A stretch of DNA of 64,000 nucleotides from Actinospica acidithermotolerans (GTDB lineage: Bacteria > Actinomycetota > Actinomycetes > Streptomycetales > Catenulisporaceae). Positions 1 to 64,000 of the stretch are shown piece by piece. Location of the stretch: contig NZ_JAGSOH010000006.1 in the NCBI RefSeq assembly GCF_018139625.1, positions 1 through 64,000 on the forward strand, written 5' to 3'. The notes beneath the pieces are model-generated. The model saw only the letters and a list, made by a program, of their open reading frames with translations. It searched no databases and was not told the origin of the DNA. Within the stretch, counting starts at the first letter, position 1; every line of letters starts with the position of its first letter. The position numbers were made by a program, and so were the translations under genes.

Positions 1-50
1 GAAGGGCGGAGTTGATGGGATGGGCCAGGACTTTCTCTACAAGGATCAAG

Positions 51-1655
51 CTTGAGATTTAACCGATCATGATCGTGGGCGTGCTTGTCCCCGCTTCTTC
101 TTGTCCGGTTTGACGGTGTTCTTGCCGGCGGGGTGGCGGGTCCGGGAGGTCGCGTGGTGCCTTTCGGGCGGCCTGGGCCTGGGGTGGAGGGTTTCGGCTT
201 TCCGGCGGGAGTGCCGATTTTCCGGGCCAGGGTGGGAAATCCCGTCGGACCTGACCGGGTGTCGGTAACTTGTCGGGCCGCAGCGGGCGCTGCCAGGGCC
301 GGCGCAGCTCGGTCCCGAGCTCTCGGGCCTGGCGCAGTTGGGTGTAGGCGATCAGGATCAGCCAGGTCCAGCGGTCGCCCTGCGCGGGCGTGGCGATCTG
401 CGGGCTGGTCCAGCCGAGAGACTGCTTGAAAAACCGGAACGTGTGCTCGATATCGAATCTTCTGAGGTAGGCCATCCACAGCAGGTCCAGGTCGAAGCTC
501 GTGCCGTTTGGGGCGTGGTGCCACAGCCACAGGTCCCCGGGATCGCGGTCGCCGGGCAGGTGCTCGACCTGGATGCGGATGACGGTGCCGGCTACGTTCG
601 GCAGTTCACCGGGGTGATCCAGCCAGGCGGCCTGGCGGCCGAGTTTCTGGTGCAGACCGTGCCATGCCGAGACCGTCACCCGCCCGTACCGCGCCGATGC
701 ACGCTCGATGCGCTGGTCAGGGCCGTGCCAGGTGGCCGGGTCGGCGATATCGAAGCGCTCGCCGTGTTTGGCCGGGCGCCCCATCGTCTCGGCGGACCGC
801 GGCCCCGGATCGCCGTAGTAGACCCGGTTGCAGCGGATGCGCCCGAGAACCTGCAAGTTCATGCCCGCCTGGCCGGTCAGATAGGTCAGCCGGGTCAAGT
901 CGTAGCCGGAGTCGACGACGAACAAGGGCGCGGGCCGCCCCCGCAACAGTCCGGCGCTCGCGCACCGCGCGATCACGTCCGCGACCTGGGCGGCGGTTAC
1001 CTCGGTGGCGTCATCGGCCAGGTCAAGGCGCCGGGCGTCGAGCGGCGCGGACCACGAGGAGCGGCCCCATTCCAGCCCGGCGCACATCGAGTACGGCCAG
1101 CCGGCCACGGTACCCGACCGGTTGCCGCAGGCGCAGGAGGTGTTGCAGTGATGCCGTTGCGCGGAGCACTCCGCGTACGGCCGATGCCACGCCGATACGT
1201 CGATCACGAATTTCAGTGGCCCGTCATCGCTCGGCTTCCATGAACTGGTGATGACTCCGGCCAGTTGCTCGATATCGATCTCACCGCAGGCCACCGCGTC
1301 GTATAACGCCCCGTGCCCGCGCCGGAACCTCGACTGCGCCGACAACTCGACAAGAGACTCGACCCGGCCCTGCGTGCAGAGCACCGCGTCAACGAGCTCG
1401 AACAGACAATCCGCACGCCTGCGCAAGCACCCATACACGCGCTCACGGAACCCGGCCAACGCGGCCAGCCACGGGCCGCCTCCAGTACCGTTCCCCTGAA
1501 CCTGCCCGCCCGGGCATGGCACCATGAAAGCCACACGGTCACCTGCAATCTTCGAGTCTTTAGGTAAGAATCGAAGAGTCCCAGGTGGCCGTGCCCGCTG
1601 TCAGACGAACGCCAGACTTCGACACAAGACAATCTTGATGGGGTTAAATCTCAAG
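51..1655 (-). mobile_element. Complete IS4-type insertion sequence
   Basis: The element is bounded by a perfect 14-bp inverted repeat, cttgagatttaacc at 51-64 and its reverse complement at 1642-1655. Both ends are directly flanked by the pentanucleotide tcaag (46-50 and 1656-1660), which is a plausible 5-bp target duplication. It is 1605 bp long and carries a single transposase gene on the minus strand. Exact ends and an intact duplication suggest a fairly recent insertion, although the transposase tail looks frame-disturbed. The ends are read directly from the sequence; assignment to the IS4 superfamily rests on the transposase signature. Confidence 0.85.
59..1534 (-). CDS. IS4-superfamily DDE transposase, shifted C-terminal tail
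   Basis: This is the cut-and-paste transposase of the surrounding element. The DDE residues are recognisable: the first Asp in FVIDVSAWHRP, the second in VVDSGYDLTRL, and the Glu in a perfect Y-(2)-R-(3)-E-(6)-K signature (YLRRFDIEHTFRFFK), the hallmark of the IS4 family. The last ~50 codons look frame-shifted. The alternative reading frames of 60-260 encode the basic tail usual in such proteins, first TLARKIGTPAGKP...GPGRPKG and then RHPAGKNTVKPDKKKRG. The DDE core is unaffected, so activity could persist. The ATG at 1534 has no strong ribosome site, and the true start may be a little further downstream. Confidence 0.8.
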   Translation of the reverse strand: MAFMVPCPGGQVQGNGTGGGPWLAALAGFRERVYGCLRRRADCLFELVDAVLCTQGRVESLVELSAQSRFRRGHGALYDAVACGEIDIEQLAGVITSSWKPSDDGPLKFVIDVSAWHRPYAECSAQRHHCNTSCACGNRSGTVAGWPYSMCAGLEWGRSSWSAPLDARRLDLADDATEVTAAQVADVIARCASAGLLRGRPAPLFVVDSGYDLTRLTYLTGQAGMNLQVLGRIRCNRVYYGDPGPRSAETMGRPAKHGERFDIADPATWHGPDQRIERASARYGRVTVSAWHGLHQKLGRQAAWLDHPGELPNVAGTVIRIQVEHLPGDRDPGDLWLWHHAPNGTSFDLDLLWMAYLRRFDIEHTFRFFKQSLGWTSPQIATPAQGDRWTWLILIAYTQLRQARELGTELRRPWQRPLRPDKLPTPGQVRRDFPPWPGKSALPPESRNPPPQAQAARKAPRDLPDPPPRRQEHRQTGQEEAGTSTPTIMIG

Positions 1656-1848
1656 TCAAGGCGCGCCGTTCCGGCGCGCTGCCCGCCGCTGCCCGAGCCG
1701 ATCGCTCCTGTCTGCGCCCCGTCGTCTCGGCCCGTGCCGCGTCGGCGACCAACGGAGCGATGGACCTGCACAGGAAAGGGAGATGCCTCCGGCGGGGCCT
1801 CCCTCAGGGAAGCTTCACGGGGCAGGCTGCGGTTTGCGGGGTGGTGGC

Positions 1849-1991
1849 GGGGCTGCTCGGATCTTCCCCTCGGTCGTCACCCGGAGGGCAGCCAGACGCC
1901 GGCCAACCCGTCAAGGGAAAGCGCCTTGACGGGCCGACCACCGCCCGGCAGAACAGAGTATGCCGACTGAGGGGAAGATCCGAGCAGCCCC
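1849..1991. repeat. 143-bp MITE-like element with 23-bp terminal inverted repeats
   Basis: The arms 1849-1871 and 1969-1991 are perfect 23-nt reverse complements containing the core ctgctcggatcttcccc. Inside lies a second perfect hairpin, cccgtcaagg (1907-1916) with ccttgacggg (1924-1933) around a 7-nt loop. There is no open frame of note. The layout resembles a miniature inverted-repeat element or a large REP-type structure. Its function is unknown to me; being dispersed elsewhere in the genome is expected but cannot be seen here. Confidence 0.7.
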
Positions 1992-2317
1992 ACTATGTGG
2001 ATGCGGCCCGCCGCAAGGAGCGCTCAGCGAGCGCCGAAATCTTGTGCGAGCTGCTCAGATCAGTCTCGGTTGACGGCAAAGTGCGTTCTGATGCCTTCGT
2101 CGACGAGAAGTGACCGCGCTGAGCGCCGAGAGATCCACGTACAAAGGAATGTAGGCGAAGGCCGTCAAGTTGAGCTGCCGATCGGCGAAAGATTGTCACA
2201 CCCTCGCCAGCCGCCAGAGCCTCGGCCATAGTAAGTCAATCAGCCAATTGGGCCAGGTGGCCGAAAAGGAAGCCCGTTTCATCAAGTAGTAAACCGCCGC
2301 CGAGCAACCTCGTCGGA

Positions 2318-2330
2318 TACAATTCAAATC
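2318..2330 (+). promoter_or_regulatory. -10 box of a leaderless promoter
   Basis: TACAAT (2318-2323) matches the actinobacterial TANNNT -10 box and is followed by exactly 7 nt before the ATG at 2331. There is no Shine-Dalgarno sequence. This spacing puts transcription start on the A of ATG, that is, a leaderless mRNA. No good -35 box is visible. Confidence 0.55.
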
Positions 2331-3740
2331 ATGAGCAATCGCGGCAGGCGAGAGATTCTAACTGCAACCTGGACGGCGGCGGGATTACTAGCATCAACGT
2401 ATTTTATCGGAAAAATTGGCCTTCAAGATGCCGTCCGTGCGCTGACCTTTTTTGGCGTACTAACCGGAGCGTTAATGAGCATTGCTGCACTGCTAATGCT
2501 CGTGGGAGCAGCGGCGAGCTGGAGTTACTTCACGAAGCAGAATCGTCGCGAAAGAGTATCCGCATTGCAGGGCAGCGCTAACGACGAGCATGCCAATCTC
2601 GTCGTTGTCGAGCGTGTACACGATGTCAAAGCCTCCAGAGTTGAAAAGTCCGCAACGCCGCTGAACGCAGATTCTGGAGAATCAGATCAGTTGAAGCCGA
2701 AAAGCGCCTCAATACTGGCCGCATGCCTTCTATTCGGGATCTCAGCAGCAATCATTGCAGACGCGATGATGCTAGTAGTCCAACTGATGGGGCTAGGCCT
2801 GACGGACTTTATCTATGTTTGGCCAGTTTTGACACTATGGGCGTTCTTTGCACTTTTCTTCACTATCACAAACTATAATGCGTTGCTCGATATCAACGCT
2901 GGATTTTCGCTGAAACTGGGACTCGCCGCAGCAGGCGTCGTTGCCCTGGCGAACTTCGCATACACGCAGATCTATGTACCCAATGCGAGCGCAACAGCGG
3001 AAACGCCTGTGGCGTCTGTGAAATTTGGCAACCCAGTACCACGTGCAGGCGGAGGCACGGTCATTCCAATCCACATTTCGCTCAAGAATGACGGCAGCTC
3101 CAGCCTCTGGGTCGTTAACGGCCTCTACGAGGTAGATGGGGAAGTGATTAAACCAAACGCACCGGGCGAGGACAAGTATTCAGAATATGAGCAATCGGCA
3201 AAAAATAGCATCCCCTACCGCAGCTATTATCATTCTGAATCCAACGAGTTGATCGAGTTTGGATTTCCCCTATATGGCGCTAGTGGATTGTGGCTCAATC
3301 CAGGACAAAGCTATGAGGACGACGAGGTGGCGGAAGTGCCTAAAGCTGCCCCATATGAAGATCTCCAAGCCGCAGCATACTTCACTGTAGCGCGAAAAGA
3401 TCGAGTGACAATTCAAACACTCAATTCTAAGCCCCCAGCCATCTCGACGGGGGCTCCATCGTGGGTAACGGGAAATGATGCTACTGTCGAGTCTATCCGA
3501 TATGATTACAGCATCAACCCGGGAACCGAACTCCTCCGAGAGACACGACCTTCCGAGAACCTTTACCTCTGGTTCGTCCTCGGGGATCAGCCATATGAAA
3601 AGTTGACTGTCGCCCAATCGCCGGAAGGAACAAAAGAACCCACCGACAAGGATGGGAACTCCTGGATCAGTCGGTATGGCCTGGAGTATTCTCAAAGTAA
3701 TTATGCTGAACTGCCGGTCTCAGGGCTTCCAGGCCAATGA
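2331..3740 (+). CDS. AT-rich orphan polytopic membrane protein
   Basis: The 469-residue protein belongs to no family I recognise. Hydrophobic segments lie at about residues 11-28, 36-68, 126-152, 160-181 and 192-213. A charged loop (68-125) separates the first two from the rest, and a ~255-residue polar C-terminal domain rich in Ser, Tyr, Glu and Asp follows. The composition is clearly lower in GC than every neighbour, with many A/T-ending codons (ata, tta, aat), so recent acquisition is likely. It sits alone between an IS4-type and an IS5-type element. The ATG at 2331 is chosen because a TACAAT box lies 7 nt upstream and no ribosome site is present. Confidence 0.75.
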   Translation: MSNRGRREILTATWTAAGLLASTYFIGKIGLQDAVRALTFFGVLTGALMSIAALLMLVGAAASWSYFTKQNRRERVSALQGSANDEHANLVVVERVHDVKASRVEKSATPLNADSGESDQLKPKSASILAACLLFGISAAIIADAMMLVVQLMGLGLTDFIYVWPVLTLWAFFALFFTITNYNALLDINAGFSLKLGLAAAGVVALANFAYTQIYVPNASATAETPVASVKFGNPVPRAGGGTVIPIHISLKNDGSSSLWVVNGLYEVDGEVIKPNAPGEDKYSEYEQSAKNSIPYRSYYHSESNELIEFGFPLYGASGLWLNPGQSYEDDEVAEVPKAAPYEDLQAAAYFTVARKDRVTIQTLNSKPPAISTGAPSWVTGNDATVESIRYDYSINPGTELLRETRPSENLYLWFVLGDQPYEKLTVAQSPEGTKEPTDKDGNSWISRYGLEYSQSNYAELPVSGLPGQ

Positions 3741-3871
3741 GGCCCATCAAGGCTAGTCCGCAAGCCGAGAAACCGGGCGGTCCCGGCTCGGCTGGGCCCC
3801 AATCCGCACCTCTGGTCCCCTTCACTGTGCGGACCACCTTACCGAGGCGAGTCTACGCCAACGCGTGTAGT

Positions 3872-4787
3872 GAGCCTTTCCGATCTACACTCGGGCAGGT
3901 GATGCTCGTAGCCTGATGACGGTGTGGATCGAGCGGGCGAGCGTGGTGATCCGGCACGGGCTGATGCGTACGCGGCGGAGCACTTTGAACACCTTGAGCT
4001 GGGCGAAGCCGCGTTCGCCTCGGCAGCGCACGCGGGCGTGCTCGCGGTTGGCGCGCTGGTCGCGTGGCGAGATGCCGCGTCCGGGCTTGCGCTTGACCGG
4101 AGTGCGCACCGTCCCGCCGACGCCGTGGTAGCCGAGGTCGGCGACCAGCTCAACGTCCGCTGCGTGCGCGGCCTCGATGATGCCGTCGGCGCGGGCAGCC
4201 GCGGTGTCATGGGTCGATCCGCACCGTGCCTCGCCCAGAAACAGCAGCTCACCGTCCAGTCCGATCACGCCCTGGACGTTGACGCCGTGCCGGTGGTGCT
4301 TCCCGGAGTAGTACGGATCCTGATTATCTCCGGCGGATCCGGCCGGGGCGGACGAGCAGCGGTCGGTGGCGATCAGCGTGCCGTCGAGCACCGCGTGTCG
4401 CTCCGGCCCGGCCTCGCTCAGGCCCTGCGCCAGATCCGGCGCCTTGTCCGCGAGGACCTCGGCGGTCTCGGTCGCGTACGCCCAGGCGCGATCGGTCGAG
4501 ACGCCGAAATGCGCGCCGAGCTCGGCGAAGGTGAAATCGTGGCGGATCCACACCAGGTAGAGCACGGCCTGATCGAACGAGGTCAGCGCCCGCCACGGCG
4601 AGCCGATCTCACTCCTTCGAGTGGCAACCAGATTCTCGATGGCGGAAACCACGTCCGGGTCGACGTTCAGTCGGGCAACATAGGTGACCATCGAGGCTCC
4701 TCGGCTTGCGTTCTTCTTGGCAGACGAACAACAAGCGAGGAGCCTCGGCCGTCACGTCCCCCGATCCGGTGACGATCGGAAAGGCTC
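3872..4787 (-). mobile_element. Complete IS5-type insertion sequence
   Basis: The terminal inverted repeats are gagcctttccgatc (3872-3885) and gatcggaaaggctc (4774-4787), a perfect 14-bp match. The trinucleotide agt occurs immediately outside both ends (3869-3871 and 4788-4790), consistent with a 3-bp target duplication as known for some IS5 groups. The element is 916 bp and holds one transposase gene. Upstream of that gene is a perfect 12-bp hairpin, cgaggctcctcg (4692-4703) with its complement at 4736-4747, which may damp read-in transcription or translation. Confidence 0.8.
3885..4691 (-). CDS. IS5-family transposase (DDE_Tnp_4 type)
   Basis: The 268-residue transposase has an N-terminal helix-turn-helix (FTFAELGAHFGVSTDRAWAY, ~74-93) followed by a DDE domain. 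The acidic triad is recognisable in VLDGTLIATDR, VADLGYHGVGG and RGERGFAQLKV. The HHRHGVNVQGVIGLDG stretch is typical of DDE_Tnp_4 enzymes. The frame is open across the full expected length and its stop codon falls inside the left inverted repeat, so the gene looks intact. The ATG at 4691 lies just after the 12-bp hairpin. IS5 family membership is inferred from the motif set and element size. Confidence 0.8.
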   Translation of the reverse strand: MVTYVARLNVDPDVVSAIENLVATRRSEIGSPWRALTSFDQAVLYLVWIRHDFTFAELGAHFGVSTDRAWAYATETAEVLADKAPDLAQGLSEAGPERHAVLDGTLIATDRCSSAPAGSAGDNQDPYYSGKHHRHGVNVQGVIGLDGELLFLGEARCGSTHDTAAARADGIIEAAHAADVELVADLGYHGVGGTVRTPVKRKPGRGISPRDQRANREHARVRCRGERGFAQLKVFKVLRRVRISPCRITTLARSIHTVIRLRASPARV

Positions 4788-4900
4788 AGTCAGCGAGAAG
4801 TCATCAATACGCCCGACAGCAGCTGACAACAGACGATAACGTATGGCAGCTGACCTGCAAGGAAGGGAACGAACCAGCCGGGAGGCGCCGACAGAGCCGG

Positions 4901-4937
4901 GGAGGCCCATGCGGCTCTTACAAGACAGTTGTCGGTC
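4901..4937 (+). repeat. Dispersed repeat R1, copy a
   Basis: This 37-nt stretch (core cggctct...caag.cagt.gt) matches 7422-7458 at roughly three of every four positions, in the same orientation. It lies just outside the right end of the IS5-type element and 57 nt upstream of a small gene. Its function is unknown. Both copies lie near copies of repeat R2. Confidence 0.5.
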
Positions 4938-4993
4938 GTTTAGGTCCGTAGCATCATGGCCGCAATCGATGCGCGTGGATTAAGGGAGGGATC

Positions 4994-5323
4994 GTGCCTA
5001 CGGGCGAGACCGCTCGGCACTGGCCGCAAGACAAGCTGACTGCGCTTCAGCGGGGGCAGCGTTTGGTGGCCGAGGTCCCTGCTTCCCAGGCCGGCCGTCG
5101 CGCGTTCGTCGCCGTCACATCCGGCGGACAGGTGGGCGCGTTTCGCCTGGAGCTCTGGGAGTACGACGCTGACCAGGTTGAGGGATGGGACTATGACGTC
5201 GGTGCCGTCCTGGTGCGCAGCGCAGCGGTCGCCAGCCACGCGGAGCTAACGAGCGTCGTGCTGAACTGGCACCTTCGCCCAGACGAGTTCGATTACCCAT
5301 GGAACACAGACGATCCACAGTAG
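4994..5323 (+). CDS. Small hypothetical protein
   Basis: The 109-residue protein has no signal peptide or membrane segment. It contains a stretch of alternating hydrophobic residues (GRRAFVAVTSGGQVGAFRLE, then WEYDADQVEGWDYD) suggesting a small beta-rich fold, and it ends in an acidic HLRPDEFDYPWNTDDPQ. I do not recognise the family. The GTG start at 4994 is supported by a strong ribosome site, agggaggg, 3-4 nt upstream. The gene lies between repeat copies R1a and R2a in the mobile-element region, so it may be cargo. Confidence 0.6.
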   Translation: MPTGETARHWPQDKLTALQRGQRLVAEVPASQAGRRAFVAVTSGGQVGAFRLELWEYDADQVEGWDYDVGAVLVRSAAVASHAELTSVVLNWHLRPDEFDYPWNTDDPQ

Positions 5324-5339
5324 ACCGGGGACGGTGAGC

Positions 5340-5411
5340 GCGTGCCCGTCGCGTGCCCGTAATGAGCGGTAGTTGCGGTCAATCACGGTCAGTGGCGGCG
5401 AGCGGGCCACG
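5340..5411 (+). repeat. Dispersed repeat R2, copy a
   Basis: This ~70-nt element starts with two tandem gcgtgcccgt units and continues into ggtcaatcacggt...gtggcgg.gag. It matches 7957-8036 at about 80 percent over 61 aligned positions, in the same orientation. Tandem gcgtgcccg motifs of this kind are reminiscent of sequences near actinobacterial integrase attachment regions, but no integrase is present here. Confidence 0.6.
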
Positions 5412-5526
5412 GGGCCGCAGGTCAGCGCGACGTGCGCGAGGCGTGCCCACTACTTCGGATCTTGTAAACAGGTGGTCGCTACGGGATTCTGGCGCGCGCC
5501 GACCCGTTGCTACATGTGGACGCACT

Positions 5527-5931
5527 TCAACTGCCGATCGACGGAGCAAGAGGGAGTGAGGGCGTCGGCGTGCGTGGGGAGACGGTGGACAAAACTATGG
5601 GCGCAAGCGTGGGGATGTGAGTTGGCGTGGTCGACGCGTGGTGAGTTGTGGGAGCCACAGTTGCCCGGGTCGCCGCTGCCGTAACCGTCGATTTCCGCGC
5701 GGACGGTGATGGGGCGGGCGAGAGCGTTGGGGACGCAGACGGCGACGGCGTGGTCACCACAACGCTTGGGAGAGTTGCGGAGACCGACCGAGTCGAACCG
5801 CTGGCGTGGGCGACAGCAGTGCGGTGGGCTGAAGCTGAGGAGGCGAGACCCGCAATGAGTGCGGTGCCGCCGCCGACAGCGCACAAACATCCCACTATGC
5901 CCACATATGCCATGCGGCTCGGCTTCTTCAT
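5527..5931 (-). CDS. Small secreted Ser/Thr/Pro-rich protein
   Basis: The 134-residue protein begins with a clear signal peptide (MKKPSRMAYVGIVGCLCAVG, cleavage probably after SSASA). The rest is a low-complexity domain dominated by Ser, Thr, Pro and Ala (TTPSPSASPTLSPAPSPSA and similar). It looks like an extracellular or wall-spanning linker; I see no catalytic motif. The ATG at 5931 is preferred over the one 27 nt upstream because ggggga precedes it by about 5 nt. It stands alone beside the decayed IS256-type element, with no operon partner. Confidence 0.6.
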   Translation of the reverse strand: MKKPSRMAYVGIVGCLCAVGGGTALIAGLASSASAHRTAVAHASGSTRSVSATLPSVVVTTPSPSASPTLSPAPSPSARKSTVTAAATRATVAPTTHHASTTPTHIPTLAPIVLSTVSPRTPTPSLPLAPSIGS

Positions 5932-6092
5932 TGGTCCCCCAGGCTTCACATCCAGCAATAAGCGTAGCGATGCACGATGGTAGGGGATCGGCGAGGGTCA
6001 GTGAAAAAGCAGTGTGTGTAGTCGGCAGGGAGTCAGCGAAAGCGCGCTGACAGCAGACGGCAACCACTGACACGAGGGTCACGTCCGCGGTG

Positions 6093-7310
6093 GTGGTGTA
6101 TGAACGGCCACCGGGTGATCCTGTTGTTCGTTAGGCGATCAGGGCGGCCGGTTCGGTGCTCGGCTCGGGTGCCTGGTGGCCTGTGCGCCGGAGTTTAGCG
6201 AGGATCTCCAGTCCCATGTAGCGTCTGCCTTCGGCCCATTCGTCGTTCTGTTCGGCCAGGACGGCGCCGACCAGGCGGATCAGGGACGCTCGGTCGGGGA
6301 AGATGCCGACCACGTCGGTGCGTCGGCGGATCTCCTTGTTCAGCCGCTCCTGGGGGTTGTTCGACCAGATCTGCGCCAGATCTCGTGCGGGAACGCGGTG
6401 AACGTCAGCAGGTCCGCTCTCGCCTCGTCGAGGTGGGCTGCTGCCTTGGGAAACTTGCTCTCCAACGTGTTGATGACCTGCTGGGCCTGGGCGTGCACGG
6501 CCTCGGCGTCGGGTTGCTCGAAGACGGTGCGCAGCAGGGTCGCGACCCACGGCTGGGCGGACTTCGGGACCTGGTTCGCCAGGTCGCGGGCGTAGTGCGC
6601 CCGGCACCTCTGCCTGGCAGAGCCGGGAAGCGCGGCGCCGACCGCCTCGACCAGGCCGCGGTGCGCATCCGAGATCACCAACTGCACACCGGACAGTCCC
6701 CGGGCCGTGAGCGAGCGCAGGAACGCCAGCCAGCCGGCGCCGTCCTCGGCCGAGGCCACGTCGATCCCGGGGTTCAAGGGGCCGTTCGCGAAACGCACGC
6801 ACCTGCTCATCCAGGTGCGCTGCCATCGCCGAGACCTGCGATTTCGACAGCTGCGTCACCCCGAGCTCGGCCGCCGGGCGCTCGACCCGCCGGGTGGAGA
6901 CCCCGAGCAGGTAGGCGGTGGCCACCACGCTCATCAGCGCCTGCTCCGCCCGGCGCCTGCGTTCGAGCAGCCAGTCCGGGAAGTACGCGCCCGACCTCAG
7001 CTTCGGGATCGCCAGTTCGATGCTGCCCACCCGCGTGTCCCGGCCACGCATCCGGTAGCCGTTCCTCGAGTTGGTCCGCTCCGGACTGACCTGCCCGTAT
7101 CCGGCGCCGCAGGCCGCGTCGGCCTCCGCCGACATCAACGCCTCGGCGAACGACTTCACCATCAACCGCAACATGTCCGGATCGGCCGCGGCGAGTTGCC
7201 GCTCGAACTCCTCACCTGCGGGCACACTGGATAGGACGGTCACCGCGTGTTCCTCCTTCAAGATCTTCAATCCATCTCGAAGGATCGCCCGGTGACCGTC
7301 TCACGTATCG
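6093..7310 (-). mobile_element. Decayed IS256-type insertion sequence
   Basis: Imperfect terminal inverted repeats are visible: reading inward, aggatcacccggtggccgt (complement of ~6104-6122) at one end and aggatcgcccggtgaccgt (7281-7299) at the other, with two mismatches in the first 19 nt. They enclose a single broken transposase gene. The outer limits are approximate, and I could not define a target duplication. The element is non-autonomous because its transposase is disrupted. Confidence 0.7.
6131..7270 (-). pseudogene. IS256-family transposase, inactivated
   Basis: The N-terminal part (7270 to ~6793) and the C-terminal part (~6375 to 6131) are in one frame; the middle (about 6793 to 6375) is in another. 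After LDEQVRAFRERPL about 40-45 residues expected in this family are missing, including the segment with the first catalytic Asp (normally TFVWVDALTQKVREGG). The sequence then resumes as DVASAEDGAGWLAFLRSLTA in a shifted frame. A single-base loss near 6375 (FPHEIWR to QIWSNNPQERLNKE) restores the first frame. The second Asp (VISDAHRG) and the C-terminal Glu region remain. The deletion and shifts make it non-functional. Confidence 0.85.
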
Positions 7311-7421
7311 GAGATACGCCCATCAGAGCTACTCCGTACACCACGTCCCTGGACGCAACCGACAGGAGCGGTGCTTGACCAGCGGCGGAGACGACCAGGC
7401 ACTGGCAGTTGATGCCTACAA

Positions 7422-7458
7422 GGAGGTCTGTACGGCTCTCGCAAGGCAGTGGTTAGTC
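7422..7458 (+). repeat. Dispersed repeat R1, copy b
   Basis: This is the second copy of the 37-nt repeat at 4901-4937 and shares the core ggagg.c..t.cggctct..caag.cagt.gt. It overlaps the 3' end of the gene ending at 7453. It lies just right of the IS256 remnant. Confidence 0.5.
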
Positions 7459-8007
7459 CCATTTGTTGAAGAGCGCTGCTCCCACGGTCGGAGGTTGCCA
7501 GTACCGAATCTGCTGCCACTCATCTGCGGAGATCGCTGACGTGTCTGCTTCGGCTAGCGGCGCAAGCAGGACGGTGGCGGTCAGCGTCGTGAAGCCCGCG
7601 TGCACGTACTGCTCAGCCAACCCGGGCGGGTCGATGAATTCCGTGGTGTACCAATCGCTGAAGCCTGAGGCGAACGCGAGGTAGGGGTAGTGCGCGTGCA
7701 AGAGCATTACGTGCCGCCCATCGCGATGGACGATCATCGCGGTATGGAACGTTGCAGGATAGCGCTGCTCGTCGAGTTCGCCGACGCGGCCTCCGGTGAG
7801 CCATGCAACGGATCGCCATGCAGCTCGCACGAGCTTGAGGTCGACGAGCGGCAGGGGCGTTGTCGAGGAACCGCGGAAGCCGGTCGCTCTGGACGGGATG
7901 GCGAAGGCAGTCACGCAGCTATCCTGCACGTTCTGGTCAAGCGGAATCCTGGCCGCCGCGTGCCCGTACGGAGCCGCGTGCCCGTACGGATCGGTAGCGG
8001 CGGTCAA
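7453..8007 (-). CDS. Hypothetical protein
   Basis: I do not recognise this family. The conserved-looking part runs from about LKLVRAAWRSVAWLTGG to the C-terminal QQIRYWQPPTVGAALFNKWD. It is rich in aromatic residues and has no signal peptide, membrane segment or obvious catalytic motif. The first ~17 residues (MTAATDPYGHAAPYGHAAA) are encoded by repeat R2b, so the annotated ATG at 8007 is doubtful. A GTG at 7929 or a later codon may be the true start, or the gene may have lost its original 5' end when the repeat arrived. No ribosome site decides the matter. Confidence 0.45.
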   Translation of the reverse strand: MTAATDPYGHAAPYGHAAARIPLDQNVQDSCVTAFAIPSRATGFRGSSTTPLPLVDLKLVRAAWRSVAWLTGGRVGELDEQRYPATFHTAMIVHRDGRHVMLLHAHYPYLAFASGFSDWYTTEFIDPPGLAEQYVHAGFTTLTATVLLAPLAEADTSAISADEWQQIRYWQPPTVGAALFNKWD

Positions 8008-8036
8008 TCACGGTAGGTGGCGGTGAGTGGATCACG
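7957..8036 (+). repeat. Dispersed repeat R2, copy b
   Basis: This is the second copy of R2, with two gcgtgcccgtacgg units followed by cggtcaatcacggt.ggtggcgg. It is in the same orientation as the copy at 5340-5411 and supplies the first codons of the minus-strand frame ending at 8007. Function unknown. Confidence 0.6.
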
Positions 8037-8129
8037 CGAGCACGCTGCCGCATGCGATGGCGGCAACCGAATATGAGCTCCCTGCCTCCACACGCGATGA
8101 GGGAATTTTCCCATCCGTGGGGTCTTGCG

Positions 8130-8699
8130 TCACCCCGGCCACCGACCGCGCGATCTCAGGTTCAGCACCAGTGCGGCGATGTTCCAGGCGTCGTCGGCGC
8201 CTCGGTGGTGGCGGCCTTCGAGGGGCAGGGCGGCGATTTCGAGGGCGGTGGCCATGCCGGGTCGCTTGCGGAGGCCGTAGGCTTCGGTGAACACGGCCTT
8301 GGCGTTCACGTGGCTTGCGCCGAAGGGGTACGGGGTGTTCGTGGCCTGGCACTGGCGCTCGAACTGCTTGCGGTCGTAGTCGCCCCAGCTTGCCCAGCGG
8401 CGGATGCCTGAGGCGTGGACGACGGCCAGCAGCTTGCAGGCTTCGGCGAAGCCGATGCCCTTGGCGACTTGGGCCGGGGTCAGGCTCGTGAGTTCGGTGC
8501 AGAACTTGCTGACGGTGGAATGCTGGGGGCGCACGAGTATGGAGTGCTTGGCTACGCGGGTGCCGGCTTCGAGGTCGACGACGGTGAGGCCCACCTCGAT
8601 GATCTCGCTGGCCATGCCGCGCGGCGGTTCTTCGCTCCAGCAGGTGGCCTCGACGTCCACGACGTTGAGGTAGCGCGTCGCGTCGTCCATGGGTGTCAT
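8130..8699 (-). CDS. 3'-5' exonuclease of the DEDDh (ERI-1/KapD-like) type
   Basis: The protein is predicted to trim 3' ends of RNA or DNA. The four DEDD acidic residues and the His are visible: D and E in VVDVEATCW, D in SWGDYDRKQF, and the H-x4-D pair in HRGADDAW. The length (189 residues from the ATG at 8699) is normal for a stand-alone exonuclease domain. A second ATG lies 9 nt downstream (8690), and neither start has a strong ribosome site. The reading frame stays open far upstream, but that part is arginine-rich frame noise over a repeat and the divergent ECF gene. No operon partner. Confidence 0.8.
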   Translation of the reverse strand: MTPMDDATRYLNVVDVEATCWSEEPPRGMASEIIEVGLTVVDLEAGTRVAKHSILVRPQHSTVSKFCTELTSLTPAQVAKGIGFAEACKLLAVVHASGIRRWASWGDYDRKQFERQCQATNTPYPFGASHVNAKAVFTEAYGLRKRPGMATALEIAALPLEGRHHRGADDAWNIAALVLNLRSRGRWPG

Positions 8700-8702
8700 C
8701 GT

Positions 8703-8745
8703 ACGGAGGCGGGGGCGGAGACGGAGACGGAGACGGGGGCGGTGG
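8703..8745. repeat. G-rich low-complexity tract (cggaga-type hexamers)
   Basis: This is a run of near-identical 6-nt units (ggagac/gggggc) between the divergent exonuclease and sigma-factor genes. It may influence promoter spacing or form G-rich structures; nothing else is visible. Confidence 0.5.
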
Positions 8746-8878
8746 TGCCGCTGGATTTCGCGGTCGGGGTCCCGCTCGGTAAGGATTCCTTCCGGGCGGG
8801 CGCAACCCGGGCCGGGGATCGCGCGTGTATTCGGCAGCCGGGCCCGCGGGGGTGTGCGGCGCGGACGGAAACTGGGAG

Positions 8879-9418
8879 GTGGCGTTGCCGGACGAACTCG
8901 ACTTCGACGAGTTCTACACGGCCGGCTTCCGGCGCATCGTGGGGCAGATCTATGCGATGACCGGGAATCTGGCCGAGGCGGAGGACTCGGTGCAGGAGGC
9001 GTTCGCGCGGGCCTGGCAGCGGTGGGGCGAGGTGCGCAGGTACGGCGATCCCGAGGCGTGGATCCGCACGGTCGCCTACCGGCTGTCGATCTCGGCATGG
9101 CGCAAGGCGGTCAACCGGCGGGTGGCGCACCATCGCGCGGCCGCCTCGCCGGAGCTGCCGGGGCTCAGTCCCGACCACCTGACGCTGGTGTCCGCGCTGC
9201 GGAAGATCTCCCCGGAGCAGCGCCGTGCGATCGTGCTGCACCACCTCGTCGGCCTCACCGTCGCCGAGATAGCCGGGGAGACCGGCTCGCCCGAGGGCAC
9301 CGTCAAGTCCCATCTCAACCGCGGCCGCAAGGCCCTGGCCCCGCTGGTATCCGAGTTCGCCGAGGTCGGCGCCGAGGCGCCGCGCCGCTCCGGCACCGAC
9401 GTCGTAGGGGAGTGGTGA
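8879..9418 (+). CDS. ECF RNA polymerase sigma factor (SigE-like)
   Basis: The protein is an alternative sigma factor that redirects RNA polymerase. The sigma-2 region carries FDEFYTAGFRRIVGQIYAMTGN and AEDSVQEAFARAWQRWGEV; sigma-4 carries LRKISPEQRRAIVLHHLVG and the recognition helix AEIAGETGSPEGTVKSHLNR. The frame is open to a GTG at 8825. The GTG at 8879 or TTG at 8885 gives the more usual N-terminus, and gggagg (8874-8879) is well placed for 8885. Its stop overlaps the start of the next gene (GTGA), so the two are probably co-translated and the partner is a likely regulator of the sigma factor. Confidence 0.85.
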   Translation: MALPDELDFDEFYTAGFRRIVGQIYAMTGNLAEAEDSVQEAFARAWQRWGEVRRYGDPEAWIRTVAYRLSISAWRKAVNRRVAHHRAAASPELPGLSPDHLTLVSALRKISPEQRRAIVLHHLVGLTVAEIAGETGSPEGTVKSHLNRGRKALAPLVSEFAEVGAEAPRRSGTDVVGEW

Positions 9419-10407
9419 CCACCATGCCGGAGAGCTTCGGCTCCATGCTCGAGGAGCTGGCCGACGCGGCCGCCTCCGCCGTCGCGCTGCCCGGCACCGA
9501 CGCGATCCGGCGTCGCGCCAGGGAACGCGTCGTGCACCGCAGGATGGCCGCCTCCGCGCTGGTGCTCGTGCTGATCGGCGGCACCGGCGGCGCGTGGGCC
9601 GCGGTGAATCATCACACGCGCACGGACGCCACGGCCGCCCGCCCGATGGACGGCGCGAGCGCGGCGCCGGTCCCGGCCGGTTCGCCCGCGAGCGCCGCGC
9701 CCTCGGCGAGCACGTCGACGAGCGGCGGCGCGTACGCGTTCACCAGCAGCGACGACATGAGCATCTGGAAGACCGGCCTCGCGCAGGACGGTTATCTGAT
9801 GGTCTTCTCGGACGGCGTCGTCGCGCTGAGTACGGCCGGGAGCTTCCCGCTCTGCTACGGCCGGCTGCTCGCCGCCGACTCGGCCGCTGCGGCCACCCCG
9901 GCCGTCCTAGCGGGCGTGCCGACCTCGAAGGACCTGCTCACGGACGTGACGTGCGACAACTTCGGCGTCACCAGCGGCCTGTCGGTCGCCGTCGCGTCGA
10001 AGGGGACCGAGCTCGTCGTGACCGTGCCGTCGAACAAGAGCAGCGGCGCGTACCTGGAGACGTACGCGCGGCAGAGCCTGTTCGCCTACGGCGCGACCTT
10101 CCCCGCGATGTTTCAGATCCCCTCCGGAACCTGGAAGAGCATGGACGGCGAGAACCGGACCCTTGTCGTGGGCGCGGACGGCTCCGTCTCGTTCACCGCG
10201 TACGTGAACGCGGGCAAGCAGTACACCGGAACGGGCGCGATAGACATGGAATACCCGACCGGCATCCGCGCGGAGATCTACTGCGCGAACGGCGGCGCCA
10301 AGACCGCGCCGTGCGGCGTGTTCCTGATCGAGCAGAACCCGCAGACCAGCGACGAGCTCACGGTCTACGGCAGCTACGGTCCCGAGACGTTCGTCCGGAC
10401 GGGGTGA
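9415..10407 (+). CDS. Membrane-anchored putative anti-sigma / sensor partner of the ECF factor
   Basis: The ~330-residue protein has a short cytoplasmic N-terminus (MLEELADAAASAVALPGTDAIRRRARERV). A single membrane segment follows (~44-63, ASALVLVLIGGTGGAWAAV), then a Ser/Ala/Pro linker and an external beta-rich domain with several Cys (LCYG, TCDNFG, YCANG, PCGVF). The position directly after an ECF gene with a GTGA overlap suggests an anti-sigma or sensor function. No zinc-binding HxxxCxxC anti-sigma motif is visible, so the role is inferred from context. The GTG at 9415 or ATG at 9424 could be the start. Confidence 0.65.
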   Translation: MTTMPESFGSMLEELADAAASAVALPGTDAIRRRARERVVHRRMAASALVLVLIGGTGGAWAAVNHHTRTDATAARPMDGASAAPVPAGSPASAAPSASTSTSGGAYAFTSSDDMSIWKTGLAQDGYLMVFSDGVVALSTAGSFPLCYGRLLAADSAAAATPAVLAGVPTSKDLLTDVTCDNFGVTSGLSVAVASKGTELVVTVPSNKSSGAYLETYARQSLFAYGATFPAMFQIPSGTWKSMDGENRTLVVGADGSVSFTAYVNAGKQYTGTGAIDMEYPTGIRAEIYCANGGAKTAPCGVFLIEQNPQTSDELTVYGSYGPETFVRTG

Positions 10408-10526
10408 TCCGGCCGGCCTATCGCCGCAGCGCGTTTCCCGCCGCGTCGGTGGCACAGTCGGCGGGGCGGTGAAAGGCTGGTGAGCCGACTGCTCTGCTCC
10501 AAGACGCCGAACGGAAGGGGCTCGCG

Positions 10527-12017
10527 ATGGCCGAGCTGCACGGATCAGGATCGAAGGAGACGGGTCTGCACTCGCCCCAGGTGCGCGGGCTGCCGGTGCA
10601 CGACGCGCCGGGGCGCCGGCATCGCGAGCCGCATCGCACGGTGCCGGTCAACCCGCTGCTGGTGGCGGCCGGGGTGGACCCGGCGGGCGCGATGGCGACG
10701 AACCCGCCGATGTTCCGGGTCGGCGACGGCCCGATCCCGGCGGACACCGCGTACCGGCTCATCCACGACGAGCTGATGCTGGACGGCAACGCCCGGCTGA
10801 ACCTGGCGACGTTCGTCACCACCTGGATGGAGCCGCAGGCCGCGCTGCTGATGGCCGAGTGCGCCGAGAAGAACATGATCGACAAGGACGAGTACCCGCA
10901 GACGGCCGAGCTCGAGAAGCGCTGCGTGGCGATCCTGGCCGACCTGTGGAACGCGCCGGACCCGCACGGCGCCGTCGGCTGCTCGACCACCGGCTCCAGC
11001 GAGGCGTGCATGCTGGGCGGCCTCGCCATGAAGCGGCGCTGGATGAAAAAGAACCCGGAACGCTACAAGGCGGGCGCGCGGCCCAACCTGGTCATGGGCA
11101 TCAACGTGCAGGTCTGCTGGGAGAAGTTCTGCGAGTTCTGGGAGGTCGAGCCGCGGTACGTGCCGATGGAGGGGGAGCGGTTCACGCTCGGCCCCGAGGA
11201 GGCGGCGGCCCTGTGCGACGAGAACACCATCGGCGTCGTGGTGATCATGGGCTCGACGATGGACGGCAGCTACGAGCCGGTCTGGGACGTCGCCAAGGCC
11301 CTCGACGACCTGCAGGAGCGCACCGGCCTCGACATCCCGATCCACGTCGACGGCGCCTCCGGCGGCATGATCGCGCCGTTCCTGGACCCCGATCTGCTCT
11401 GGGACTTCCGCCAGCCGCGGGTGCAGTCGATCAACACCTCCGGGCACAAGTACGGACTCGTCTACCCGGGCGTCGGCTGGGCGCTCTGGCGCGACGCCGA
11501 GGCGCTGCCCGAGGAGCTCGTCTTCAAGGTCAACTACCTCGGCGGCGAGATGCCGACCTTCGCGCTCAACTTCTCCCGGCCCGGCGCCCAGGTCGTCGCC
11601 CAGTACTACACGTTCCTGCGGCTCGGCCGCGAGGGCTTCCGCCGCGTCCAGCAGTCCGCGCGCGACGTGGCCAAGTACGTGGCGGACGGCGTCGAGAAGC
11701 TCGGCGACTTCCGTCTGCTCACCCGCGGCGAGCAGTTGCCGGTCTTCGCGTTCACCACGAAGGACGAGGTGCGCAACTACGACGTCTTCGACGTCTCGCG
11801 CCGGCTGCGCGAGCGCGGCTGGCAGGTGCCGGCCTACACCTTCCCGAAGAACCGCGAGGACCTGGCCGTGCTGCGCGTCGTGGTCCGCAACGGCTTCTCG
11901 CACGACCTCGCCGACCTGCTGCTCGCCGACCTCAGCCGGCTGCTGCCCGAGTTGCGCAACCAGCCCGCCCCGGCCAAGGAGTTCGGCGTGGAGGCCAAGG
12001 AGGGCTTCCACCATTGA
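10527..12017 (+). CDS. gadB: Glutamate decarboxylase
   Basis: The enzyme is a PLP-dependent decarboxylase converting glutamate to GABA and CO2, consuming a proton. The PLP lysine is K308 in SINTSGHKYGL. Family hallmarks include GCSTTGSSEACMLGGLAMKRRW, IHVDGASGGMIAPF and LNFSRPGAQVVAQYY. The protein (496 residues) is ~30 residues longer at the N-terminus than the E. coli enzyme. ATG at 10527 has a good site (ggaagggg, 7 nt upstream). No glutamate/GABA antiporter lies nearby, so a role in acid resistance is not shown by context; GABA production or nitrogen metabolism are alternatives. Confidence 0.95.
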   Translation: MAELHGSGSKETGLHSPQVRGLPVHDAPGRRHREPHRTVPVNPLLVAAGVDPAGAMATNPPMFRVGDGPIPADTAYRLIHDELMLDGNARLNLATFVTTWMEPQAALLMAECAEKNMIDKDEYPQTAELEKRCVAILADLWNAPDPHGAVGCSTTGSSEACMLGGLAMKRRWMKKNPERYKAGARPNLVMGINVQVCWEKFCEFWEVEPRYVPMEGERFTLGPEEAAALCDENTIGVVVIMGSTMDGSYEPVWDVAKALDDLQERTGLDIPIHVDGASGGMIAPFLDPDLLWDFRQPRVQSINTSGHKYGLVYPGVGWALWRDAEALPEELVFKVNYLGGEMPTFALNFSRPGAQVVAQYYTFLRLGREGFRRVQQSARDVAKYVADGVEKLGDFRLLTRGEQLPVFAFTTKDEVRNYDVFDVSRRLRERGWQVPAYTFPKNREDLAVLRVVVRNGFSHDLADLLLADLSRLLPELRNQPAPAKEFGVEAKEGFHH

Positions 12018-12057
12018 GAGCCGGTGAGCCGGTGAGCCGGTGAGCCGGTGAGCCGGT
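12018..12057. repeat. Tandem 8-bp repeat (gagccggt x5)
   Basis: Five perfect copies of gagccggt begin immediately after the gadB stop codon, followed by one degenerate copy (gaaccggc). Such short arrays are prone to slippage and would vary in number between strains. Confidence 0.85.
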
Positions 12058-12121
12058 GAACCGGCGGACCGGCAAGCGCGCGGCGCAGACCCCTGGCGGC
12101 CTGCGCCGCGTTGCTGTCCGC

Positions 12122-12175
12122 GCATCGCGATGATCCGACGCATCTCAATGATCCGACGCATCGCGATAATCCGAT
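12122..12175. repeat. Three tandem 18-bp repeats
   Basis: There are three adjacent 18-nt units of the form gcatcgcgatgatccgac with 1-3 differences each, between gadB and the esterase gene. Each unit contains an atcgcgat-like palindrome, so they could be binding sites for a dimeric protein, but no known operator is matched. Confidence 0.75.
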
Positions 12176-12266
12176 CAGTAGGCCGAACCGGCTGGAATCC
12201 GGGTGAATTCGGGGACACACCCTCAATATCAACCACTTCTGATTCCCCCCGGCTTAGCCTCCTGGC

Positions 12267-13442
12267 GTGTCACCGATCAGCGGATCCCTGCAGATCACCA
12301 CGATCGCCCTGGCGGTTCTCGCGGCGCTCGCCACCTGGCTGCTGTGGAACCGGATGCGGGGACCGCGCGTGCTGCGGGTGCTGCAGCGGGCCGGGCTGCT
12401 GGTGTTCGGCGAGCTGATGGCCGCGCTGGCGATCCTCGTGTGGGTCAACATCTCCAGCGGCGGGCTCGTCGTGTCCTGGCAGGATCTGCTGGGCAATCAG
12501 AGCACGCGCGGCGGCGTCTTCGCCGGGCAGCAGGGCGCGATCCAGCTGCACCCGGTGCCGCAGAGCGTGGCGGCGATGCGGCAGCGGGGATCCGCGACCG
12601 CGGTCACGGCCGGCCTCGTGCGCACCGGCTTCCGGCCCTCGGACGACGACTTCCAGGAGACGACGCTGCACGGGCCGGCCTCGGGCATCACGTCGAAGGT
12701 GTACGTCTGGACCCCACCGCAGTACGCCGAGCAGCCGCACACCTACTTCCCGGTCATCGAACTGCTGCACGGCGTCGCCGGCTCGCCGGAGGGCTGGACC
12801 GGTCCGATGAACGTCGTCGCGCACCTCGAGGCGGCCGAGCGCTCGGGCAAGGTGCACCCGTACATCCTGGTCGTGCCCGACCTGACGCCGGTGCCCGGCC
12901 ACACCTGGCCGTGGAACAACGAGGAGTGCAGCGACGTCCCCGGCGACGCCGACGTGGACACGTGGCTGACCCGCGACGTGCGCTCCATGGTCGTCGACGG
13001 CTTCCGGGCCGAGCCCGCGGCCGACGCCTGGGGCCTGATGGGCTACTCGACCGGCGGCTTCTGCGCCGCGAAGCTCGTGCTGCAGCATCCCGACCGGTAC
13101 CGCGCGGCCGTGTCGCTGTCCGGGTACTACGTGCCGGAGTCGCTGGAGCTGTCCGAGGACCCGGTGCTCGACCGCGCCGACAGCCCGCTCTGGCTGATCG
13201 GGCACACCCGCACCCCGGCCGTCAGCCTGCTGATGACGGCCAGCGCCCAGGACCGGGTCGACCCCGCCTCGCAAGCGGCTCGGATGATCTCCGCGGCGAA
13301 GGCGAACCCGCTGGCCAGGGCGACCGACGTGCAGTCCTTCGTCGCGCCGCTGGGCGGCGGCCACAATCAGAGCGCCTGGGAGAAGATGCTGCCCACCGCC
13401 TTCACCTGGCTCTCCCAGCGCCTGGCCGGCCCGACTCCGTGA
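12267..13442 (+). CDS. Membrane-anchored esterase (alpha/beta hydrolase, esterase D / mycolyltransferase-like)
   Basis: Two N-terminal membrane segments (~8-27 and ~42-62, joined by a basic LLWNRMRGPRVLRVLQRAG loop) precede an external alpha/beta-hydrolase domain of the PF00756 type. The nucleophile is S261 in GYSTGGF, HGVAGSPEGW forms the oxyanion region, and GGGHNQSAWE carries the likely catalytic His. The substrate is unknown; acyl transfer or ester cleavage at the cell surface is likely. The GTG at 12267 has no purine-rich site, but TAGCCT lies 6 nt upstream, so a leaderless transcript is possible. The next gene encodes the same membrane domain without the hydrolase. Confidence 0.8.
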   Translation: MSPISGSLQITTIALAVLAALATWLLWNRMRGPRVLRVLQRAGLLVFGELMAALAILVWVNISSGGLVVSWQDLLGNQSTRGGVFAGQQGAIQLHPVPQSVAAMRQRGSATAVTAGLVRTGFRPSDDDFQETTLHGPASGITSKVYVWTPPQYAEQPHTYFPVIELLHGVAGSPEGWTGPMNVVAHLEAAERSGKVHPYILVVPDLTPVPGHTWPWNNEECSDVPGDADVDTWLTRDVRSMVVDGFRAEPAADAWGLMGYSTGGFCAAKLVLQHPDRYRAAVSLSGYYVPESLELSEDPVLDRADSPLWLIGHTRTPAVSLLMTASAQDRVDPASQAARMISAAKANPLARATDVQSFVAPLGGGHNQSAWEKMLPTAFTWLSQRLAGPTP

Positions 13443-13496
13443 GCCCGGCCCGGCCCGAACCAGTCACAGTCCGACCGGTGCGATCGAGGAGGCGGC

Positions 13497-13922
13497 ATGC
13501 TGCTGACAGACCCCGCTCTGCAGTACTGGAGCTGCGTCGCGGCGATCATCGCGACCCTCGCGGTGCTGATGCTGTGGAACCGCGTCCACGGCCCGAGACC
13601 CGTCAGGGTGCTGTCCCGCGTGGGGCTGCTGCTCGCCGGCTACCTCTCGACGGCGGTCGCGATCCTCGTCTCGGTGAACATCGCGTACGGCGGGCTGATC
13701 GTGAGCGTCAGCGACCTGTTCGCCGACGTGAACCCGCCGACGGGCCAGTTCGCGCACCAGGGCGCGTGCATGGGCGGCAGCCTCCCGCGGGGCGTCCCCG
13801 TCGCGGATCTGCCGCCGCAGTGCGCGTCCGGCGCCTACCGGCAGACGGACTCCAAGTCCACGGAGTCCTTGAGCAGCGTCGAGAGCGGGATGGCGACGGC
13901 GTCCGTGGACAGGTCGAAGTAG
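13497..13922 (+). CDS. Truncated paralogue: membrane domain of the preceding esterase
   Basis: The two-helix N-terminal domain is clearly related to that of the gene 54 nt upstream: LMLWNRVHGPRPVRVLSRVG and AVAILVSVNIAYGGLIVSV match LLWNRMRGPRVLRVLQRAG and ALAILVWVNISSGGLVVSW. After about residue 112 the frame runs into the antisense of the lipoprotein gene (88-bp convergent overlap) and ends with a non-conserved tail. No hydrolase domain follows. A strong ribosome site (gaggagg) suggests it is translated. It may be a pseudogene cut short by rearrangement or a small membrane partner of the esterase. Confidence 0.65.
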   Translation: MLLTDPALQYWSCVAAIIATLAVLMLWNRVHGPRPVRVLSRVGLLLAGYLSTAVAILVSVNIAYGGLIVSVSDLFADVNPPTGQFAHQGACMGGSLPRGVPVADLPPQCASGAYRQTDSKSTESLSSVESGMATASVDRSK

Positions 13923-14290
13923 TCGTCGTACGCCGTGGCCAGCGTCTCGATCGCCTGCTTCACCCGCGGCGAGTTCGCCGCGTCGGCAGCCCCGTCGAGG
14001 CCGTCGACGAGCAGCCGGACGACCGCGGTGTTGACCGCCTCACGGCCCTCGGCGAGCAGCTTCACCGTCGACGGCCCGTACTTGCCGACGTCCCGCAGCG
14101 CGGCGGTGCAGCCCGGGTCGGCGCCGTCGCCGCTGGAGGTGCCGCCCGTGCTGACCGCCGCCGCGGTCGCCGACGTCGCCGCCACCGGCTTCGAGTCGGA
14201 CAGCGCGGTCGACGAACAGCCGGCCAGCAGCAGCGCGAGCGCGCTGCCGCCGCCGACCAGGAGAACGAGAATTCCGCCCCGGCGAGCCAT
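13835..14290 (-). CDS. Small lipoprotein
   Basis: The signal peptide ends in a canonical lipobox (LALLLAGC, Cys at ~25), so the protein should be lipid-anchored to the outer membrane face. The mature ~125 residues start with a Ser/Thr/Ala linker and continue in a helical domain (TVKLLAEGREAVNTAVVRLL, QAIETLATAYDDYFDLSTD) with two further Cys (PGCTAAL, LESVCR) that could form a disulphide. The family is unknown to me. ATG at 14290 follows aaggggg. It lies 27 nt downstream of the CFA-synthase-type gene and may be its operon partner. Its 3' end overlaps the convergent gene by 88 bp. Confidence 0.75.
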   Translation of the reverse strand: MARRGGILVLLVGGGSALALLLAGCSSTALSDSKPVAATSATAAAVSTGGTSSGDGADPGCTAALRDVGKYGPSTVKLLAEGREAVNTAVVRLLVDGLDGAADAANSPRVKQAIETLATAYDDYFDLSTDAVAIPLSTLLKDSVDLESVCR

Positions 14291-14317
14291 GATGCCCCCT
14301 TCGTATGGCTACGGGGG

Positions 14318-15646
14318 TCATTCTCCCAACACGAGCTGGTGCACGTCCAGATAGCCGGAGGCGAATCCGGCCTCTGAGTAAGCGAGGTACAGCCGCCAGG
14401 TACGCCGGAAGGTCTCGTCGAAGCCGAGCGCGCCGAGACGCCCGGCGTTGGCGAGCAGGCGCTCGCCCCACAGTGCGAGGGTGCGGGCGTAGTGGGTGCC
14501 GAAGGACAGGTCGTCGCGAACCTGAAGGCCGAAGCGCCCGGCGTTGTGGCGGATGGCGGTCATCGAGGGGATCATGCCGCCGGGGAAGATGTACTTGGTG
14601 ATCCAGGTCTGCGTGCGCGAGGTCGCCCGCATCCGCTCGTGCGGCATCGTGATCGCCTGGAGGCCGACCATGCCGCCGGGGGCGAGCAGGTTCGCCAGGG
14701 CGCTGAAGTACTGCGGCCAGTGCTCGCGGCCTACGGCCTCGATCATCTCGACACTCAATACGGCATCGTACTTACCGTCCGTGTCGCGGTAGTCCCGCAG
14801 TTCGACCTGCACGCGGTCCGCGATGCCCTCGCGCCGGGCCCGCTGCGCGGTGTATTCGAGCTGACGCTCGGACAGCGTGATCGTGCGCACCTGCGCCCCG
14901 CGGTGCGCGGCCCGCGTGGCCAGCTCGCCCCAGCCGCTGCCGATCTCCAGGACCTTCGAGCCGTTGCCGACGCCGGTGAGGTCCAGCAGCCGGTCGATCT
15001 TGCGCCGCTGGGCGAGCTCGAGCTGCTGCACGCCCGCCGCCCCGTCGCGCATGTCGGGCAGCGCGAGGTCGTGCCGAGGGGCGGTGGTCAGCTGCTCAGG
15101 GTCCTGAACTGGCTCGCGCTCGAACAGGGCCGAGGAGTACGTCATCGTGGGATCGAGGAAGAGGGCGAACATCTCGTTGGAGAGGTCGTAGTGCCGCGCG
15201 ATGTTGTCCTGCGCCTCGCCGGCGGTCCGGTTCTCGCTGCGCGGCCGCCGCACGACGTGCAGCCTGCGCAGATGCTGCAACGGCGCCGGGACCAGCGTCT
15301 CGACGTTCGCCGCGAAGACGCACAGCAGGCGCGCGAGATCGTCGGAGTCCCACTCGCCCGCCTGGTACGACTCGCCGAAGCCGATCAGCCCGCTGGCGCC
15401 GATCCGCCGGTAGAAGCGCTCAGGACTGTGCACGACCATCTCCGGGTCCTGCGGCCCGCCGGCACCCAGCACGGTGCCGTCCGGAAGCCGGAGGCGAACC
15501 GGCAGGTCGCGCAGCACGTGCTTGATCACGCGCGCCGCGACCGCGCCGCGCAGCCGGGTGCGCGGCTCGGTGAACACACCCGGCCAGCGCTCCTGGGCCG
15601 AGTCCGGCGCCGCGGCTTGCGCGACTTGCCGGTTGTCCGTCGTCAT
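14318..15646 (-). CDS. Cyclopropane-fatty-acyl-phospholipid synthase family methyltransferase
   Basis: The SAM-dependent enzyme is predicted to methylenate or methylate unsaturated acyl chains of membrane lipids. It has the SAM-binding GSKVLEIGSGWGELATRAA, the post-motif AVLSVEMIEAVG, and the family signatures IARHYDLSNEMFALFLDPTMTYSSA and YIFPGGMIPS. The length (442 residues) fits the family. The ATG at 15646 (MTTDNRQ) follows agaaggga; the frame continues far upstream but without protein-like sequence. It could be a true CFA synthase or a fatty-acid C-methyltransferase (tuberculostearate type); the sequence does not decide. Confidence 0.88.
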   Translation of the reverse strand: MTTDNRQVAQAAAPDSAQERWPGVFTEPRTRLRGAVAARVIKHVLRDLPVRLRLPDGTVLGAGGPQDPEMVVHSPERFYRRIGASGLIGFGESYQAGEWDSDDLARLLCVFAANVETLVPAPLQHLRRLHVVRRPRSENRTAGEAQDNIARHYDLSNEMFALFLDPTMTYSSALFEREPVQDPEQLTTAPRHDLALPDMRDGAAGVQQLELAQRRKIDRLLDLTGVGNGSKVLEIGSGWGELATRAAHRGAQVRTITLSERQLEYTAQRARREGIADRVQVELRDYRDTDGKYDAVLSVEMIEAVGREHWPQYFSALANLLAPGGMVGLQAITMPHERMRATSRTQTWITKYIFPGGMIPSMTAIRHNAGRFGLQVRDDLSFGTHYARTLALWGERLLANAGRLGALGFDETFRRTWRLYLAYSEAGFASGYLDVHQLVLGE

Positions 15647-15777
15647 GGTCAGCGTTCCCTTCTCCTCAGAGAACCTCGGGTACCCCCATTCTTGGCAAAA
15701 CCACGAGGCGACGCAGCACATTCCGCCCTCGCGGGTGAACATTCGGCGACGAGAACCCGCATTCGACCGCTGTCGGC

Positions 15778-16776
15778 TCAGCCGTTGCCGGCCAGGGTCT
15801 GCAGCTGGCCGTAAGCGCCGTTGAAGACGTCCTGGTCGCCGGGCTGGCTGCCGCTGTCGGAGTACTGCCAGAAGGAGTAGTACGGCCAGCCGCTCGGCAG
15901 CTTCCCGCCGGTCCGGGCGTAGTTGGCGACCCAGAAGGGGTCGTCCGCCGCGAAGGCGGTGGCGTCGCCGGTGCACGTCTTCCACCATTCGGTCGAGCTG
16001 TAGATGACCGGGAACGCGTGCTCGCGCGCCGCGTACTCGGTGGTGAAGTCCCTGATCCAGTTCACCATCTGGCTTGCCGAGAGCCCGTAGCATTCGGGCC
16101 CGTACGGGTTGTACTCGATGTCCAGGGCGCCAGGCAGGGTCTTGCCGTCCGGAGACCAGCCGCCGCCGTGCGCGATGAAGTAGTCGGCCTGCACGGTGCC
16201 GCCGGAGTTGCTCGGAATGGCGAAGTGATAAGAACCGCGGATGAGGCCGTGGTCGTAAGGGCCGTTGTACTCGTTGGTGAACTGCGGGTTCACGTAGTAC
16301 TTGCCCTCGGTCGCCTTCGCGTAGACGAAGCTGACGTGCGGGGCGACCGACGCCCAGTCGATCGATCGCTGATACCCGCTCACATCGATGCCGCGCACCG
16401 GCGAGGGCGGGATCATCGCGGTCGTCGGAGTCGGCGCGGGCAGCGTCGGAGCCACCAGGCTCGAGGGCGTCGCCGGGCCGGGCCACGGCGGCGCGGAACG
16501 AGAGCCCGACGATCGGTAGGTACCCATGTCGTCCTGGTCCGGATGGGTGATGAGCTCGGCGTGCACCGGCGTGTCGTGGTGCGTCGCGGTCACCCGCACG
16601 AGCCGGCCGGACAGGTCGTGCGCCCAGGCCGCGCCGACAGAGGTCGCGCCGGCCCGGGCGGCGTCGGCGGAATCGGGGCTCGCGCCCGACGCCAGGCTCG
16701 CGGCCACGGCCGCGGTCACCAGGGCGGCGCCGAGGGCGAGCGATTGACGGGGGACCAGCCGGGCCAACGGTGACAT
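15778..16776 (-). CDS. Secreted GH25 lysozyme (N,O-acetylmuramidase)
   Basis: The protein has a signal peptide, a ~90-residue variable Ser/Pro-rich region and a GH25 domain. This begins at RGIDVSGYQRSIDW (catalytic Asp region) and includes FVYAKATEGKYYVNPQF, IRGSYHFAIPS and ALDIEYNPYGPECYGL (acidic active-site pair). It ends with the usual YSFWQYSDSG tail. It hydrolyses the beta-1,4 bond between N-acetylmuramic acid and N-acetylglucosamine in peptidoglycan, for example for wall remodelling or competition. It stands between dnaE and the CFA-type gene on the same strand, but gaps of more than 90 nt suggest its own transcript. Confidence 0.9.
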   Translation of the reverse strand: MSPLARLVPRQSLALGAALVTAAVAASLASGASPDSADAARAGATSVGAAWAHDLSGRLVRVTATHHDTPVHAELITHPDQDDMGTYRSSGSRSAPPWPGPATPSSLVAPTLPAPTPTTAMIPPSPVRGIDVSGYQRSIDWASVAPHVSFVYAKATEGKYYVNPQFTNEYNGPYDHGLIRGSYHFAIPSNSGGTVQADYFIAHGGGWSPDGKTLPGALDIEYNPYGPECYGLSASQMVNWIRDFTTEYAAREHAFPVIYSSTEWWKTCTGDATAFAADDPFWVANYARTGGKLPSGWPYYSFWQYSDSGSQPGDQDVFNGAYGQLQTLAGNG

Positions 16777-16867
16777 GGGTTCCTCGTGAGGGTGCTGACG
16801 CCAGAGTGTTTAGACGTCTTCGTACCCTATGTCCGATTAATCCAATCGGCCGTCGGCCCTTCGGCCG

Positions 16868-19800
16868 TCACGCCGCGAGGCAGTTCGGTCCGAACAGCGT
16901 CTTGATCTCCGAGATCAGCGCGCTGCTGTACTCCACCGGATGGGCCGGAAGGTCGAACAGCACCTTGGACCGCGGCTCCTGCAGGGTCAGCCGCACCGGG
17001 CGCGGGCCCGGGTGCGCGGCGAGGATGTGGCCGAGTTCGGTGACCGAGCGCTGGTTGATCTGCCGCGCGTTGATCGTCAGCTGCAGCGGCATGTCCTTGC
17101 CGACGGTGCTCAGGTCCAGCGGGATCAGCTCCTGGCCGAAGACCGAGATCGCGCCGTCCCGCTCGTTGAGCCTGCCGCGCACGCTGACGCACGCGTCGTC
17201 CACCAGCTCGTTCTGGAACAGCGGGTAGACCTTCGGGAAGAACAGCACCTCGACCGCGGCGTCCAGGTCCTCGACGGTGACGATGGCCCAGGCGGCGCCG
17301 GAGTTCTTGTTGATCCGGCGGTCCACCTTGGAGATGATCCCGGACAGCCGCACCTCGCCCTCGGTCCGCTCGCCGCTCAGCAGCTGCGCGATCGTGGTGT
17401 CCCGGTTGCGGGCGAGCAGCGGCTCGGCGCCGTCCAGCGGGTGGCTGGAGACGTACAGGCCGAGCATCTCCCGCTCGAAGCCCAGCTTCACCTTCTGCGA
17501 CCACTCCGGGGTGCCGGGCACCTCGAAGCCGACGGAGGCGGAGCCCGCCGGGCCCGAGTCCTCCTCGAACATGCCGAACAGGCTGTCCTGGCCGATCGAC
17601 TCCTGCTTCTTGACGTCGAGCACCGCGTCCACGGCCCGCTCGTGCACCTCGATCAGGGCGCGCCTGGCGTGACCGAGCGAGTCGAAGGCGCCGGCCTTGA
17701 TCAGCGACTCGATCGCGCGCTTGTTGCAGACCGCGATCTCGACCTTGTTCATGAAGTCGGGGAAGGACTCGTAGCGGCCCTTGGCCTCCCGCGAGCGCAC
17801 GATCGAGGCGACCACGTTCTCGCCGACGTTGCGGATCGCGCCGAGCCCGAAGCGCACGTCGTCGCCGACGGCGCTGAAGTCGAGCACGCTCTCGTTCACG
17901 TCGGGGGAGAGCACCTTGATGCCGAGCTTGCGGCACTCGCCGAGGTAGAGCGCCGCCTTGTCCTTGTTGTCGCCGACCGAGGTGAGCAGCGCGGCCATGT
18001 ACTCGGCCGGGTAGTTCGCCTTCAGGTACGCGGTGCGGTAGGAGACCATGCCGTACGCGGCCGAGTGCGACTTGTTGAACGCGTAGCCGGCGAAGGGGAC
18101 CAGGACGTCCCACACCGCCTGGATCGCCTCGTCCGAGTACCCGCGCTCCCGGCAGCCCGCCTGGAAGGGCACGAACTCCTTGTCCAGGATCTCCTTCTTC
18201 TTCTTGCCCATCGCGCGGCGCAGCAGGTCGGCCTTGCCGAGCGAGTAGCCCGCCAGGACCTGCGCCGCCCGCTGCACCTGCTCCTGGTAGACGACCAGGC
18301 CGTAGGTCTCGCCGAGGACCTCCTGGAGCGGTTCCTCGAGCTCCGGGTGGATCGCGGTGATCGGCTGCATGCCGTTCTTGCGCAGCGCGTAGTTGGTGTG
18401 CGACTCCATGCCCATCGGGCCGGGCCGGTACAGGGCGCTGGCCGCCGAGATGTCGTTGAAGTGGTTGGGCTTCATCAGCTTCAGCAGCGCCTGCATGCCG
18501 CCGCCGTCGAGCTGGAAGATGCCCAGGGTCTCGCCGCGGCCCAGCATCGCGAACGTGGTCTGGTCGTCCATCGGGATCTTGTCGATGTCCAGGTCGATCC
18601 CGCGGTTGCGCTTGATGTTGCGCAGGGCGTCGTCGATGATGCCCAGGTTCCGCAGGCCCAGGAAGTCCATCTTGATCAGGCCCATGGACTCGCAGGACGG
18701 GTAGTCGAACCCGGTGATGATCACGCCGTCCTTGTCCCGCTTGTGCAGCGGGATCAGGTCGATCAGCGGATCCTTCGAGAGGATGACCGCGCACGCGTGC
18801 ACGCCGGTGCCGCGCATCAGCCCCTCGACGCCGAGCGCCGTGTCGACGACCTTCTTCACGTCCGGGTCGCTGCTGTAGAGCTCGCGGACCTCGGCGGCCT
18901 CGGTGTAGCGCGGGTGCTTCTCGTCCAGCACGCCGTAGAGCGGCATCGACTTGCCGAGCACGTCCGGCGGCATCGCCTTGGTGATCTTCTCGCCCATGGC
19001 GAAGGGGTAGCCGAGGATGCGGGAGCTGTCCTTGATCGCGGCCTTCGCCTTGATCATGCCGAAGGTGTTGACCTGCGCGGTGTACTCCTCGCCGTACTTC
19101 TCGGCGACGTAGCGCACCATCTGGTCGCGGTAGCGGTCGTCGAAGTCGAGGTCGACGTCGGGCGGGCTCACCCGCTCCGGGTTCAGGAACCGCTCGAACA
19201 GCAGTCCGTAGGGCAGCGGGTCGATGTCCGTGATGCCGAGCAGGTAGGCGACCATCGAGCCGGCCGCGGAGCCCCGGCCCGGGCCGACCGCGATGCCGCT
19301 CTTGCGCGCGTGCGCCGTGATGTCCGCGACGACCAGGAAGTAGGAGTCGTAGCCGAGCGGCCCGAGGATGGTGAGCTCGTAGGCGACCCGGTCCAGCACC
19401 TCCTGCGGCGGGTTCTCCCCGTAGCGCCAGGTCAGGCCCTCGTCCACCTTCTTGCGCAGGTAGCTCGCCGGGGTCTCGCCCTCCGGGACCGGGAAGACCG
19501 GCATCCGGTCGACGTGGTCGAAGACCTCGTGGTAGGACTCGACCCGCTCGGCGATCAGCAGGGTGTTGTCGCAGGACTCGGGCAGCTCGCGGAACAGGCC
19601 GCGCATCTGCTCGGAGGTCTTGAGGTAGTACCCGGTGCCGTGGAACCGGAAGCGGTTCGGCTCGTCCTTGTTCTTGCCCACGCCGATGCACAGCAGGCTG
19701 TCGTGCGCGTCGGACTGGTCTTCGGTGACGTAGTGCGAGTCATTCGTGGCCAGCAGCGGGATGTCCAGCTGCTTGGCGAGGCGCAGCAGGTCCTCGCGCA

Positions 19801-20422
19801 CGTCCCGCTCGATGTCGAGGCCGTGCTCCATCAGCTCCAGGAAGTAGTTCTCCTTGCCGAAGATGTCCTGGTAGGTGCCCGCCGCCGCGACCGCCTCGTC
19901 GTACTGGCCGAGCCGCAGCCGGGTCTGCACCTCGCCGGACGGGCAGCCGGTCGTCGCGATGACGCCCTCGGCGTTCTCCGCGATCAGCTCGCGGTCCATC
20001 CGCGGCTTGCCGTAGTAGCCCTCATACGAGGCCAGGGTGGAGAGCTTGAACAGGTTCCGCAGGCCGCGGGAGTTCTGCGCCCACATCGTCATGTGGGTGT
20101 ACCGGCCGCCGCCGGAGACGTCCTTGCCGCCCTCGCCCTCGCTCGATCCGTTGCTCTGGCCGCGCTGGCCCCAGAACACCGGCTTGCGGTCGAACCGGCT
20201 GCCCGGCGCCACGTACGCCTCGATGCCCAGGATCGGCTTGACCGGCGTGTCCTTCGCGAGGGTGTACATCTCGTAGGCGCCGAACATGTTGCCGTGGTCG
20301 CTCATCGCGATCGCGGGCATCCCCTGCCGCTCCACCTCGGCGAGCATCTTGCCGACCTTGGCGGCACCGTCGAGCATCGAGTACTCGCTGTGAACGTGCA
20401 GGTGGACGAACGAGTCGGACAA
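16868..20422 (-). CDS. dnaE: DNA polymerase III alpha subunit
   Basis: The replicative polymerase has an N-terminal PHP domain (FVHLHVHSEYSMLDGAAK) and the palm acidic residues in PPDVDLDFDD and LIKMDFLGLRNLG. It also has the DGVIITGFDYPSC and KSHSAAYGMVSYRTAYLKAN stretches, a C-terminal OB fold, and an internal clamp-binding motif QDSLF. At ~1184 residues it matches actinobacterial DnaE1. An ATG at 20437 lies in frame, but gga abuts it. A TTG at 20422 sits 7 nt after ggaggg and gives the family-typical SDSFVHLHVH start, so I prefer the TTG. Confidence 0.97.
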   Translation of the reverse strand: MSDSFVHLHVHSEYSMLDGAAKVGKMLAEVERQGMPAIAMSDHGNMFGAYEMYTLAKDTPVKPILGIEAYVAPGSRFDRKPVFWGQRGQSNGSSEGEGGKDVSGGGRYTHMTMWAQNSRGLRNLFKLSTLASYEGYYGKPRMDRELIAENAEGVIATTGCPSGEVQTRLRLGQYDEAVAAAGTYQDIFGKENYFLELMEHGLDIERDVREDLLRLAKQLDIPLLATNDSHYVTEDQSDAHDSLLCIGVGKNKDEPNRFRFHGTGYYLKTSEQMRGLFRELPESCDNTLLIAERVESYHEVFDHVDRMPVFPVPEGETPASYLRKKVDEGLTWRYGENPPQEVLDRVAYELTILGPLGYDSYFLVVADITAHARKSGIAVGPGRGSAAGSMVAYLLGITDIDPLPYGLLFERFLNPERVSPPDVDLDFDDRYRDQMVRYVAEKYGEEYTAQVNTFGMIKAKAAIKDSSRILGYPFAMGEKITKAMPPDVLGKSMPLYGVLDEKHPRYTEAAEVRELYSSDPDVKKVVDTALGVEGLMRGTGVHACAVILSKDPLIDLIPLHKRDKDGVIITGFDYPSCESMGLIKMDFLGLRNLGIIDDALRNIKRNRGIDLDIDKIPMDDQTTFAMLGRGETLGIFQLDGGGMQALLKLMKPNHFNDISAASALYRPGPMGMESHTNYALRKNGMQPITAIHPELEEPLQEVLGETYGLVVYQEQVQRAAQVLAGYSLGKADLLRRAMGKKKKEILDKEFVPFQAGCRERGYSDEAIQAVWDVLVPFAGYAFNKSHSAAYGMVSYRTAYLKANYPAEYMAALLTSVGDNKDKAALYLGECRKLGIKVLSPDVNESVLDFSAVGDDVRFGLGAIRNVGENVVASIVRSREAKGRYESFPDFMNKVEIAVCNKRAIESLIKAGAFDSLGHARRALIEVHERAVDAVLDVKKQESIGQDSLFGMFEEDSGPAGSASVGFEVPGTPEWSQKVKLGFEREMLGLYVSSHPLDGAEPLLARNRDTTIAQLLSGERTEGEVRLSGIISKVDRRINKNSGAAWAIVTVEDLDAAVEVLFFPKVYPLFQNELVDDACVSVRGRLNERDGAISVFGQELIPLDLSTVGKDMPLQLTINARQINQRSVTELGHILAAHPGPRPVRLTLQEPRSKVLFDLPAHPVEYSSALISEIKTLFGPNCLAA

Positions 20423-20547
20423 AGTCCGGCCCTCCATTCCTGAGGGCGTTGGACGGGTCGGACAAAGTCCGGCGCTGCGTCCTTCGCGGGTCGGCGGCCA
20501 AGGTCGGTCCAACTCTATGACAGGCCCCCGACAGAAACGTGAAGGGC

Positions 20548-21429
20548 TCAGCGGATGATCGCGACGCCGCCCGCGACCGCGCAGCGGTCCTCGAGCTCCG
20601 GGCCGGGGCCGGTGCCGTCCGGGCGCCAGGCGGTGCAGCGCACGAAGCCCGGTTCTACGAACTCGAAGTCGGAGAGCAGGCCGCGGACCGCCTCCAGCGG
20701 ACGCGGCGTGTACTGGAAGGGGTTGCCGGCCAGGGACTCCTTCAGCGCCCGCTCGGTGTTCGTCGGGTCCGAGCCCTCCAGCAGGTGCAGCATCACGACG
20801 AGGCTGCCCGGTGCCAGCGCGCCCTTCAGCTCGGCCAGGGCCCGGGCGAGCCGGTCCTCGTCGGCGATGAAGTCCAGCATCCCGAGCAGGATCAGGCCGA
20901 CCGGCCGCGACAGGTCGAGCCGCGCGTGCAGCCACGGGTTCGCCAGCACCGGGCCCGGGTCGCGGAACTCGGCCCACAGCGCGTGCACCTGCCCGAACCC
21001 GCGGGCCCGCGCGCCCAGCACCGCCCGCGCGTGCGCCGCGCTGACCTGGTCGTCGGTGACGAACACGAAGCGGCTGCCCGGACGGCTCGCCCGCGCCAGG
21101 CCGGTCACGCTCGGGCTGCTCAGCTTCGGTATGTAGCAGCCGAGGTGCAGGAACTGGTCCAGGCCGTGTCCGGGCTCGGCGATCCACTGCAGCGCCCGCA
21201 CGATGAAGGCCTCGCCGGCCCGCGCGGCGAGCAGCACGTTCGGCGCGTGGCGCATGGCGAGTTCGGCGGCGTCCCGGTCGACCTGGAAGTTGTCCTTGCC
21301 GCCGACCATGTAGTCCCACATCCGCAGCGGATGCGGCATCTCGGCGGGCGGATCCGGCGGCTGCCAGCCGCGGCCCAGCGACAGATCCCAGGGCGGCAGC
21401 GCACCGCCCGGCGGCTTATCGCCACTCAT
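20548..21429 (-). CDS. DUF574-type SAM-dependent methyltransferase-like protein
   Basis: The layout is that of the large actinobacterial S-adenosyl methyltransferase family PF04672. It has the diagnostic MWDYMVGGKDNFQVDRDAAE near the N-terminus, then a Rossmann core and VGLILLGMLDFIADED. The usual SAM motif (FLDIG-GIPT) is changed to FLHLGCYIPK, with His in place of the acidic residue, and FVTDDQVSAAHARAVL replaces the usual VDNDP. Cofactor binding may therefore be altered or lost. ATG at 21429 (MSGDKPPGG) follows ggaaggggga. These proteins usually have unknown substrates. It is upstream of dnaE on the same strand. Confidence 0.75.
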   Translation of the reverse strand: MSGDKPPGGALPPWDLSLGRGWQPPDPPAEMPHPLRMWDYMVGGKDNFQVDRDAAELAMRHAPNVLLAARAGEAFIVRALQWIAEPGHGLDQFLHLGCYIPKLSSPSVTGLARASRPGSRFVFVTDDQVSAAHARAVLGARARGFGQVHALWAEFRDPGPVLANPWLHARLDLSRPVGLILLGMLDFIADEDRLARALAELKGALAPGSLVVMLHLLEGSDPTNTERALKESLAGNPFQYTPRPLEAVRGLLSDFEFVEPGFVRCTAWRPDGTGPGPELEDRCAVAGGVAIIR

Positions 21430-21565
21430 GCCGGACCGTCCCCCTTCCGGCCGCGCGACCGCCCGGCGACCTCCTCCGCAGGATACGGCGGCGGCGGCCC
21501 CGCTGTCCCAGGAACGCCGCACCCCGTTCGGATGAAAAAAAGTTCAGCGAACGAACGCGCAGCCA

Positions 21566-21601
21566 TTGACTCGGCTCCGCCGGTCAACTTACGGTGCGGT
21601 C
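21566..21601 (+). promoter_or_regulatory. Housekeeping-type promoter giving a leaderless mRNA
   Basis: TTGACT (21566-21571) and TACGGT (21590-21595) are separated by 18 nt, a good sigma-70/HrdB-like promoter. The GTG start codon follows 6 nt after the -10 box, at the expected transcription start, and no Shine-Dalgarno sequence exists. The aldehyde dehydrogenase mRNA is therefore probably leaderless. Confidence 0.65.
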
Positions 21602-23074
21602 GTGGTAGCCGTCAGCAGAGGATTAGTCATCGCCGGCACCGAGGCCCCCGCCGCCTCCGGCCGCAGCACAGCAACCGTCAACCCGTGGACCGGCGCGGCG
21701 TACGCCGAGGTCGCGGCGGGCTCCGCGGCGGACGTCGAGCGCGCCGTGGGCGCCGCGGCCGAGGCCTTCGAAACCTGGTCGGCGACCAAGCCCGCCGAGC
21801 GCCGCGCCATCCTGCTGCGCGCGGCCGACCTGCTCGCCGAACGCACGCCCGAGATCATCGCCCTGATGGCGAACGAGGTCGGCGGGGTCGCGCCGTGGGC
21901 CGGCTTCAACGCCGCGCTCGCCGCGGACATGCTCCGCGAGGCCGCGGCCGCCACCACCCAGCCGGTCGGCCAGGTGCTCGCGACCAACTCCGAGGGGGTC
22001 TTCTCGGTACAGCAGCGGGTGCCCAAGGGCGTGGTCGCCGCGATCTCGCCGTGGAACGCGCCGGTCATCCTCGGCGTGCGCGCGGTGGCGCTGCCGCTGG
22101 CCATGGGCAACACGGTGGTGCTCAAGCCGAGCGAGGACGCGCCGATCGCCTGCGGCCTGCTCATCTCCGACGTCCTGCACGAGGCCGGGCTGCCGCCCGG
22201 CGTGCTCAACGTCGTCACCAACGACCGCGCCGACGCGGCCGAGGTGGTCGAGGCGCTGATCGGCGACCCGCGGGTGCGGATGGTGAACTTCACCGGCTCC
22301 ACCGAGGTCGGCCGCCGGATCGGGGTGATCGCGGCCCGCTTCCTCAAGCCCGCGGTGCTCGAGCTCGGCGGGAAGAACCCGCTGATCGTGCTCGACGACG
22401 CCGACCTGGACTACGCGGTGGACGCGGCCGTGTTCGGCGCCTTCTTCAACGCCGGGCAGATCTGCATGTGCGTGGACCGGGTGATCGTGCACCGCTCGCT
22501 CGCCGAGGCGTTCACCGAGCGCTTCGCCAAGCGGGTGAACGAGCTGCCCTGCGGCGACCCGAGCTCCGCGGGCGTCGCGATCGGCCCGGTCATCAACGAG
22601 GGCGCGGCGAAGCGGGTCAGCGGCCTGATCGCCGACGCGGTCGCCAAGGGCGCCGGGCTGGCCGCCGGCACCGGCGAGATCGAGGAGCCGGGCACGCTCA
22701 TCCGGCCGACGGTGCTCACCGGGGTGACCCCGGACATGCGCATCTACGCCGAGGAGATCTTCGGCCCGGCCACGGTCATCCACCCGGTCGACTCGGTCGA
22801 GGAGGCGATCGCGCTCGCCAACGACACCCTCCAGGGGCTGACCGCCGGCGTGATCACCGAGAACCTGGCCCGCGGCCTGGCGGTGGCGGCGCGGCTGCGC
22901 ACCGGGATCGTGCACGTCAACGACCAGTCGATCGCGGACGAGCCGCAGGCTCCGTTCGGCGGCGTCAAGGAGTCCGGATACGGCAGGTTCGGCGGCCAGG
23001 CGGGCGCCGAGGCGTTCACCGACATCCGCTGGGTCACGGCCCAGGTGACCGGCCACGCCCACTTCCCGATCTGA
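21602..23074 (+). CDS. Aldehyde dehydrogenase (benzaldehyde/salicylaldehyde dehydrogenase-like)
   Basis: The enzyme is an NAD(P)-dependent oxidoreductase of aldehydes to acids. The catalytic Cys is in NAGQICMCVDRVI, the general base Glu in VLELGGKNPLIVLDDADLD, and the cofactor loop in NFTGSTEVGRRIG. The PWNAPVILGVRAVALPLAMGNTVVLKPS stretch resembles the subgroup acting on aromatic aldehydes (vanillin, benzaldehyde, salicylaldehyde). The GTG at 21602 is chosen from the promoter spacing; a TTG at 21566 coincides with the -35 box and cannot be the start. A strong hairpin separates it from convergent nirD. Confidence 0.9.
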   Translation: MVAVSRGLVIAGTEAPAASGRSTATVNPWTGAAYAEVAAGSAADVERAVGAAAEAFETWSATKPAERRAILLRAADLLAERTPEIIALMANEVGGVAPWAGFNAALAADMLREAAAATTQPVGQVLATNSEGVFSVQQRVPKGVVAAISPWNAPVILGVRAVALPLAMGNTVVLKPSEDAPIACGLLISDVLHEAGLPPGVLNVVTNDRADAAEVVEALIGDPRVRMVNFTGSTEVGRRIGVIAARFLKPAVLELGGKNPLIVLDDADLDYAVDAAVFGAFFNAGQICMCVDRVIVHRSLAEAFTERFAKRVNELPCGDPSSAGVAIGPVINEGAAKRVSGLIADAVAKGAGLAAGTGEIEEPGTLIRPTVLTGVTPDMRIYAEEIFGPATVIHPVDSVEEAIALANDTLQGLTAGVITENLARGLAVAARLRTGIVHVNDQSIADEPQAPFGGVKESGYGRFGGQAGAEAFTDIRWVTAQVTGHAHFPI

Positions 23075-23096
23075 GGTCGGGCGCCGGCCGGAAAAG

Positions 23097-23130
23097 GCGG
23101 CGGCCCGGGAGCGCGCTCCCGGGCCGCCGC
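23097..23130. terminator. Bidirectional terminator hairpin
   Basis: This is a perfect 34-nt palindrome (16-bp stem gcggcggcccgggagc, 2-nt loop) between the convergent aldehyde dehydrogenase and nirD genes. There is no T-tract, as is common in high-GC actinobacteria. Confidence 0.8.
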
Positions 23131-23142
23131 GCGCGCCCGCCG

Positions 23143-23553
23143 CTACGCGTCCCCGGCCGCGGCGCCCGCGTCGTCGAGCACGAAGGCGTTCCCGTCCCGA
23201 GGGATCGCCGGGTCTTCGAGCACGTACACGGTCTCCGCCTCGCGCAGCACCGGGTAGGTCGGCAGCCGGTGCGCCGGGTCGGGTCCGGCCGGCCCGTCCA
23301 CGCAGCGGCCGGAGGCCAGCTCGTACACGTGCTTGAGCATGGGGGAGGCCACGGTCGGCATCCCGCCGCGCGAGCCGGTCAGGCCACGGGAGATGACGTA
23401 CGCGCCGGTGGCCGGGTCCAGGTTGCCCACCGCGTAGAGCTCGTCCTTGGCCGTGCGGAACACCGCGGCCTGGCTGCCGTCCGGCAGCAGCACGGCCACG
23501 CCGCGGCCCGGGATCAGCTGCTCGTAGCGGCAGACGGGGATCTGCTTGATCAT
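23143..23553 (-). CDS. nirD: Nitrite reductase (NADH) small subunit
   Basis: The 136-residue Rieske-fold small subunit of assimilatory nitrite reductase starts with IKQIPVCRYEQLIPGRGVAV and contains AVFRTAKDELYAVGNLDPATGA and SPMLKHVYELASGRCVD. As in known NirD proteins, the Cys/His ligands for an iron-sulphur cluster are absent. Its ATG overlaps the nirB stop (ATGA), implying translational coupling and equal stoichiometry. It is the last gene of the nirBD operon. Confidence 0.92.
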   Translation of the reverse strand: MIKQIPVCRYEQLIPGRGVAVLLPDGSQAAVFRTAKDELYAVGNLDPATGAYVISRGLTGSRGGMPTVASPMLKHVYELASGRCVDGPAGPDPAHRLPTYPVLREAETVYVLEDPAIPRDGNAFVLDDAGAAAGDA

Positions 23554-26138
23554 CCGGCGCTCACCAGGTCCTTCACGTCGTCGGTACGGTCCGCGCGGCG
23601 GCCGATGGTCAGCAGGGGCTTGATCTGGCCGCGCTCGGTGGTGAACTCGATGGACGGGTCCGGGGTGTCCGGCGCGTTCACGAAGGAGACGAAGCGGCGC
23701 AGCGTCTCCGGGTCCTCGATCGCTGCGCGCCACTCGTCCGTGTAGCTGCCGACGTGCGCGTCCATCAGGGCCTCGAGCTCCGCGCCGAGCCCGAGGCTGT
23801 CGTTCAGCACCACGTCGCGCACGTGCTCGAGCCCGCCCTCGATCCGCTCGATCCAGACCGAGGTGCGTTCCAGCCGCTCGGCGGTGCGGATGTAGAACAT
23901 CAGGAACCTGTCGATGGCCCGGATCAGCTCCTGCCTGCTCAGGTCCTTGGCGAACAGGTCGGCGTGCCGGGGGCTGAAGCCGCCGTTGCCCGCCACGTAG
24001 AGGTTCCAGCCGTTCTCGGTCGCGATCACGCCGATGTCCTTGCCCTGCGCCTCCGCGCACTCGCGGGCGCAGCCGGAGACGGCCGCCTTGATCTTGTGCG
24101 GCGAGCGCAGGCCGCGGTAGCGCAGCTCCAGCTCGATGGCCATGGCCACCGACTCCTGCACGCCGTAGCGGCACCACTCCGAGCCGACGCAGGACTTCAC
24201 CGTCCGCAGCGACTTGCCGTACGCGTGCCCGGACTCGAAGCCGGCGTCGACCAGCCGCCGCCAGATCGCCGGGAGCTGCTCGACCCGCGCGCCGAACAGG
24301 TCGATCCGCTGGCCGCCGGTGATCTTCGTGTAGAGCCCGAAGTCGCGGGCCACCTCGCCGATCACGATCAGCTTCTCCGGGGTGATCTCGCCGCCCGGGA
24401 TGCGCGGCACCACCGAGTAGGAGCCGTTCTTCTGCAGGTTGGCCAGGAAGTGGTCGTTCGTGTCCTGCAGCGCGGCCTGCTCGCCGCTCAGGATGTGCTT
24501 CGGGCCGCCGAGCCGGCCGCTGAGCGAGGCCAGGATCGAGGCGACGGCCGGCTTGCAGATCTCGCAGCCCTCCACGTCCGCGCCCTCGACGCCGTGCTCG
24601 GCGACCAGCTGCGCGAAGGTGCCGATCCGGCGCACGAGCACGATCTCGTACAGCTCGGAGCGGGTCTGCGCGAAGTGCGGGCACAGTGCGGTGGACTGCT
24701 CGACGCCGGCCGCGTCCAGCAGCTTGCCGAGCATGGGGATGCAGGAGCCGCAGCCGGTGCCGGCCTTCGTGCAGCGCTTCAGATCGCCGACGGTCGCGCA
24801 GCCGTCCTCCTGCACGGCCTCCAGCAGCGAGCCCTTGCTGACGTTGTGGCAGCTGCAGATGGTCGCCGAGTCGGGCAGCGAGCCGACGCCGAGCGTCACG
24901 GCCTCGCCGTCCGAGGGCGGCAGCAGCAGCCGGATCGGGTCGGCGGGCAGCGGGGTGTCGGTCCCGGCCAGCGGCTTGAGCACGTCGTACGCCGACGCGT
25001 CCCCGACCAGGATGCCGCCGAGCAGCCTGCCGTCCTCGGTGACGACGAGCTTCTTGTACAGGCCCTGCGATTCATCCGAGTAGAGGGTGGTGCGCGCGCC
25101 CGCCGTGGTGCCGAAGGCGTCGCCGAACGACGCCACGTCCACGCCCATCAGCTTCAGCTTCGTGGACAGGTCGGCGCCGAGGAAGGGCTTCGAGTCGCCC
25201 GCGAGGATGTGCCGCGCCGCGGTCTCGGCCATCGAGTAGCCGGGCGCGACCAGGCCGTACACCCGGCCGTCCATCGCCATAGCGCACTCGCCGACCGCGT
25301 AGACGTGCGGATCGGAGGTCAGGCAGTGCGCGTCGACCTTGATGCCGCCGCGCTCGCCGAGCGCGAGCCCGAACTCGCGGCCGATCGTGTCCCAGGGCCG
25401 CACGCCCGCCGCGAAGACGACCATCTCGACCGGCAGCGTGCGCTGGTCGCTCGGGTCGTGCCCGGCCGCCAGCAGCATCTCGGCCGCGGCACCGTCCTCG
25501 CCCGCGTGCACGGCCTCGGTGCGGGTGCCGGAGTGGACGGTGACGCCGAGCTCCGAGATCCGCTGCCGCAGCGCCATGCCCCCCGCGTCGTCCACCTGCA
25601 GCGGCATCAGCCGCGGCGCGAACTCGATGACGTGCGTGTCCAGGCCGAGCGAGGTGAGCGCGCCGGCCGCCTCCAGGCCCAGCAGGCCGCCGCCGACGAC
25701 CGCGCCGACCCGGCGGCCGGCCGCGTACGCCTTGATCGCGTCCACGTCCTCGACCGTGCGGTACACGAAGCAGCCCGGCAGGTCGTGGCCGGGCACCGGC
25801 GGCACAAACGGCCGCGAGCCGGTGGCCAGGACCAGCGCGTCGTACGCGTAAGTCGACCCGCCGGCGCCGGTCACGATCCGCGCGGCGAGGTCCAGCGCCA
25901 CGGCCTCCTCGCCGAGCACGACCTCGACGCCCGGCGGGTCGTCGTAGGTCAGGTCGGCGTCCGTCGAGCCGTTGAACAGCGCGGTCAGGTGCACGCGGTC
26001 GTACGCGGGCCTGGCCTCCTTGGACAGCACGGTGATGGACACGGGCTCGTCACCCGCCGCACGCTGCGCCGCGAGCTCGGACAGCACACTCGCGCAGCGG
26101 TGGCCGACCATGCCGTAGCCGACGATCAGGATTCTCAT
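23550..26138 (-). CDS. nirB: Nitrite reductase (NADH) large subunit
   Basis: This cytoplasmic enzyme reduces nitrite to ammonium using NADH. The domain order is: FAD site (ILIVGYGMVGHRCASVL), NADH site (GAVVGGGLLGLEAAG), the BFD-like [2Fe-2S] domain (ICSCHNVSKGSLLEAV, CTKAGTGCGSCIP), then the sulphite/nitrite reductase domains. The siroheme-[4Fe-4S] cysteines lie in SCVGSEWCRYG and SGCARECAEAQ. The length of 862 residues is normal. It is divergently transcribed from the HemD-like regulator, with 170 nt between the starts. That gap has gttacctgaac-type half-sites but no clear full GlnR box. Confidence 0.96.
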   Translation of the reverse strand: MRILIVGYGMVGHRCASVLSELAAQRAAGDEPVSITVLSKEARPAYDRVHLTALFNGSTDADLTYDDPPGVEVVLGEEAVALDLAARIVTGAGGSTYAYDALVLATGSRPFVPPVPGHDLPGCFVYRTVEDVDAIKAYAAGRRVGAVVGGGLLGLEAAGALTSLGLDTHVIEFAPRLMPLQVDDAGGMALRQRISELGVTVHSGTRTEAVHAGEDGAAAEMLLAAGHDPSDQRTLPVEMVVFAAGVRPWDTIGREFGLALGERGGIKVDAHCLTSDPHVYAVGECAMAMDGRVYGLVAPGYSMAETAARHILAGDSKPFLGADLSTKLKLMGVDVASFGDAFGTTAGARTTLYSDESQGLYKKLVVTEDGRLLGGILVGDASAYDVLKPLAGTDTPLPADPIRLLLPPSDGEAVTLGVGSLPDSATICSCHNVSKGSLLEAVQEDGCATVGDLKRCTKAGTGCGSCIPMLGKLLDAAGVEQSTALCPHFAQTRSELYEIVLVRRIGTFAQLVAEHGVEGADVEGCEICKPAVASILASLSGRLGGPKHILSGEQAALQDTNDHFLANLQKNGSYSVVPRIPGGEITPEKLIVIGEVARDFGLYTKITGGQRIDLFGARVEQLPAIWRRLVDAGFESGHAYGKSLRTVKSCVGSEWCRYGVQESVAMAIELELRYRGLRSPHKIKAAVSGCARECAEAQGKDIGVIATENGWNLYVAGNGGFSPRHADLFAKDLSRQELIRAIDRFLMFYIRTAERLERTSVWIERIEGGLEHVRDVVLNDSLGLGAELEALMDAHVGSYTDEWRAAIEDPETLRRFVSFVNAPDTPDPSIEFTTERGQIKPLLTIGRRADRTDDVKDLVSAG

Positions 26139-26308
26139 GCGTTCGGTCTCGCTTCCTGGGATTGTGCAGCGGGGTCAGCGGACACCAGGGTCCGGCGCCG
26201 CGATGACGGGCCCTTATCCGGTGCGTTACCTGAACGGAGCGAGGCGCCGAGTTCGGCGGCGCCGGGAAAAAGAATCGGGAGCTTACCGCCGCGTATCCGG
26301 TCGGCAAC

Positions 26309-27532
26309 ATGCGCGAAACAGTGATCATCGAGCCTGCGGCAATGAGCCCCACAGTCCTCGACGAACAGCCGCTGCTCGGCTGCACGGTCGCCGTCACGGC
26401 CGACCGTCGCCGCGAGGACCTCGCCGCCCTGCTGCGCAGGCGCGGCGCCCGGGTGGTCGAAGCCCCGACGCTCAAGCTCGTCCCGTTGGAGGACGACGCC
26501 GAGCTGCGCGCGGCGACGAGGGCGTGCATCGACGCGCCGCCTGACTACGTCGTCGCCACCACGGGACGCGGCTGGCGCGGCTGGATCTCCGCGGCCGAGG
26601 GCTGGGGCGACGCCCCCGAACTGCAGGCCGCGCTCGCGAAGGCCGTCGTCGTCTCGCGCGGGCCCAAGGCCACCGGCGCGGTCCGGGCCAGCGGACTGCG
26701 CGAGCACTTCTCGGCCGGCTCCGAGGTCTCCCGCGAGGTGCTCGACTGGCTGCGCACCCAGGACGTGCGGGGCAAGCGCGTCGCCGTCCAGCAGTACGGC
26801 GCCGTGGATCCGACCGTGGACTGCGACCTGGCCGCCGAGCTGCGAGCCGACGGCGTCGAGGTGCTGACGGTCCCCGTCTACCGCTGGGACCCGCCGGAGG
26901 ACCGGCCCGCCGTGGACCGGCTGCTCGAGGCGATCGAGAAGCGCGAGGTGCATGCCGTGGCCTTCACCTCCGCCCCCGGCGTCGCCGCGCTGCTGGAGGC
27001 CGCCGAGGCGCGCGACGCGGCCTTCGGCGTCGAGCGGCTGCTCGAAGCCCTGCGCACGGACGTGATCGCCGCCTGCGTCGGCCCGGTCTGCGCGAAACCG
27101 CTGCGCGACCGGGACGTGCCGAGCGTGCTGCCCGAGCGCTCCCGGCTCGGCGCCCTCGTGGCCGAACTCTGCGTCGCCGTGCCGCGGCGGATCCGCCGCG
27201 AGATCCCGGCCGAGGACGGCAGGACGCTGACCATCCAGGGCAGCGCGGTGCTCGTCCGCGACGAGGCGGTGCTGCTGCCGCCGGTGGTCGCCGCGGTCCT
27301 GGCCGAGCTCGCCCAGCGTCCCGGCTGGGTCGTCTCCCGGGCCGAGCTGCTGCGCCGGGTCTGGCGCTCGCGCGGATCCGGCCTGGCCACCGGCACCGCG
27401 AACGTCCGCGACCAGCACATCGTCGAGTCGACAATCGCCCGCCTGCGGACCGCGCTCGGCGACGACGCCGACCTGGTGCGCACGGTCACCAAGCGCGGCT
27501 ACCGCCTCGCCGTCACCCCGAGCGGCGGCTGA
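26309..27532 (+). CDS. Uroporphyrinogen-III synthase / winged-helix regulator fusion
   Basis: The N-terminal ~270 residues form a HemD domain (LLGCTVAVTADRRREDLAALL, KRVAVQQYG, AVAFTSAPGVAALLEAA, IAACVGPVCAKPLRD). The C-terminal ~110 residues form an OmpR-type winged helix (PPVVAAVLAELAQRPGWVVS, VRDQHIVESTIARLRTALGD, VRTVTKRGYRLAVTP). Such fusions are common beside nir/nas genes in actinobacteria. They are thought to help link siroheme supply or nitrogen regulation to nitrite reductase. Whether the HemD part is catalytic is uncertain. Start ATG at 26309 lacks a clear ribosome site; ATG at 26342 is an alternative. Confidence 0.88.
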   Translation: MRETVIIEPAAMSPTVLDEQPLLGCTVAVTADRRREDLAALLRRRGARVVEAPTLKLVPLEDDAELRAATRACIDAPPDYVVATTGRGWRGWISAAEGWGDAPELQAALAKAVVVSRGPKATGAVRASGLREHFSAGSEVSREVLDWLRTQDVRGKRVAVQQYGAVDPTVDCDLAAELRADGVEVLTVPVYRWDPPEDRPAVDRLLEAIEKREVHAVAFTSAPGVAALLEAAEARDAAFGVERLLEALRTDVIAACVGPVCAKPLRDRDVPSVLPERSRLGALVAELCVAVPRRIRREIPAEDGRTLTIQGSAVLVRDEAVLLPPVVAAVLAELAQRPGWVVSRAELLRRVWRSRGSGLATGTANVRDQHIVESTIARLRTALGDDADLVRTVTKRGYRLAVTPSGG

Positions 27533-27627
27533 GGCGCCGCGGGCCGCGGCGGGTCCGTGGGATGGCGTAACCATGGCGTGACCAGGGAGTGCCGCATGGT
27601 CGCCGCGCGCCGGGGTATGAGGGGGCG

Positions 27628-27837
27628 ATGACGGACCACACCCGAGCCGCTTCGGCGGCAGCTGAAGCGGAAGACGCGTGGGACCGGCTCGCCGCGCTGG
27701 CCTTCGGGGGCGGCGGGTCGGCGGGCGGCTGCTCTGAGCACGCCCACGCGTACGAGTGCACCTGCGAGGATCCCGCCGCCGGGCCGGCCGAGGCTGCCGC
27801 AGCGGCTTCGGACCCTGAGATGGAGACAGCGGACTGA
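27628..27837 (+). CDS. Small Cys/His-rich protein
   Basis: The 69-residue acidic protein carries the cluster CSEHAHAYECTCED at about residues 35-48: three Cys and two His within 14 residues, suggestive of a single metal-binding knuckle. The flanks are Ala/Glu-rich and probably disordered. ATG at 27628 follows gaggggg closely. No family is recognised. It lies upstream of the RsbW-like gene with 125 nt between them, which includes that gene's own promoter. Coding status is plausible but not certain. Confidence 0.5.
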   Translation: MTDHTRAASAAAEAEDAWDRLAALAFGGGGSAGGCSEHAHAYECTCEDPAAGPAEAAAAASDPEMETAD

Positions 27838-27866
27838 CTCAGCCGCCTGCCGTGCCCGGAGGGGGC

Positions 27867-27891
27867 GTTTACGCAGCACCGCGGCGGGTTA
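27867..27891 (+). promoter_or_regulatory. Sigma-B-like promoter of the RsbW-like gene
   Basis: GTTT (27867-27870), a 15-nt spacer and GGGTTA (27886-27891) fit the sigma-B/sigma-F family pattern (GTTT / GGGTAT-like). The box continues as gggttacccgg, a sequence nearly repeated before the next gene. A sigma-B-dependent anti-sigma gene would make an autoregulatory loop. Confidence 0.5.
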
Positions 27892-27962
27892 CCCGGCTTA
27901 TCGACTCCGATCGGCGCGCACCTGCGCGAAGCGGGAACCGGATCAGTCGCAAGGAGCGCGAG

Positions 27963-28445
27963 ATGTGGCCGAACGACCAGGTGGCCGGGCCGCCGGGCAC
28001 GGCGCCGGGGCGCGCTGGCGGAACGGGGCGCCTCGCGACGATCACGATGCCGGCCACCGACCGGTACGTGGCCTTCGCGCGGCTCGCCACCGCGCACCTG
28101 TGCGGCGCGGTCGGGATGACCGTCAGCCGGGCCGCCGACCTGCGGCTCGCCGTGGACGAGGCCTGCAAGCAGTTCCTCGACCGGGACGCGCCGTGGACCG
28201 ACCCCGGTGCCCCGCTGGAGCTCCGCTTCGACCGTGAGCCCGAGGCGCTGCGGATCACCGTGCGCGGGCCGGTCGCGGACGGCTGGCCGGACCGCGGCGG
28301 CCTGAGCTGGCTCATCCTGGAGACCCTCATCGGCGACGTGCGCGAGGAGATCGTCCCCGGCGGCGGCGCGGGCACCCTGCGCTTCGCCGAGGCCCTGCCC
28401 GCCGACGGCGTGCCCGGCGACGTCCTCTGGTTCGCCGCCTCCTGA
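27963..28445 (+). CDS. RsbW-like ATP-binding anti-sigma regulatory protein
   Basis: The 160-residue protein has the HATPase fold of serine kinase anti-sigma factors: PATDRYVAFARLATAHLCGAVG, then the N-box helix RAADLRLAVDEACKQFL, and a C-terminal GAGTLRFAEALP strand. In the N-box the usual Asn is replaced by Gln or Lys (DEACKQ), so kinase activity may be weak or absent, as in several actinobacterial relatives. It would bind a sigma-B-type factor or anti-anti-sigma protein, none of which is encoded in this window. ATG at 27963 follows aaggag by 8 nt. Confidence 0.75.
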   Translation: MWPNDQVAGPPGTAPGRAGGTGRLATITMPATDRYVAFARLATAHLCGAVGMTVSRAADLRLAVDEACKQFLDRDAPWTDPGAPLELRFDREPEALRITVRGPVADGWPDRGGLSWLILETLIGDVREEIVPGGGAGTLRFAEALPADGVPGDVLWFAAS

Positions 28446-28457
28446 CGCGCACCCCAC

Positions 28458-28483
28458 GTTTCGCGCCCCCGGCGCCCGGTTAC
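28458..28483 (+). promoter_or_regulatory. Sigma-B-like promoter of the four-helix membrane protein
   Basis: GTTT (28458-28461), 16 nt, then GGTTAC (28478-28483) in the context cggttacccgg. This matches the motif in front of the RsbW-like gene. Confidence 0.4.
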
Positions 28484-28541
28484 CCGGGATCGACCCGCAC
28501 CAAGAGGATCCCGCCGGGATCCGCCGGACGGAGGTGTGATC

Positions 28542-29210
28542 ATGGTGCACGACACGCGGAGAGACCACGCGCGGCGCGGCGGCCGGATCCGCGCGAGGCT
28601 CGTCTTCACGCTGATCGGGGCGGCCGCCCTGGTGGTCGGCGCGTTCCTGGATTGGACGGGCTCGCTGCCCGGTAGCAAGTTGACGATGCGAAGCCTGGTG
28701 CATAACGACTTCTCCACCACGGGCAACGTGCTGCACTCGGTGGGCGCGATCAGCGTTCTGATCGCGGCCCTGGCGGTGCTGAGCCTGCTCGACCCGCTCG
28801 GCTGGCTGACGAGGCTCGCCGGGCTGGCCGCGGTGGTGCTGTTCGTCATGTTCGGCATCCAGGTGTACGCGCACAACGGGCAGAACTGGAGCACCACGTT
28901 CCACGCCCTGCAGGCGGGCGCGTGGCTGCAGCTGGCGGGCGGCCTCCTGCTGCTGCTCACCGGGATGATCCGGTACCGCCGCAGGCGCGTCCGGGTCGTC
29001 GAACCCGCCCTGGACGAGCGCGTCGGCACGGCCGCCCCGGACAGCGCGTCGGCTCCGGGTGCCGCGGAGCCCGCGGCCACCACGGCCGAGTTGCGCCGCG
29101 AGGAGCTCGAACCGGACTCGACGGTCTTCCGGCCGCCGGTGCCGGAGGAGACCCACGTGGGCGGCGGGCCCGGCGAGGCGCCCCGGGAGACCGAAGGGCC
29201 GACCGGCTGA
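28542..29210 (+). CDS. Four-helix membrane protein with acidic tail
   Basis: The 222-residue protein has four predicted membrane helices: LVFTLIGAAALVVGAFL, VLHSVGAISVLIAALAVL, LAGLAAVVLFVMFGIQVYA, and LQLAGGLLLLLTGMI. A ~75-residue cytoplasmic tail rich in Glu, Pro and Ala follows. I recognise no family beyond similarity to small stress-associated membrane proteins of actinobacteria. ATG at 28542 is 7 nt after ggagg; a GTG at 28536 is too close to that site. A perfect hairpin follows. The 304 nt to the next gene hold only that terminator and a purine-rich stretch. Confidence 0.7.
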   Translation: MVHDTRRDHARRGGRIRARLVFTLIGAAALVVGAFLDWTGSLPGSKLTMRSLVHNDFSTTGNVLHSVGAISVLIAALAVLSLLDPLGWLTRLAGLAAVVLFVMFGIQVYAHNGQNWSTTFHALQAGAWLQLAGGLLLLLTGMIRYRRRRVRVVEPALDERVGTAAPDSASAPGAAEPAATTAELRREELEPDSTVFRPPVPEETHVGGGPGEAPRETEGPTG

Positions 29211-29233
29211 GCCCGGCTCCGGCGACACCACGA

Positions 29234-29265
29234 AACCCCGCCGATCGGCTTTGATCGGCGGGGTT
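29234..29265 (+). terminator. Rho-independent-like terminator
   Basis: A perfect 13-bp stem (aaccccgccgatc / gatcggcggggtt) with a 6-nt loop ggcttt lies 24 nt after the membrane-protein stop. The stem ends in tt but lacks a long T-run. Confidence 0.8.
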
Positions 29266-29514
29266 CTCGCGGCTCCTCGCGCGCGGGCCGACGCGGGATG
29301 GGGAGTGGACCGGCCGGGCGAGGAGGGGAGGAGACCGGCCGGTCCTGCGTCGGCCCGCGACGCGCGAGGCACGTGCACGGCACCGGCATGTCGCACACGC
29401 CAGCTCCGGTTACCCCGGGTCCGGGAACCCATGCGCCCGCCGGGCCGGGATTCGCGAACGATTCCGCCGCGGTCCCAGGACGTGCGCGGGAGGGGACGGC
29501 GGCGGCGCAGCCGC

Positions 29515-29880
29515 TCAGCCCGGGCGCCCCTCGCCGGTGTCGCGCGCGCCCTGCCGCGGGATGCGCGAGATGCGGTGCCGGCGGCGGAACCAGTACCCGT
29601 AGAAGCGCTTGTGCCGCAGCTTCCACAGCCCGCACCCGGCCAGGCCCGCGCCGAGCACGGCCGCGAACAGCGGCCAGATCCCCAGCACCCCGGCGGCGGT
29701 CACCGCGGCGAGCCACGCAGCCGCGCTCAGCGCGCCGAGCACGCGCCGGCGCCACCCGGGCCGGGGGTGCACACCGTGCCGGGTGAGCCGCTCGAAGCGG
29801 CGGGCCCACTTGGGGTCGTCGATCGCGGACCCGCACTCGATATCGGCGAGTATGCGCTTGTCCCGGGCAGAGAGCTCCAT
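29515..29880 (-). CDS. DUF3040-type small membrane protein
   Basis: The ~121-residue protein has the family's N-terminal motif (MELSARDKRILADIECGSAIDDPKWARRF) and two adjacent membrane helices (AAAWLAAVTAAGVLGI, LFAAVLGAGLAGCGLW), ending in a basic tail (RHKRFYGYWFRRRHR). DUF3040 proteins are widespread in actinobacteria and their function is unknown. ATG at 29880 is preferred to the in-frame GTG at 29892, since the family starts with M-x-L-S. A sigma-B-like promoter precedes it. Confidence 0.8.
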   Translation of the reverse strand: MELSARDKRILADIECGSAIDDPKWARRFERLTRHGVHPRPGWRRRVLGALSAAAWLAAVTAAGVLGIWPLFAAVLGAGLAGCGLWKLRHKRFYGYWFRRRHRISRIPRQGARDTGEGRPG

Positions 29881-29919
29881 GTCCTGATCCACCTAGCGGC
29901 CGACAGTCTCAGGCCTCGC

Positions 29920-29944
29920 GTACCCCTCCGCGCGGGCCCCACAC
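29920..29944 (-). promoter_or_regulatory. Sigma-B-like promoter of the DUF3040 gene
   Basis: Read on the minus strand: GTGT (29941-29944), 15 nt, GGGTAC (29920-29925). This fits the actinobacterial sigma-B pattern G-N-N-T, 14-16 nt, GGGTAC. Confidence 0.5.
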
Positions 29945-30145
29945 CAATCAGTGTGGCATCTGGCGCGCACACCCCCTGTGAGGCGAAATGTCCGCTGGGA
30001 CGCATGGGGTGCAGCGTGTCGCGATTCGTCGGTATGTACTGTTTCGGCGGATGAAACGCCGCGCCCCGCGTTATTCGGTCGCGAATCGGGCAACCTCCCC
30101 TCAGAGTGGGTAAAAGAGCATCGGGGAACACGCCGGGAGGCAGCG

Positions 30146-31042
30146 ATGGCGGTGGAGTCGGCCCGCAACGGACCCGTCGATCTGGCCTACGAGACCGTCG
30201 GACCTCCCGGCGGGGAGCCGCTGCTGCTGATCATGGGCCTGGACTCGCCGATGCGCTGGTGGCCGGACGGCTTCTGCGCCGAACTGGCCGACCGCGGCTT
30301 CACCGTCGCCCGCTTCGACAACCGGGACACCGGCCGCTCCACCCGCACCGCCGGGCGGCCCTGCTCGGCCGCGGGCCGGGCCGGCGCCGGCTACTCGGCG
30401 CTGGACATGATCGAGGACGCCAGGGCCGTGCTCGACGCCCTGGCCTGGCCGGACGCGCACGTCGTCGGGCAGTCCATGGGCGCCAGCATCGCCATCGGCC
30501 TCGGCCTGCACCACCCGGGGCGGGTGCGCACCGTGACCACGCTCAGCGCACTGCCCCGCGGCTTCCGGCTGGCCGAGGTCGCGCGCTACGTGGATCCGGT
30601 GGGCCTCGCGCGGATGGCCCGGGTCACCGCGCGCCGCCCGCGCACCCGGCAGCAGCTGCTCCGCCAGCACGTCGCGCTGGCCCGGATGCAGGCCGCCGGG
30701 TCGCAGCCCTTCGACGAGCGCTGGGCCACGGAGACCGCCCGGCAGGTGCTCGCCGACGGCCCGAGCGACCCGGCCGCCTCGGCCCGGCAGCTCGCCGCGA
30801 TCCGCACCGGCTCCCGCCTGCTGCGCCACCCCGAACGGCTCGGCGTCCCGCTGCTCGCCATCCACGGAGCCGAGGACCCGCTGGTGCGCCCCTCGGCCGC
30901 CGCCGCACTGGCCAGGGCCGTTCCCGGCGGCCGCGCGATCGTCTTCGGCGACATGGGCCACGAGGTGCCGCGCCGGCTCTGGCCCGCCCTCGCCGACGCC
31001 ATCTCCCGCAACGCCTCCCGGGCCCGCATCCTCGCGCAGTAG
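30146..31042 (+). CDS. Alpha/beta hydrolase
   Basis: The 298-residue protein is a classical alpha/beta hydrolase. The oxyanion region is LLLIMGLDSPMRWW, the nucleophile is the Ser of VVGQSMGAS, the acid lies in HGAEDPLV, and the His in FGDMGHEVPRRLW. It resembles the aclacinomycin methylesterase (RdmC)/TAP-like group, but the substrate cannot be deduced. The ATG at 30146 follows gggagg by 5 nt. A GGGTAA box (30107-30112) could be part of a stress-type promoter, though its -35 is poor. It is monocistronic or weakly linked to the RraA-like gene 40 nt downstream. Confidence 0.85.
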   Translation: MAVESARNGPVDLAYETVGPPGGEPLLLIMGLDSPMRWWPDGFCAELADRGFTVARFDNRDTGRSTRTAGRPCSAAGRAGAGYSALDMIEDARAVLDALAWPDAHVVGQSMGASIAIGLGLHHPGRVRTVTTLSALPRGFRLAEVARYVDPVGLARMARVTARRPRTRQQLLRQHVALARMQAAGSQPFDERWATETARQVLADGPSDPAASARQLAAIRTGSRLLRHPERLGVPLLAIHGAEDPLVRPSAAAALARAVPGGRAIVFGDMGHEVPRRLWPALADAISRNASRARILAQ

Positions 31043-31082
31043 ACCGCGATCAGCCGCAGTACGAGGGCGTATTCCGCCTAGG

Positions 31083-31721
31083 ATGGAAGCCGTGAGCGAC
31101 TTCGACGGATTCCACGAGGTGCCCACCGCCGCGCTCGGCGACCTGCTCGGCCGCGAGCAGTTCATGGACGCCGGGATCAGGCCCCTGTGGGAATCGCCGC
31201 GGCTGGCCGGCCCGGCGTTCCCGGTCCGCTGCGCCCCGAACGACAACCTGATGCTGCACGCCGCGATCTACCGCGCGAAGCCCGGCTCCGTGATCGTCGT
31301 GGAGAGCGGCGACCTCGACTTCGCGCTCGCGGGCGGCAACGTCTGCGCCATCGCCCGCCGGCGCGGCATCGCAGGCTTCGTACTCGACGGCCTGGTCCGC
31401 GACATCGGCGAGATCCGCGAGCTCGGCTTCCCCGTCTTCGGCCGGGGCATGATCCCCAAGCCCGGCGGCAAGGCGGCGACCTCGCCCTTCTACGAGCCGG
31501 CGACGTGCGGCGGGGTGACCGTGTATCCCGACGACATCGTGGTCGCGGACGAGGACGGCGTCGCGGTCGTGCCCGCGCCGCAGGCCGCCACGGTCCTCGG
31601 CGATGCCCGCGCCCAGCTCGCGCGGGAGGCCGCGCAGACGCTCGACGACTGGGAGCGGGCGCACCACGCCCGGGTGGAGAAGCTCCTCGCCGAGGCCGGC
31701 TTCGAGGACTTCGAGGACTGA
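31083..31721 (+). CDS. RraA / HMG-aldolase family protein
   Basis: The family includes the RNase E regulator RraA and class II 4-hydroxy-4-methyl-2-oxoglutarate/oxaloacetate aldolases. Visible elements are PTAALGDLLGREQ, PGSVIVVESGDLDFALAGGN, the RGIAGFVLDGLVRDIGEI core with the metal/substrate-binding R-D, FPVFGRGMIPKPGGKA, and YPDDIVVADEDGVAVVP. The G-x-x-x-D-G-x-x-R-D signature suggests a metal-dependent lyase rather than a pure regulator. ATG at 31083 has no site. A GTG at 31092, giving SDFDGFHEVPT, is a reasonable alternative because ggatgg lies 5-10 nt before it. Confidence 0.82.
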   Translation: MEAVSDFDGFHEVPTAALGDLLGREQFMDAGIRPLWESPRLAGPAFPVRCAPNDNLMLHAAIYRAKPGSVIVVESGDLDFALAGGNVCAIARRRGIAGFVLDGLVRDIGEIRELGFPVFGRGMIPKPGGKAATSPFYEPATCGGVTVYPDDIVVADEDGVAVVPAPQAATVLGDARAQLAREAAQTLDDWERAHHARVEKLLAEAGFEDFED

Positions 31722-31757
31722 GCGTAACCGGACGACCACTCAGTCGTTAAGCCTTTC

Positions 31758-32012
31758 ATGGAGATAACCGATGTCACGACGATCGACCGGATGTCCGACG
31801 CGGAGGTCGACGAGCTTCTCGCCCGCGCGCTCAGCCCGCACACCCCGGTAGAGATCTTCTACGCGGTCCTGGACCGCATCGGCGGCATTCCCGCGGCCGC
31901 CCCCGAGGCGATGGCCTACCCCGACGCCGAACCCGTGCCCGACGCGGAGCCCGCCGCCGACCCGGCCCCCGCCGAGGAGCCCGTCCTGGCGGAGGTCGGG
32001 AGCGAGGCCTGA
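31758..32012 (+). CDS. Small acidic hypothetical protein
   Basis: The 84-residue protein has a short helical domain (MSDAEVDELLARALSPHTPVEIFYAVLDRIGG) and a Pro/Ala/Glu repeat tail (DAEPVPDAEPAADPAPAEEP), probably unstructured. There is no known family. ATG at 31758 has only a weak upstream site. It ends 10 nt before the convergent ROK regulator gene. Confidence 0.5.
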   Translation: MEITDVTTIDRMSDAEVDELLARALSPHTPVEIFYAVLDRIGGIPAAAPEAMAYPDAEPVPDAEPAADPAPAEEPVLAEVGSEA

Positions 32013-32021
32013 TTCCCCGCG

Positions 32022-33200
32022 CTACACGCCGGAGCGGATGCTCTGCCGGGGCGCGGCCAGCGGCGTGGCCAGGACGATGCCGGCCGCGCCGATCGCGATC
32101 AGGTCGTCGGCCCACGGACGCGTGTCGATGCTGGTCTCCCGGACGCAGGGGAGCAGGTGATCGGCGAGCGCGCGGTGGAACGAGGCCGCCAGGAACGGCC
32201 ACAGCATGCTGATCTCGCCGATGACGACGACGCGCTCCGGGCCGAGCAGGTTCACCGAGCCGGCGAGGGCGCGGCCGAGCAGCTCGCCCGCCCGGTGCAG
32301 CAGATCCAGGCCGGCCTGATCGCCCTCCGCGGCCACCGCGCGCAGGTCCTCGAGGGACGCGGCCGGCCCGACGATGCCGAGCTCGCGGGCGCGGCGCAGC
32401 AGCGACTCGGTGCTCACCTGGGTCTCCAGGCAGCCGCGGTTGCCGCAGCTGCAGACCGGGCCGTCCTGCAGGATCGGCATGTGCCCGAACTCGCCGGCCG
32501 CCCCCGCCGCGCCGCGGTACGGCGCGCCGTCCAGCACCATGCCGAGGCCGATGCCCTCGCCGATCGCGACGAGCAGGAAGTCGGCGCAGTCGGCGCCCGC
32601 GCCGTAGAGCCGCTCGGCCGCCGTGACGGCGCTGATGTCGTTGTCCACGAACACCGGCACGCCGAGGGCGGCGCGCATCCGGGCGGCCAGCGGCATGCCG
32701 GTCCAGCCCAGGCGCACCGACATGCGCAGCGTCCCGGTCTCCGGCTCCACGACCCCGGGGACCGCGATCCCGACGCCGAGCAGCGGCAGCCGGCGCTCGG
32801 CGGCGGACTCGATCTCCGAGCGGATCAGGGTCGTGAGCACGTCCACCGCGTCCGGCCGGCTCGGGTCGAAGGGATGCCGGAAGCCGTGCACGACGGTCGC
32901 GTCCAGCTGCGTCAGCACGCCGGTGACGTGCTCGTGCGCGACCTGCACGCCGAGCGCGTGCGCCGAGTCTGGCACCAGTTCGAGCGGGATCGAGGGCCGG
33001 CCGGTGTGCGAGGTGCGCGGCTCGCCCTCCTCGACCAGGCCCGCGTCGAGCAGCCGGCGGGTGATCGTGGTGATCGTCGCCGGGCTCAGTTCGAGCTGCT
33101 CGGCGATCTCCGCGCGGCTGAGCCCGCCGTGCCTGGCCAGGATCGCCAGCACGGCCGTGCGCGTCATGTCGCCCGAGACCGAGCCCGCACCCCAGCGCAT
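32022..33200 (-). CDS. ROK-family transcriptional regulator (NagC/XylR type)
   Basis: An N-terminal winged helix (LSRAEIAEQLELSPATITTI) is joined to a sugar-kinase-fold ROK domain. This has the phosphate and sugar-binding stretches VFVDNDISAVTAAE and GEGIGLGMVLDGAPYRGAAG, GEFGHMPI, and the zinc motif CSCGNRGCLE. It is divergent from the GH30 galactanase (170 nt between starts), so it probably senses a sugar and controls that gene or itself. ATG at 33200 is the natural start. Confidence 0.9.
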   Translation of the reverse strand: MRWGAGSVSGDMTRTAVLAILARHGGLSRAEIAEQLELSPATITTITRRLLDAGLVEEGEPRTSHTGRPSIPLELVPDSAHALGVQVAHEHVTGVLTQLDATVVHGFRHPFDPSRPDAVDVLTTLIRSEIESAAERRLPLLGVGIAVPGVVEPETGTLRMSVRLGWTGMPLAARMRAALGVPVFVDNDISAVTAAERLYGAGADCADFLLVAIGEGIGLGMVLDGAPYRGAAGAAGEFGHMPILQDGPVCSCGNRGCLETQVSTESLLRRARELGIVGPAASLEDLRAVAAEGDQAGLDLLHRAGELLGRALAGSVNLLGPERVVVIGEISMLWPFLAASFHRALADHLLPCVRETSIDTRPWADDLIAIGAAGIVLATPLAAPRQSIRSGV

Positions 33201-33369
33201 ATCGACCAGTCTCCATACGATGTCGAATCATCCGGTACGTCCCGTTGCGGACCGTGATCCTTCCAGCCTAGTCGCAGTGGCGTGACAGGGCCGGGTCTTG
33301 ACAGCGCTGTGCGCCGGATCTAACTTCCGCGCAAGATAATTTACGCCCGAATTAAAGGGGTGTCCCACA

Positions 33370-35304
33370 GTGCGCATTCGAACACGTCCCCGAAACCGCG
33401 GGCCGCTCGCGCCCTTGCTGACCGCCGCGATGCTGCTCGCGGCGGCGGCGGGGACCGCGGCGGTGCTGCCCGGCACGGCCGCGGCCGCCTCGTCGACCGC
33501 GATCGTCACCGCCCCCGCCCAGACCGTGGCCGGCTTCGGCGCCTCCGGCGCCTGGTGGGTCAACGACCTGACGAACTTCTCGTCCTCCGTGCAGGCCCAG
33601 GTCGCCGCCGACCTGTTCACCGCGAGCGGGATCGACCTGAGCCAGTACCGCTACAACATCGGCGGCGGCGGGACCGGCGTCTCGGTCGCGGCCCGCGCGC
33701 CGCAGACCTTCCTGACCACGTCCGGCACGTACAACTGGTCCAACGACCCCGGCGGCCAGTACTTCCTCAAGGCGGCGGCCGCCGACGGCGTGCCGGACCT
33801 GATCGGCTTCGTGAACAGCGCGCCGGAGGAGTACACCACCGACGGCAAGAGCTGCGCCGGCTCGATCAGCACCGCGGACGACGCCGCGTACGGCGCGTAC
33901 ATCGCCACGATCGTCTCGCACTTCGCGTCCGCGGGCGTGACGCTCAACCAGATCTCGCCGATGAACGAGCCCGACAACTCCTTCAGCGGCTGCGGTCAGG
34001 AGGGCATGAGCGTCCCGGCCGCCGAGCGCGCGGGCGTGATCGACGCGGTCGGCTCCGCGCTGAACTCGGCCGGGCTGTCCACGAAGATCATCGCCGACGA
34101 GTCGAGCCAGACCACGCAGTTGCTCTCCGAGGCCCCGACCTGGCTCGCCGACTCCAGCGCCCCCGGCTACACCGCCGCGATCGCGCACCACACCTACGAC
34201 AACCCGTCGGACTCAGGCCTCGAGCAGGTCGGCTCGCTCGGCGACGTGAACGGCAAGCCGGTGTGGGCCAGCGAGATCTGCTGCCAGATCTCCGGAGGCG
34301 GCGGCTACGGCGCGCAGTACGACCCGACGATGGCGGGCGCGCTCACGCTGACCAACTACATCTACACCGACATGTCGTACGCCGACGACACGGCGTTCCA
34401 GTGGTGGACCGCGCTCTCCTCCGCGCTCGGCTGCGACCCGACGACCTCCAGCACCTGCGCCACGAGCGTCAACACGAACTCGACCGCCTGGAACGACGGG
34501 TTGCTCTACTACGACCCCAACTACGCCGCCGACGGCAACCAGACCATCTACCCGACCAAGCGCTACTACGCCCTCGGCCAGTACAGCAAGTACGTCCGGC
34601 CCGGCGCGGTCCGCTACGGCGTGTCCGGCTCGCCGTCCGGCGTGCAGACGATGGCCTTCTGGAACAGCTCGGCCAGCCAGTGGGACGTCGTGGCCACGAA
34701 CACGAACACCTCTGCCACCGCGCTGAGCCTGAACCTGAACAGCGGCACGCTCACCTCGAGCGCCGCGGTGCAGACCGACTCCAGCGAGAACATGGCAAGC
34801 ATCTCGGCGCCGACCATCTCCGGATCGACGATCAGCGCCTCGCTGCCCGCGCAGTCCGTGACCACCTATGTCCTCGGCAGCTCCGGCACCCCGGGCAGCG
34901 GTGGCGTGAGCGCGCAGGAGCTTGTCGGCAACCAGTCCGGCAAGTGCCTCGACGTCCCGAGCTCCTCGACGTCCAACGGCACGCAGCTGGAGATCTACAC
35001 CTGCAACGCCGGCGGCAACCAGGAGTACACGCTGCAGTCCAACGGCGAGATCACGGTCTACAGCGGTAGCTCCGAGAAGTGCCTCGACGCGTACAACCAG
35101 GGCAAGACCGCGGGCACGATCGTGGACATCTACACCTGCAACGCCGGCAGCAACCAGCTCTGGCAGGTGCATCCGGACGGCACGATCACCAACAACGAGT
35201 CAGGCCTCTGCCTCGACGCCTACGGCCAGGGCACCTCGAACGGCACGAAGATCGACCTGTACACGTGCAACGGAGGCGGCAACCAGCAGTGGGCGCTCGG
35301 CTAG
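33370..35304 (+). CDS. Secreted GH30 endo-beta-1,6-galactanase-like enzyme with ricin-type lectin domain
   Basis: The 644-residue protein has a signal peptide (cleavage near residue 39-40), then a GH30 catalytic domain beginning TVAGFGASGAWWVNDL. The acid/base is E200 in ISPMNEPDN and the nucleophile E302 in VWASEICC. The GASGAWW start and the lack of xylanase features point to the endo-beta-1,6-galactanase branch (inference). From ~residue 518 a ricin-type beta-trefoil (CBM13) shows three CLD-x-n-QxW-like repeats (KCLDVPSS, KCLDAYNQ, LCLDAYGQ; NQEYTL, NQLWQV, NQQWAL). It would attack side chains of type II arabinogalactan outside the cell. GTG at 33370 follows aaagggg. Confidence 0.85.
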   Translation: MRIRTRPRNRGPLAPLLTAAMLLAAAAGTAAVLPGTAAAASSTAIVTAPAQTVAGFGASGAWWVNDLTNFSSSVQAQVAADLFTASGIDLSQYRYNIGGGGTGVSVAARAPQTFLTTSGTYNWSNDPGGQYFLKAAAADGVPDLIGFVNSAPEEYTTDGKSCAGSISTADDAAYGAYIATIVSHFASAGVTLNQISPMNEPDNSFSGCGQEGMSVPAAERAGVIDAVGSALNSAGLSTKIIADESSQTTQLLSEAPTWLADSSAPGYTAAIAHHTYDNPSDSGLEQVGSLGDVNGKPVWASEICCQISGGGGYGAQYDPTMAGALTLTNYIYTDMSYADDTAFQWWTALSSALGCDPTTSSTCATSVNTNSTAWNDGLLYYDPNYAADGNQTIYPTKRYYALGQYSKYVRPGAVRYGVSGSPSGVQTMAFWNSSASQWDVVATNTNTSATALSLNLNSGTLTSSAAVQTDSSENMASISAPTISGSTISASLPAQSVTTYVLGSSGTPGSGGVSAQELVGNQSGKCLDVPSSSTSNGTQLEIYTCNAGGNQEYTLQSNGEITVYSGSSEKCLDAYNQGKTAGTIVDIYTCNAGSNQLWQVHPDGTITNNESGLCLDAYGQGTSNGTKIDLYTCNGGGNQQWALG

Positions 35305-35341
35305 CCGGCTGAGACGTCCCCGCACGGTTGTCGCGGGCGCT

Positions 35342-35388
35342 CGCGGCGCCCCGGGGGTGGCCGGACCGGCTACTCCCGGGGCGCCGCG
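35342..35388. terminator. Bidirectional terminator between GH30 and LacI genes
   Basis: A perfect 14-bp stem (cgcggcgccccggg at 35342-35355 with its complement at 35375-35388) encloses a smaller gccggaccggc hairpin. The right arm overlaps the last codons and stop of the lacI-type gene, so the hairpin terminates both convergent transcripts. Confidence 0.7.
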
Positions 35389-36407
35389 GTGCTGCCCCGG
35401 ACGATCAGCCGGGTGGGCACGATGATCTTGTGGTTGTCCCGTTCGCCGTCCACCTTCGCCAGCAGGTTCTGGATCGCCTGCCGGCCGACCTCGCCGAAGT
35501 CCTGCCGGATCGTGGTCAGCGGCGGCCAGAAGGAGTGCGCCTCCTCGAGGTCGTCGAAGCCGACCACGCTGATGTCGCCGGGCACGTCGCGGCCGAGCTC
35601 GTGCAGCGCGCGCATCAGGCCGAGGGCCATCTGGTCGTTGCCGGCGAAGATCGCCGTGACGTCGTCGCGCTGCCCGAGCTCCATGCCGTGCCGGTAGCCG
35701 GACTCGGTCGACCAGTCCCCGTAGCGCACCGGCGGCGGCTCGATCCCGGCATCCACCATGGTGCGCCGCCAGTACTCCATGCGGCGCATCGCGGAGAAGG
35801 AGGACTCCGGTCCGGCGACGTGCCAGATCTTCCGGTGCCCGAGGCTGAGCAGGTGCTCGGTGGCCTGCCGCGCGCCGTCCGCCTGGTCGGTGTCGACCAC
35901 GGTGTACGCGTCGCCCGCGTTCGAGTCGATGACCACGACCGGCAGGCCGGGCGGCAGGGTGAACTCGGCCTCGTCCAGCAGGTGCGCCTCGAAGATGATC
36001 ACGACGCCGTCCACCGCGGCCTCGCTGAGCCGGTTGTAGGCGCCGGAGACCTGCCCGAGGGTCGCCTCGCGCACCGGCAGCAGCGTGACGGAGTAGTCGG
36101 CGCGCGCGGCCTCGGTGGCGATCGCGTTGAGGGTGCTCATGTTTCCGAACGTGCGCAGCGTGAACATGATCACGCCGATCGCCTTGAACTTCCCGCGGCG
36201 CAGGGCCCGGGCGGCGGAGTTGGGCCGGTAGCCCAGGGCCTCCATCGACTCGACGACCCGCTGCCTGGTGAGCGGGTCCACGTTGGCGTGCCCGTTGGAC
36301 ACGCGGGAGACGGTCTGCGAGGACACTCCCGCGTGCCTGGCCACATCCCCCATCGACGGCTGCTTCGAGCGCCTCGCCGGGGCATCGCTCGAGGTCATCG
36401 GCTCCAC
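35370..36407 (-). CDS. LacI-family repressor of the galactan importer operon
   Basis: The N-terminal LacI helix-turn-helix is PSMGDVARHAGVSSQTVSRVSNG, with the hinge YRPNSAARALRRGKFKAIG. The periplasmic-binding-protein-like sensor ends in VVGFDDLEEAHSFWPPLTTIRQD. It is divergent from the sugar ABC importer, and twin operators lie between them. A sugar released by GH30 or GH35 is the likely inducer. The GTG at 36407 is suggested by aagga upstream; ATG at 36398 is an alternative. A perfect palindrome sits 14 nt before the start, suggesting autoregulation. Confidence 0.9.
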   Translation of the reverse strand: MEPMTSSDAPARRSKQPSMGDVARHAGVSSQTVSRVSNGHANVDPLTRQRVVESMEALGYRPNSAARALRRGKFKAIGVIMFTLRTFGNMSTLNAIATEAARADYSVTLLPVREATLGQVSGAYNRLSEAAVDGVVIIFEAHLLDEAEFTLPPGLPVVVIDSNAGDAYTVVDTDQADGARQATEHLLSLGHRKIWHVAGPESSFSAMRRMEYWRRTMVDAGIEPPPVRYGDWSTESGYRHGMELGQRDDVTAIFAGNDQMALGLMRALHELGRDVPGDISVVGFDDLEEAHSFWPPLTTIRQDFGEVGRQAIQNLLAKVDGERDNHKIIVPTRLIVRGSTAAPRE

Positions 36408-36420
36408 ATCGCTTTCCTTA

Positions 36421-36434
36421 CGGCAACGTTGCCG
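36421..36434. promoter_or_regulatory. Perfect 14-bp palindrome, LacI-type operator
   Basis: cggcaacgttgccg is fully self-complementary with a central CG, typical of LacI-family operators. It lies in the 5' leader of the repressor gene. Its half-site differs from that of the twin operators, so another LacI-type protein may bind it. Confidence 0.6.
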
Positions 36435-36459
36435 GTTTGTGATGTCATCCTGTGTGGGC

Positions 36460-36475
36460 ATGGTTACGTGAACAT
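36460..36475. promoter_or_regulatory. LacI-type operator, site 1
   Basis: ATGGTTACGTGAACAT matches the near-palindrome ATGTTNACGTNAACAT with one change. It lies in the divergent lacI-importer promoter region, 33 bp (about three helical turns) from site 2. Confidence 0.75.
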
Positions 36476-36492
36476 GGTAGCGTCACCCCATC

Positions 36493-36508
36493 ATGTTGAC
36501 GTAAACAT
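36493..36508. promoter_or_regulatory. LacI-type operator, site 2
   Basis: ATGTTGACGTAAACAT is a 16-bp near-perfect palindrome that fits ATGTTNACGTNAACAT fully. It is 24 nt upstream of the first importer gene, placed to block its transcription. Confidence 0.78.
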
Positions 36509-36532
36509 CGTCGTTCGTGCAGGGAAGAGAAC

Positions 36533-37456
36533 ATGACAGTGCTGTCAGCGGACTCGCCGCCGAGGTCGCGCAAGTCGGAGCTGAGGCCCCGTCGCCGGCG
36601 GAAGTGGACCGGTTGGGGCTTCGTGAGCCCCTTCCTCCTGGTCTTCCTCTTCGCGATGGTCGCCCCGGTGGGCTACGCGATCTATCTAAGTCTGTTCCAG
36701 GACAAGCTGATCGGCGGGAACCGGTTCGCCGGCCTGGCGAACTACACGCAGGCGCTGACCGACTCGCAGTTCTGGACGGGCTTCGGCCGCGTCTCGCTGT
36801 TCCTGGTCGTGCAGGTCCCGGTCATGCTGATCCTGGCCCTCGCGGTAGCGCTGGCCATCGACAGCGCGCGCCTGCACTGGGCGCCGCTGTACCGGATCTC
36901 CATCTTCCTGCCCTACGCGGTCCCCGCCGTCGTCGGCGCGCTGATGTGGGGCTTCATCTACGGCAACCAGTTCGGACTGGTCGCCGAGATCGGCGGCTGG
37001 TTCCACACCACGCTGCCGAACCCGCTGGACAACACGCTGATGCTCCCGGCGATCGGCAACATCGTCACCTGGGAGTACATCGGCTACAACATGCTGATCT
37101 TCTACTCCGCGCTGCGGGTGATCCCGGGCGAGCTGTACGAGGCGGCCGAGCTGGACAACGCGAGCCAGTGGCGGATCATCTGGCACATCAAACTGCCCGC
37201 GCTGCGGCCCGCCATCATGGTCGCGACGGTGTTCTCGATCATCGGCAGCTTCCAGCTGTTCACCGAGCCGAGCGTGCTCTACTTCCTGAACAAGGACGTC
37301 ATCGGCAGCGCGTACACCCCCAACTGGTACGCCTACAGCCTGTCCTTCAACGGCCAGGAGTACAACTACTCGGCCACCATCGCGATCCTCATGGGCCTGC
37401 TGACGGTGATCGTCGCCTACGTGGTCCAGCGCATCGGCCAGCGGAAGGGAGCCTGA
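36533..37456 (+). CDS. Sugar ABC transporter permease (MalF-like)
   Basis: The integral membrane subunit of a CUT1-type carbohydrate importer has six predicted helices. The cytoplasmic EAA loop, EAAELDNASQWRIIWHIKLP, contacts the ATPase. ATG at 36533 follows agggaagag. The stop is one nucleotide before the next start (TGAgATG), so the two permeases are tightly coupled. No ATPase gene lies in the operon; a shared MsiK-type ATPase elsewhere is the usual solution in actinobacteria. Confidence 0.92.
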   Translation: MTVLSADSPPRSRKSELRPRRRRKWTGWGFVSPFLLVFLFAMVAPVGYAIYLSLFQDKLIGGNRFAGLANYTQALTDSQFWTGFGRVSLFLVVQVPVMLILALAVALAIDSARLHWAPLYRISIFLPYAVPAVVGALMWGFIYGNQFGLVAEIGGWFHTTLPNPLDNTLMLPAIGNIVTWEYIGYNMLIFYSALRVIPGELYEAAELDNASQWRIIWHIKLPALRPAIMVATVFSIIGSFQLFTEPSVLYFLNKDVIGSAYTPNWYAYSLSFNGQEYNYSATIAILMGLLTVIVAYVVQRIGQRKGA

Positions 37457-37457
37457 G

Positions 37458-38378
37458 ATGGCAGCCACCGAGACCGCCGCGCCGCCGCGCGCCGCGCGCC
37501 CGGCCCGCCCCGTGCGCGGGGCGTGGAATCCGAACCGGCGTCCCAAGTCGAAGACGCTGACCCTGGTGATGACGCTCGGCCTGGTGTACTCGCTGCTGCC
37601 GCTGTTCTGGCTGCTGGTGAACTCCTCGAAGACGCAGGCGAACCTGTTCACCACGAACGGGCTGTGGTTCGGCGGCCACTTCGCCCTGCTCGACAACATC
37701 CAGCAGACGCTCACGTACAACGGCGACGAGTTCCTGCGCTGGTTCGGCAACACGATGCTCTACGTCGTGGTCGGCGCCGGCGGAGCGACCTTCCTCGCCA
37801 CGCTCGGCGGCTACGGGCTGGCGAAGTTCGACTTCCCGGGCAAGCGCGGCGTGTTCGCGCTGGTGCTCGGCGCCGTCGCCGTCCCGAGCACGGCGCTGGC
37901 CGTGCCGACCTTCCTCATGTTCAGCAAGATCGGCCTGGTCAACAACCCCTGGGGCATCATCATCCCCTCGCTGGTGAACCCGTTCGGGCTGTACCTGATG
38001 TGGATCTTCTCGCGGGACGCGATCCCGAACGAGCTGCTCGAGGCCGCCCGCGTGGACGGCGCCCGGGAGTGGCGGATCTTCTTCTCGATCACGCTCCGCC
38101 TGCTGCGCCCGGGTATGATCACCGTCCTGCTCTTCGCGGTCGTCGCGACCTGGAACAACTACTTCCTCCCGCTGATCATGCTGAACGACCCGAAGTGGTA
38201 TCCGCTGACGGTCGGCCTGAACCAGTGGAACGCGCAGTCCCAGACCGCGGGAAGCACGCCGATCTTCAACCTCGTCCTCACCGGATCGCTGCTCATGATC
38301 GTCCCGATCATGATCGTGTTCCTGGTGATGCAGCGCTACTGGCAGTCGGGTCTGGCCGCCGGCAGCGTCAAGCAGTGA
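37458..38378 (+). CDS. Sugar ABC transporter permease (MalG-like)
   Basis: This second permease of the CUT1 importer has a basic N-terminal tail (NPNRRPKSKTLTLVM), six helices and the EAA loop EAARVDGAREWRIFFSITLR. It pairs with the preceding MalF-like subunit to form the channel. The substrate is most likely galacto-oligosaccharides, judged from the flanking GH30 and GH35 enzymes. Confidence 0.92.
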   Translation: MAATETAAPPRAARPARPVRGAWNPNRRPKSKTLTLVMTLGLVYSLLPLFWLLVNSSKTQANLFTTNGLWFGGHFALLDNIQQTLTYNGDEFLRWFGNTMLYVVVGAGGATFLATLGGYGLAKFDFPGKRGVFALVLGAVAVPSTALAVPTFLMFSKIGLVNNPWGIIIPSLVNPFGLYLMWIFSRDAIPNELLEAARVDGAREWRIFFSITLRLLRPGMITVLLFAVVATWNNYFLPLIMLNDPKWYPLTVGLNQWNAQSQTAGSTPIFNLVLTGSLLMIVPIMIVFLVMQRYWQSGLAAGSVKQ

Positions 38379-38440
38379 CCGCACCACCCGTACCACAGCA
38401 CCTCAACACCCTCACACGAAGAAGTGGAAGGAACGTCGCC

Positions 38441-39811
38441 ATGACAGCAACGACTCGGACCGCGCGGGCCTGGCGCCGCGGCGCCGCCGTGGTGTTCGCG
38501 GGCACGATCGCGGCCGCCGGCTTGACCGCGTGCTCCAGCAGCAGCTCGGGCTCGGGCACGACGTCAGGCTCCTCCGGGAGCGCCTCGGACATCGCGGCCG
38601 CGCTGCAGAAGACGTCGACGATAACGGTCTGGGGCTGGGCTCCGCAGGACAAGGACATCGTCGCGGCCTTCGAGAAGAAGTACCCGAAGGTCACCGTCAA
38701 GCTGGTGAACGCCGGTACCGGAAGCACCGAGTACACCAAGCTGCAGAACGCGATCAAGGCCGGATCGGGTGTTCCGGACGTCGCCCAGATCGAGTACTAC
38801 GCGCTGCCGCAGTTCGCGCTGGCCGGCTCGGTGCAGAGCCTCGACGGCCTCGGCCTGGACAGCCTCAAGAGCGACTACTCCGCCGCCGTGTGGGACTCGG
38901 TCACCGTCAACGGCCAGCTCGACGCGCTGCCGCAGGACACCGGCCCGATGGCGCTGTTCTACAACAAGAAGATCTTCGACAAGTACGGCCTGACCGTCCC
39001 GACCACCTGGGACCAGTACGTCGCCGACGCCAAGAAGCTGCACGCGGCCAACCCGAACGAGTACATCACCGCGGACACCGGCGACCCCGGCTTCGTCACC
39101 AGCATGGCCTGGCAGGCCGGCGGCACCCCGTTCAAGGTCAGCGGCACCACGAACGTGACCATCGACACCGCGGACGCGGGCATGGCGAAGTTCACGAAGG
39201 AGTGGGACCAGCTGGAGGAGAACGGCCTGCTGTCGAACATCTCCGGCTGGACCAGCCAGTGGTTCACGGCGCTGGCCAACGGCACTATCGCCACGCTGCC
39301 GACCGGCGCGTGGATGCCGGGCAACCTCGAGGACAACGCCGCGGCCGCGTCCGGTGACTGGCGGGTCGCCCCGATGCCGACCTACGACGGCGGCACCGCG
39401 GCCTCCGCGGAGAGCGGCGGTTCCAGCTACGCGGTGATGAAGGGTTCGAGCAACTCGCTGGTCGCGGCCGGCTTCGACGAGTTCATGAACGCCCAGGACG
39501 GCGAGACCATCTTCGCCAACGAGGGCGGGTTCCCGTCGCTGAACTCGGTGCTCAGCTCGAGCTCCTTCCTGAACCAGGCCCCGGCCTACTTCGGCGGCCA
39601 GAAGATCAACCAGGTCCTGTCGGCGGCCGCCAGCTCGGTGCTGCCGGGCTGGAGCTACCTGCCGTTCCAGGTGTACGCGAACAGCATCTTCCCGGACTCG
39701 GTCGGCAAGGCCTACGAGGCCAAGACCGACATCGGCGCGGCGGTGACCACCTGGCTCAAGGCGTCCGCGACCTACGGCCAGCAGCAGGGCTTCACGGTCA
39801 CCGTCAAGTAG
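38441..39811 (+). CDS. Sugar-binding lipoprotein of the importer
   Basis: The 456-residue extracellular solute-binding protein (family 1) has a signal peptide with lipobox (AAGLTAC, then a Ser/Gly linker). The mature domain starts TSTITVWGWAPQDKDIVAAF and carries the family patterns GSGVPDVAQIEYYALPQF, GPMALFYNKKIFDKYGL and WTSQWFTALANGTIATLPTG. It would capture oligosaccharides at the membrane and deliver them to the two permeases. ATG at 38441 follows ggaagga. It is the third gene of the operon, and a strong hairpin follows before the GH35 gene, probably limiting read-through. Confidence 0.92.
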   Translation: MTATTRTARAWRRGAAVVFAGTIAAAGLTACSSSSSGSGTTSGSSGSASDIAAALQKTSTITVWGWAPQDKDIVAAFEKKYPKVTVKLVNAGTGSTEYTKLQNAIKAGSGVPDVAQIEYYALPQFALAGSVQSLDGLGLDSLKSDYSAAVWDSVTVNGQLDALPQDTGPMALFYNKKIFDKYGLTVPTTWDQYVADAKKLHAANPNEYITADTGDPGFVTSMAWQAGGTPFKVSGTTNVTIDTADAGMAKFTKEWDQLEENGLLSNISGWTSQWFTALANGTIATLPTGAWMPGNLEDNAAAASGDWRVAPMPTYDGGTAASAESGGSSYAVMKGSSNSLVAAGFDEFMNAQDGETIFANEGGFPSLNSVLSSSSFLNQAPAYFGGQKINQVLSAAASSVLPGWSYLPFQVYANSIFPDSVGKAYEAKTDIGAAVTTWLKASATYGQQQGFTVTVK

Positions 39812-39866
39812 CGGCCCGGCCTCGAGAGCCTCACGCACCACGCAGTACCCCACCACGCACATCAGG

Positions 39867-39909
39867 GCGTGCGGGCCGGCCGCGGCACCATCCCGGCCGG
39901 CCCGCACGC
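39867..39909 (+). terminator. Intercistronic hairpin between binding protein and GH35 genes
   Basis: A perfect 16-bp stem (gcgtgcgggccggccg with its complement at 39894-39909) has an 11-nt loop. It may stabilise the upstream mRNA and attenuate read-through, making GH35 less abundant than the binding protein. Confidence 0.7.
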
Positions 39910-39957
39910 GGGCGCGGCGTCCCCGCGCGACTTCGAGGATTGTAGGAAACAACCCGC

Positions 39958-41787
39958 ATGAGCACCCCCGTGCGCCGGTTCGCGATCGGCGAAGAAGACT
40001 TCCTGCTGGACGGCGAGCCCACGCGCATCCTCTCCGGGGCGCTGCACTACTTCCGCGTCCACCCCGACCTGTGGGCGGACCGCATCGTCAAGGCCCGCGA
40101 GATGGGCCTGAACACGATCGAGACCTACGTCGCCTGGAACGCGCACAGCCGGCGTCCGGGCGAATTCGAGGCCTCCGGCGGCCTCGACCTCGGCCGCTTC
40201 CTCGACACCGTCGCCGAGCACGGCATGCACGCGATCGTCCGGCCCGGCCCGTACATCTGCGCCGAATGGGACAACGGCGGCCTGCCCGCCTGGCTCTTCC
40301 AGCAGCCCGGCACCGGCATCCGCAGCAGCGAGCCGACGTACCTGGCCGCCGTCGAGGAGTACTACGAGCACCTGGCCCCGATCCTGGTGCCCCGCCAGAT
40401 CGACCGCGGCGGCCCGATCATCCTGGTCCAGGTCGAGAACGAGTACGGCGCCTACGGCAGCGACAAGGCCTACCTGAAGGCCCTGACCGAGCTGACCAGG
40501 CGCATCGGGATCACCGTCCCGCTGATCACCGTGGACCAGCCGCTCGACGACATGATCGAGAACGGCAGCCTGCCCGAACTGCACAAGACCGCCTCCTTCG
40601 GCTCGCGCGTCGGCGAGCGCCTGGACCGGCTCCGCCGGCACCAGCCGACCGGCCCGCTGATGTGCTCCGAGTTCTGGAACGGCTGGTTCGACAGCTGGGG
40701 CGGCCACCACCACACCACCGACGTGGACGAGATCGCCAAGAGCCTCGACGAGCTGCTCTCCCGGGGCGCGTCGGTCAACATCTACATGTTCCACGGCGGC
40801 ACGAACTTCGGCTTCACCAACGGGGCGAACGACAAGGGCACCTACGCCCCGATCGTCACCAGCTACGACTACGACGCGCCGTTGGACGAGGCGGGGAATC
40901 CGACGGCGAAGTACTGGGCGTTCCGCGACGTGATCGCGAAGCACGCCCCGGTGCCGGGGCTGGTTCCCGGAGAGCGCCGCACCGCTTTCCGGGAGCCACG
41001 CTCCCAGTCCGTCGAGGTCTCGGCCTCCCTCAGCGCGGCGGTGCCGCTCTGGCAGGTCGCCGACCGCCTCGGCGCCTGGTCCGAGCACGAGCAGCCGCCG
41101 ATGTGCGACTCGCTCGGCCACTACTCCGGCTTCACGCTGTACCGCACCGAGATCGAGCGCCGGGGCGCCGCGATACTCCGGGTCGCCGAGGTCCGCGACC
41201 GCGCCCAGGTCTTCGTGGACGGCCGGGCCGTCGGCGTCCTGGCCCGCGACCACCGCGACCGCGTGCTCACCCTCCCCGAAGACGCCCGCGGCACCCTCGA
41301 CCTGCTGATCGAGGACCAGGGGCGGGTCGACTACGGCCCCCGCATCGGCGAGCCCAAGGGCCTGATCGGCCCCGCGACCGTCAACGGCGACCAGGTCACC
41401 GGCTGGCAGGTGCTGCCGCTCGGCCTCGACGACATCACCCCGGTCGCCGAGGCGCTGCGCGACCTCACCGCCGCCGCGCACCCGGACGCGACGGCCGACG
41501 TCGTCGCCGGCCCCGCCTTCGCCCGCGCCGTCTTCGACGCGCCCGAGCACGAGGGAGCGATCGCCGACCTCTTCCTCGACACCGCCGAGTGGGGCAAGGG
41601 CGTCGCCTGGATCAACGGCTTCTGCCTCGGCCGCTACTGGTCCCGCGGCCCCCAGCGCACCCTCTACGTCCCCGCGCCCGTCCTGAAGGCCGAGGGCAAC
41701 GAGCTGATCATCTTCGAGCTCCACGCCACGGCCTCCGCCGACGTGCGCCTGCTGGCCTGCCAGGAACTCGGCCACACGGAGTTCTAG
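39958..41787 (+). CDS. GH35 beta-galactosidase (cytoplasmic)
   Basis: The 609-residue enzyme hydrolyses terminal beta-galactosides. GH35 landmarks are ILSGALHYFRVHPDLWADRI, NTIETYVAWNAHS, VRPGPYICAEWDNGGLPAWL, the acid/base E162 in VQVENEYGAYG, the nucleophile E238 in LMCSEFWNGWFDSW, and MFHGGTNFGFTNGA. C-terminal beta-sandwich domains follow, ending RYWSRGPQRTLYVPAPVLK. There is no signal peptide, so it acts on imported oligosaccharides, consistent with the preceding importer genes. ATG at 39958 is 12 nt after a weak agga site. Confidence 0.93.
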   Translation: MSTPVRRFAIGEEDFLLDGEPTRILSGALHYFRVHPDLWADRIVKAREMGLNTIETYVAWNAHSRRPGEFEASGGLDLGRFLDTVAEHGMHAIVRPGPYICAEWDNGGLPAWLFQQPGTGIRSSEPTYLAAVEEYYEHLAPILVPRQIDRGGPIILVQVENEYGAYGSDKAYLKALTELTRRIGITVPLITVDQPLDDMIENGSLPELHKTASFGSRVGERLDRLRRHQPTGPLMCSEFWNGWFDSWGGHHHTTDVDEIAKSLDELLSRGASVNIYMFHGGTNFGFTNGANDKGTYAPIVTSYDYDAPLDEAGNPTAKYWAFRDVIAKHAPVPGLVPGERRTAFREPRSQSVEVSASLSAAVPLWQVADRLGAWSEHEQPPMCDSLGHYSGFTLYRTEIERRGAAILRVAEVRDRAQVFVDGRAVGVLARDHRDRVLTLPEDARGTLDLLIEDQGRVDYGPRIGEPKGLIGPATVNGDQVTGWQVLPLGLDDITPVAEALRDLTAAAHPDATADVVAGPAFARAVFDAPEHEGAIADLFLDTAEWGKGVAWINGFCLGRYWSRGPQRTLYVPAPVLKAEGNELIIFELHATASADVRLLACQELGHTEF

Positions 41788-41863
41788 GCCGCGCAGCGTT
41801 CGATCTTGTCTGACCTACTCGCGCACGTCTACCCGAGTCACCCGTGGAGCCGTGTGAGCCTTC

Positions 41864-42535
41864 TCAATCCGCGTCATGGATACCGAGCACCGGACGGCAC
41901 TCGGAGACACCCGCGAGGGTGATGTCGGGGCGGCGGGTGGGGAGCCAGTGCTCGCGGGTCAGGCGCCAGCGGTTGAGCTCGGCGGGCTCGCCGCGGCGGG
42001 TGGCGTGGTCGACGCCGTTGGGCCGGTAGCCGAGGGCGGCGGAGACGCGGTTGGAGGCGGGGTTGTCGGCGAACGCGTCGCTGGCCGCCTCGCGGGCGCC
42101 GAGGCCGTCGAAGGCGAGGTGGAGGACGGCTTGGCGCATCTCGCGGCCCAGGCCGCGGCGGCGGACGTCAGGACTCAGCCAGGAGAAGGTGGAGACCGTG
42201 CCGAAGGCGGCGAAGTCGGTGGCGATCAGGTCCTGCATGCCGACCGGTTCGCCGTCGAGGACGACGACGAAGTAGAGACGCCAGAAGCTCTCGGTCACGC
42301 GGCCGCGGCCCGACCAGACGGCCCGCAGCCAGGACCATTCGCGGTCGGGGGAGTCCTTGTACAGCGACATGGGGTCGTCGAAGGGCCACGGCGGCTCCGT
42401 CGCCACCCCCTTGCGCACGACGGGGACGAGCCGCTCCAGCAGCGCGTCGGTGGCGCCGAGTAGGGAGAGCGTGGGCGTGTGCACCTGCATGTTCAGCGGC
42501 GGGTATGCGGACGGCGCGGCGACTGGGGTATCCAC
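41864..42535 (-). CDS. GNAT-family N-acetyltransferase
   Basis: The ~223-residue protein has an acetyl-CoA-binding fold: FVVVLDGEPVGMQDLIATDF, TFSWLSPDVRRRGLGREMRQ (the R/Q-x-x-G-x-G/A pyrophosphate loop) and ASDAFADNPASNRVSAALGY. It resembles the RimJ/RimL group acting on amines or protein N-termini; the substrate is unknown. The frame is open upstream to 42613, but a promoter sits there, so the GTG at 42535 is the likely start of a leaderless message. It stands alone between convergent GH35 and the isochorismatase-like gene. Confidence 0.85.
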   Translation of the reverse strand: MDTPVAAPSAYPPLNMQVHTPTLSLLGATDALLERLVPVVRKGVATEPPWPFDDPMSLYKDSPDREWSWLRAVWSGRGRVTESFWRLYFVVVLDGEPVGMQDLIATDFAAFGTVSTFSWLSPDVRRRGLGREMRQAVLHLAFDGLGAREAASDAFADNPASNRVSAALGYRPNGVDHATRRGEPAELNRWRLTREHWLPTRRPDITLAGVSECRPVLGIHDAD

Positions 42536-42571
42536 CCGTGCGAGGTTAGGAGCCGGATGCGCGGTACGCAA
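42536..42571 (-). promoter_or_regulatory. Promoter giving a leaderless GNAT mRNA
   Basis: On the minus strand: TTGCGT (42566-42571), 17-nt spacer, TAACCT (42543-42548), then 7 nt to the GTG at 42535. There is no Shine-Dalgarno sequence. Transcription should start at or next to the G of GTG. Confidence 0.65.
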
Positions 42572-42616
42572 AGGGTTTCTGCGGCGCGGTCGTGGCAGTC
42601 CTCGGGATACCACCGG

Positions 42617-43177
42617 CTAGAGCGATTCGGCCCACTCGCTCGTCGTCAGGACGTCGCCGCGTCGGCTGAAGACCTTGGTCACCAGGATGTCGTGGAGTTC
42701 GGGGGAGGGGTCGGCGCAGGCGTCGGACAGCACCGTGAGGCGGTAGTCCAGGTCGGCGGCCTGGGTCACGGTCGACAGGACGATGCCGCCGGTCGCGATG
42801 CCGGCGAGGACGAGGTGGTCGATGTCCTGCGCGGCCAGGATCTGGGGCAGATTGTTGCCCGCGAAGGCGCTGACGCGGTTCTTGTGCACGACGATCTCGT
42901 CGCCCTGCGGCGCTACGTCGGGGTGGATGGCGGCGCCGGGGTCGTCGGCGGTGAAGCGGTTCTGGGGCAGGGCGCCGAAGATCCTGTTGCGGGGGTGCGC
43001 GTCGACGTGGCCGGGGCGCAGTTGCAGGATGACGTGGATGACCGGGACGTCGGCGGCTCGGGCGGCCTCCAGTGCGCGCACGGCGTTCGGCAGGTAGTCG
43101 GGGGAGACGTGGGACAGGTTGCTCAGCTGGAGGTCCATCAGGAGCAGGGCTGTGCGGGGCACGTTGGCGCCTTTCAT
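42617..43177 (-). CDS. Isochorismatase-like protein lacking the catalytic Cys
   Basis: The 186-residue protein has the cysteine-hydrolase fold: LLLMDLQLSNL with the triad Asp (D15), VVHKNRVSAFAG with the triad Lys (K99), and the cis-peptide loop HLVLAGIATGGIVLSTVTQA. In active family members a Cys follows this loop (G-x-x-T-x-x-C); here Ile132 occupies the place. The gene overlaps the MFS stop (ATGA) and is co-expressed with MFS and MarR genes. It may be a non-hydrolytic binding protein or use other chemistry. Related Cys-less members occur in bacteria, so this is not a sequencing error by default. Confidence 0.8.
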   Translation of the reverse strand: MKGANVPRTALLLMDLQLSNLSHVSPDYLPNAVRALEAARAADVPVIHVILQLRPGHVDAHPRNRIFGALPQNRFTADDPGAAIHPDVAPQGDEIVVHKNRVSAFAGNNLPQILAAQDIDHLVLAGIATGGIVLSTVTQAADLDYRLTVLSDACADPSPELHDILVTKVFSRRGDVLTTSEWAESL

Positions 43178-44592
43178 GAGTCTGATTTATCGGCTGAAAG
43201 ACGGAGCAGGCTTCGGTCGAAGACGGTGATGAGCAGGTAGACGGCGCCGGCGCCGAGCATGAACCAGGCGAGGTGGTGCATGCCGCTGGTGCTGGCGTGC
43301 CGGCCGAAGGACGCGGCGGTCGCCGAGGACGCGACCATCGAGCCCAGATACCCGAAGGTCCGCAGCAGGCCGGCGGAGGAGCCCGTGCGCTCGGGGTCGG
43401 ACTGGAAGTACACGGAGTTCTGCAGCGCGAGGCTGTTCGCGCCCTGCGGCACGCCGAACACCACGGCGAGCGTGATCAGCGCGATGATCGGACTGCTCGC
43501 GGTGAGCGTGAGCATCAGGGAGCAGGCGATGATCTGGCCGATCGCGCCGATCAGCAGTTTGCTGTAGACCCCCCGGCGCCGCCCGACGGTGATGGAGACG
43601 GCCATCCCGACGATGAACATCGGGATCTGGACCAGGCCGGCGCGGAAGGCCGAGAGGCCGTAGCCCTCCTCGGTCCACTGCGTGAAGCCGTAGAGGAACG
43701 AGTACGACACCGTATAGGCCACCAGCGAGCGGCCGTAGGTGGCCAGCAGGGGCCAGTTGCCGCCGAGGATCCTCAGGTCGATGAACGGCGTCGTCGCGCG
43801 CAGCTCCCGCCAGGCGAACGCGGCTCCCATCGCGATGGTGATCAGCGGCAGGTACCAGTCGCTCACGTGCGGGTTCATCAGGAACAGCAGCAGCGAGAAC
43901 AGCATCGCGGCGAACAGGCCCATGCCCGGCAGGTCGATCTGCGCGGCGATCGCACGCCGGGGCTCCTTGCCGGTCACGGGCTGCCTGGGCAGCCGGGCGC
44001 CGAGCACGACCGCGAGCACCGCCAGCGGGATGTTGAGCGCGAACGTCGATCGCCAGCCGCCGAGGCCGATCAGCAGACCGCCGAGCAGCGGGCCGATCAC
44101 GGCGATGGTCTGGTTGGCGACCGCGAGCGTGGTCAGCAGGCCTGCGGGGCTGTCCTCGCCGGTCCGCTCGGCCTCGCTGCGCAGCAGCGCCATGGCGGCG
44201 GGGTATCCGGCGCACGTCCCGAAGCCGAGCACCACGCGTGCCGCGACCAGGACGCCGAAGTCCGGGGCCGTCGTGCCCACGATGCCCGCGATGCCCACGA
44301 GGCTGGTGCTGAACAGGAACAGCTTGCGCGGCCCGAGGATGTCGATGAGTCGACCGACGATCGGCTGTCCGAGCGCCGTCGCGAGGTAGAGCGCCGAGAC
44401 GAGCCACGCGGTCTCGGACGGCGGCGCGCCGAAGGCCCTGCCGATCGGGATCAGCGCGACGGCGATGATGGTCGAGTTGATCGGGTTCAGGATCGAACCG
44501 AGGATCATCGGCGGCACGAGCCGGCGGTCGAACCTGGCCGGCCTGGTGTCCGCGCGCTCGGCGGCGGCTATCTGCTCCGTTTGCTCAGTCAT
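43174..44592 (-). CDS. MFS efflux transporter (DHA2-like)
   Basis: The 472-residue polytopic protein has the MFS motif A variant GQPIVGRLIDILGPRKLFLF and motif C-like ANQTIAVIGPLLGGLLIGLGGWRSTF, typical of drug/H+ antiporters. Around 12-14 helices are predicted. It overlaps the MarR gene upstream by 8 bp and the isochorismatase-like gene downstream by 4 bp, forming a tight operon. The probable function is export of a toxic or aromatic compound, controlled by the MarR regulator. Confidence 0.9.
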   Translation of the reverse strand: MTEQTEQIAAAERADTRPARFDRRLVPPMILGSILNPINSTIIAVALIPIGRAFGAPPSETAWLVSALYLATALGQPIVGRLIDILGPRKLFLFSTSLVGIAGIVGTTAPDFGVLVAARVVLGFGTCAGYPAAMALLRSEAERTGEDSPAGLLTTLAVANQTIAVIGPLLGGLLIGLGGWRSTFALNIPLAVLAVVLGARLPRQPVTGKEPRRAIAAQIDLPGMGLFAAMLFSLLLFLMNPHVSDWYLPLITIAMGAAFAWRELRATTPFIDLRILGGNWPLLATYGRSLVAYTVSYSFLYGFTQWTEEGYGLSAFRAGLVQIPMFIVGMAVSITVGRRRGVYSKLLIGAIGQIIACSLMLTLTASSPIIALITLAVVFGVPQGANSLALQNSVYFQSDPERTGSSAGLLRTFGYLGSMVASSATAASFGRHASTSGMHHLAWFMLGAGAVYLLITVFDRSLLRLSADKSDS

Positions 44593-45031
44593 CGGCGAGC
44601 CGCCGCAGCACCGCCATGGCCGTGATCACGGTCCGCAGTTCGTCCTCGGTGCACTGCTTCTGCAGTTCGGCGGCGAGCCATTCGCCGCGCGCCTGCCGGC
44701 CCTCCTGCGCCCGGCGGCGCCCCTCGGCGGTGAGCGCGATCAGCATGCGCCGGCCGTCGCCCGGGTCTCGGCGCCGCTCGACCAGCCCGAGGTGGGCCAG
44801 TGCGGCGACGTTGGCCGCCATCGACTGGTGCCGGACCCCCTCGACGTTGGCGAGGTCGGCGGTCGTGAGCCCGTCCTTGTCGAGGAGCCTGGCCAGCACG
44901 GACGACTGGGGCTGGCTCAGGTCCGCCGGGTCTGCGGCCGCGCGGATGCGCCGCCGCAGGCGGCCGACGACCGCCCGCACCTCCTGAGAGGCGCGGACGG
45001 CCGTCGGTGCGGGTCCACCATCTTCGCTCAT
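44585..45031 (-). CDS. MarR-family transcriptional regulator
   Basis: The 148-residue protein has the winged helix typical of MarR: SQPQSSVLARLLDKDGLTTADL, then VRHQSMAANVAALAHLGLVE with the wing RRRDPGDGRRMLIALTAEG. It is the first gene of an operon with the MFS exporter and the isochorismatase-like gene. A large dyad lies 28 nt upstream of its start, the obvious binding site for autoregulation. The ligand is unknown, perhaps the exported compound. Confidence 0.92.
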   Translation of the reverse strand: MSEDGGPAPTAVRASQEVRAVVGRLRRRIRAAADPADLSQPQSSVLARLLDKDGLTTADLANVEGVRHQSMAANVAALAHLGLVERRRDPGDGRRMLIALTAEGRRRAQEGRQARGEWLAAELQKQCTEDELRTVITAMAVLRRLADD

Positions 45032-45058
45032 GGGCCCAGCCTAAGACGATCACACGAT

Positions 45059-45094
45059 ATTGTCCAGGTTACCTGTACAGCTCACCTGGATAAT
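45059..45094. promoter_or_regulatory. 36-bp dyad operator upstream of the MarR operon
   Basis: The arms attgtccaggt (45059-45069) and acctggataat (45084-45094) are complementary at 10 of 11 positions around a central tgtaca. A perfect palindrome caggttacctg (45065-45075) is nested in it. Size and position fit one or two MarR dimers. Confidence 0.7.
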
Positions 45095-45156
45095 CGCGCT
45101 CGTCTCCGCCGTGCGGCGTCTCGGCGTCTCGAGGTCTCGGCGTTTCGCGGTCTCGG

Positions 45157-45711
45157 CTACGACAAGCCGAGCGAGGAGAGCGCCGTCGTCCAGTCGGTCA
45201 TGATGGCGTTCTGAGCGTCGGCGAGCGTCACCGTGCCGTTGCAGACGGCGTTCTTGAGCTTGGTCTCGACGCCGTCCTTGGTATACGAGGTGTCGCCGGA
45301 GCCGTCCGTGTCGTAGTGCGGCTCGGGCCACAGGTTGCCCGGGTCGGTCGGGCTGCCGCCGAGTTCGAGGGGGACGAAGTGGTCCTCCTCGTAGTCGGAC
45401 ATGGCGGTGTCGGTGTAGCCGTAGTCGATGATGCCCTGGGCCTTGAGCTTGTTGGTGTACGAGGTCGACGGACGTATCGTGCTCGTCCAGCCGGACACGC
45501 AGATGGTCGAGTCGATGGTGTCCTGCGTGACGTCCGGGTTCAGCACGCCCGGGGTGCACGACGGATCGGGGAGCGGCAGGTAGGACTGCGAGCAGGCGGC
45601 GTCGGCGTGCGCGACCGGGGCGGCGGACGCGGAGATGCCGAACAGGCCAGCCGAGACCAGGACCGGCGCGGTCAGCAGCGCGGTCCGGCGACGCAGGGAA
45701 ACGGGGAACAT
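45157..45711 (-). CDS. Secreted HNH-like protein
   Basis: The 184-residue protein has a signal peptide (cleavage near VAHADA) and a mature domain containing EEDHFVPLELGGSPTDPGNL. The D-H-x-x-P-L-x-x-G-G...N-L pattern is the usual core of HNH/betabetaalpha-metal nucleases. Similar short secreted proteins with this motif are common in actinobacteria and mostly uncharacterised. Four Cys in the mature part may form disulphides. It may be an extracellular nuclease, but activity is inference. ATG at 45711 follows ggaat weakly. The 298-nt gap to the GH92 gene holds only a terminator hairpin. Confidence 0.65.
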   Translation of the reverse strand: MFPVSLRRRTALLTAPVLVSAGLFGISASAAPVAHADAACSQSYLPLPDPSCTPGVLNPDVTQDTIDSTICVSGWTSTIRPSTSYTNKLKAQGIIDYGYTDTAMSDYEEDHFVPLELGGSPTDPGNLWPEPHYDTDGSGDTSYTKDGVETKLKNAVCNGTVTLADAQNAIMTDWTTALSSLGLS

Positions 45712-45965
45712 GTGGGTAGATTCCTTTCAAAGATCAGACCACCGATATCAGTGGCCTGCATCGATGAAAGCCCCTACCTGCAAGGGAATCCACCAATCCA
45801 AGGTGAATCTGTCCGTGCGGCGGCAAAGAATTCAGGATGGGAAGGCAAAGGGAACTGCGCAGTTCAGAAGGACCGAACTGCGCAGTATGGCTATCTCGGA
45901 AATTGAAGTCACGACAGCGTCCGGATTCGGTTTCGGACCGTGGCCGGCGCCCTACGCGGCGAATG

Positions 45966-45999
45966 GGTGCGCGGCCCGGTGACGACCGGGCCGCGCACC
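45966..45999 (-). terminator. Terminator hairpin after the GH92 gene
   Basis: A perfect 15-bp stem (ggtgcgcggcccggt / accgggccgcgcacc) with a 4-nt loop lies 11 nt beyond the GH92 stop codon. No T-tract. Confidence 0.8.
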
Positions 46000-46009
46000 T
46001 TCTCCGGCG

Positions 46010-48715
46010 TTACGGCAGGGTCCAGATCTGGCCCTCCGTGGCGGCGCACGTCTCCAACTCGAGCTGCGTCTTGTTGGTGGCGCCGTTGCTGTTGTCCGTC
46101 AGGCACAGACCCGAGGCCGGGTTCACGAGCTCGCCGGCCGAGTTCCGGTCCCACTGCTCGGCCGCCGTGCCGTTGCAGGTGTGCAGCTGGATGGCGGTGC
46201 CAGCGGTCGTGGCGCCGCCGGTCACGTCCATGCAGTCGGTCATGACCTGCAGCGTGTTGTCCGGGGCGACGGTCCAGGTCTGCGCGTTGGTGCCGTTGCA
46301 CGTGTAGATCTGGATCGCGGTGCCGTTCGAGGTCCCGGCGCCGGCGTCGTCGACGCACTTGCCGGTGTCGGTCTCGGTGATGGCCCCCGTGGGTTCGGCG
46401 ACCCCGGTGCCCGCCGTGCCGCCGTACGACGGCGGCGCGTCGGCCGACGCCGAGGCCCACGAGGTCTCGGCGCTCGAACCGAGGGTGAAGTTCAGCGTCG
46501 TGCCGCTCTCCAGGTCCGCGGCGGGCAGGTACGCCAGGGACGAGGACGTGCCGTTGATCGTGAGACCCTGGACGTAGGGGTCGGCGTCGGCGGCGTTCGC
46601 CGCGCTGATCGTCAGTGTCTTGCCGCCGGAACCCGCCGAGACGACCGCCTCCGTGAACAGCGGGCTGCCGATCGCCAGGTCCGAGGTGCCCGGGGTCTCC
46701 GGGTAAAGGCCCAGCGCCGACCACACGTACCACGAGCTCATCTCGCCGAGGTCGTCGTTGCCGGGGATTCCCCCGGACGAATCCGACCACAGCTCGTCCT
46801 CGATCGCGCGCACGTTGCCCTGCGTCTTGTACGGCTCGCCGACCCAGTCGTACTCGTACGGGATCTCGATGCTCGGCTCGTTGCCCAGGTTCGCCTGCGT
46901 GCCCGCGACGCTGGCCAGGCCCTGATAGCCGCTCAGCACGCTGTCGAGATAGCCGGCCATCGACGAGTCGCCGCCCTCGAGGCTCGCGAGCCCGGCGATG
47001 TTGAACGGGATGTCGGGCGTGTAGGTGAACGCGTCGCCCTCGGCGAAGTCGTTCGACGACGTGCTGGTGATCAGCTTCGCGTCGAACCCGTCCATCCAGC
47101 GGCCGTTCGAGTGGCGTGGCTGGATGTAGCCGCTCGAGGAGTTGTAGATGTTCTCCCAGTCCTGCGCGCGGTTCTGGAATCTCGCCTGCACGGCCGTGTC
47201 GCCGAGCCTGCCCGCGAAGGCCGAGAGCGCGAAGTCGTCGATGTCGTACTCCAGTTGCGTCGACACCGTCGCGTACTCGTGGCAGCAGCCGTAGATGCTG
47301 TTCGTGGGCAGATAGCCGAAGCTGTCCAGGTACGTCACGCCCGGGGTGACGTCCGTATCGGTGGTCTGCTCCTTCTCCATCGCCGACAGCGCGGTCGCCG
47401 TATCGAAGCCGGTCGCGCCGAACGCGTAGTAGTCGGCCAGCACGGGCACCCCGGAGTCGCCGACCATGATGTAGGTCTCTCCGTTGTTCATGCCCCACTT
47501 GGTGAGGGTGCCGCCCTGCGTGTAGTCGTCGACGATCGATTGGGCCATGTCGGACGCCGCCGCTGGATTGATCAGGGCCGTGAGCTGGGCTTGCGATCTG
47601 TAGGTATCCCAGTTCGAGAAGTCCGCGTACTCATCGGAGTGCCCTGAGGCGACGGTGTGGACGCCGCCGTCGTAGCCCCGGTACGAGCCGTCCGCGTCGC
47701 TGACCACGCTCGGGTACAGCTCGGAGTGGTAGAGCGCGGTGTAGAACGTCGCCTGCTCGGCCGAGGTGCCGCCGGCGATTTCGATCTTGTCGAGGGCGGC
47801 CGTCCAGGACGCCTGCGCGGACGCCTCGACCTGCGCGAACGTCTTGCCGGCCACCTCGGCGTCCAGGTTCGCCTGCGCCTCGGCGGCCGAGGTGTAGGAC
47901 ACGCCGACGCGCGCCGTGACCGTGAGGGCCGACGACGGGGTGCCGAAGGTGACGTACGCGCCGCCCGGACCCGCCGAGGTGCTGCCGTACGTCCCTTCGG
48001 CGGTGAAGTTCGTGCCGAACTCGATCGCGAAGTAGACGGTGAAGTCGTTCGTCGCTTCGCAGAACCCTGAACTCGTGACCGAGCCGGTCAGCTCGGCGGA
48101 GCCCACGGTGCTGAGCGTCGAGGAGACGTAGGGGGTGTCTGGGCTGTCCAGCTTCAGCAGCAGGGACGCTGACGTCGATGCGGGAAAGGTGAACTGGCCG
48201 ATGCCGGCGTGAGTGGACGTGGTCAGTGCGACGGACGTTCCATTGCCCAGCGCGACGGAGTAATACCCAGGCGACGCCGTTTCATTGCTGTGCGAGAAGG
48301 ATTCGTCGTCCGAGCCGGGGCTGGAGCCGACCGCTCCGGTGATCGGCAGGATCGGGACGTCGCCCGCGGCCTCGCATCCGACGCCTGAGACGTGCGTCAG
48401 GCTGAAGCCGGTGATGTCCGAGTCCGCGTAGTCGTACCCTCCCCCGTTCGGCCTAGAGCTGGTGTCCGGGCTCCACTGGACCATCCCATGCGGGACGTCC
48501 GCGCCGGGGAAGGTGTTGCCGGCGCTGTAGTCCGCGTTGGAGCCGGTGCCGACGAAGGTGTTGACGAGCGAGTCCGGCGAGGTCACCAGAGTCGCCGCGT
48601 GGGCGGGGGTGGGGGCCGCGGCCGAGACCGCGAGCGTCGCGAGGGCGCCCGCGGTCAGGAACCGCAGCCCCTTGCCCGCCGCGCGGCGGGCAAGGGGCCG
48701 GAGTCTGTCAGCCAC
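46010..48715 (-). CDS. Secreted GH92 alpha-mannosidase with ricin-type lectin tail
   Basis: The 901-residue protein has a signal peptide (cleavage near AHA, ~40) and a two-domain GH92 enzyme: LVNTFVGTGSNADYSAGNTF, FSLTHVSGVGCEAAGDVPIL, ADFSNWDTYRSQAQL, NEPSIEIPYEYDWVGEPYKT, and the family-typical GNDDLGEMSSWYVWSALGLY with the catalytic Glu. GH92 enzymes are Ca-dependent exo-alpha-mannosidases. From ~residue 770 a ricin-type beta-trefoil follows (KCVDDAGAG, CMDVTGG, LCLTDNS with QTWTV, EQWDR, QIWTL). The GTG start at 48715 lies inside the end of the PI-PLC gene (8-bp overlap), so translation is coupled. Confidence 0.92.
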   Translation of the reverse strand: MADRLRPLARRAAGKGLRFLTAGALATLAVSAAAPTPAHAATLVTSPDSLVNTFVGTGSNADYSAGNTFPGADVPHGMVQWSPDTSSRPNGGGYDYADSDITGFSLTHVSGVGCEAAGDVPILPITGAVGSSPGSDDESFSHSNETASPGYYSVALGNGTSVALTTSTHAGIGQFTFPASTSASLLLKLDSPDTPYVSSTLSTVGSAELTGSVTSSGFCEATNDFTVYFAIEFGTNFTAEGTYGSTSAGPGGAYVTFGTPSSALTVTARVGVSYTSAAEAQANLDAEVAGKTFAQVEASAQASWTAALDKIEIAGGTSAEQATFYTALYHSELYPSVVSDADGSYRGYDGGVHTVASGHSDEYADFSNWDTYRSQAQLTALINPAAASDMAQSIVDDYTQGGTLTKWGMNNGETYIMVGDSGVPVLADYYAFGATGFDTATALSAMEKEQTTDTDVTPGVTYLDSFGYLPTNSIYGCCHEYATVSTQLEYDIDDFALSAFAGRLGDTAVQARFQNRAQDWENIYNSSSGYIQPRHSNGRWMDGFDAKLITSTSSNDFAEGDAFTYTPDIPFNIAGLASLEGGDSSMAGYLDSVLSGYQGLASVAGTQANLGNEPSIEIPYEYDWVGEPYKTQGNVRAIEDELWSDSSGGIPGNDDLGEMSSWYVWSALGLYPETPGTSDLAIGSPLFTEAVVSAGSGGKTLTISAANAADADPYVQGLTINGTSSSLAYLPAADLESGTTLNFTLGSSAETSWASASADAPPSYGGTAGTGVAEPTGAITETDTGKCVDDAGAGTSNGTAIQIYTCNGTNAQTWTVAPDNTLQVMTDCMDVTGGATTAGTAIQLHTCNGTAAEQWDRNSAGELVNPASGLCLTDNSNGATNKTQLELETCAATEGQIWTLP
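48667..48698 (-). other. Hairpin in the first codons of the GH92 gene
   Basis: The stretch 48667-48681 pairs perfectly with 48684-48698 (15-bp stem gccccttgcccgccg, 2-nt loop). On the mRNA this begins 17 nt after the GH92 start codon, just past the PI-PLC stop, within the signal-peptide codons. It could slow initiation or tie GH92 translation to ribosomes finishing PI-PLC. Confidence 0.55.
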
Positions 48716-49799
48716 GGGCCAGGACCTCGCTCAGGACGCCGTCGCCGGGGGAGTTGTACCAGTCGGTCGACACGTACGACGCGCCGTCGGCGGCCAGCTC
48801 GGCCACCCGCGCCTCGGCGTCCGCGAGGCTCGGGGCGCTGCTGGAGAGCGCCGGGGCCACGTCGTAGGCGTCGGTGACGACGGCCAGGTAGTGGTTCGTG
48901 TTGTACCACTCGGTGTCGCCGTCGGAGACGAAGGCCCCGGCGTCCTGGTCGAAGACGACGAACCACGGCCGCAGCGCGGTGTTGCTGTAGCGCAGCCGCG
49001 GGTCGCCCGTCTGCGCGCCGAGCACCGACGGGAAGACCGCCGCGTCCGCGATGGTGCCGGCGTCGTAGAGGTCGATCAGGTGCTGCGCGTAGACCTGGTC
49101 CACCCACGTCGAGGACGAGGACGTGGCCTGCTCGTAGGTGCCGGGGATGATCTCCACGATCGCCTTGCCCTCGAGCGAGGCGTAGTTGCCCCAGTTGTCC
49201 GCGGTCGCGGCCGCGTCGAGGGTGGGGTACATGGTGCCGTCGGACTTGGTCAGCAGGTCCTTCGGGGTGTAGAGCACGCCGGACAGGTGCGTCTGGACGT
49301 ACGTGTCGAACGCGGCCGGGGTCTGCGAGGACCAGGAGCCGAAGCCGTTCTTCATCTCGATCTTGACCATGATCGGGTGGCTGGCCGGGTGGTCCAGCAG
49401 CCAGTACCGGATGTCGTCCAGGCAGCTGTCCAGGTTCTGGTTCCGGTCGCCGGTGTAGTCGTCGGCGTAGGAGCTGGACTGGACGCAGTTGTTGTCGCTG
49501 GCCAGCGGGTCGCTGTGGCTCACGTCCCACTTGCCGTTGAGCGCGTTGGCCCAGGTGTCCAGCTCCACCAGCGAGGTGCCGGTGTCCAGCGCGTTCGCCA
49601 GGTAGGTGTACTCGGACTTGTCGTTGTAGGTGTTGTGCAGGCCCGTTCCGGTGACGCCGGACAGGTTGTAGGAGCCGTAGTCGAGCGCCTGCGCGGGAGC
49701 GGCGGCCGCCGCTCCGACGCCGACGGCGGACAGCAGCAGCGCCGCCGCGGCGGCCAGCCGCGCGCCCGCGCGCCTGGTGATCGGGGTGGGTAGGGGCAT
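48708..49799 (-). CDS. Secreted phosphatidylinositol-specific phospholipase C (Ca2+-dependent type)
   Basis: The 363-residue protein has a signal peptide (cleavage near AQA, ~38) and a TIM-barrel PLC-like domain. Catalytic and metal residues are expected in GTGLHNTYNDKS (first His), SLVELDTWANALNGKWDVSHSDPLA (acidic metal ligands and second His), HPIMVKIEMKNG and IVEIIPGTYEQ. This resembles the secreted Ca2+-dependent PI-PLC of Streptomyces. It would cleave phosphatidylinositol-type headgroups from diacylglycerol. ATG at 49799 follows gaggaga. Its stop overlaps the GH92 start, so the pair forms an operon. Confidence 0.78.
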   Translation of the reverse strand: MPLPTPITRRAGARLAAAAALLLSAVGVGAAAAAPAQALDYGSYNLSGVTGTGLHNTYNDKSEYTYLANALDTGTSLVELDTWANALNGKWDVSHSDPLASDNNCVQSSSYADDYTGDRNQNLDSCLDDIRYWLLDHPASHPIMVKIEMKNGFGSWSSQTPAAFDTYVQTHLSGVLYTPKDLLTKSDGTMYPTLDAAATADNWGNYASLEGKAIVEIIPGTYEQATSSSSTWVDQVYAQHLIDLYDAGTIADAAVFPSVLGAQTGDPRLRYSNTALRPWFVVFDQDAGAFVSDGDTEWYNTNHYLAVVTDAYDVAPALSSSAPSLADAEARVAELAADGASYVSTDWYNSPGDGVLSEVLARG

Positions 49800-49950
49800 G
49801 GGTCGTCTCCTCGAGGGTTTTCAAGGGGGAGTTCGGCCGGGAGCCAGGGTGCATACTGACACACCGTCGGACCGCCGTCGAGGGCGTGTCGGGGGATTCG
49901 TACCGCGCGGGTTTCTCATGAACCCCGCTTGCAGCGATGCAGGTCAAAGA

Positions 49951-49994
49951 GGTCTGAGAGCGTTCACAAAGCAGTCGCTCAGTGTTCTCCGAAC
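49951..49994 (+). promoter_or_regulatory. PHO-box-like array of four 11-nt units
   Basis: Four consecutive 11-nt units start at 49951 (ggtctgagagc), 49962 (gttcacaaagc), 49973 (agtcgctcagt) and 49984 (gttctccgaac). Each begins with (G/A)(G/T)TC. This periodicity and the GTTCAC core match PhoP-binding direct repeats in Streptomyces. It lies 76 nt before the PAP2 gene and 152 nt before the divergent PI-PLC gene, suggesting phosphate-starvation control. Confidence 0.5.
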
Positions 49995-50069
49995 GGCAGC
50001 GCGGGCCCCGGATGCTGCCCAGTCGGAAGCAACCACACGCACGGACAACCGGCCGTCGACAGAAAGCCG

Positions 50070-52037
50070 ATGATGACCCTCGCTACGAGCAAGCTCAGCC
50101 GCCGTGGATTCCTGGCCGTCTCGGCCGCGACCCCCGTCGCGTTCTACGCCACGCCCGCCGCCGCCTCCGCGAAGGCCGCCGCGACAGGGACCTCGCTCGC
50201 CGAGACCGTGACCGGGCTGCCCTTCGTCGAGTCCTACCAGACCAACGTCTCGGCGAACCTGACCGCCGCCTCGAACGCCGCCGTGCGCGCCCTCGACGGC
50301 ATGGCCGTCGCGTGGGAGACCGGCGCCGCCTGGAACACCGGCTCCGTGCTGCTCGCCGACTACCTGCGCGCGAACATGCGGATCAGCGCCCGACTCACCA
50401 AGGAGCGCACCGAGGCGCAGGCCAAGGAGGCGTTCATCTTCGACCGCCGCGACCAGAGCTACACGATGATCACCGGCCTCGGCCCGCTCGCAGACCTCTA
50501 CAAGGCCGGCTCGCTCGCCGTCACCAGCATCACCTCCGCCCCCGACGGCACCCCGGCCACCACGGTCAGCGACGCGGTCCCGGCCGGTGCCCCGGCCGGC
50601 TCGGCCACCGGCCCCGGCTCGGCCACCTCGGCGCTCGGCGCGGTCGTCGTGCTCGAGGAGACCCTGCGCGGCAGCTACTCCTCGGGCAACCCCTCGAAGA
50701 ACGCCTACCAGTACCCGCGGCCGTGGCGGATGAACGAGGACAGCGAGGTCGTGGACACCGGCACGGTGGACGCGTACGGCTACCCGGTCTACGAGTCCGA
50801 CGTCGAGGTCTGCGCGCAGCTGCTGCTCCAGCGCAGCCTGACCCCGGCGAGCGACGGCGGCTTCCCGAGCGGCCACTCCAACGCGTTCTACCTGGCGGGC
50901 ATCGCCTACGCGTACGCGATCCCCGAGCGCTTCCAGGAGCTGATCGCCTGCGCCGCGTACAGCGCGAACACCCGCATCATCGCCGGCATGCACTCGCCGA
51001 ACGACGTGATCGGCGGCCGGATCCTGGCCACCGCCCTCGCCGCCGCGATCCTGCACGACCCCGCGAACGCGTCCGTCAAGGCCGCCGCGCGCGCGAACGC
51101 CCTCTCCTACTTCGAGGCGCAGACCAGCACGACCGCCGACACCCTCTTCGCCTACGCGCACTCGCAGGGCCTTAACGAGGACCTGTTCGCCGACCGCGAG
51201 ACCAACGCGGGCTACGTCTACCCGCACCTGACCTACGGCCTGCCGTCGCAGGGCTCGCAGAAGCCCGCGAGCGTCTATACGGTGCCCGAGGGCGCCGAGG
51301 TGCTGCTCGAGACCCGCCAGCCCTACCTGACCGCCGACCAGCGCCGCGACGTGCTCGCGACCACGGCGATCGACGACCGCAACGTCATGCTGGACGGCTT
51401 CGAGGAGTGGGGCCGGATCAACCTGTTCGCCGCCGCCGACGGCTACGCCGCCTTCGCGAGCACCGTCACCGTCGCGATGGACGCGGCCCAGGGCGGCTTC
51501 AGCAAGGCCGACTCCTGGAAGAACGACATCGCCGGCCGCGGCGGCCTCGTGAAGCAGGGCACCGGCTCGCTCACCCTGACCGGCTCGAACAGCTACACCG
51601 GCGGCACCACGATCGAGGCCGGCACGATCGTCGCCGCCTCGGCCAGTGCCCTCGGCAACGGCGACGTGACCGTCCAGTCCGCCGGAACGCTCGCTGTCTC
51701 CTCCGACGCGGCGACTCGCGGCGTCGAGATCCGCGGCGACTACACGCAGGACGGCGGCACGCTGCAGCTTGCGCTCGGCAGCGGTGGCGCCGACGGGAAC
51801 GGCAGCGGCGGGTTCACCGGCTGCGGAGCGGCCCTCTCCGTCGACGGCCGCGTCGAGCTCGCCGCAGGCAGCACGCTCGCGCTCACCCTGACCGGCGCCC
51901 CGCGCAAGGGCACCGTGGTCCCGGTCATCGAGGCCCGCAACGTGCGCGGCTGGTTCGACTCCGTGACCGTGAACATCGCGGGCGTCCAGGCCGTCCCGGT
52001 CCAGACCCGCGACGGTATCGCCATCCGCTTCGCCTAG
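50070..52037 (+). CDS. Tat-exported PAP2 (class A) acid phosphatase with autotransporter-like repeat
   Basis: The 655-residue protein has a twin-arginine signal (KLSRRGFLAVSAATP) and a vanadium-haloperoxidase-fold phosphatase domain. The motifs are KNAYQYPRPWR, GGFPSGHSNAFY (residues ~264-275) and NTRIIAGMHSPNDVIGGRI, in which Thr replaces the usual Ser before Arg. The C-terminal ~150 residues contain KQGTGSLTLTGSNSYTGGTT and repeated beta-strand patterns, a motif known from autotransporter passenger domains, unusual in a Gram-positive. The ATG at 50070 (or 50073) has a weak agaaag site. A PHO-box-like array precedes it; PI-PLC and GH92 are divergent. Confidence 0.85.
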   Translation: MMTLATSKLSRRGFLAVSAATPVAFYATPAAASAKAAATGTSLAETVTGLPFVESYQTNVSANLTAASNAAVRALDGMAVAWETGAAWNTGSVLLADYLRANMRISARLTKERTEAQAKEAFIFDRRDQSYTMITGLGPLADLYKAGSLAVTSITSAPDGTPATTVSDAVPAGAPAGSATGPGSATSALGAVVVLEETLRGSYSSGNPSKNAYQYPRPWRMNEDSEVVDTGTVDAYGYPVYESDVEVCAQLLLQRSLTPASDGGFPSGHSNAFYLAGIAYAYAIPERFQELIACAAYSANTRIIAGMHSPNDVIGGRILATALAAAILHDPANASVKAAARANALSYFEAQTSTTADTLFAYAHSQGLNEDLFADRETNAGYVYPHLTYGLPSQGSQKPASVYTVPEGAEVLLETRQPYLTADQRRDVLATTAIDDRNVMLDGFEEWGRINLFAAADGYAAFASTVTVAMDAAQGGFSKADSWKNDIAGRGGLVKQGTGSLTLTGSNSYTGGTTIEAGTIVAASASALGNGDVTVQSAGTLAVSSDAATRGVEIRGDYTQDGGTLQLALGSGGADGNGSGGFTGCGAALSVDGRVELAAGSTLALTLTGAPRKGTVVPVIEARNVRGWFDSVTVNIAGVQAVPVQTRDGIAIRFA

Positions 52038-52083
52038 TCTCCGAGTCGGCTCCGAGGCGGTTGATCGGAGGCGGCGAAATCAC

Positions 52084-52158
52084 TGCGCGCTGAGGGCTCG
52101 CACGGCGAGAAAGCCGTTTGCCCTCACGGTATCGGCCGCTGCCAGCCCTCAGCGCGCA
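52084..52158 (+). terminator. Long hairpin after the PAP2 gene
   Basis: A perfect 15-bp inverted repeat, tgcgcgctgagggct (52084-52098) with its complement at 52144-52158, encloses a 45-nt loop. It lies 47 nt after the phosphatase stop and probably acts as a terminator or mRNA stabiliser. Confidence 0.55.
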
Positions 52159-52267
52159 CACGCAGGCCGATCGGCCTCCAGTTTCCGGGCGCGACGGAAT
52201 CGCGATGCGCGGCGAGGTCGAGCCGGAACCGGCCTGTCCGCGGAGGCGGAGCTGGCATGATGGACTA

Positions 52268-52969
52268 ATGATCGACCGAGTTCTCGCCGCCTGCGACGGC
52301 GCCTGCAAGGGAAACCCCGGACCCGCCGCGTGGGCATGGGCCATCGCCCGGGAGCCGGACGGCAGCCCCGGCCGCTGGGAGGCCGGCGGACTCGGCATCG
52401 CGACGAACAACATCGCCGAGCTCACCGCCCTGGAGCAGCTGCTCTCCGCGGTCGACCCGAAGACGCCGCTGGAAGTCCGGATGGATTCGCAATACGCGAT
52501 GAACGCCGTGACCACGTGGCTTCCCGGCTGGCGCAAGCGCGGCTGGAAGACCGCCGGCGGCACCCCCGTGGCCAACCGCGACCTCGTCGTACGCATCGAC
52601 GCCCTGCTCGCCGGCCGCGACGTGAAGTTCGTCTACGTCCCCGCCCACCAGTCCGGCGGCGACCCCCTCAACGCCCTGGTCGACGAGGCGGCCAGCGCCT
52701 GCGCCGTCAGTCAGAAGCGGGCCGGGGGAGTGCTGACGCCGGAGGAAGCGCTGCGGCTCTCGGTCCCGGCCGTCACCGCCGTCCCGAAGGCGGCGAAGAC
52801 GGCGTCGGGCGCGAAGACCGCCAAGGCCTCCTCGGCCGGGAACGGCGCGCCGCGCACCCTCGCCGCGAAGTACCCCGGCACCTGCAGCTGCGGCAAGCGC
52901 TACGCGGCCGGCGAGCAGATCGCCAAGGGCGCCAGCGGCTGGGGGCACGTGGAGTGCGCCGGCCGCTGA
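52268..52969 (+). CDS. Ribonuclease HI with C-terminal Cys-containing extension
   Basis: The N-terminal ~150 residues are an RNase HI domain that cleaves RNA in RNA-DNA hybrids. The metal-binding residues are D10 (ACDGACKGNPGPAAW), E51 (NNIAELTALEQ), D73 (VRMDSQYAMNAV) and D139 (NALVDEAAS). An Ala/Lys linker follows, then a ~40-residue tail with TCSCGKRYAAGEQI and GWGHVECAGR, which may form a small metal-binding fold. ATG at 52268 has no clear ribosome site; catgat lies 6 nt upstream. The extension is unlike the N-terminal hybrid-binding domain of other RNases H. Confidence 0.88.
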   Translation: MIDRVLAACDGACKGNPGPAAWAWAIAREPDGSPGRWEAGGLGIATNNIAELTALEQLLSAVDPKTPLEVRMDSQYAMNAVTTWLPGWRKRGWKTAGGTPVANRDLVVRIDALLAGRDVKFVYVPAHQSGGDPLNALVDEAASACAVSQKRAGGVLTPEEALRLSVPAVTAVPKAAKTASGAKTAKASSAGNGAPRTLAAKYPGTCSCGKRYAAGEQIAKGASGWGHVECAGR

Positions 52970-53108
52970 GGAGCGAGGGCTGAAGTCACTAGCCTCGCGA
53001 GAGGGCGTCGCGCGATGTTCGCGGGTTGTGGCTTCGTCTCCGCAGCTACAGGTTCGAGGCCGCGAATCTCGGTGGATTCCGCGCCGTATTCCGATCAGAA
53101 TCCCGACC

Positions 53109-53870
53109 ATGACCGACTTCGCCGCCGACGGCTTCGTCAAGATCGAGCAGGCCTTTTCGGAGGAGACGGCGGCAGCGGCCCGGGCGAGCCTGTGGCGTGA
53201 AACGGGTTGCGACCCCGACGATCCGTCGACGTGGACCAAGCCGGTGATCAGGCTCAGCGGATACGGCGGCGGCCCGTTCGAGGAGGCGCCGAACACACCC
53301 GCGCTCCTCAGGGCCTACGACGACCTCGCCGGTCCCGGCCGTTGGAGCCCGCGCACCGGCCTCGGCACGTTTCCGATCCGGTTCCCCAGTGCGGAGCCAC
53401 CCGGCGACGACGGCTGGCACATCGACGCGAGCTTCGCAGGTGATGACCCGAGCGACGATCCCCTGGACCCCATGAGTTGGCGGGTGAATCTGACGTCGCG
53501 CGGGCGGGCGCTGCTCATGCTGTTCCTGTTCTCCGAGGTGGGCGAGAACGACGCGCCGACCAGGATCCGGGTCGGCTCGCACCTCGCCGTGCCCCGGCTG
53601 CTCGAGTCGGCGGGCGAGGCGGGGCTGCCCATGAGAGAGATCTCGCAGCGAGCCGCCGCGGCCACGCAGGACCTGCCGGTTGCCCTGGCCACCGGCCGCC
53701 CGGGCGATGTCTACCTCTGCCACCCGTTCCTCGTGCACGCGGCCCAGCCGCACCGTGGCACCCGTCCCCGCTTCCTGGCGCAGCCGCCCCTCGACCCAGG
53801 TCCGACGCCGTACTCCGTGGACGGCGATTCGCCGGTGGAGCGGGCGATCCGGCTCGGTCTCCGCCGCTGA
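53109..53870 (+). CDS. PhyH-like Fe(II)/2-oxoglutarate dioxygenase
   Basis: The 253-residue protein has a double-stranded beta-helix with the H-x-D metal pair in DDGWHIDASFAG, the distal His in LCHPFLVHAAQPH, and the 2-oxoglutarate-binding Arg in GTRPRFLAQPP. It would hydroxylate an unknown substrate using 2-oxoglutarate and O2. ATG at 53109 has no Shine-Dalgarno; cagaat lies 7 nt upstream, so it may be leaderless. No functional partner is adjacent. Confidence 0.8.
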   Translation: MTDFAADGFVKIEQAFSEETAAAARASLWRETGCDPDDPSTWTKPVIRLSGYGGGPFEEAPNTPALLRAYDDLAGPGRWSPRTGLGTFPIRFPSAEPPGDDGWHIDASFAGDDPSDDPLDPMSWRVNLTSRGRALLMLFLFSEVGENDAPTRIRVGSHLAVPRLLESAGEAGLPMREISQRAAAATQDLPVALATGRPGDVYLCHPFLVHAAQPHRGTRPRFLAQPPLDPGPTPYSVDGDSPVERAIRLGLRR

Positions 53871-54074
53871 ACAGCAGTCAGGACCGTGGCACCAGCAGCC
53901 AGGACCGTGGCGCCGCCGCGACGGCCCCGAGACCCCGACCGCTGCGCCTGACCACGACCCGCCGGTATCGCGCGCCCCGCGTGTCTGTCACCTGGACGGA
54001 TGCGCTTACGTGCTGATCGGTCGATTGCAGCCGACGATGAACTGGGGTCGGAGCGAGCCGAGGAGACGAGCAGG

Positions 54075-54302
54075 ATGAACAGTGAGCCGATGCCCCTGCA
54101 GGCGCCGCCGGCATGGACCGAGACGAGCGGTATCGCCTTCGACGAAACGTGGTGGGGCGCGTATGACGAGGACGTGATATGCCCAGCCTGCCCGGGAAAC
54201 AGCGACCCCGGCTCGTTTCGGGGGATCGAGTGCTTCGGAGGGCGTTCCTGGGCCGTGTTCACCTGCGGGCACGCTATCGAGTCGAGCCGACCCGGGGAGT
54301 GA
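54075..54302 (+). CDS. Small Cys-rich hypothetical protein
   Basis: The 75-residue protein has a C-x-x-C knuckle (VICPACPGNS) followed by IECFGGRSWAVFTCGHAIE. Four Cys and a His could bind one zinc. The N-terminal half is Trp/Tyr/acidic (AFDETWWGAYDEDV). The family is unknown. ATG at 54075 follows gaggagacgagcagg, a good site. Its stop is 45 nt before the YbaK gene. Confidence 0.6.
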   Translation: MNSEPMPLQAPPAWTETSGIAFDETWWGAYDEDVICPACPGNSDPGSFRGIECFGGRSWAVFTCGHAIESSRPGE

Positions 54303-54346
54303 ATCCGCTGGAGAGTCGCGGGTCCGTCGATCTAGACTTTCTCGCC

Positions 54347-54850
54347 ATGACGGAGACGCCGGAAGAGACGGACAGCGCGATCCGGGAACGCGCCGGCGTC
54401 CGTCTGGTGCGCGAGGCCATGCGTGCCGCGGGGATCGCCGATGACGTTCGGGTCCTGTCCTCTACGGCGCCGACGGCGGCCGCCGCTGCCGAGCAGCTCG
54501 GCTGCCCGGTCGGGGCCATCGCGAACAGCTTGGTGTTCGAGGCCGATGGTGTTCCGCTCCTCGTGCTCACCAGTGGCGCGCACCGGGTCGAGACCGGCGC
54601 GTTGGCCGGGCGCATCGGTGTGGGCTCGATCCGCCGTGCTTCGGCTGAGTTCGTGCGTGCGGCCACCGGCCAGGCCATCGGCGGCGTGGCGCCCTTCGGG
54701 CATCCTGCGCCGGTGCGAACGCTCGTCGACGAGGCTCTTGCCGCGTACGACGTGATCTGGGCCGCCGCCGGTCACCACCGGACCGTGTTCCCCACGAGCT
54801 TCGCGCAGCTCGTCGCCGCTACCGGCGGCACCGTGGTCGCCGTGGACTGA
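54347..54850 (+). CDS. YbaK/EbsC-type aminoacyl-tRNA deacylase
   Basis: The 167-residue single-domain editing protein hydrolyses mischarged tRNA (Cys-tRNAPro and relatives). Landmarks are STAPTAAAAAEQLGCPVGAIANSLVF, VLTSGAHRVE, RRASAEFVRAATGQAIGGVAPFGH and the C-terminal PTSFAQLVAATGGTVV. ATG at 54347 has no ribosome site. TAGACT ends 8 nt upstream, so a leaderless mRNA is possible. Confidence 0.88.
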   Translation: MTETPEETDSAIRERAGVRLVREAMRAAGIADDVRVLSSTAPTAAAAAEQLGCPVGAIANSLVFEADGVPLLVLTSGAHRVETGALAGRIGVGSIRRASAEFVRAATGQAIGGVAPFGHPAPVRTLVDEALAAYDVIWAAAGHHRTVFPTSFAQLVAATGGTVVAVD

Positions 54851-54917
54851 CCTGAGACGAAGGTCAGTGGCGGACCTCTGGAGGGTCCTGACACGCGCCG
54901 GTGTCGCGGCGTCCGCC

Positions 54918-54951
54918 TATGATGGGCCACATCTCCGGATGAAACATTTCA
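54918..54951 (+). promoter_or_regulatory. Promoter -10 box and LacI-type operator
   Basis: TATGAT (54918-54923) is a near-ideal -10 box. TGAAACATTTCA (54940-54951) is a palindrome with 5-bp arms just downstream of the expected transcription start. It would allow the LacI-type product encoded next to repress its own gene. Confidence 0.5.
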
Positions 54952-54974
54952 AAGAGCGACTGGCGGGTGCGGGA

Positions 54975-56021
54975 GTGATCAGGCGGACGGTGGGGATCAA
55001 GGACGTGGCCCAGCAGGCCGGCGTCTCCGTCGGCACGGTCTCCAACGTGATCAACCGGCCGGAGACGGTGGCCAGGGCGACGCGCGAGCGGGTCCAGGAG
55101 GTGATCGCCCGGCTCGGCTACGTGCGCAGCGAGTCCGCGCGTCAGCTGCGGGCGGGGGCCAGCCGGATCATGGGGCTGCTGGTGCTCGACATGGGCAACC
55201 CCTTCTTCGTCGACGTGGCACGCGGCGCCGAGCGCACGGCCCGCGCGGCCGGGCTCGGCGTGATGGTCTGCAACAGCGACAGCTCGCCGGACGAGGAGGC
55301 CGAGTACCTGTCGATGTTCGTCGAGCAGCGGGTGCGCGGGGTCCTGGTCACGCCCGCCGACGCGACCGGCCGCGACCTCTCGCTGCTGCGCCGGCATCAG
55401 ATCCCGTACGTCGTCGTGGACGCGGTCGTCGAGGACGGGGACGGCCGGGGCGCCTGCTCGGTGTCGGTCGACGACGTGATCGGCGGCGAGATGGCCGTCG
55501 CGCACCTGATCGACCAGGGGCACCGGTCCATCGCCTTCGTCAGCGGCCTCGGGCACGACCGACCGCAGATCCGCGACCGCTGGGCCGGCGCGTGCCGGGC
55601 CGTCGCGGCGGCCGGCCTGCCGCCGGAGACGATGCGCGAGATCTCGACCGACCGGCTCGACGTGTCCCCGGGCGCCGACGCCGTCGCGTCCCTGCTCGGC
55701 CTGCGCAAACGGCCCACGGCGGTCTTCTGCGCGAACGACATGCTGGCGCTGGGCGTGCTGCAGGCGCTGTTCGCGGTCGGGATCAAGGTGCCGGAGGAGA
55801 TCGCGCTCGTCGGCTACGACGACATCGAATTCGCCGCGGCCGCCGCGGTGCCGCTGACCTCGGTGCGCCAGCCCGCGGTCGAGATGGGCCGACTCGCCGC
55901 CGAGATGCTGGTCAGGGAGACGATGGCCGAGGAAGACGCCGAGGAGCACGTGCACGAGCAGATCGTGCTGCAGCCCGAGCTCGCCGTGCGCGAATCAAGC
56001 CGCCGGCGCCTGGCTCCGTGA
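54975..56021 (+). CDS. LacI-family transcriptional regulator
   Basis: The LacI helix-turn-helix GIKDVAQQAGVSVGTVSNVINR is followed by hinge VRSESARQLRAGASRIMGLL and a sugar-sensing domain (LDMGNPFFVDVARGAE, FCANDMLALGVLQAL, VGYDDIEFAAAAAVPLTSVRQ). The frame opens at 54867. GTG at 54975 starts 7 codons before the GIKDVA helix as usual, and ATG at 54939 is an alternative. No sugar genes are adjacent, so its targets lie elsewhere. Its end overlaps the convergent glycosyltransferase by 27 bp. Confidence 0.9.
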   Translation: MIRRTVGIKDVAQQAGVSVGTVSNVINRPETVARATRERVQEVIARLGYVRSESARQLRAGASRIMGLLVLDMGNPFFVDVARGAERTARAAGLGVMVCNSDSSPDEEAEYLSMFVEQRVRGVLVTPADATGRDLSLLRRHQIPYVVVDAVVEDGDGRGACSVSVDDVIGGEMAVAHLIDQGHRSIAFVSGLGHDRPQIRDRWAGACRAVAAAGLPPETMREISTDRLDVSPGADAVASLLGLRKRPTAVFCANDMLALGVLQALFAVGIKVPEEIALVGYDDIEFAAAAAVPLTSVRQPAVEMGRLAAEMLVRETMAEEDAEEHVHEQIVLQPELAVRESSRRRLAP

Positions 56022-57299
56022 CGTCTCCCGGCGCAGGGAGCCTGTTCCCGCGTCGGCCTTGAGCTTCACCTTCACCTTGGTCTTGGTTTTAGTCTTCCGC
56101 TCGGGCTTCGGCTTCGCGGCCCGCTCAGCTTTGGTCTCCGGTTTCGCGGCCCGCTCAGCCTTCGTCTTCGACTTGGTCTTCGCGGTGATCGGGCGGACGC
56201 CCGCCGAGGCCGCGACGTGTTCGTGCACGTCGAGCATCTCCTCCACCGAGCGCGACCAGGGGTGGAGCTCCGCCTGGAGCCGGGCCGCGGCACGTCGCTC
56301 CGGCTCGGGACGGCTCAGCACCTCCAGCACGCCTTGCGCCATCCCGAGCGCGGTCGGCGGGGCCACGGCTCCCGCGGCCGCGCCGAGCAGCTCGCCCGAC
56401 GCGCCGCCGGACGCGGCGACCACCGGCGTTCCGCAGGCGAGGGCTTCGAGCACCGACAGGCCGAAGGTCTCCACCAGGCACGGGGCGAGCACGACGTCCG
56501 CCGCGGCCAGCCGGGAGGCGAGCAGCGGGCGGTCGGCGAGGTGGCCGTGGAAGACCACCGGCAGGCCCTTCGCCGCGCGGTGGAGCTCCGCCTGCGCGGT
56601 GCCGGTTCCATAGACGTCGAGCTGCACGTCGTGGCCCGCGTGCGCCAGCTCCTTCACCGCGGCGATCGCAAGGCCTACGTTCTTCTCCTGGGACAGTCTG
56701 CCCGCGTACGCGAGGCGGATGCCCTCGTGCTCGACGGCCTCCTGCGGGTGGAACAACTCCAGGTCCACCCCGAGCGGCACCCGCCGCAGCGAGCGCACCT
56801 TCAGACCGGTGAATTCGTGCTCGGCGAACTGCGAGGTGACCACGACCGCGTCGAAGCGCGTCGCCACCCGCTGGTTCCACGCGCGGATCGCGGCCTTCGC
56901 CGCCGGGGAGCCGCAGGTCCGAGGCATGTGTGCGGGAATGATCGCGTCCAGGCGCTCGTGCGAGAAGAGCACGGCTCCGACGCCGTTGCGCTCCGCCCAG
57001 CCCGCGACGGCCGTCAGCGTGTACTTGTCCGAGACCTCGATGACGTCCGGCCGCAGCCGCTCCAGCAGCCGCTCGACCACGCCGGTCCGCAGGATCAGCC
57101 GGTAGCCGTTGCCGACCTTCGTGCTCGGCACGGTGACCGTCATTCCGGCCGGGGTGTGCCGCACGGCCCATTCGCGGCCCGGCACGACCAGCACCCGCTC
57201 GTGCCCCGCCGCCGCGTAGCCGTGCCCGAGCCGGTCCACCGCGGTGCGCAGGCCGCCCGAGGTGGAGCTGTAGGCGTTCGCGAGTTGGACGATCCTCAC
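55995..57299 (-). CDS. GT4-type glycosyltransferase with lysine-rich C-terminal tail
   Basis: The 434-residue GT-B enzyme (VRIVQLANAYSSTSGGLRTA; AYAGRLSQEKNVGLAIAAV; APCLVETFGLSVLEALACGT) transfers a sugar from a nucleotide donor, probably to a lipid or polysaccharide. The last ~60 residues are a tail of KTK/AERAAKP units encoded by partly repeated DNA (a 17-nt match at 56113-56129 and 56143-56159). It resembles histone-H1-like or cell-wall-binding basic tails. The GTG start at 57299 overlaps the deacetylase stop (GTGA). It is the third gene of the operon. Confidence 0.88.
   Translation of the reverse strand: MRIVQLANAYSSTSGGLRTAVDRLGHGYAAAGHERVLVVPGREWAVRHTPAGMTVTVPSTKVGNGYRLILRTGVVERLLERLRPDVIEVSDKYTLTAVAGWAERNGVGAVLFSHERLDAIIPAHMPRTCGSPAAKAAIRAWNQRVATRFDAVVVTSQFAEHEFTGLKVRSLRRVPLGVDLELFHPQEAVEHEGIRLAYAGRLSQEKNVGLAIAAVKELAHAGHDVQLDVYGTGTAQAELHRAAKGLPVVFHGHLADRPLLASRLAAADVVLAPCLVETFGLSVLEALACGTPVVAASGGASGELLGAAAGAVAPPTALGMAQGVLEVLSRPEPERRAAARLQAELHPWSRSVEEMLDVHEHVAASAGVRPITAKTKSKTKAERAAKPETKAERAAKPKPERKTKTKTKVKVKLKADAGTGSLRRETSRSQAPAA
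56113..56159 (-). repeat. 30-bp-period repeat encoding the AERAAKP tail units
   Basis: ttcgcggcccgctcagc occurs at 56113-56129 and again at 56143-56159, giving two AERAAKP peptide units. Slippage at this site would change the length of the basic tail. Confidence 0.7.
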
Positions 57300-58135
57300 G
57301 TCGTGGCCCGGGTCGGCGCCTGCAGGTCCCGCGCGGTACGCGGCAGGCCGAGCGCGGCGGCGTACGTCGTGGGGCGCGCGCCGAGCGCCAGGGCCTCGTC
57401 GATCGCGTCGAGCGTCGCGGCGCGCAGGCCGGGCCGGGCGAGGTCGTCGGGGTGCAGCGCGATCCGGAAGGCGCGTCCGTCGCGCGAGAACCGCCGCGCC
57501 GTCTCGGTCATCAGCCGCACGCCGATCCGCTCGCCGAATCCGCCAGGCCGGTGGGAGAGGGCGGGGGCGGCGAGCCGCAGCTCGGCGGTCGCGCCGCCGG
57601 CCCCGGCGAAGGAGTGCACACCCAGGTGGGTCGAGTAGTACCGCAGGCCACTGCGACGCAGCGCGCTGACCGACTCGGGGTTGACCAGCCAGCCCGGCGG
57701 GTGGAAGCCGACCGGATCGACGCCGACGTCCGCCAGCTCTTCGAGTCCTGCCTTGATCCGCGCGCGGGCCTCGCCCTCGGAGAGGGTGGCGAACTCGGCC
57801 GCGCCGCGCGCCATCAGCTGGGCCACGCCGCGGCGCCAGAGCGGGCCCGAGCCGTGCGTGGCGACATGGTAGAAGCCGTGCAGGGCCAGCTCGTGCCCGC
57901 GGTCCTGCGCCTCGAGCATGTCCTCGGCCAGCCGCCCGTCCGAGACCAGGCTCGGCCCGCGCCACGGTCCGGGCACGAGCAGCAGCGTCGCCGGGATGCC
58001 GCGCGCGTCGAGGGCGTCGAGCCAGCGCGCGGTCTGCGCCGCCGTGCCCGGGGCGATGTCGTGGATCGACACCATCAGCGGCGCGCCGCCTCGCGGCGCG
58101 CCGGGTCTGCCGCTGGGTTCCGGACCGGCGGTCAC
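57296..58135 (-). CDS. Polysaccharide deacetylase-like protein (DUF2334 type)
   Basis: The 279-residue TIM-barrel protein has the NodB-like Asp motif LMVSIHDIAPGT, the metal His pair region GHELALHGFYHVA, FHPPGWLVNPESVSALR and FRIALHPDDLARPGL. It likely removes acetyl groups from a glycan intermediate made by the flanking glycosyltransferases. The GTG at 58135 overlaps the upstream stop (GTGA), and its own stop overlaps the next GTG in the same way. It has no signal peptide, so it probably acts in the cytoplasm, as expected for lipid-sugar precursors. Confidence 0.85.
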   Translation of the reverse strand: MTAGPEPSGRPGAPRGGAPLMVSIHDIAPGTAAQTARWLDALDARGIPATLLLVPGPWRGPSLVSDGRLAEDMLEAQDRGHELALHGFYHVATHGSGPLWRRGVAQLMARGAAEFATLSEGEARARIKAGLEELADVGVDPVGFHPPGWLVNPESVSALRRSGLRYYSTHLGVHSFAGAGGATAELRLAAPALSHRPGGFGERIGVRLMTETARRFSRDGRAFRIALHPDDLARPGLRAATLDAIDEALALGARPTTYAAALGLPRTARDLQAPTRATT

Positions 58136-59325
58136 GCGGCGGCCGCCTTCTGGCCGTCGCCGCCGAACTCGTAGACCCGGGCGAGCCGGGCCGCGGGGAC
58201 CGGCAGCTGCGGGCCGCTGCGCGGGGCGTGCTCGCGGCACACCTCGGCGTAGTGCCGCAGCAGTTCGTCGCCCACCGCGGTCCAGCTGCGGTGCTCGACC
58301 GAGAGCCGGCTCGCCGCACCCCACCGGGTGCGCAGCTCCGCGTCCTCGGCGAGGCGCACCACGCAGGCCCGCAGCGCGTCCATGTCGTTGGGCTCGAACA
58401 GCAGGCCGGTCTCCTCGGGCGTGACCAGGTCCACCGGTCCGCCCGCGGCCGGAGCGACCACCGGCAGCCCGGAGGCCATCGCCTCCTGCACCGCCTGGCA
58501 GAACGTCTCGTCAGGGCCCGTGTGCACGAAGACGTCGAGGCTCGCATACGCCTCGGCGAGCCGCTGCCCGTCCAGGAAGCCGAGGAACGCGGCGTCCGGC
58601 AGCATCGAGCGCAGCTTCTTCTCGGCCGGCCCCTCGCCGACCACGACCAGCTTCACGTTCGGCACGTCGGCCAGGCACGCCAGCAGCTCGACCCGCTTCT
58701 CCGAGGCCAGCCGGCCGACGAAGCCGACCAGCACCTCGCCGTTCGGCGCGAGCTCCCGCCGCAGCGCCTCGCTGCGGCGCGAGGGCTGGAAGCGCTCCGC
58801 GTCCACGCCGCGCCGCCACATCGCCAGGCCGGGGAAGCCGCGCTCGTCCAGCTGCTTGTACGTGGCCGACGAGGGCACCAGCGTGCGCGCGGCCTGCCGG
58901 TGCACGTGCCGCAGCCAGGACCAGATCGTCTTGTCTGTCCCGCGGAACCCGTAGCGCCGGGCGAAGCCGGCCAGGTCCGTCTGGAACACCGCGACGCTCG
59001 GCACGCCCATCTTCCGCGCGGCCCGCGCCCCCGCGGCGCCGAGCGCGACCGGCGAGGCCAGGTGCACGACGTCCGGCGCGAACTCGCGCAGCCGCCGCTC
59101 CACCGCCTTCGTCGGCAGGCCGAGCACGAAGGAGTTGTAGCCCGGAAGCCCGACCCCGGGGACCACCGTCACCGGGAATCCCGCGTACGCCTCGGGACCC
59201 GGTCCCGGCGCTATGATCAATGCCTCATGACCCCGCCGCTCCAGGTGCTCCAGCACCCGGCAGACCGAGTTCGTGACCCCGTTCACCCGGGGCAGGAAGG
59301 ATTCAGTCACCACTGCTACCCGCAC
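58132..59325 (-). CDS. GT4-type alpha-mannosyltransferase (MgtA/PimB-like)
   Basis: The GT-B protein of ~397 residues has VRVAVVTESFLPRVNGVTNS, VVHLASPVALGAAGARAAR, GFVGRLASEKRVELLACLAD and FVHTGPDETFCQAVQEAMAS with the E-x7-E donor site. It is close in pattern to actinobacterial GDP-mannose-dependent glycolipid mannosyltransferases (MgtA). GTG at 59325 is assigned by similarity; gaagg lies very near, so a slightly later start is possible. It is first in the operon with the deacetylase and second glycosyltransferase. Confidence 0.88.
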   Translation of the reverse strand: MRVAVVTESFLPRVNGVTNSVCRVLEHLERRGHEALIIAPGPGPEAYAGFPVTVVPGVGLPGYNSFVLGLPTKAVERRLREFAPDVVHLASPVALGAAGARAARKMGVPSVAVFQTDLAGFARRYGFRGTDKTIWSWLRHVHRQAARTLVPSSATYKQLDERGFPGLAMWRRGVDAERFQPSRRSEALRRELAPNGEVLVGFVGRLASEKRVELLACLADVPNVKLVVVGEGPAEKKLRSMLPDAAFLGFLDGQRLAEAYASLDVFVHTGPDETFCQAVQEAMASGLPVVAPAAGGPVDLVTPEETGLLFEPNDMDALRACVVRLAEDAELRTRWGAASRLSVEHRSWTAVGDELLRHYAEVCREHAPRSGPQLPVPAARLARVYEFGGDGQKAAAA

Positions 59326-59531
59326 ACCTTCATCGTGCGCAGTTTGGATGCATCCCCGGCCTCGGCTCCGCGAGAGTTCGGCAAACTGCAAGTGACGTCT
59401 CGGTCTCGTCGCACGTCGGGGGCGTCCACAGGATGACCTCGGGCAACCTTAAACCGCCATGAAGGAGTACGGTCGCGGTCCTTTCGGCGAACTCGGGGTG
59501 CGGGCCCGACAGCTGGTCCCGGAGGCCGGAT

Positions 59532-60134
59532 TTGACGCTCGATCAGGGTTCCGCCGGCGTGCATCCCGCGCTCGCCGGCGTCGTCGCGGAGCTGACGCCC
59601 GCCGCCGAGCACGAGACGGACTGGTTCGACGGCGAGATGCCGCTGCGCATCACGGCGTACACGGGCGCCGAGGCCACGCCGCGGCTGCCGCTGGAGATCA
59701 TCTCATCCATCCGCTGCATCGTCCGGGTCGGCGACAGGTACGTGTTCTGCCAGAACAAGACGAGCCGCCACCCCTGGCCGGGCGGCCGGCGCAACCCGGG
59801 GGAGAGCTTCGCCGACACCGCCGTGCGCGAGGTGCACGAGGAGACCGGCTGGCTGCTGAAGCCGGAGAGCATGCGCCAGCTCGGCTGGCTGCGGCTGCGC
59901 CACCTCGGGAGGAATCCCCCAGGCAATCAGGGCCCATACCCCGACTTCCTGCAGCTCGTGTTCGTCGGCGAGGCCGAGCGTAGGCACGGCGGCCTCGCGG
60001 AGGACGCCGACTGGAACGACGTCGACGACTACGAGCTCTCGTCCCGCCTGGTCACGCTGGACGAGGCGATCGAGCGCACATCGACCGGCATGCACGCGCA
60101 GCTGTTCCTGCAGCTGCTCAAGGAGTCGCAGTAG
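59532..60134 (+). CDS. Nudix hydrolase
   Basis: The 200-residue protein has a complete Nudix box, GRRNPGESFADTAVREVHEE followed by TGWLL (G-x5-E-x7-REV-x-EE-x-G). This coordinates Mg2+ for hydrolysis of a nucleoside diphosphate linked to another group. An N-terminal ~75-residue extension precedes the domain. The TTG at 59532 is supported by ggaggccgg 3-11 nt upstream. Its 3' end overlaps the convergent hypothetical gene by 17 bp. Confidence 0.85.
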   Translation: MTLDQGSAGVHPALAGVVAELTPAAEHETDWFDGEMPLRITAYTGAEATPRLPLEIISSIRCIVRVGDRYVFCQNKTSRHPWPGGRRNPGESFADTAVREVHEETGWLLKPESMRQLGWLRLRHLGRNPPGNQGPYPDFLQLVFVGEAERRHGGLAEDADWNDVDDYELSSRLVTLDEAIERTSTGMHAQLFLQLLKESQ

Positions 60135-61026
60135 CCGTCGTGGCTTCGGTGGGCATCGCCGTCGGCGTGACCGCACCGCCGTTCTCCGCCAACCGGATCG
60201 CGCTCGCGACGCCCAGGTACGTCGGCCGGCCGACGGCCAGCCGGATCGTCAGCCCGGCCGCGTCGGCGACCTCGTACAGCGACTGGCCCATGAAGAGCTC
60301 GAACCGCCCGACGTCGTCCGCGATCCCGGCCGCGGCACGCAGCCGCGTATCCGCCGCGGGCGGCAGGTTCCGCAGGGCGTGCCCGATGGCGCGCCCCTGC
60401 TCGCTGAAGAAGTACCGCCGCGTGCACAGCATGCCCTGGTCGAGCCCGGAAAGCGGCTCGTCGCCCTCGCGCAGCTTGATCACCCGCACGGCGTCGAACA
60501 ACGGCCGCACGACCTCCACCGCATCAGGCGAGTCGAGCTCGCACAGTTCCGTCAGCCGAGTTGCCGCCGCCGACACCGCAGCGTCGAGCCCTGCTGCCAT
60601 CAGCAGATCGCCGAGGTCGTACGGCCCGTCCGTCAACAGGTCGCCCGACTTCACCGCGTCCCCCGACGCGACCAGCAACCTGCGCCCGTCGAGCGGTCCG
60701 TAGATCCACCCGAGCTGCTTGTCTCGGGACTCGCACATCCGGCCGCCCCCCGCGACGAGCTTGTACGCGCCCGTCGAATACCCGGTTCCCGGCACCGGCT
60801 CCGCCGTGTGCAGCAGGCCGCCATCGATGACGTGCACGTACCCGTCCTGCGGCGCCATCCACGCCGCGCGCTGCGGCACCCGCGCGCACAGCAGGTCGTC
60901 CACCGCAGCACGATCATCGGCAGTGCCCACCACCCCGGCGATCCGGCGCGCCTCGTCCTCGGAACCGAGGGAGTGAGTAAGCAGGCGAATGAGATCCTGC
61001 AGGGGCTCGTGGTCGTGGTCAGCCAT
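60118..61026 (-). CDS. Hypothetical protein
   Basis: The 302-residue soluble protein has no motif I can assign. Recognisable blocks are DHEPLQDLIRLLTHSLGSED, the central GGRMCESRDKQLGWIYGPLD, and GMLCTRRYFFSEQGRAIGHA. A poorly conserved Thr/Ala tail follows. ATG at 61026 has no ribosome site, but TACGAT lies exactly 7 nt upstream, so a leaderless mRNA is likely. It is divergent from a Nudix gene with only 43 nt between starts. Confidence 0.65.
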   Translation of the reverse strand: MADHDHEPLQDLIRLLTHSLGSEDEARRIAGVVGTADDRAAVDDLLCARVPQRAAWMAPQDGYVHVIDGGLLHTAEPVPGTGYSTGAYKLVAGGGRMCESRDKQLGWIYGPLDGRRLLVASGDAVKSGDLLTDGPYDLGDLLMAAGLDAAVSAAATRLTELCELDSPDAVEVVRPLFDAVRVIKLREGDEPLSGLDQGMLCTRRYFFSEQGRAIGHALRNLPPAADTRLRAAAGIADDVGRFELFMGQSLYEVADAAGLTIRLAVGRPTYLGVASAIRLAENGGAVTPTAMPTEATTATATP

Positions 61027-61069
61027 GACGCTGATCGTACTCATCCGAGACCGGGCATACTGATGCCTC

Positions 61070-61579
61070 ATGAGCGACGCGAAGGTGTGGAAGAACCGCA
61101 TTGCCGGCCGGGTCATCCTGCTCAACGACGAGGACCGCGTACTGCTATTCGAAGGCTTCGATCCCGCCGAGCCGGACGCGCCGTGGTGGTTCACCCCCGG
61201 AGGCGGCGTAGAGCCCGATGAGACGCCCCGGGAGGCCGCCGCCCGGGAACTGTTCGAGGAGACCGGACTCACTGTCGCCCCGGACGATCTCGGCGAGCAG
61301 GTCTACCAGGACTACGTCGAGTTCTCCTTCGACGGCGTCGCGCTGCACCAGCACAACCACTTCTTCGCGCTGCGCACCTCGGCGAGCGACATCACGACCA
61401 CCGGATTCGACGAGATGGAGCAGCGCACCCACCTCGGCCACCGCTGGTGGAGCGCCGACGAGCTGGCGGCCAGTTCGGTGACGTACTTCCCGGAGGAGCT
61501 GGCCGAGCTCCTCGGCCGACTGGTGGACACACAGCAGACCGAGCCCGCCGAGTCCGTGGAGCGCGCCGAATTCGCGTAG
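61070..61579 (+). CDS. Nudix hydrolase
   Basis: The 169-residue single-domain protein has the Nudix box GGGVEPDETPREAAARELFE followed by ETGL. It has short flanks typical of MutT-like or nucleotide-sugar-type Nudix enzymes; the substrate is not predictable. ATG at 61070 has no ribosome site. catact lies 8 nt upstream, suggesting a leaderless transcript from a compact divergent promoter shared with the hypothetical gene. Confidence 0.9.
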   Translation: MSDAKVWKNRIAGRVILLNDEDRVLLFEGFDPAEPDAPWWFTPGGGVEPDETPREAAARELFEETGLTVAPDDLGEQVYQDYVEFSFDGVALHQHNHFFALRTSASDITTTGFDEMEQRTHLGHRWWSADELAASSVTYFPEELAELLGRLVDTQQTEPAESVERAEFA

Positions 61580-61641
61580 CGCACCGAGTGCGCCCGGGGC
61601 GCCGCGTCCGCTTAGCCCGCCTCGTCGGCCGAATCCGCCGA

Positions 61642-62679
61642 CTACACCGGGAGATCCGCGGTAAGCCGCTCCATGATCTGGGCCGCGGGCGCGGCCAGTG
61701 CGTGCCGGTGGCCCGTGCCCGCGTAGAGGCTCATGCCGCTCGGGTCGCGCCGGGCCGCGGCCGCCGCCCGCAGCGGCTTGGTCACCTGGTTCACGGCCGG
61801 GTACGCGGCGGGGGCGTCGGCGGCGTGCCGGTCGATGAACGGCGTACGCAGGGCGCGGGCCCAGCGGCCGGAGAACGCGCGCGTGACCGCGGTCTGCGCG
61901 TACGCCCGGTCCACGAGCGCGTCGCGGTAGACCGGGTTGGTGGCCGCTTCGTGCGCGCGCAGGAACGCGGTGCCGAGCTGGACGGCGTCGGCCACGCCGC
62001 CGAGCAGGACGGCGACTTCGGCGGACGTGGAGATGCCGCCGGCCGCGATGATCGGGGTCCGCGGAGCCACCTTGCGCACTTCCTGGAGCAGCACGGTCAG
62101 CGGCGTGGCCGGCGGCAGGGCGCAGGGGTCGAAGACTCCGCGGTGGCCGCCCGCCTCCGTGCCCTGGACGCAGAGCGCGTCGACCCCGGTCGCGACGGCC
62201 AGCCGCGCCTCGTCCGCATTGGTGACCGTGCCGATCGTGTACGTACCCACGCTCCTGAGCCGCGCCAGGACATCCGACGTGGGCAGCCCGAAGGTGAAGG
62301 AGACGACGGGCACCGGCTCCGCCATGAGCAGATGGACCTTCTCGGCCCAGAAGTCGGTGTCCGCGAAGTCGGGCTCGGGCAGGTGGACCCCGGCCGCGGC
62401 CGCCTCGGGGAGCAGCGCCTCGCGGTACGCCGCGACCGCGTACGGCTGCGCGACCGGCTGCGGAACGAACACGTTCACGCCGAACAGCGCCCCGTCGCCC
62501 GCCAGCTTCCGCACCTGCTCGATCTGCGCGCGCACGGCCTCGGGCGTCAGATAGCCGGCCGCGAGGAAGCCGAGGCCGCCGGCCCAGCCGACCGCCGCGG
62601 CGAGCTCCGGGGTCGTCGGCCCCCCAGCCATCGGGGCCTGGACGATACGGAATCGCAGGTCAGCGAGCTGGAAGGGCAT
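61642..62679 (-). CDS. Nitronate monooxygenase (2-nitropropane dioxygenase family)
   Basis: The 345-residue FMN-dependent TIM barrel includes FRIVQAPMAGGPTTPELAAA, LFGVNVFVPQP, VVSFTFGLP, ALCVQGTEAGGHRG (family His), PIIAAGGISTSAEV and GGVADAVQLGTAFLRAHEA. It oxidises alkyl nitronates, for example in detoxification of 3-nitropropionate. ATG at 62679 follows gaaagga. A 378-nt gap to the next gene is filled mostly by the manganese riboswitch of the divergent exporter gene. Confidence 0.9.
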   Translation of the reverse strand: MPFQLADLRFRIVQAPMAGGPTTPELAAAVGWAGGLGFLAAGYLTPEAVRAQIEQVRKLAGDGALFGVNVFVPQPVAQPYAVAAYREALLPEAAAAGVHLPEPDFADTDFWAEKVHLLMAEPVPVVSFTFGLPTSDVLARLRSVGTYTIGTVTNADEARLAVATGVDALCVQGTEAGGHRGVFDPCALPPATPLTVLLQEVRKVAPRTPIIAAGGISTSAEVAVLLGGVADAVQLGTAFLRAHEAATNPVYRDALVDRAYAQTAVTRAFSGRWARALRTPFIDRHAADAPAAYPAVNQVTKPLRAAAAARRDPSGMSLYAGTGHRHALAAPAAQIMERLTADLPV

Positions 62680-62854
62680 CAGGTTTCCTTTCGTCGGCTC
62701 GGCCTCAGCCTACCCGGCCGCGTTCGGCCGCCGGCTGTCGGCGGGCTGTCGGCGGCCTCTCGGCGGTCGGTCCCGCGGCGGCCCGGGTGATCTCAGAGCT
62801 GATCGACGGGTCGGCGAACGGGCCCGGATCTTGGGGCGGGACTGCTACCATGAG

Positions 62855-63057
62855 GCCAAGCGAAGGGGAGTAGCCCGTCGCCGGGATGTCGACATACTGG
62901 CCTTGCGGACCACGGTCCTCGGCCCGGCACTCGGGGCGACCGAGGAATCGGGCGCTGGGCGAGACCTTCGGCAAGCAGCCATGTCCGCTGCCGTTGCCGA
63001 AGCTCCCCGGAAATCCGAGGCCTTCGGGGCGGCCCGTCCGAAGGGTGATCCGAGCCC
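62855..63057 (+). promoter_or_regulatory. yybP-ykoY manganese riboswitch and SD-sequestering hairpin
   Basis: The invariant aptamer segments are present: aaggggagtagc at 62863-62874, gtcgacatactgg at 62888-62900 and gggcgagacctt at 62957-62968. Helix P1 pairs cgaagg (62861-62866) with ccttcg (62965-62970). Downstream, ccttcgg (63021-63027) pairs with ccgaagg (63038-63044), which holds the ribosome site, so the platform probably works on translation. The strands of P1 and of this hairpin are identical in sequence and can swap partners. This class senses Mn2+ and turns on Mn exporters. Confidence 0.88.
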
Positions 63058-63648
63058 GTGAGCCTCCTCGTCATCGGCACAGTGTTCGTCCTGGTCTTCC
63101 TCGCCGAACTCCCCGACAAGACCGCGCTGGCCAGTCTCGTCCTCGGCACGCGCTACCGGCCGATATACGTGTTCGTCGGTGCCGCCGCCGCCTTCGTCGT
63201 ACATGTGGCCCTCGCCATCGTGGCAGGACGGCTCCTCGCATTGCTGCCGCACCGCGCGCTCGAAGCCGTGGTCGCCGGCCTGTTCATCATCGGCGCGGTC
63301 CTGCTGCTGCGCGGCCGGCACGAGGAGGAGGAAGAGGACCTGGACATCAAGGAGGGCACCGAGCCGACGTTCCTCCGCGTCTCCTCGACGGCGTTCCTGG
63401 TGATCCTGGTCGCGGAGTTCGGCGACCTCACCCAGATCCTCACCGCCAACCTGGCCGCGCGCTACCACGACTTCCTGCCCTCGGTCGCCATCGGCGCGGT
63501 GCTCGGCCTGTGGGCCGTCGCCGGGCTCGCGATCGTCGGCGGGCGCAGCCTGCTCCGGGTCGTGCCGCTGGCGGTCGTCACCCGTATCGCCGCAGCGATC
63601 ATGCTCGTTCTCGCCGGGTTCAGCCTCTACAGCGCGATCCGGGGCTAG
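63058..63648 (+). CDS. GDT1/TMEM165 (UPF0016) family Mn2+ exporter
   Basis: The 196-residue protein has six predicted helices in two homologous halves, each carrying the family's acidic metal motif: ELPDKT (residues 17-22) and EFGDLT (120-125). The second has Leu where K/R is usual, and the first has Pro for Gly. A charged EEEEEDLDIKEG loop joins the halves. Members export Mn2+ or Ca2+. The preceding Mn riboswitch fixes the likely substrate as Mn2+. GTG at 63058 follows gaagggtgat by about 8 nt. Confidence 0.9.
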   Translation: MSLLVIGTVFVLVFLAELPDKTALASLVLGTRYRPIYVFVGAAAAFVVHVALAIVAGRLLALLPHRALEAVVAGLFIIGAVLLLRGRHEEEEEDLDIKEGTEPTFLRVSSTAFLVILVAEFGDLTQILTANLAARYHDFLPSVAIGAVLGLWAVAGLAIVGGRSLLRVVPLAVVTRIAAAIMLVLAGFSLYSAIRG

Positions 63649-63733
63649 GCTCGGGAGGGAACCCGTCGACCGAAGCCGACGCACACGTCGGTCCGCGTCG
63701 GCCCGAAAGGCACGCAGAGGCACGGAGGCTCGC

Positions 63734-64000
63734 ATGGGCGCGCTGGTCGTGATCGTCATCGGCGTCTCCGGGAGCGGCAAGAGCACGGTCGGGCGAGCAC
63801 TCGCCGAGGCCCTGTCCGTGCCGTTCCTCGACGGGGACGACCTGCACACCGCCGCGAACATCGCGAAGATGACCGAGGGTAAGCCCCTCGACGACGAGGA
63901 CCGGCTCCCGTGGCTCGCCTCCCTCGCCGCCCGGATCGGCGAGATGGCGGCGGCCGACGGCGGCGTCGTCGCCTGCTCCGCGCTCAAACGCAAGTACCGC
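63734..64000 (+). CDS. gntK: Gluconokinase, partial (runs off the window)
   Basis: The first 89 codons of a GntK-type kinase phosphorylate D-gluconate to 6-phosphogluconate. The P-loop is GVSGSGKST; FLDGDDLHTAANIAKMTEGK and PLDDEDRLPWL are diagnostic of gluconokinase, and CSALKRKYR is the usual following segment. ATG at 63734 follows ggagg by 6 nt. The rest of the gene lies beyond the window. Confidence 0.93.
   Translation, partial: MGALVVIVIGVSGSGKSTVGRALAEALSVPFLDGDDLHTAANIAKMTEGKPLDDEDRLPWLASLAARIGEMAAADGGVVACSALKRKYR

Follow-up and report, generated by a model that had tools for sequence, protein, structure and literature searches.

Conserved overlapping genes for a phospholipase C and a lectin-bearing GH92 mannosidase in Actinospica, Streptomyces and Streptacidiphilus

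The window, by which we mean the whole 64,000-nt stretch of Actinospica acidithermotolerans DNA analysed here, carries on its minus strand two overlapping genes. The upstream gene (48708-49799) has an ATG start and encodes a phospholipase C (PLC) of 363 amino acids of the Streptomyces antibioticus PLC1 type (PF16670). The downstream gene (46010-48715) has a GTG start and encodes a GH92 protein of 901 amino acids with a ricin-B lectin. The two genes share 8 bp, GTGGCTGA (48708-48715, minus strand), which contain both the GTG of the GH92 gene and the TGA of the PLC gene. A sequence-only reading of this DNA had reported this overlap, and we recover it on locating both open reading frames. That reading also gave both proteins signal peptides; judged by eye, the N-termini of the PLC (MPLPTPITRR...APAQA) and of the GH92 protein (MADRLRPLARR...TPAHA) do resemble cleavable ones. 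Divergent from the pair, on the plus strand, lies a gene for a PAP2/PhoN-like acid phosphatase with a Tat signal and one beta-strand repeat (50073-52037; the open reading frame opens at 49929, and 50073 is the likely start). The region between the divergent genes (49800-50072) includes a block, GTGAACGCTCTCAGnCCTCTT, common to the window and Actinospica durhamensis. The repeat of the phosphatase-like protein is of the autotransporter type (TIGR02601, PF12951), here in a Gram-positive actinobacterium.

The PLC matches the Pfam profile PF16670 (PI-PLC-C1) just above its cut-off (E 5.6e-8, 32.7 bits versus 29.9), and the structure of S. antibioticus PI-PLC1 (PDB 3h4w) aligns to residues 49-363, its whole mature length, with an E-value of 6e-82. 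The alignment identifies H55 and H95 as the catalytic histidines. Eight residues (H55, N56, E79, D81, H95, K146, E148 and K150) do not vary across the 12 paired PLCs and 35 others compared. By its sequence, then, the active site of the window PLC is intact, and the prospect of a PLC inactive on PI-type lipids, raised in the sequence-only reading, does not hold for this copy. The same genome has a second PLC at 60% identity (G000:C386:2311-3348; L002, L046), which has no GH92 neighbour.

The GH92 protein consists of an N-domain (residues 50-273), a catalytic domain (280-746) and a C-terminal ricin-B beta-trefoil lectin (776-898). It matches PF17678 (203 bits), PF07971 (468 bits) and the Ricin_B_lectin profile in Pfam, the last bearing out the lectin domain noted earlier, as well as TIGR01180 (496 bits) and NF035929 in NCBIfam. 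The predicted catalytic acid E559 (in AEGD) and base D655 (in NDD) align with E533 and D644 of BT3990. We looked for the alpha-1,2 signature in the window protein and did not find it: the 580-loop is shortened and has no HE, and NDD stands in place of DED. In contrast, two GH92s from the same order (L118 and L119) have both HE and DED. The NDD motif has been reported for alpha-1,3 GH92 enzymes (PMC12858847, PMC5930347), but these have no conserved motif at the +1 subsite (PMC9522356), so the linkage cleaved by the window protein is not readable from its sequence.

The PLC protein ends in ...LARG, and the GTG start of the GH92 gene arises within the final PLC codons, CGT GGC TGA. The junction GTGGCTGA is identical in 12 inspected species of Actinospica, Streptomyces and Streptacidiphilus (the window, L032-L038, L043, L076, L079 and L081), and the proteins of these pairs diverge to about 70% identity. 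CGT, the arginine codon that generates the start, is present in all overlapping pairs and absent from the unpaired PLCs (about 37 distinct sequences), where the matching Arg-Gly-stop is usually CGC GGC TGA; these sequences are mutually related, so we attach no probability to the association. CGT makes up just 3-25% of the arginine codons in the pair genes. Because this rare codon is tied to the overlapping pairs, we have good evidence, at the level of codons, for the GTG as the true start of the GH92 gene and for selection on the coupling. One more distant locus (G004) keeps the gene order but has 6 bp between the two genes, and its GH92 starts with ATG. Taken as a sequence feature, the coupled gene pair is well established, and its description as a conserved, putatively translationally coupled unit is well supported.

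The adjacency extends well beyond close relatives. In a set of 148 relative genomes and a set of 392 genomes of the order, each GH92 with 65% or more identity to the window protein has PLC sequence immediately upstream, where the chance of a GH92 within 10 kb of a PLC is about 0.5% of such genomes; therefore the pairing is more than chance. Genome scans and searches among relatives show a PLC gene followed by a GH92 gene also in Actinospica durhamensis, Streptomyces guryensis, S. monashensis, Streptacidiphilus jeojiense and S. carbonis, in Streptomyces spp. CoH27, IMTB 2501 and Ag109_O5-1, and in further genomes. The 14 paired GH92s group as a single clade in the GH92 tree (support 100), and PLC DNA lies upstream in 14/14. 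Among the nearest GH92s outside this clade (45-55% identical to the window protein), none has a PLC within the flanks covered, about 1.5 kb. The paired PLCs cluster with support in the PLC tree, in a group that takes in two copies lacking a GH92 partner, from this genome and from G002. Flanking genes vary among the loci; the two genes of the pair remain side by side. Most genes of the PLC family have no GH92 nearby, and most GH92s have no PLC; at eight PF16670 loci checked, nearly all outside the order, none has a GH92 beside the PLC. The PLC DNA is dead or a remnant at two of the 14 paired loci. In G669 (L081), an in-frame deletion takes out H95 to E148 and the overlap GTGGCTGA is retained; in G073, only a PLC remnant is left and the GH92 is kept. 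Since both loci lost the PLC and kept the GH92, the GH92 would be useful alone.

Among the neighbouring genes, the single-copy PAP2/PhoN-like phosphatase gene adjoins the pair in two genera, divergently in Actinospica and on the same strand upstream of the PLC in Streptacidiphilus; at the Streptomyces loci it is unlinked or absent. No mannan, lipid or inositol genes are shared around the Streptomyces loci, and no conserved GH76, GH99, GH125 or protease gene accompanies the pair. We scanned 12 loci for a tandem GTTCACC-type PHO box upstream of the PLC and found none convincing, the best scores being mostly not above noise. A single GTTCAC half-site, shared within Actinospica, lies near the PAP2-PLC promoters of the window and of A. 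durhamensis; unlike these, the pstS promoters of G002, G695 and G753 have a tandem PHO box. Elsewhere in the window (33370-41787, plus strand) lie genes for a GH30-like protein with a ricin-B lectin, two binding-protein-dependent permeases of sugar type and a GH35 beta-galactosidase, a probable carbohydrate-use cluster.

A second association of the two families occurs in Streptomyces. In G053 and G136 the gene directly downstream of a PLC encodes a GH92 from a remote subfamily, with about 35-38% identity; in G048, G075, G099, G103 and G110 such a GH92 lies 4.5-9 kb from a PLC. The PLCs of this association form a separate clade. Because both its PLCs and its GH92s are far from those of the window in the two trees, the association has, on phylogenetic grounds, probably arisen at least twice; we count the second as one further event, not seven, since its members are close relatives. 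At several of the Streptomyces loci with a PLC beside or near a remote GH92 (L047, L059-L062, L120 and L121) there is also an amino-acid permease.

These observations bear on how the pairing is to be explained. The overlap could have formed once by chance and been kept only because the GH92 start now depends on translation of the PLC. Such a history would fit the single origin of the window-type pairing in both trees and the overlap retained with a dead PLC in G669. We give it very little credence, as most paired PLCs appear catalytically intact across genera, a second PLC-GH92 association exists, and the phosphatase gene flanking the PLC recurs. The main rival is general scavenging, in which the operon co-produces a PI-degrading lipase and a mannan-trimming glycosidase for separate substrates: the lipase would draw on membrane debris for phosphate and fatty acids, the GH92 on fungal walls or glycoproteins for carbon, as in the digestion of dead fungi. 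That each enzyme stands alone in most genomes, that two of the 14 loci did without the PLC, that the lectin-bearing GH92 resembles enzymes acting on glycan substrates, and that the carbohydrate-use cluster lies in the upstream part of the window are all consistent with this explanation. General co-use would need neither an overlap of start and stop so exactly conserved nor a recurring link of PLC to two unrelated GH92 subfamilies, and we regard scavenging of separate substrates as possible but somewhat doubtful.

The most likely reading, to which we assign a probability of about 0.5, is that the pair is a secreted salvage unit that jointly dismantles mannosylated inositol phospholipids. Its basis is the overlap, the domains, the intact catalytic residues, the conserved coupling and the two separate PLC-GH92 associations, from which we infer secretion, the two activities, their order and a common substrate. 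The pair would be a two-gene translationally coupled operon, with both hydrolases secreted and working in the soil around the cell. The GH92 with its lectin would trim alpha-mannose off the head group, and the PI-PLC would cut the phosphodiester, detaching (mannosyl)inositol phosphate from its lipid; the neighbouring secreted acid-phosphatase-like protein of Actinospica and Streptacidiphilus may release phosphate afterwards. The benefit would be salvage of phosphate, inositol and mannose. The persistence of the pair amid changing flanks and the adjacent phosphatase gene in two genera also speak for this reading. Against it stand the many PLCs and GH92s that have no partner, the two loci that kept the GH92 but not the PLC, the finding of no other conserved lipid- or inositol-use genes around the pair, the phosphatase gene being unlinked or missing at the Streptomyces loci, the negative PHO-box scan, and the eight PLC loci, nearly all outside the order, at which we found no pair. 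That coupled synthesis points to joint action had been argued from this locus alone; conservation of the coupling strengthens the argument, and the specific substrate and action on one molecule we infer beyond it. Candidate substrates are actinobacterial phosphatidylinositol mannosides (PIMs), fungal mannosyl-inositol-phosphoceramides and GPI-type lipids. The sequence-only reading had taken GPI and PIM/LAM as the only common substrates joining both bonds, a list that proves too short, as fungal mannosyl-inositol-phosphoceramides (IPC/MIPC/M(IP)2C) are also among the substrates with both (PMC12942302). Streptomyces membranes contain PI and acylated PIM2 (Ac-PIM2), and it has been suggested that PI serves Streptomyces as a store of phosphate (PMC7937720).

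A stricter version of the salvage reading would have the mannosidase obligatorily first: once mannose is off the inositol ring in PIM or fungal MIPC, the hydroxyl that serves the PLC as nucleophile would be exposed, and in some genera the phosphatase would complete the process. We consider this version unlikely. In classical PI-PLCs the inositol 2-OH is the attacking group, and in PIM and yeast MIPC mannose sits on the inositol 2-oxygen, so for an enzyme of that kind the mannosidase would have to act first. In GPI the 2-OH is free once deacylated. S. antibioticus PLC1, however, reportedly uses the inositol 6-OH and forms a 1,6-cyclic product; GPI is glycosylated at inositol O-6, so that, if this holds, GPI would not be cut.

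The reported 6-OH nucleophile also speaks against release of GPI-anchored mannoproteins, in which the PLC would cut fungal or protist GPI anchors and the GH92 trim anchor or protein mannans. Certain bacterial PI-PLCs do cut GPI, that of S. aureus among them (PMC10149971), and the GH92 enzyme BT3965 cleaves alpha-1,4-mannosides, a linkage that its authors note in GPI cores (PMC5930347). The window PLC, however, belongs to the S. antibioticus PLC1 group and not to the B. cereus/S. aureus type, and conserved GH76, GH99, GH125 or protease genes are missing at the pair. Specificity for GPI anchors, one of the options raised earlier, thus gains nothing from our results, in which no feature points to GPI and the alpha-1,2 signature motifs are absent from the GH92; we hold it to be improbable.

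Both enzyme families are known, and the coupled PLC-GH92 unit appears to be undescribed in the literature that we searched; a search for PIM degradation by a PLC and a mannosidase found nothing. Little is known about how bacteria degrade mannosylated inositol lipids, and no secreted unit for the turnover of PIM or of fungal GIPC has, to our knowledge, been described. A PLC-mannosidase pair held together across genera by an exact overlap offers a concrete two-enzyme system, which would also have practical use in structural studies of PIM, GPI and GIPC glycolipids.

Among known systems, a related one is the use of PI by Streptomyces under phosphate limitation, where the idea is likewise that cleavage of PI yields inositol phosphate, whose dephosphorylation then provides phosphate; SCO0921, however, is a hemolysin/N-acyltransferase-type protein of another family, and that system has no mannosidase (PMC7937720). 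S. antibioticus PI-PLC1 (3h4w, 3h4x) is of the same family as the window PLC, and the aligned catalytic His, Glu, Asp and Lys are kept, but in the window an overlapping GH92 gene comes after the PLC gene, and the PLC has clade-specific changes, including a short insertion at about 185-188 and E236V. The GH92 protein shares its overall architecture with the alpha-1,2-mannosidases of the BT3990/BT2199 type, from which it differs in the absence of the HE 580-loop and DED motif described for alpha-1,2 enzymes (PMC12858847). With the alpha-1,3 enzymes BT3130 (6f8z) and B035DRAFT_03340 (7zgm) it has in common both domains, the Glu acid, the NDD base motif and membership of a Ca-dependent family (PMC9522356). 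At the +1 subsite the window protein has NEPS followed by I/E where BT3130 and 7zgm have HH, and, unlike these two enzymes, it carries an extra ricin-B lectin and is coupled to a lipase.
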